Shown: positions 1-15,158 of the stretch, piece by piece | Layout of the letters: every line of letters begins with the position of its first letter | How positions within the stretch are numbered: position 1 is the stretch's first letter | Assembly (NCBI GenBank): GCA_016209865.1 | Contig: JACQVL010000271.1 | Location: 1 to 15,158, forward strand | Reading direction: 5' to 3' | Source of the DNA: Candidatus Latescibacterota bacterium | Lineage (GTDB): Bacteria > JAAXHH01 > JACQVL01 | DNA length: 15,158 nt | The notes under the pieces: model-generated | Seen by the model: only the letters and a program-made list of their open reading frames with translations | The model's database searches: none | Told to the model about the DNA's origin: nothing | Program-made: the position numbers and the translations under genes

Positions 1-28
1 GCTGTCATTCCCGCGAAACCATATTGTC

Positions 29-57
29 ATAATACAGACGCCCGAACCGCTTGTCAA
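29..57 (-). promoter_or_regulatory. Near-consensus sigma70 promoter firing leftward out of the window
   Basis: On the minus strand TTGACA (57-52) is followed by exactly 17 bases and then TATTAT (34-29). The -35 matches the E. coli consensus fully and the -10 matches at five of six positions with optimal spacing. It lies 5 bp beyond the stop of the small membrane protein gene, so it would drive whatever lies to the left of this window, either a gene or a small RNA. The predicted start is near position 22. That the host sigma factor uses this consensus is an assumption. Confidence 0.55.
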
Positions 58-61
58 GTGC

Positions 62-205
62 CTACGCCACCAGTTCCGCGTCCGCGTCTGTTTCTGGAAC
101 GATGGTCTCCGTCGGTCGCTCCGTTTCCACGCGCCAGACGAGACGGACGACCCAGATCGCCAGGATGATTTCCAGGCCAATTAATGACCACGCGAGGGGG
201 CTCAT
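62..205 (-). CDS. 47-aa single-pass membrane protein next to the NCS1 permease
   Basis: A small ORF of 47 residues starts at ATG 205, with the ribosome-binding site AAGGAG (212-217) six bases upstream, and stops with TAG at 62-64. A longer in-frame reading back to 298 would run into the NCS1 gene and has no good ribosome site. Residues 3-20 form one hydrophobic helix, followed by the basic stretch RLVWRVETER and an acidic tail (PETDADAEL), which suggests a cytoplasmic C-terminus. It begins 31 bp after the NCS1 permease stop, so the two are probably co-transcribed. I do not recognise a family. By position it could be an accessory subunit or stabiliser of the permease, but this is inference. 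The good ribosome-binding site and clean TM-plus-charged-tail layout argue that it is a real gene. Confidence 0.6.
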   Translation of the reverse strand: MSPLAWSLIGLEIILAIWVVRLVWRVETERPTETIVPETDADAELVA

Positions 206-236
206 AGCATTCTCCTTGCGATGTTGACATAGACGA

Positions 237-1571
237 TTATTTGAACAACTGTCGCTCTGGCGTCGTCCCGCGTGCGAGGGCGAAGCGCATCCAGCCATAA
301 TAGATGAGGCCGGCGGTCAGCGTACTCGTGATCAGGCCGCTGAACAGTTGGGTGACGCCTGTATAATACCCGACGGCGAACCCGGCGGCCCAGGCCACGA
401 ATGCGGCGGGGTTGAGGTTCATGTCCGATCCTCGCGCGTGCTCATACCGTCCTCGGCGCTCCGGGAAGGCCCAGTAATCGAGGATGACCGTGATGGCGAT
501 CGGGCTGACCACCCAGGCGAGGAACCCCACCCACCAGTTAGCCAGTTTGTCCAGGCCGAGGAAACTCCCCGCGAACCCGACGAGCCCGGTCAGTATCGTC
601 GCCACCCGCCGTGTGAACTCCTGATTCCGTGCGATCGGGAGAGGCGGTGCAGAGAACGCCAGACCCGACGCATAGACCCCACCCTGGACGGTTGACTGTG
701 CCCCGAACCACAGGGCAACCCAGGCCAGGAATCCCAGGCCGAGGGTATTCGTGATCAAGAAAATGTTGAAGTCGCCCGTATGCGCCGCTCCGATCGCGCC
801 GCCCCAATACTGGAGCGTGACGAGTATGGCGTATGCGGACAGGATGCCGATCGCGGCGTGTTTCCCGTTCTTCCAGAAGCGGGCCAGGTCGGAGATGATC
901 GTCACCCCGACCAGCCAGCCGCCCGCCGCCATGTCGAACCCGGTCAGGACGTTCACTTTTGGCGTCCATGTCTTGTCCCAGAGCGCGACCAACCCGCCCG
1001 CGCTCCGGAGCGTGAGGATGAGTACCAGGCCGAAAATGACCATGAATCCCGGCACGGCGAACCAGTCAATGTACGCCAGCCAGCGGATTTTGATGACAGC
1101 CGGCAGGATAAACAGCGCACCGATGGCGACGGTGGCGACGATCCAGAGGAAGGAACCGGGCGCCGCGCCGATCTGCTCGATGAACCCATCGCGCGTGATG
1201 TTCAAGATGACCGCAAACCATCCCATGTTCACGATACCCATGATGACGTTGGGGAGCACGACCCCGGAGCGGCCGTAGCTGTACCGGTAGAGCAGCGCGC
1301 TCGAGTATCCGGTGCGCGCAGCCGCCACGCCGATCAACACCCCGACGATCCCGTTGCACAGTGTGCCGAAGAAAATAATCGGCATCGACATCCGCAGCGG
1401 GAAGGCCTGGCCGACCAGCCCACCCACGAGGAAGCTGGACAGGACGAGCACCCAGCCCGCTAAGATGAGGGAATTGTTCCAAAACCCGAGCCGGTGAGAC
1501 AGTGGAACCTTCGACCGCGCCGCATCACCGACCGTGGCGACCTGTGAAGGGGGTGTCTCCGATTGCGCCAT
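237..1571 (-). CDS. NCS1-family (CodB-like) nucleobase/cation symporter
   Basis: A 444-residue polytopic membrane protein with about 12 hydrophobic helices, which is the usual length of NCS1 (cytosine-purine/uracil/thiamine/allantoin) permeases. Recognisable segments include the N-terminal HRLGFWNNSLILAGWVL, the RTGYSSALLYRYSYGRSG segment near residues 86-103 (typical NCS1 TM2-3 region), and GGWLVGVTIISDLARFW near residue 217, matching the family's TM6 region with a D-x-x-R-F motif. The start ATG at 1571 is preceded by a perfect AGGAGG (1576-1581). The family imports nucleobases, hydantoins or related N-heterocycles with Na+ or H+. The substrate cannot be read here; CodB-like cytosine transport is only the nearest description. 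The gene begins 19 bp after the MalG-type permease stop, so it sits in an ABC sugar-transport operon, an unusual partner. No metabolic gene for nucleobases is nearby. Confidence 0.85.
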   Translation of the reverse strand: MAQSETPPSQVATVGDAARSKVPLSHRLGFWNNSLILAGWVLVLSSFLVGGLVGQAFPLRMSMPIIFFGTLCNGIVGVLIGVAAARTGYSSALLYRYSYGRSGVVLPNVIMGIVNMGWFAVILNITRDGFIEQIGAAPGSFLWIVATVAIGALFILPAVIKIRWLAYIDWFAVPGFMVIFGLVLILTLRSAGGLVALWDKTWTPKVNVLTGFDMAAGGWLVGVTIISDLARFWKNGKHAAIGILSAYAILVTLQYWGGAIGAAHTGDFNIFLITNTLGLGFLAWVALWFGAQSTVQGGVYASGLAFSAPPLPIARNQEFTRRVATILTGLVGFAGSFLGLDKLANWWVGFLAWVVSPIAITVILDYWAFPERRGRYEHARGSDMNLNPAAFVAWAAGFAVGYYTGVTQLFSGLITSTLTAGLIYYGWMRFALARGTTPERQLFK

Positions 1572-1590
1572 AATGCCTCCTCTCTCACTG

Positions 1591-2394
1591 TTACCCTTTC
1601 AGTCCTGTGAGTGCGATCCCCTGGATGAATGTCTTCTGTGCGAAGAAGAAGAGAATCAGGACGGGCAGGACGACGAGCGTGGATGCCGCCATCAGCATGT
1701 GCCACTGCGTCCCGCCGTGCTGACTCTGGTAGAACTGGAGGCCGAGGGAGAGGGTGAACGTTTCTTGCTTGGTGAGGTAGATCAGCGGGCCGAGGAAATC
1801 GTTCCAGGCGTATATGAAATGGAAGAGTGCGACCACCATCAGCGCCGGACGCGCGAGCGGGACGATCACATCCTTAAAGATGCGCAGCTCCGAGCATCCG
1901 TCGATCCGGGCGGCTTCTGAGAGGTCGAACGGGATCGTCAGGAAGAACTGGCGGAGCAGGAAGATGTTGAACGCGCTCCCGAAGAACGCGGGCACCCACA
2001 GCGGCCGGTTCGTCCCGATCCAGTGCAGCGTCCGGAACACCCCGTACAGCGGGATCATCGTGACCGGGAACGGGATCATCATCGTGGACAGGGAGAGGAT
2101 GAAGAGCGCGTCCCGGCCCGGCCAGCGGATGCGGGCAAATCCGTAGGCGACCAGGGAACAGGAGAGCAGGGTGCCGATTATCCCAAGGATGCAGATGGCG
2201 AGCGTATTCTTCGCGTACTGGAAGAACGGGATGTAATTCACCGCGTCGAGGTAGTTCCGGATCAGGATCGGGCGGGGAATCCACTCCGGCGGGAGTTTCA
2301 TCACCTGATCGATCGGTTTCAGTGACGTCGAGATCATCCACAGGAGGGGAAACAGAAACACGCACGACAGCGCGATCAGGATGGCGTGAATCAT
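1591..2394 (-). CDS. MalG/UgpE-type carbohydrate ABC transporter permease
   Basis: An inner-membrane permease subunit of a CUT1-type sugar importer. From ATG 2394 it is 267 aa, close to the family norm of about 275. The EAA loop that docks to the ATPase is clear near residues 160-185 (SEAARIDGCSELRIFKDV, then PLARPAL), and the C-terminus GIALTGLKG is the typical MalG ending. About six helices are visible. The start is uncertain: ATG 2394 has no purine-rich ribosome site and leaves almost no cytoplasmic head before TM1. The frame stays open upstream through the heptad repeat. ATG 2493, with AAGGA six bases before it, would give 300 aa and a repeat-encoded N-terminus. The paired MalF permease lies just upstream. 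No substrate-binding protein or ATPase gene is in the window, so these must lie elsewhere. Confidence 0.85.
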   Translation of the reverse strand: MIHAILIALSCVFLFPLLWMISTSLKPIDQVMKLPPEWIPRPILIRNYLDAVNYIPFFQYAKNTLAICILGIIGTLLSCSLVAYGFARIRWPGRDALFILSLSTMMIPFPVTMIPLYGVFRTLHWIGTNRPLWVPAFFGSAFNIFLLRQFFLTIPFDLSEAARIDGCSELRIFKDVIVPLARPALMVVALFHFIYAWNDFLGPLIYLTKQETFTLSLGLQFYQSQHGGTQWHMLMAASTLVVLPVLILFFFAQKTFIQGIALTGLKG

Positions 2395-2567
2395 GAAAGG
2401 ACGAAGTATGAAGGACGGACGAAAAGGACGAAGTATGAAGGACGAAGGACGAAAAGGAAGAATGAAAAAGGGCTGTTGCCCTTCCTTTTTCATCCTTTGT
2501 CCTTGCCGTTTCATTTCGTCCTTCATCCTTTGTCCTTGCCGTTTCATTTCGTCCTTCATCCTTGCTC
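2395..2567. repeat. Inverted AAGGACG-type heptad arrays between malF- and malG-type genes
   Basis: The 173-bp gap is almost wholly repeat. The left arm (about 2395-2460) reads heptads such as AAGGACG and AAGTATG on the plus strand. The right arm (2491-2567) reads the complement and contains two identical 33-bp units (2491-2523 and 2524-2556) plus a partial third. Each unit on the minus strand is heptads of the type AAGGATG, AAGGACG, AAATGAA. Between the arms is a perfect hairpin, AAGGGC/GCCCTT with loop TGTT (2468-2483), extended by A/T-rich pairs. On the minus strand the array starts right after the MalF stop (TGA, GAGC, then heptads). The 33-bp unit equals 11 codons, so the frame stays open through the repeat. 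Confidence 0.85.
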
Positions 2568-3449
2568 TCACTTCCCCGCATAGTAGACATGTCTCTCCGA
2601 CACCTTCGTGGCGATGAGCGTCAGGCCGAGGATGAGCAGGAACAGCATCCACGCCATCGCGCAGGCATAGCCCATCCGGAGGTAGGTGAACGCGTTATCG
2701 TACAGGTACATCGTGTAGAACAGTGTCGCGCGGGCCGGACCGCCGCCCGTCATCACGTACGGGACGGCGAACACCTGCATCACCCCGATGATGCCGAGAA
2801 TCAGGTTGAAATAGATAACCGGCGAGATCATCGGGAGGGTGATGTGGCGGATTTTGTGGTGCCAGGACGCGCCGTCGAGGTCGGCGGACTCATAGAGATG
2901 GACGGGCACGTCCTGAAGCCCGGCCAGGTAGACGACGACCGCCCGGCCGATTCCCCAGAGACTCATCAACACGAGGGCGGGCTTGGCCCAGGCAGGATCG
3001 ACGAGCCAGCGGGGACCGGGCAGACCAATTGCCCCCAGGGCATAGTTCACGACCCCATACTGGGCGTTGAACATCCACAGCCAGAGGATGGCGAGTGCGA
3101 TCATCGGGACGAGGGAAGGGACGAAGAAGATCGCCCGGTAGAACACCATGCCGCGCACCTTCGTGTTGAGCAGCAGAGCGAGCGCGATCCCGCAGATCAG
3201 GTCGAGCGGCAGCGCGAAGGCAGCGTAGAACCCGGTATTCGACAGCGCCTTCCAGAAGACCTCGTCGGTGAACAGATCGCGGTAATTGTCCAGGCCGATC
3301 CAGGCGGCCGGGGTAAGGACGGAGTATTCGCACAGGCTGTAGTAGAGGGAAGCGAGAATGGGGTACAGTTCCCAGGCGACCAGGCCGATCAGCCAGGGCG
3401 AGACGAACAGCAGGCCGTTGCGCAGGTCACAGCGTTGTTGGCGGGACAT
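2568..3449 (-). CDS. MalF/UgpA-type carbohydrate ABC transporter permease
   Basis: A 293-aa inner-membrane permease of a CUT1 sugar importer, of normal length for the UgpA/LacF group. It has an early TM1 (LLFVSPWLIGLVAWELYPI), the VRGMVFYRAIFFVPSLVP block near 98-115 typical of the family, and the EAA loop at about 187-212 (ESADLDGASWHHKIRHITL, then PMISPVI). The motif TGGGPARAT near 234-242 is the family's usual conserved segment before TM5. The start ATG directly follows the TAA of the oxidoreductase gene (TAAATG), so translation is probably coupled; no good separate ribosome site is seen. It pairs with the MalG-type permease downstream to form the heterodimeric channel. The substrate cannot be inferred beyond a likely sugar or sugar derivative. 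Confidence 0.88.
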   Translation of the reverse strand: MSRQQRCDLRNGLLFVSPWLIGLVAWELYPILASLYYSLCEYSVLTPAAWIGLDNYRDLFTDEVFWKALSNTGFYAAFALPLDLICGIALALLLNTKVRGMVFYRAIFFVPSLVPMIALAILWLWMFNAQYGVVNYALGAIGLPGPRWLVDPAWAKPALVLMSLWGIGRAVVVYLAGLQDVPVHLYESADLDGASWHHKIRHITLPMISPVIYFNLILGIIGVMQVFAVPYVMTGGGPARATLFYTMYLYDNAFTYLRMGYACAMAWMLFLLILGLTLIATKVSERHVYYAGK

Positions 3450-4427
3450 TTACGCAACCGTCACCGGCCTGCCGGTCTGGGCGGAATCGTAGACGGCCCG
3501 GACGAGTTGCAGGGAGCGCTTCGCTTCCGCGCCGTCGATGCGCGGCGTACCGCCTTCGCGGACGACGCGGACGATGTCCTCGATGACGTTCTTCGGGCCG
3601 TCGTACGGGAAGGGGTCGGACTCCGATTCGCCGGGGATTTGCCATACCTCGATCTTGTTACTGGCCGTCATCACCACGCCACGATCGCCATGGATCTCCA
3701 TCCGGGGCGGGAAATCGTGCGGGCAGGTCGTCGTCCCCAAGATCGTCCCGACCGCGCCGTTCTGGAACGCGATCATCGCCATCCCTAAGTCTTCCGTTTC
3801 GATCTTGTGGGTGAACACCCCGATCTGGCCCCAGACGGTCTTGGGCGGTCCCATCAGCCAGACGAGGAGGTCGATCTGGTGGACTGTCTGGTTGATGAGC
3901 GACCCGCCCCCGTCCAGTTTCCAGGTGCCGTGCCACCCCTCGTAGTAGGCGTCGCTCCGGTACCACTTCAGCCGGGCCTCGCCCAGGATGAGCTTCCCCA
4001 GCCGGCCCTCCTGGATCGCCTGCCGGAGGCGGACGTTGTCGGCGACGTACCGGGACTCGAAATCGACAGCCAGGATGACGCCTGCTTGCTTGCAGGCCGC
4101 AATCATCGTATCTGCCCGCTCCAGGGTCACCTCGATCGGCTTCGTCGAGATCGCGTGCTTGCCCGCCTGGGCGGCGGCGATGACAAAATCGGCGTGCGTC
4201 CCGCTGGGGGTCATCACCATGATGGCGTCGATATCCGTGCGGTCGAGCAGCCGCCGGTAGTCGTCGTACCACTCGATCCCATACTTGGCTGCCGCTTTTT
4301 GGCCTCGTGCGGGGTCGATGTCCGCGACCGCGACGAGCCGCGCGCCGGCCATCTGGTGGATCAGTTCCGCGCGGGACGCCCCCATCCCAAGCCCGATCAC
4401 CCCGAACCCGACTGTATCTGCAGACAT
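3450..4427 (-). CDS. Gfo/Idh/MocA-family NAD(P)-dependent oxidoreductase
   Basis: A 325-aa cytosolic dehydrogenase, normal for the family. The N-terminal Rossmann fold has the dinucleotide loop GVIGLGMG (residues 9-16), followed by VADIDPARG. The family's EKP motif appears as TKP (residues 95-97), with Lys96 the expected catalytic or cofactor lysine. GGGSLINQTVHQIDLL (173-188) is the substrate-domain signature with His183. Such enzymes oxidise or epimerise sugars, inositols and related polyols. I chose ATG 4427 because AGAGGAG (4433-4439) sits five bases upstream. A start further upstream at 4529 would run through the terminator hairpin and heptad repeat. It is the first gene of the transport operon, which suggests that it processes the imported sugar. 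The Glu-to-Thr change in EKP is tolerated in some members and does not by itself mean inactivity. Confidence 0.88.
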   Translation of the reverse strand: MSADTVGFGVIGLGMGASRAELIHQMAGARLVAVADIDPARGQKAAAKYGIEWYDDYRRLLDRTDIDAIMVMTPSGTHADFVIAAAQAGKHAISTKPIEVTLERADTMIAACKQAGVILAVDFESRYVADNVRLRQAIQEGRLGKLILGEARLKWYRSDAYYEGWHGTWKLDGGGSLINQTVHQIDLLVWLMGPPKTVWGQIGVFTHKIETEDLGMAMIAFQNGAVGTILGTTTCPHDFPPRMEIHGDRGVVMTASNKIEVWQIPGESESDPFPYDGPKNVIEDIVRVVREGGTPRIDGAEAKRSLQLVRAVYDSAQTGRPVTVA

Positions 4428-4445
4428 TGGCGCTCCTCTGGGTAG

Positions 4446-4478
4446 AAAAACGGCTCTGCCAGGGGTTGAAGCAGAGCC
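4446..4478 (-). terminator. Intrinsic terminator just before the oxidoreductase ribosome site (possible attenuator)
   Basis: Read on the minus strand, GGCTCTGC (4478-4471) and GCAGAGCC (4459-4452) form a perfect 8-bp GC-rich stem with an 11-base loop, followed by GTTTTT (U-tract at 4450-4446). This is a classic Rho-independent terminator. It ends only about 6 bp before the AGAGGAG ribosome site of the Gfo/Idh gene at 4427, which leaves no room for a promoter after it. It therefore either ends transcription from the upstream gene with occasional read-through, or acts as a leader attenuator. Confidence 0.7.
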
Positions 4479-4487
4479 TCTCAACAG

Positions 4488-4627
4488 AGTGACGAGTGAC
4501 AAGTGACGAGCAAATTTAGAGCGAAGCATCGCGTCGTTCCTGAGACCCTTCGCTGCGCTCAGGGTGACATGGCGTGAGCGGTTCTTAATCTCAACCTTCT
4601 TTTACTCGTCACTCGTCACTTGTCACT
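4488..4627. repeat. Inverted AGTGACG-type heptad pair between the hypothetical gene and Gfo/Idh gene
   Basis: The left arm (4488-4510) reads AGTGACG, AGTGACA, AGTGACG, AG on the plus strand. The right arm (4605-4627) reads the complement; its reverse complement matches the left arm at 21 of 23 positions. On minus-strand RNA the arms could form a long imperfect stem enclosing about 94 bases. The enclosed segment holds its own inverted repeats: CCTGAG/CTCAGG (4539-4544 and 4558-4563), the competing ACCCT/AGGGT (4545-4549 and 4561-4565), and GCGAAG/CTTCGC (4521-4526 and 4548-4553). The right arm begins immediately after the TAG of the hypothetical gene. No gene lies in 4428-4628. Confidence 0.85.
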
Positions 4628-4628
4628 G

Positions 4629-4976
4629 CTATTCTTCAAACCGTCCCGACCCGACGGACAAGAACTCATTCGCTAACAACTCGCGGATAACGGCCACCTT
4701 CTCCTGCGACCGCATCCCGATCTCGCGTTTGACTTCCTCGCTCGCCAGTTCATCGACACAGCCGACTCGCTCGACGTACTCGGCGATGAGCTCTTCCTCC
4801 CAGTCGGCGCTGGCGTTGGCGGTGACGTAGACAGAATAGGTTCTGATGGGCAACGGATAATCATCCGGAATCATCGCCTGCACGTCCCGGATCACTTCAT
4901 TGACCCTTATTTCCTGCACCCCTCTGTCCTTCAGTTCCTTGATCATCTCATTCAGGTCATTGAATGTGATCTTCAC
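4629..4976 (-). CDS. Hypothetical protein, 115 aa
   Basis: I do not recognise this protein. The start is taken as GTG 4976 because AAAGGAG lies eight bases upstream; the longer frame to 5075 has low-complexity Arg/Cys-rich residues and no ribosome site. The 115-residue product is soluble and acidic. It has an N-terminal amphipathic helix (FNDLNEMIKELKDRGVQEIR), a central beta-like stretch (YPLPIRTYSVYVTANA) and a charged helical C-terminal half with one Cys in ERVGCVDELASEEVKREIG. There is no signal peptide, TM segment or obvious catalytic motif. It is divergent from hisG across 325 bp and is followed by heptad repeats and a terminator, so it may be a single-gene unit. The good ribosome site and natural amino-acid composition support a real gene. 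Function unknown. Confidence 0.7.
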   Translation of the reverse strand: MKITFNDLNEMIKELKDRGVQEIRVNEVIRDVQAMIPDDYPLPIRTYSVYVTANASADWEEELIAEYVERVGCVDELASEEVKREIGMRSQEKVAVIRELLANEFLSVGSGRFEE

Positions 4977-5153
4977 TGCCCAAACTCCTTTCTGTCTGCG
5001 CCGAGTGTTCGTCAGATCGGCGTAGAGACACGGACGCGCATACGGATGCGCCGGAAGGAACGCACACGACGCCACCGGTACGGCCGGACGGCTGGGCGTG
5101 GTCCATTCCAGTTAATCATACAAAATCCTCCGGTCTACACCAGACCTGCTTAT

Positions 5154-5182
5154 ACCCTAACAGAACCTCCCGGCGATGTCAA
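5154..5182 (-). promoter_or_regulatory. Possible promoter for the hypothetical gene
   Basis: On the minus strand TTGACA (5182-5177) is followed by 17 bases and TAGGGT (5159-5154). The -35 is perfect but the -10 is poor (3 of 6, keeping the TA and final T). It would give a leader of about 170 nt before GTG 4976, containing the GGTCT/AGACC inverted repeat just downstream of the start. Assignment is tentative. Confidence 0.3.
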
Positions 5183-5224
5183 GCTCTTTTTCATGGTGTG
5201 GCTGCGAATTTTCCTGATGGACTT

Positions 5225-5265
5225 TTGGGAGAGAGAATGTTATTTTTAAAAATATCAACATGTTG
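5225..5265 (+). promoter_or_regulatory. AT-rich palindromes and weak promoter upstream of hisG
   Basis: Two adjacent perfect palindromes lie 37-61 bp before the hisG start: TATTTTTAAAAATA (5241-5254) and CAACATGTTG (5256-5265). A weak -35 (TTGGGA, 5225-5230) with 16-bp spacing to TAAAAA (5247-5252) would place the transcription start inside the second palindrome, a classic repressor position. The promoter match is weak; the palindromes are certain, but their role is inferred. Confidence 0.35.
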
Positions 5266-5301
5266 TTCGGAGTTGTCCGCCGCTGAAAAGGAGTCTTCCC
5301 G

Positions 5302-6171
5302 ATGAAATTGAAGCTCGCATTGCCCAAAGGCAGCTTACAAGAATCCACGATGGAACTGATGCGGAGAGCGGGGTTCCACTGTTCCCTCAGCAGCCGATCC
5401 TACTTTCCCTGGGTCGATGACGAGGAACTGGACGCGATGCTCATCCGCGCGCAGGAGATCGCCCGGTACGTCGAGGACGGGGTGTTCGATGCCGGACTGA
5501 CGGGCAAGGACTGGATCCTGGAGACGGGCGCGGTGGTCGTGGAAGTGGCGGACCTGGTGTACGCCAAGCAGACCCGTCAGCCGTTCCGGTGGGTCCTGGC
5601 CGTCCCGGAGAATTCGCCCATCCAGACCGTCCATGACCTCGAAGGTAAGCGGATTTCGACGGAGATCGTCAACCTGACTCGAGCGTACCTGGAGAAGCAC
5701 GGTGTCCGGGCGGACATCGAATTCTCCTGGGGAGCGACGGAGGCGAAGGCCCCCGACTTAGCGGACGCGATCGTCGACGGGACGGAGACGGGGAGTTCGC
5801 TCCGGGCGAACAAGCTGCGGGTGCTGGACACCATCTTAGAATCGACGACGAAGCTGATCGCTAACACGTCGAGCTGGGAAGACCCGTGGAAGCGGCACAA
5901 GATCGAGAACGTCGCCATGCTGCTGCAAGGAGCGATCCTGGCGGACGGCATGGTGGGGCTGAAGATGAACGTGAGCCGGAACGACCTGGATCAGGTGCTC
6001 GGTCTCCTGCCCGCCCTGAAGCGGCCGACCATCTCCGGCCTGGCGGACGAACAGTGGGTCGCGATCGAGGTGATCATCGATGAATCAGCGGTGCGCGAAC
6101 TCATCCCGGCGCTGAAGCGGGCGGGGGCACAGGGGCTGGTGGAGTATCCGTTGAATAAGGTGATCTATTGA
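5302..6171 (+). CDS. hisG: ATP phosphoribosyltransferase, long form (first step of histidine biosynthesis)
   Basis: Cytosolic enzyme that joins ATP and PRPP to make phosphoribosyl-ATP, the committed step of histidine synthesis. At 289 aa it is the long, allosteric form, not the short form of about 210 aa that needs HisZ. Visible motifs are the N-terminal [11 protein letters not shown], the DAGLTGKDW segment (63-71), and the PRPP-binding loop [12 protein letters not shown] (159-170). The C-terminal 75 or so residues form the ACT-like regulatory domain that binds histidine. The start ATG 5302 has AAAAGGAG (5286-5293) at proper spacing. It heads a plus-strand unit with hisC and mutY. Feedback inhibition by histidine is expected from the family; palindromes upstream may add transcriptional control. 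Confidence 0.95.
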
Positions 6172-6174
6172 GAG

Positions 6175-6192
6175 CAGTGACGAGTGACGAGT
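6175..6192 (+). repeat. Single-arm AGTGACG heptad array between hisG and hisC
   Basis: The 33-bp gap between hisG and hisC contains CAGTGACGAGTGACGAGT, about two and a half AGTGACG heptads, followed by AAAACAGG. It begins 3 bp after the hisG TGA with GAGC, the same junction as at the other sites, and closely matches the array after the hypothetical gene (GACGAGTGACGAGTAAAA is shared). No complementary arm precedes hisC. Confidence 0.75.
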
Positions 6193-6204
6193 AAAACAGG
6201 CTAA

Positions 6205-7290
6205 ATGATGAACGCTGACTTCCTCCACACCATCAAGCCGGGCATTCGGGCGATGAAAGGCTATACCCTCGTCCAGCCGGTCTGTCCGATCAAACTCAAC
6301 CAGAACGAATGTCCGTTCGACGTCCCGGTTGACCTGAAGCGCGACATCCTGGCTGAGGCCGCCGGCCGCGACTGGGGCCGGTATCCCGATTTCGTGCCGA
6401 CGGCGGTCAAGGCGAAAATCGGGGCGTACAACGGGGTCGCTCCGGACGGCGTGCTCATCGGCAACGGGTCGAACGAACTCATCCAGGCGACGTTCATCGC
6501 CACCGTCTCTAAGGGCGACCGGGTCGTCCTCGCCGTCCCGACGTTCACCCTCTACGGCCTGATGAGCACGGCGATGGACGGGGAGTTGTGCCCGGTACGA
6601 TTGCGGCCCGATCTGTCGTTCGACGTCGACCGGCTCGTCGCAGAGGCCGGACATCCGGGCACGAAGCTGGTCATCCTCTGCTCGCCCAACAACCCGACCG
6701 GCTCCTTCATCACCCCGGATGACGTCGCGCGCATCGCGGACGCGACGCCCGGCCTCGTCGTCGTGGACGAGGCCTACCATGAGTTCGCAGGACTGACGAA
6801 CATCGGACTGCTCGCCCGGTATCCCAACCTGGTGATCACCCGGACGTTCTCCAAAGCGTTAGGCGCGGCGGGCCTGCGCATCGGCTACCTGATCGCCCGG
6901 CCGGAGATCGCCCGGGAGATCGAGAAGGTGAAGCTCCCCTACAACGTCAATCAGGTCTCCCTGATCGCCGCCATGCGCCTGTTGGATGAACGCGCCCTGA
7001 TCGAGGAGCGGGTCGGGTTCATCCGTGCGGAACGGCAGCGCGTGTTCGAGCGCCTCTCCCGGACCGAGGGCGTCCGGCCATTTCCGTCCGTCGCGAATTT
7101 CATCCTGTTCGAAGTCGACCGGGATGTCAGGCAGGTCTTTCACGGCCTGATCGAGCGCGGGGTGCTGATTCGGGATGTCAGTCACTACCCGATGCTCGAC
7201 CGGGCGATGCGGGTGACTATCGGACTGGAGGCGGAGAATGAGGCGTTCTTGAAGGCACTGGAAAAGGTGATGACACAGACTCGCTCATGA
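6205..7290 (+). CDS. hisC: Histidinol-phosphate aminotransferase (PLP, aminotransferase class I/II)
   Basis: Cytosolic PLP enzyme that transaminates imidazole-acetol phosphate with glutamate to give histidinol phosphate. It is 361 aa, normal for HisC. The substrate-binding start KLNQNECPF (30-38), SPNNPTG (160-166), VDEAYHEF (187-194) and the Schiff-base lysine K217 in RTFSKALGAAGLRIGY are all present, and MRVTIG (335-340) supplies the carboxylate-binding Arg. It follows hisG by 33 bp, which supports HisC over another class I/II aminotransferase. The start is ATG ATG at 6205/6208 with only a weak AGG upstream, so either Met is possible. Its last four bases (ATGA) overlap the mutY start, so the two are translationally coupled. 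Confidence 0.92.
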   Translation: MMNADFLHTIKPGIRAMKGYTLVQPVCPIKLNQNECPFDVPVDLKRDILAEAAGRDWGRYPDFVPTAVKAKIGAYNGVAPDGVLIGNGSNELIQATFIATVSKGDRVVLAVPTFTLYGLMSTAMDGELCPVRLRPDLSFDVDRLVAEAGHPGTKLVILCSPNNPTGSFITPDDVARIADATPGLVVVDEAYHEFAGLTNIGLLARYPNLVITRTFSKALGAAGLRIGYLIARPEIAREIEKVKLPYNVNQVSLIAAMRLLDERALIEERVGFIRAERQRVFERLSRTEGVRPFPSVANFILFEVDRDVRQVFHGLIERGVLIRDVSHYPMLDRAMRVTIGLEAENEAFLKALEKVMTQTRS

Positions 7291-7976
7291 GCAAGCGTAC
7301 CCCCTCCCCACACAAGACTTCTGCTCCCCTCGACACAAGCCTGAAGCGCACCTTCCAGCGCAGGCTGCTGAAATGGTACACCGAACACGGCCGCGACCTC
7401 CCGTGGCGGGAGACGTCCGACCCCTACCATATCCTCGTCTCCGAGATCATGCTCCAGCAGACGCAGGTGGAGCGGGTGCTTCCGAAGTACCATGAATTCC
7501 TGGGGAAGTACCCGACCCTGGAAGACCTGGCGGGTGCATCCGTTCAGGAAGTCACACAGGCCTGGTACCCGCTCGGCTACAACATCCGGCCCGTCCGCCT
7601 GCACACGATCGCGCGCGAAGCGGTGGAACAGCACGGGGGACGGCTTCCCGACGACCCGGAGGTGCTGCAATCGTTCAAAGGGATCGGCCGGTACACGGCG
7701 GGCGCCATCCTCTCCTTCGCGTTCCAGAAAGCCGCGCCCATCCTCGACACGAATGTTATGCGGGTGCTCCATCGCATCTTTCTCGGTCCGGGCGACCCGA
7801 AGCGGGGCAACGTCCGGCAGGTGCTGTGGGAACTGGCGGAACGACTCATTCCGACCAAGCGTGCGTACGACTTTAATCAAGCTCTGATGGATTTCGGCGC
7901 GCTCGTCTGCACGGCGAAAAAACCCGCCTGTCTCCTCTGCCCGATGAACGACATCTGCAAGGCCGGACCGATGTGA
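7287..7976 (+). CDS. mutY: Short A/G-specific adenine glycosylase (MutY/MIG type), lacking the 8-oxoG-recognition domain
   Basis: DNA-repair glycosylase of the HhH-GPD superfamily; MutY removes adenine opposite 8-oxoguanine or G. The catalytic Glu is E53 in ILVSEIMLQQTQV, the HhH motif is FKGIGRYTAGAI (130-141), and the catalytic Asp is D154 in PILDTNVMRV. The [4Fe-4S] ligands are C208, C215, C218 and C224 (C-x6-C-x2-C-x5-C). All catalytic residues align with E. coli MutY at a constant offset of 16. The protein ends five residues after the last cluster Cys (229 aa against about 350), so the C-terminal NUDIX-like domain that reads 8-oxoG is absent. The usual LGYYAR is LGYNIR here. A mismatch glycosylase of MIG-like specificity is therefore possible. 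The start overlaps the hisC stop (ATGA). Confidence 0.85.
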   Translation: MSKRTPSPHKTSAPLDTSLKRTFQRRLLKWYTEHGRDLPWRETSDPYHILVSEIMLQQTQVERVLPKYHEFLGKYPTLEDLAGASVQEVTQAWYPLGYNIRPVRLHTIAREAVEQHGGRLPDDPEVLQSFKGIGRYTAGAILSFAFQKAAPILDTNVMRVLHRIFLGPGDPKRGNVRQVLWELAERLIPTKRAYDFNQALMDFGALVCTAKKPACLLCPMNDICKAGPM

Positions 7977-7978
7977 AT

Positions 7979-8007
7979 CCCTTTCGTCCTTACTCCTTCG
8001 TCCTTGC
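7979..8007. repeat. AAGGACG-type heptad array between convergent mutY and barrel genes
   Basis: The 32-bp gap between convergent stops is filled by a pyrimidine-rich stretch on the plus strand. On the minus strand, just after the barrel gene's TAA, it reads GGC, then AAGGACG, AAGGAGT, AAGGACG, AAAGGG. It matches the arms of the malF-malG repeat but is single-armed. No terminator-like hairpin is seen for either gene. Confidence 0.7.
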
Positions 8008-8008
8008 C

Positions 8009-9199
8009 TTAAAAATACGTCGCCACGCTGAACAGCACCGCCCGGCCGGGGGTGATGTTGTTCACCCCGTCCGCCGTCCGGCGGTACTGGTACTCCAGTT
8101 TCAACGCAGTGTCCTCTGCCGGACGAAAGTTCAGGCCGACCGTCACCCGTTGCTGTCCGTCTCCTTTGACGGCCGTGTCAAAATCGACCGCGTCAAACCG
8201 GACGACCCCGGTCAGGCTGGAGTTGGGGAGGACGGGCGACAGGCGGGTGAGGAACCGGTACCCGACCTGGGCGTAGACGCCTTGCTGGTCGCTGGCCAGG
8301 AACCCCTTGAGCTGGCGGGGGAGGTCGACATGGGCGTGCGCGTACTCGCCCTGCAGGGAGAACGCCCCGCGCCGGTACTCCAGGTCCGCGCCGAAGATCG
8401 AGAGGTACTGCCGGTTCTCGACAGGGAGGCCGTCCCGGCTGGAGACGTTGTACTGCCCGGCGTGGAACGATCCGCCGAACTCCAGCCCGCGTGACGGACT
8501 GATCGCCACCCGTCCGACCGCCGCCGGCACGTTATTGTTGTCCTCCTCTAAGCTGCCCCGCCCGTCCTTGATGCTCGTCACCGCGTTGCTGATGACCCCT
8601 TCATTGAACCCGTTCACCGCGTAGAGTTCGTACGTCAGCCGGGTTGAGAGCGACGGATAGAACGCCCCCCAGAAGCCTATGCCCGCCTCTGAGAGGGTCG
8701 ATGGAATGATCTCAGTCGTGACGAGCGGGCGGTCGGTCAATTCGTTCTGCGGCGCGTCGTGCGTCAGGTTGAACTTGCCCAGCGGGGAGAGGATGATCCC
8801 GGCCCGAACGTTGAGTTCTTCACGCACTTCAAGATCGACGACCACGTACTCGAGTTTGATCTCTTCTCCCCCGTTCTCGAACTCGATCTCTGAGCCGAGA
8901 CGGACACGATCCGTGACGACCGAGTACGTGAAGAGATTAAACCGGTGCAGCGTGAACGCGACTTCTTCGGTGATTCCGCCTTCCCGTTCGGCCCGGAACT
9001 GAAAATCCCCGTACCCTCCGATCGTCGTCTTCCCCCCTAAGCGGGTGATGAACGGTTTATCGTAGATGCCGCCCGACACGAACGGGCGCGAGGCGCTCGA
9101 CACCGAATCCTGCGCCGTCTGAGCAGACCCGGACTGGATGTCGAGCGCAACTGCGACGACGATGAAGCTGATCAGGCTGAGTGTCCAGTGTTTCATCAT
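8009..9199 (-). CDS. Outer-membrane beta-barrel (porin-like) protein
   Basis: A 396-aa exported protein. Residues 1-25 or so form a Sec signal peptide (hydrophobic core LSLISFIVVAVAL, probable cleavage after SGSAQ). The mature part has alternating polar/hydrophobic strands such as TIGGYGDFQFRAE and RLTYELYAVNGF, and ends VLFSVATYF with the terminal Phe required by the BAM machinery. Size and layout suit a general or phosphate-selective-like porin of 16-18 strands, but I cannot assign substrate or subfamily. The start is ATG 9199 or ATG 9196; GGGGAG lies six or nine bases upstream respectively. It is the last gene of the minus-strand iron/redox island and follows the Rieske gene by 17 bp, so it is probably co-transcribed with it. 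It is the best evidence that the organism has an outer membrane. Confidence 0.75.
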   Translation of the reverse strand: MMKHWTLSLISFIVVAVALDIQSGSAQTAQDSVSSASRPFVSGGIYDKPFITRLGGKTTIGGYGDFQFRAEREGGITEEVAFTLHRFNLFTYSVVTDRVRLGSEIEFENGGEEIKLEYVVVDLEVREELNVRAGIILSPLGKFNLTHDAPQNELTDRPLVTTEIIPSTLSEAGIGFWGAFYPSLSTRLTYELYAVNGFNEGVISNAVTSIKDGRGSLEEDNNNVPAAVGRVAISPSRGLEFGGSFHAGQYNVSSRDGLPVENRQYLSIFGADLEYRRGAFSLQGEYAHAHVDLPRQLKGFLASDQQGVYAQVGYRFLTRLSPVLPNSSLTGVVRFDAVDFDTAVKGDGQQRVTVGLNFRPAEDTALKLEYQYRRTADGVNNITPGRAVLFSVATYF

Positions 9200-9216
9200 G
9201 CCGTACTCCCCACCTT

Positions 9217-9648
9217 TTATCCGAGATGAATCGTCACCGTCGTGCCTGCGACGTCGACCGCATACGCGAGCAACGACTGTTTCGCCGGGCCGTTGATGAC
9301 CCTGCCCTCAAAATCGTACACCGACCCATGGCAGGGACAGCGCAACGCCAGACGGGTTTTGCGGACCTGGCATCCGAGATGGGTGCAGATCGTCGAGACC
9401 GCCCGGTACTCCTCCGCTCCGGTCCGGATGAGCAGGAGCGGGTCGCTCAGCCGGGAGGGTTTCACATGGATCGCACCGCCGACTTCTGCGAGTTCCTGGA
9501 ACATCGCGGTGTCAACGACGAGGCGGCCGTTTTGAGGCGCCACCTCCAGGGTCGTCATCGCCGCGCATCCCAGGGCGAGACCCGTGCCGAGTAATGCCAT
9601 GCCCGATTGTGTGAGGAATGACCGGCGGGAGAGGACAGGATGGGACAT
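9217..9648 (-). CDS. Tat-exported Rieske [2Fe-2S] lipoprotein
   Basis: A 143-aa electron-transfer protein. The N-terminus carries a twin-arginine signal (LSRRSFL, R8-R9), a hydrophobic stretch and a lipobox LALGC (C28), so it should be exported folded and lipid-anchored on the periplasmic side. The cluster motifs CTHLGC (88-93) and CPCHGS (104-109) give ligands C88, H90, C104 and H107 and the C93-C106 disulfide of bc1-type Rieske proteins. S109 and Y111, which raise the redox potential in bc1 Rieske, are also kept, suggesting a high-potential cluster. ATG 9648 is chosen because the Tat signal starts here and GGAG is at good spacing. No cytochrome b or c1 gene is nearby, so it is not in a standard bc1 operon. 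It lies between a di-heme lipoprotein and an outer-membrane barrel; partners are unknown. Confidence 0.88.
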   Translation of the reverse strand: MSHPVLSRRSFLTQSGMALLGTGLALGCAAMTTLEVAPQNGRLVVDTAMFQELAEVGGAIHVKPSRLSDPLLLIRTGAEEYRAVSTICTHLGCQVRKTRLALRCPCHGSVYDFEGRVINGPAKQSLLAYAVDVAGTTVTIHLG

Positions 9649-9666
9649 GGAACGGCTCCGAAGAGT

Positions 9667-9773
9667 AGTGACGAGTGACGAGTCAAGAATGTCTTCTTGT
9701 TTTCGCAAGAATGACAAGCTATACAAATATTGAAATTTTTTAACTTGTCACTGGTCACTTGTCACTCGTCACC
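9667..9773. repeat. Inverted AGTGACG-type heptad pair with inner hairpin between di-heme and Rieske genes
   Basis: The left arm (9667-9684) reads AGTGACG, AGTGACG, AGTC on the plus strand. The right arm (9742-9773) is the complement, with four heptads starting 4 bp after the di-heme gene's TAA on the minus strand (AGGC, then GGTGACG). The enclosed segment has a strong hairpin at 9690-9716: TGTC and TTCTTG pair with CAAGAA and GACA around loop TTTTCG, with one bulged base. An AT-rich stretch with a T-run (9732-9742) lies beside it. The complementary arm ends about 20 bp before the Rieske start. Confidence 0.82.
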
Positions 9774-9777
9774 GCCT

Positions 9778-11007
9778 TTACAACGAATTCAAAAACGCGA
9801 TCAACGCGCGGCGGTCCGCCTCGCTCAGGCTGAGGAAGCGGTCGCGCGCGCCCTGGGCTTCCCCGCCGTGCAGCCGGATGGCCTCAGCCAGGTCGGACGT
9901 GCGCGCGTCGTGCAGGTACACCGGCAGGCCGCCGAGGAACCGCCCGACGAGCCGCAGCCCCCAGAGCGGCCGGGTACGCCATTCGGTCCCGGTCGCGTCG
10001 TGGTCGGGCCGGCCGTCCGCCAACTCCGGCCCCAGGTCGTGGAGGAGCAGGTCGGAGTAGAGATGAACGTCCTGGTTGCTCAACTGCGGGATGTCGTGAG
10101 GCCCGGTTCGCATCGTCGGGACGTGGCACGTGGCGCAGCCGATCGACTGGAACACCTGCTCACCCTGCGTCACGGCCGGGGTGATCCTCCCACGGGCGGG
10201 GGGCGCGAGCAGCCGGAGGTACATGACGGTCTGCAGGACGGTGGCGGCGGAGATCTCCGGGTCGGCGACCTCATCCCCCACGCTCACCCCGTGTCCCAGC
10301 GGATTCGGATTCTCCACCGGCCGGTATTCGCTCGTCATGCCGATATCCTGATGGTACGCCCCGACGACCTGTGCGAGTAATGAAGTATTATTGGCTTTCA
10401 GGCCGAACCGTCCGATGTTCAGACCCGGCCTGCCGCCCACTTCGGTCACCGGGACGAAGTCGGCGGCCGGGACCCGGTTGGCCCGGCCGGAGATGCCGTC
10501 CCCGTTCGCATCTCCGGGGTCCTCACGGGAGAGGATTTCCGACTCCGGGATGGCCTCGATCAGCCCCATGCCGAAGACGGGGGGACCGGCACGCGGTGAG
10601 GTGAGGGCTCCTGACGGAAGCGTCTCTGGCGGTACGCCCGGTATGCTGAACTGCTGGAGTTGCGGCTCTCCCGTCAGCAGCGGGTCTCCGCCGGGGACGG
10701 TGAACCGGAAGAAGGTGACCGACGACGGCCCGCGCCCGTCCCCCGGATGGCAGCCCGCACACGCGGTATGGTTGAAGAGAGGGCCGAGCCCCTCTTTGAT
10801 CGTGAAGACGTGGTCAAAGTTCCCGTCGCCCTGACTGAACATCACATTCAGATGCGGTGCGAGACCAGGCAGAGGGGCATCGAAGGTCTCACCCTCCTTC
10901 GGCGGGTTGGTCACGAGCGCGTTGCAACCGGTGAACAGGAACAGGCCGGCCAGGACCGCCGTGACAGTTCGAATGAATCGTGGATGAGGGAAGCGAGTGT
11001 GTTTCAT
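9778..11007 (-). CDS. Di-heme oxidoreductase lipoprotein (DUF1111, cytochrome c peroxidase-like)
   Basis: A 409-aa periplasmic lipoprotein. The signal peptide ends in lipobox LFTGC (C28). Two covalent heme c sites are present, CAGCH (83-87) and CATCH (291-295), as in the di-heme peroxidase/MauG superfamily. DANGDGISGRANRV (166-179) is the Ca-binding-like loop typical of the DUF1111 'thiol oxidoreductase' group, and TEWRTRPLWGLR, YLHDART, HGGEA and LIAFLNSL near the C-terminus match it in order. The true reaction of this group is not settled; it is often found near periplasmic iron-binding imelysin-type proteins. The start has GAGG seven bases upstream. It begins 15 bp after the FeoB membrane-domain stop, so it is almost certainly in the feo operon. 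A role in iron redox chemistry is inferred from this position. Confidence 0.88.
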   Translation of the reverse strand: MKHTRFPHPRFIRTVTAVLAGLFLFTGCNALVTNPPKEGETFDAPLPGLAPHLNVMFSQGDGNFDHVFTIKEGLGPLFNHTACAGCHPGDGRGPSSVTFFRFTVPGGDPLLTGEPQLQQFSIPGVPPETLPSGALTSPRAGPPVFGMGLIEAIPESEILSREDPGDANGDGISGRANRVPAADFVPVTEVGGRPGLNIGRFGLKANNTSLLAQVVGAYHQDIGMTSEYRPVENPNPLGHGVSVGDEVADPEISAATVLQTVMYLRLLAPPARGRITPAVTQGEQVFQSIGCATCHVPTMRTGPHDIPQLSNQDVHLYSDLLLHDLGPELADGRPDHDATGTEWRTRPLWGLRLVGRFLGGLPVYLHDARTSDLAEAIRLHGGEAQGARDRFLSLSEADRRALIAFLNSL

Positions 11008-11022
11008 AGTAGAACCTCGTGA

Positions 11023-12456
11023 TCATATCAACCCGAATACCCGTATGCCTTGATTCAGGATGAACAACAGCAGAAACGCGATGGCCAGCGGCAGGAGTCC
11101 GCTGACCACCGCCCATCTGGTGCTCTTCGTCTCCTGGTAGACCGTCCAGATCGTCGTGGAGCAGGGGTTGTGCAGGAGGGAGAAGAGCATCAGGCTGATG
11201 GCGGTCATCAGCGTCCACCCGTGCTGGCCGACCAGCAGGTGCTGGAGCTGAGCCAGGTTGTCGATCTCCACCATCCTCCCCGCGCTGGTGTAGGCCATCA
11301 GGATGGTGGGGACGACGATCTCGTTCGCCGGGATGGCGATGATGTATGCTAAGAGAATCACCCCATCCAGGCCGACCGCGTGTCCCGCCGGGTTCAGCCA
11401 GCCGGAGGTCCAGTCGGTCAGGCTCTGCCCGGACACCTGAAGGTTGCTCAGCAACCAGATCGCCCCGCCCGACGGCGCGGCCATCACCACCGCCCGCCAC
11501 AGGACGAACAGCGTCCGGTCGATGATGGAGGTGTACAGGACGCGCAGGACGTTGGGACGCCGGTACGGCGGGAGTTCGAGGGTAAAGCTGCTGGCCTCCC
11601 CTTTCAGGACGGTGCGGGAGAGCAGAGCGGAGACGAGCAGGGTCATCAGTCCGCCGATGACGACGATGAGGACGAGCGACCCGGCGGCCGCGATCGCGGC
11701 CAGGGACGGGGGAAACGCGGCGGCGACGAACAGGGTGGCCAGCATGATCAGCGTCGGCCAGCGGCCGTTGCAGGGCATGAAGTTGTTGGTCAGGATGGCG
11801 ATCAACCGCTCGCGGGGGGAGTCGATGATCCGGCAGGCGATGACCCCCGCCGCGTTGCAACCCAGCCCCATGCTCATCGTCAACGCCTGTTTGCCGTGTG
11901 CGCCCGCTTTCTTGAAGAGATGATCGATGTTGAACGCGACGCGCGGCAGGTAGCCCAGGTCTTCCAGGATGGTGAAGATCGGGAAGAAGATCGCCATCGG
12001 CGGCAGCATCACCGAGACGACCCAGGCCAGCCCGCGATAGACCCCGTGCCACAGGAAGCCGGTCACCCACCACGGCAGGCCAGCTCCCGCAAACAGCGCA
12101 GCCCCGTGATCTTCGACCCAGAAGAGGAAGGAGGCGAGCAGGGCTGACGGATAGTTGGCGCCGACGATGGTCACCCAGAACACCCCCGCTAAGAGCACGA
12201 ACATGAGGGGGAGGCCCCACACTTTCGACGTGACGATCCGGTCGATCCGCTGGTCGAGATGGGCGTAGCGCGAGCCCTGCTGGCGCACGACTCGACTGGT
12301 GATCGCTTCAGCATCCGTGTAGATGGATTCTACGATCTTGTCGCGGAATGCGACATCCATCGTCCGCTGGAGGGCTTCGGCCCTGGCCAGAATCTCCCGT
12401 GCCGTCGCGGGACCGGGCGCGGTCATCGTCTGGTTGTCCAGTTGTCCCTCGTTCAT
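11023..12456 (-). CDS. feoB: FeoB membrane domain encoded as a separate gene (ferrous iron transport)
   Basis: The 477-aa permease half of FeoB, which moves Fe(II) across the inner membrane. It starts within the linker after the GTPase and GDI helices (LDQRIDRIVTSKVWGLP before TM1) and contains both Gate regions: GLGCNAAGVIACR (197-209) followed by RERLIAILTNNFMPCNGRWP, and IPANEIVVP (375-383), with Cys200, Cys229 and Cys432. FMPCNGRWP and IPANEI resemble the Firmicutes/Bacteroidetes-type FeoB, not the E. coli type. Its ATG shares one base with the GTPase gene's stop (TGATG), and GGAGG lies seven bases upstream (12464-12468), so the split is real and not a frameshift. The two parts total 753 aa, about one full FeoB. 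It needs the separate GTPase protein to work. Confidence 0.92.
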   Translation of the reverse strand: MNEGQLDNQTMTAPGPATAREILARAEALQRTMDVAFRDKIVESIYTDAEAITSRVVRQQGSRYAHLDQRIDRIVTSKVWGLPLMFVLLAGVFWVTIVGANYPSALLASFLFWVEDHGAALFAGAGLPWWVTGFLWHGVYRGLAWVVSVMLPPMAIFFPIFTILEDLGYLPRVAFNIDHLFKKAGAHGKQALTMSMGLGCNAAGVIACRIIDSPRERLIAILTNNFMPCNGRWPTLIMLATLFVAAAFPPSLAAIAAAGSLVLIVVIGGLMTLLVSALLSRTVLKGEASSFTLELPPYRRPNVLRVLYTSIIDRTLFVLWRAVVMAAPSGGAIWLLSNLQVSGQSLTDWTSGWLNPAGHAVGLDGVILLAYIIAIPANEIVVPTILMAYTSAGRMVEIDNLAQLQHLLVGQHGWTLMTAISLMLFSLLHNPCSTTIWTVYQETKSTRWAVVSGLLPLAIAFLLLFILNQGIRVFGLI

Positions 12457-13286
12457 CACGTGACCTCCAGTGACAGAGCAGGCTCTTCCGCTTTTCGCTC
12501 CGGGGATTGTCCCGCCCCGGCCAATCGGAGGAGTTCCCCGCTTTCCAGGGCCTGACGGATCCGGTAGTCGCCGTCGAGCAGCCGCATCGCCACCCACCGG
12601 GCGTTGGGCAGGCCTGGGTAAGCGGCTTCGAGCAGGGGCACCAGCTCGGCCACCGCCCGGTTCAGGTCTGGATTCCCGGTGATCCGGTGCGGGGTCGTCT
12701 GGGTCTGTCCCTCGATGATCTCAGCGACAGTGCGCATCAGCAGACCCAGTCCTTCGCCCAGCCGGGCTGCGGTGGGGACGACCGGGACGCCTAAGTCGCG
12801 GGCGAGCGCCCGGTGATCGACGTCGATCCCCTTGCGACGCGCCTCGTCCATCAGGTTCAGACAGACGACGACTCTGTCGGTGATCTCGAGCACCTGTAAC
12901 ACCAGGTTCAGGTTCCGCTCCAGCACCGTGGCATCGACGACGACGACCGTACAGTCCGGCTTGCCGAACAGGATGAAATCGCGGGCGATTTCCTCATCGA
13001 CCGAGGCGGAGAGCAAAGAATACGTCCCCGGTAGGTCGATGATCTTGTACCGTTTCCCGTTGAACTCGAACCCGCCTTCAGCCCGGACGACGGTCTTCCC
13101 CGGCCAGTTGCCGGTGTGCTGTTTCAGGCCGGTCAGGGCGTTGAAGACGGTGCTCTTCCCGACGTTCGGGTTGCCCGCTAACCCCACCACATAATCCCAG
13201 TCGTCGACCTGGATGCCCATCTGCACCAGGTGCGCGTGCAGGGCGCAAGACTCGCAATGATGGCCACTGGGTGGCTTAGGTGCCAT
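12456..13286 (-). CDS. feoB: FeoB GTPase (G plus GDI/S domain) encoded as a separate gene
   Basis: The 276-aa soluble GTPase half of FeoB. G-motifs are G1 GNPNVGKS (38-45), switch I/G2 around NWPGKT (60-65), G3 DLPG (84-87), G4 NLMD (144-147) and G5 near PTAARLG (171-177). The helical S/GDI domain follows (about 200-260). An N-terminal extension carries HHCESCALH (9-17), a possible metal site with Cys11, Cys14 and flanking His. The C-terminal tail (about 261-276) looks disordered. The gene ends in TGA overlapping the membrane-domain start by one base, so both should be made in step. AAGGA lies about nine bases before ATG 13286. It is separated from the upstream DtxR-FeoA gene by 99 bp containing an inverted heptad pair and a U-run, which could lower expression relative to the regulators. 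Confidence 0.92.
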   Translation of the reverse strand: MAPKPPSGHHCESCALHAHLVQMGIQVDDWDYVVGLAGNPNVGKSTVFNALTGLKQHTGNWPGKTVVRAEGGFEFNGKRYKIIDLPGTYSLLSASVDEEIARDFILFGKPDCTVVVVDATVLERNLNLVLQVLEITDRVVVCLNLMDEARRKGIDVDHRALARDLGVPVVPTAARLGEGLGLLMRTVAEIIEGQTQTTPHRITGNPDLNRAVAELVPLLEAAYPGLPNARWVAMRLLDGDYRIRQALESGELLRLAGAGQSPERKAEEPALSLEVT

Positions 13287-13304
13287 AGAAGAGGTTCCTT
13301 GTAT

Positions 13305-13394
13305 CAGTGACGAGTGACCAGTGACGAGTCAGGAGCAAAAAAAAGAACCCTGGCCTTCTGAAACTATTTCTCTACTCGTCACTGATCACTGCTC
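13305..13394. repeat. Inverted AGTGACG-type heptad pair between DtxR-FeoA and FeoB GTPase genes
   Basis: The left arm (13305-13330) reads CAGTGACGAGTGACCAGTG and on to ACGAG on the plus strand. The right arm (13373-13394) is the complement. The right arm contains the TGA stop of the DtxR-FeoA gene (13388-13386), so its last residues Glu-Gln are written by the repeat. The 42-base loop has, on the minus strand, GAAATAGTTTC (a small hairpin) and a run of eight T's. The complementary arm ends about 18 bp before the FeoB start. Confidence 0.82.
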
Positions 13395-14390
13395 TTTTCC
13401 CTTCGCCTCAATCCAGATCCAATCCGATTGCTCCCGGCGGAGCGCGATCAGGGCGCCGCGCACCCGGTAGGCGGTCGGTTCCCCGAACGCGCTCTGCATC
13501 ACCGGCTCGATCAGGACGCCGGGGGTGATGCCCAGGTCGAGGAACCGGCGGCGCGTCAGGCCCTGGCACATCGGGTCGAGCGCCGTGACGCGTCCCTGCT
13601 CCCCCACGGTCAAGGTCGTCAACCGTTCGACCGGCCGGCCTGGAGCGGCCTGCGGCGCCTCATGCACCCAGATGTTGGCCGCCACCACCGGGGCCAGGAC
13701 GTGTTCCACCGCGTCGGCTTCGACGACCAGGCGCGTCGAGGTGGCTTCGACGACCGTCACCACCATCCCCAGCCCCAGCCCGGCGGCCACGATCTGGGCG
13801 TACACCTCGGGCGGCTCATCCTCGATGTGGACGATCTGCGCCGGTCTGGCTGTCTCCCAGTCGACCAGGGAGCAACCGGTCATCGCCGGTATCTCACCGG
13901 TGGATGTGGGAATCGGATCACCCTGCGGGTCGAAGGCCGGATGGCCGAGGGCAGCGTCCATCCGATCCAGGTCGGCCACCGACAGGGTGTGCTCCAGCCG
14001 ATGGGCGCGCGCGTGGATCTCCTCCATCGGCACCTCCGTCTCGTCGGCTAAGTACCGCTCGAACAGCCGATGGGCGCGGACGACCTGCAGCGCCCAGTGG
14101 TAGCCGTCCGGGGAGAGCCGTAAACCGTCCCCGGTCGCCGTCAGGAGACCCTGCGCTTCCATCCGCTGGACGAGCCCCAGTGCGTCGTTCGTCCCGATCC
14201 TGAGCATGCTCGCTACCGACTCGACAGACGCGAGACGGCGCTCATGCTGTCGCTGATGGAGGTGCATCAGCGCATCCTCGATCGCCTGGCGCGAGAGGAG
14301 CCGCCGTCTGCGCTGCCACCGGACATACAGCCCGCGATCAGGCCATAACAACACGAGGACGAGGACAAGGATGACGATCCAGATGACCAT
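13386..14390 (-). CDS. Membrane-anchored DtxR-family regulator fused to two FeoA-like domains
   Basis: A 334-aa protein. Residues 2-17 are a hydrophobic helix (VIWIVILVLVLVLLWP) followed by a basic stretch (RWQRRRR), giving an N-terminal anchor with the rest in the cytoplasm. Residues 35-97 are a DtxR winged helix, and 98-160 the metal-binding/dimerisation domain, with likely ligands D39, H107, E111, H126, H130, E133 and H134. Two SH3-like FeoA domains follow: a degenerate one (about 172-243) and a clear one (about 254-328, RRRFLDLGITPGVLIEP and YRVRGALIALR). ATG 14390 is preferred because GGTGGAG lies nine bases upstream; a GTG at 14405 has no ribosome site. It begins 17 bp after the repressor gene. 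There is no separate feoA, so the second domain may serve as FeoA for the split FeoB. DNA binding is expected from the fold, not shown. Confidence 0.85.
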   Translation of the reverse strand: MVIWIVILVLVLVLLWPDRGLYVRWQRRRRLLSRQAIEDALMHLHQRQHERRLASVESVASMLRIGTNDALGLVQRMEAQGLLTATGDGLRLSPDGYHWALQVVRAHRLFERYLADETEVPMEEIHARAHRLEHTLSVADLDRMDAALGHPAFDPQGDPIPTSTGEIPAMTGCSLVDWETARPAQIVHIEDEPPEVYAQIVAAGLGLGMVVTVVEATSTRLVVEADAVEHVLAPVVAANIWVHEAPQAAPGRPVERLTTLTVGEQGRVTALDPMCQGLTRRRFLDLGITPGVLIEPVMQSAFGEPTAYRVRGALIALRREQSDWIWIEAKGKEQ

Positions 14391-14407
14391 ACGGCAGCGC
14401 TCCACCC

Positions 14408-15076
14408 TTATCTGGTGACTTTTCTGGCCCGATCGACGAGGACACTGCTGGCGACCTGGTGACCGATGTGATGCTCGACCATCCCGACCTTGACGAGCAG
14501 CGGCCCGTTGAACGGCTCTTTCTTGATCACATTCACGGTCGCGTCCGGGACGAGCCCCAGGTCGGCCAGGTACCGCAGCATATCCGGGTCGCTGTCGGGC
14601 ACCCGGCGGACGATGACGGACTGACCGGGCTGGGCGTCCACCAGCAGGCTATACCGGCTGGTATCGACGATCCCGTCCTTCGTCGGGATGGGGTCGCCGT
14701 GCGGGTCGATCGTCGGATAGCCGAGCACTTCATCCATCCGGGCCTCGAATTCCTCGGAGATGACGTGCTCCAGCCGCTCCGCCTCGGCATCGACCTGATC
14801 CCAGCCGAACCCTAACGCCTCGGCCAGGTACAGTTCGAGCAGCCGGTGATGTCGGATGATCTCGAGCGCGACCTTCCGGCCGGCGTCCGTGAGCGCAATC
14901 CCCTGGTACGGGGTATGCGCCACCAGCCCCATCTCCGCCAGCTTCTTCATCATGTTCGTGACCGAGGCGGCCGACACCGCCATCCGCTCGGAGACAGCGG
15001 TGGTGCTGACCACCTCGACGTTCCCCAGGAGTTTGTAGACGACCTTGAGGTAGTCCTCAGCGGCTGGTGAAAGCAT
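14408..15076 (-). CDS. DtxR/MntR-family metal-dependent repressor
   Basis: A 222-aa cytosolic repressor: winged helix (residues 3-65), metal-binding/dimerisation domain (66-140) and a C-terminal SH3/FeoA-like domain (146-220), the three-domain layout of DtxR/IdeR. The ligand positions differ from DtxR. The Met10 position is Asp8 (EDYL) and the Cys102 position is Glu100 in AEAERLEHVIS, as in manganese-sensing MntR; Glu103, His104, His77 and Glu81 are kept, while the DtxR His98 position is Asp96. With metal bound it should repress the island when iron or manganese is plentiful. ATG 15076 has GGAAGGA about nine bases upstream. It is the first gene of the minus-strand island, so autoregulation is likely, but I see no clear DtxR- or MntR-type operator in 15077-15158. 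Confidence 0.9.
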   Translation of the reverse strand: MLSPAAEDYLKVVYKLLGNVEVVSTTAVSERMAVSAASVTNMMKKLAEMGLVAHTPYQGIALTDAGRKVALEIIRHHRLLELYLAEALGFGWDQVDAEAERLEHVISEEFEARMDEVLGYPTIDPHGDPIPTKDGIVDTSRYSLLVDAQPGQSVIVRRVPDSDPDMLRYLADLGLVPDATVNVIKKEPFNGPLLVKVGMVEHHIGHQVASSVLVDRARKVTR

Positions 15077-15158
15077 GTCTGCCCGTCCTTCCGGTACCTC
15101 CGCCCCATGCCCTGGAGTGGCGTCTACCCGCTCTCCCGCGATTTGTTCATACTAAAGA
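15077..15158 (-). promoter_or_regulatory. Upstream region of the repressor gene; no clear promoter or operator
   Basis: These 82 bp precede the first gene of the island. On the minus strand the outer end is AT-richer (TTTAGTATGAACAAAT, near 15155-15140) and the inner part is GC-rich, ending in the ribosome site GGAAGGA. No convincing -35/-10 pair or long inverted repeat is seen; the promoter may lie beyond the window. Confidence 0.2.

Follow-up and report, generated by a model that had tools for sequence, protein, structure and literature searches.

Stop-anchored heptad arrays of several sequence families, often in inverted pairs, in a Candidatus Latescibacterota genome

Heptad arrays and their host genes in the window

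The window, that is, the whole stretch of 15,158 nt analysed here, is contig 230 of a 3.75-Mb Candidatus Latescibacterota genome in 356 contigs, which is estimated to be 83% complete and is the sole member of its family among the genomes searched. Its host genes are ordinary and, besides those in Table 1, also include a Gfo/Idh/MocA oxidoreductase (Pfam); Rfam gave no match within the window. A preliminary description had reported degenerate 7-bp repeats in six intergenic gaps, attached to the stop codons of the preceding genes. Re-inspection of the window sequence confirmed all six arrays where they had been placed, 0–5 nt from a stop codon or with the stop inside the array (Table 1), and in all six gaps the sense strand of the gene just ended carries the purine form of its array. 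The junction between stop and array often reads GAGC or AGGC. An inverted partner arm, which had been described for four co-directional gaps, was likewise confirmed in gaps 1, 2, 5 and 6. The domains of HisG are intact through the C terminus upstream of its array, and the gap behind the porin-like gene is convergent, facing a HhH-GPD (MutY-like) gene (Pfam for both).

Table 1. Arrays and adjoining genes in the six gaps of the window
Feature	Positions	Strand	Context
Partner arm, AAGGACG/AAGTATG-type	2396..2454	+	before start (2394) of minus-strand ABC permease gene 1591-2394
Arm, AAGGACG-type	2484..2567	-	adjoins stop 2568-2570 (TGA), junction GAGC
ABC permease gene	2568-3449	-	Pfam PF00528
Partner arm, AGTGACG-type	4488..4510	+	reads AGTGACG AGTGACA AGTGACG AG
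Arm, AGTGACG-type	4604..4627	-	one base past stop 4629-4631 (TAG) of ORF 4629-5075 (-)
Single array, AGTGACG-type	6176..6192	+	past HisG stop 6169-6171 (TGA), junction GAGC; followed by AAAAC
Array, AAGGACG-type	7984..8005	-	past stop 8009-8011 (TAA) of porin-like gene 8009-9199 (-)
Partner arm, AGTGACG-type	9667..9683	+	before Rieske-protein gene 9217-9660 (-), Pfam
Arm, AGTGACG-type	9743..9773	-	past stop 9778-9780 (TAA) of di-haem oxidoreductase gene 9778-11007, Pfam
Partner arm, AGTGACG-type	13306..13329	+	before FeoB G-domain gene 12456-13286 (-), named from its own sequence
Arm, AGTGACG-type	13374..13390	-	holds stop 13386-13388 of DtxR/FeoA-domain gene 13386-14405, Pfam

Families, stop anchoring and orientation across the genome

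For the genome-wide analysis, 1.49 Mb (40%) of the window's own genome were fetched, and genes were called with a home-made codon-usage caller, in which stops are exact for the chosen frame and starts are approximate. The whole 3.75-Mb genome contains 564 copies of the pattern AGTGACRAGTGACR and none of its reversed control pattern; a search of 58 further genomes, 15 from the same order, found no copy. A family-blind self-similarity search of the first 1.12 Mb revealed 195 intergenic and 39 genic arrays with a period of exactly 7, as in intergenic tandem heptamers, versus 0–25 intergenic arrays for any other period examined, multiples of 7 being disregarded. Only 25 of the 441 arrays in the 1.49 Mb lie inside genes, while 86% of the sequence is coding; judged by this fraction and by the number of AGTGACRAGTGACR copies, the repeats are dispersed, numerous and mostly intergenic. 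Contig ends coincide with arrays in 9 of 242 cases (6.4 expected), and a link between arrays and assembly breaks was therefore rejected.

At least ten heptad families are present: AGTGACG, TCGGTGG, GATTTTG, AAGGACG, GGGGTTC, TCAGGGG, TGGGCAG, AGAGTGA, GCGGATT and AAATGGG. Most arrays are about 31 bp long (4.5 units), with medians of 30–33 bp in most families and 27 bp in the TCGGTGG and TGGGCAG families. Both flanks are rich in A: the outer one, on the gene side, often has a terminal C (typically AAGAGC), and the inner one typically reads AAAAAC. Arrays of different families can form chains joined by A-rich linkers, in which TCGGTGG precedes AGTGACG eight times and follows it once. Variants recur as well: the pattern at the seventh position of AGTGACG arrays reads GCGG at 16 loci and GAGG at 12, and one identical 31-mer is found at many loci. 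These narrow lengths and the identical variant patterns at many loci speak against plain microsatellite slippage as the origin of the arrays. A gene duplicate has retained a whole module in which one arm differs by one heptad, which indicates that slippage is also at work. Equally, G-quadruplexes, which had been suggested in the case of GGGAATC repeats and the potential for which marks the G-rich subtype of STRRs rather than STRRs as a whole, would suit the GGGGTTC and TCAGGGG families; however, G-runs are found only in these two and in TGGGCAG and AAATGGG, and the AGTGACG, AAGGACG, GATTTTG and TCGGTGG units contain no GGG in their consensus, lack the G-runs needed for a quadruplex and follow the same placement rules. 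An explanation by slippage or by G-quadruplexes is thus very improbable.

Orientation follows the neighbouring gene. Within 25 bp of a stop in the 1.49 Mb, 179 arrays point outward, showing the purine form on the sense strand of the gene just ended, versus 9 that point inward, so that the orientation noticed in the window is borne out genome-wide. Placement and orientation are thus far from random, and arrays are by no means as frequent inside genes as between them. Around starts, the same 25-bp distance holds 82 outward and 10 inward arrays. Among arrays without a partner, the bias persists at stops (81 outward, 7 inward) and is slight at starts (20 outward, 14 inward). In gaps that offer at least 80 nt of other space, 34 of 41 single sense arrays lie within 25 nt of the stop, where 10 are expected and no simulation gave more than 20; sense-minus singles in such roomy gaps mostly lie 56–130 nt past the stop, where a partner arm would leave space for a first arm. 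Because the orientation rule of partnerless arrays holds at stops and hardly at starts, and because singles stay near the stop despite available space, we take the stop codon to be the anchor. The proposed attachment of the arrays to gene 3′ ends was therefore upheld, while starts show little rule of their own.

The frequency of stop codons inside arrays has to be read with care. Every reading frame of an AGTGACG array contains TGA, which inflates the count of stops inside arrays for this family, and families without stops in the outward orientation are equally stop-anchored. A cassette supplying stop codons in all frames was accordingly rejected as a general description, since it holds for the AGTGACG and AGAGTGA families only.

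Arrays are found in all types of gap, with 0.38 per convergent, 0.34 per divergent and 0.30 per co-directional gap, divergent gaps being 2.6 times poorer in arrays per kb. BIME/REP arrays can shape the chromosome, and both the presence in every gap type and the inverted symmetry would suit a DNA-level site, such as a cruciform or a protein-binding repeat. We consider this improbable because the orientation tracks the gene and its stop rather than the chromosome strand and shows little rule at starts.

Inverted pairing, predicted hairpins and signs of copying

Gaps with exactly two arrays show the purine-then-pyrimidine order in 70 cases and the reverse order in none, which extends the inverted arms of the window to the genome. 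Both arms belong to the same family in 62 of 75 two-array gaps (14 expected); arrays flanking a gene on its two sides share a family in 16 of 61 cases (12 expected). Of the 165 gaps with a single array, 36 contain a sub-threshold inverted partner on the expected side, and none contains one on the other side. Many stop-anchored arrays have no detectable partner.

The spacer between the arms has a median of 58 nt (10–90% range 35–110) and does not correlate with the remaining gap length (Spearman −0.02). When 52 co-directional pairs were folded computationally, the second arm paired with 86% of the bases in the first. The idea that the transcript could fold into a stem is hence supported by prediction, but the stem does not bridge the gap as had been envisaged: the unit is, according to these models, a compact stop-anchored hairpin with a 30-bp stem and a loop of about 58 nt rather than a pair of gap-spanning arms, since single arrays stay close to the stop where much of the gap remains. 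Between the arms, the predicted folds showed no core structure beyond chance (mean z −0.36). Paired arms match each other no better (0.941) than re-paired arms of the same family (0.945), so that selection for exact complementarity is not visible. Arms as inverted copies of each other were likewise ruled out, as there is no excess similarity.

A hairpin that adjoins the stop and is also found in convergent gaps could be an intrinsic (Rho-independent) or bidirectional terminator, and could in that way serve the uncoupling of operon genes that the preliminary description had considered. However, a GC-rich stem followed by a U-tract was not found: the T-rich stretch lies inside the hairpin, before the distal arm, and the 10 nt after the distal arm contain 3.1 T on average, with at least 6 T in 6% of cases. 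The expected T-tract is thus missing. The dimensions of the hairpin, whose stem measures about 30 bp and whose loop measures about 58 nt, also argue against a terminator, as do modules between apparent operon partners, for example two ABC permeases. Termination is therefore an unlikely function of these elements, and so is uncoupling by this route.

Two conserved genes carry single units. In a nucleotidyltransferase, a 36-nt insertion with a TCAGGGG array occupies the position where same-order relatives with 54–56% identity have a gap of 12–13 residues, and in an MlrC-like protein a 36-nt insertion with a GGGGTTC array is found where the closest PDB homologue has a 12-residue gap. An array in an SMC hinge showed no clear insertion by length when compared with solved hinges. 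Moreover, loci L071 and L032 resemble a filled and an empty site: both contain a composite of about 124 bp, but an AGTGACG array of about 28 nt is present in only one of them. These cases and the related signs of copying show insertion, and together with the recurrent variants they suggest that the arrays have spread by copying; in part, this agrees with the mobile repeat considered at the outset. We infer that the single arm is the unit that is copied, and the same holds for the route of copying. Of the cores between paired arms, 48 of 61 have no match elsewhere in the sample, and most of the others match other repeats. The arms are thus not terminal inverted repeats around a shared core, as in a MITE, and a pair that moved as one element was rejected because the cores are mostly unique, although one composite, that of L071 and L032, is common to two loci. 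The unit is a tandem heptad array and not a palindromic, non-tandem unit mobilised by a RAYT, as in REPs and REPINs. A search for the Y1 transposase domain (PF01797), which covered Y1 only, gave no match in the genome, estimated to be 83% complete, and mobilisation by a RAYT was rejected as an explanation on this basis.

Proposed role and known relatives

Tentatively, the explanation that we favour is that the arrays are dispersed STRR-like or REP-like elements whose stem-loops either have a function at mRNA 3′ ends or are tolerated there. The basic unit would be one arm of about 31 bp, consisting of 4–5 heptads of one family with A-rich junctions at both ends. Such arms adjoin the stop on its downstream side and show their purine form in the direction of the gene; in many cases an inverted same-family arm follows after a spacer of about 58 nt. 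A transcript that reads past the stop is predicted to bring the two arms together in a stem of about 30 bp, only a few bases beyond the stop codon. Such a stem might form a barrier to 3′-to-5′ exonucleases at the end of an mRNA or between two cistrons, and might influence both ribosomes at termination and the processing of intercistronic RNA, in the manner of REP elements that lie close to stops in E. coli. REPs have been reported to stabilise mRNA 3′ ends (PMC13289151) and, at up to 15 nt from the stop, to stall ribosomes (PMC12306157). A protector of mRNA 3′ ends, one of the functions proposed in the preliminary description, would fit the modelled geometry. The lack of a T-tract and the stop-anchored orientation along transcription favour a role in mRNA, and selection would presumably lie behind both the stop anchoring and the same-family pairing.

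Close behind ranks a small selfish mobile element without cellular function, which would be targeted in a transcription-linked manner, perhaps via RNA, and whose pairs would arise as later copies join or mirror existing ones. We regard such an element as possible, though less probable than the mRNA role. The 36-nt units within conserved genes, the L071/L032 pair, the fixed chain order with its A-rich linkers, the mostly unmatched cores and the fact that the arms of a pair resemble each other no more than unrelated arms do all agree with it. What brings it close to a role in mRNA is that an individual convergent or divergent gap is about as likely to carry arrays as a co-directional one, and that arm complementarity shows no excess. 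On the other hand, a selfish element gives no reason why a same-family partner should occur only downstream, and the Y1 search yielded no candidate mobilising enzyme. The many partnerless stop-anchored arrays, the missing excess of complementarity between arms, the one-heptad difference in the duplicated module and the negative result of the Y1 search also weigh against a stem-loop function at mRNA 3′ ends.

A more specific and rather doubtful version is a class of tiny mobile units: single arms of about 36 nt (4–5 heptads plus an A-rich linker) would be copied behind stops in transcription-linked orientation, and a second arm of the same family would be placed or kept inverted about 60 nt downstream, giving 3′-end hairpins from interchangeable families, a design that would recur with other heptads in unrelated bacteria. 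Triplets of GATTTTR were detected in 18 of 384 genomes, including the present genome and a second one from its order, most of the others being far apart. In another of these, genome G291, close opposite-strand GATTTTR neighbours run plus and then minus, as read from a hit table of array positions only. IMG/VR contigs, which were chosen for one family, contain 532 arrays of period 7 versus 3–62 at other periods, and they also include inverted pairs and numerous additional families of heptads. Here, the purine arm comes first in only 29 cases versus 15, which suggests that the leading strand depends on the genome or family. The stop-adjacency of AGTGACR arrays in these contigs (41 of 53) was set aside as biased, since such an array brings its own stop codons in all frames.

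Among intergenic tandem repeats, heptamers were reported to be the most abundant over a broad spectrum of prokaryotes, with nothing to indicate what they do (PMC6344855). REP, BIME and REPIN elements with their RAYTs are also dispersed, extragenic, stem-forming units, often near stops and often in inverted doublets, but they are not tandem heptads, and no RAYT-type Y1 transposase match was found here. In marine Beggiatoaceae, TAACTGA forms dispersed intergenic direct heptamer repeats of 2–6 copies, which, unlike the arrays described here, lie just upstream of start codons and almost lack inverted pairing (PMC4679880). The STRR heptamers of cyanobacteria are likewise degenerate heptads. The P6b stem of the Nostoc trnL intron consists of paired heptads, and its Class I motif TDNGATT fits our GATTTTG family; both are degenerate heptads forming the sides of an RNA stem, in Nostoc within an intron and here past the stops of ordinary genes (PMC4476775).

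The closest relatives are the GGGAATC and GGGGA(C/T)T heptamers of Xanthomonas and Nostoc described by Rehm et al. 2015 (PMC4692102), for which G-quadruplexes were suggested. They share the 7-bp unit, the preference for four units, the intergenic location with stops inside arrays, the proximity to stops (coding strand) or starts (non-coding strand), and the inverted pairs, and our arrays, with about four units, likewise lie stop-proximal on the coding strand and form inverted pairs. The architecture, which the preliminary description had not recognised as a known pattern, was thus already described for a G-rich heptad. New is that multiple families, including non-G heptads, follow the same rules: the genomes of that study each have one G-rich family, whereas about ten families coexist here, most without the ability to form G-quadruplexes, with defined A-rich ends and with single-unit insertions inside genes. 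That non-G heptads follow the same architecture argues against G-quadruplexes as its general reason. The genome therefore separates sequence from architecture, as different heptads share a common length, stop anchoring, orientation and pairing.

Repeats nested between the arms

The cores between the inverted arms hold further dispersed repeats, both in the window and in L186, L101 and other sequences analysed (L-numbers are their handles). The nested types comprise CCCTTCGCTGCGCTCAGGGTGACA-type repeats and REP-like palindromes (GTCATTCCCGC/ATTCCCGC..GCGGGAAT), with 78 and 50 pattern matches in the 1.49 Mb searched.

Coding regions and contigs filed as viral

Four ORFs contain arrays that encode low-complexity peptides, e.g. 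SRTPNPEPRTPS and QGSGVRGQGS. Judged from translations, FeoB appears as two adjoining ORFs at 11023-13286 of the window, and this apparently split pair adjoins DtxR and FeoA-domain genes. Several heptad families with inverted pairs, among them GTCCAAG, AGGAGTT and GAGTTAA types, were also detected in the IMG/VR contigs L325 (IMGVR_UViG_3300035696_002251), L356, L370 and L371, which may represent misfiled host DNA rather than viral sequences.

Coordinates of arrays, nested repeats and apparent FeoB ORFs
Location	Feature	Context
Window:4530-4580	nested repeat	core
Window:9690-9715	nested repeat	core
Window:12456-13286	apparent FeoB ORF	
Window:11023-12456	apparent FeoB ORF	
L047:9720-9752	in-ORF array	MlrC-like protein
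L032:6388-6419	in-ORF array	nucleotidyltransferase
L070:6688-6716	in-ORF array	methionyl-tRNA synthetase, linker
L045:11847-11874	in-ORF array	SMC, hinge
L031:2150-2175	TGGGCAG array	longer unit
L037:4326-4348	TGGGCAG array	longer unit
L083:11416-11500	TGGGCAG array	longer unit
L045:4400-4500	TGGGCAG array	longer unit

The TGGGCAG family

TGGGCAG arrays are part of a longer repeated unit, GCCCGGCGGGGCAGG...GAAGCCGTTCCCCCGTCCACTGCC, which sets them apart from the other heptad families.
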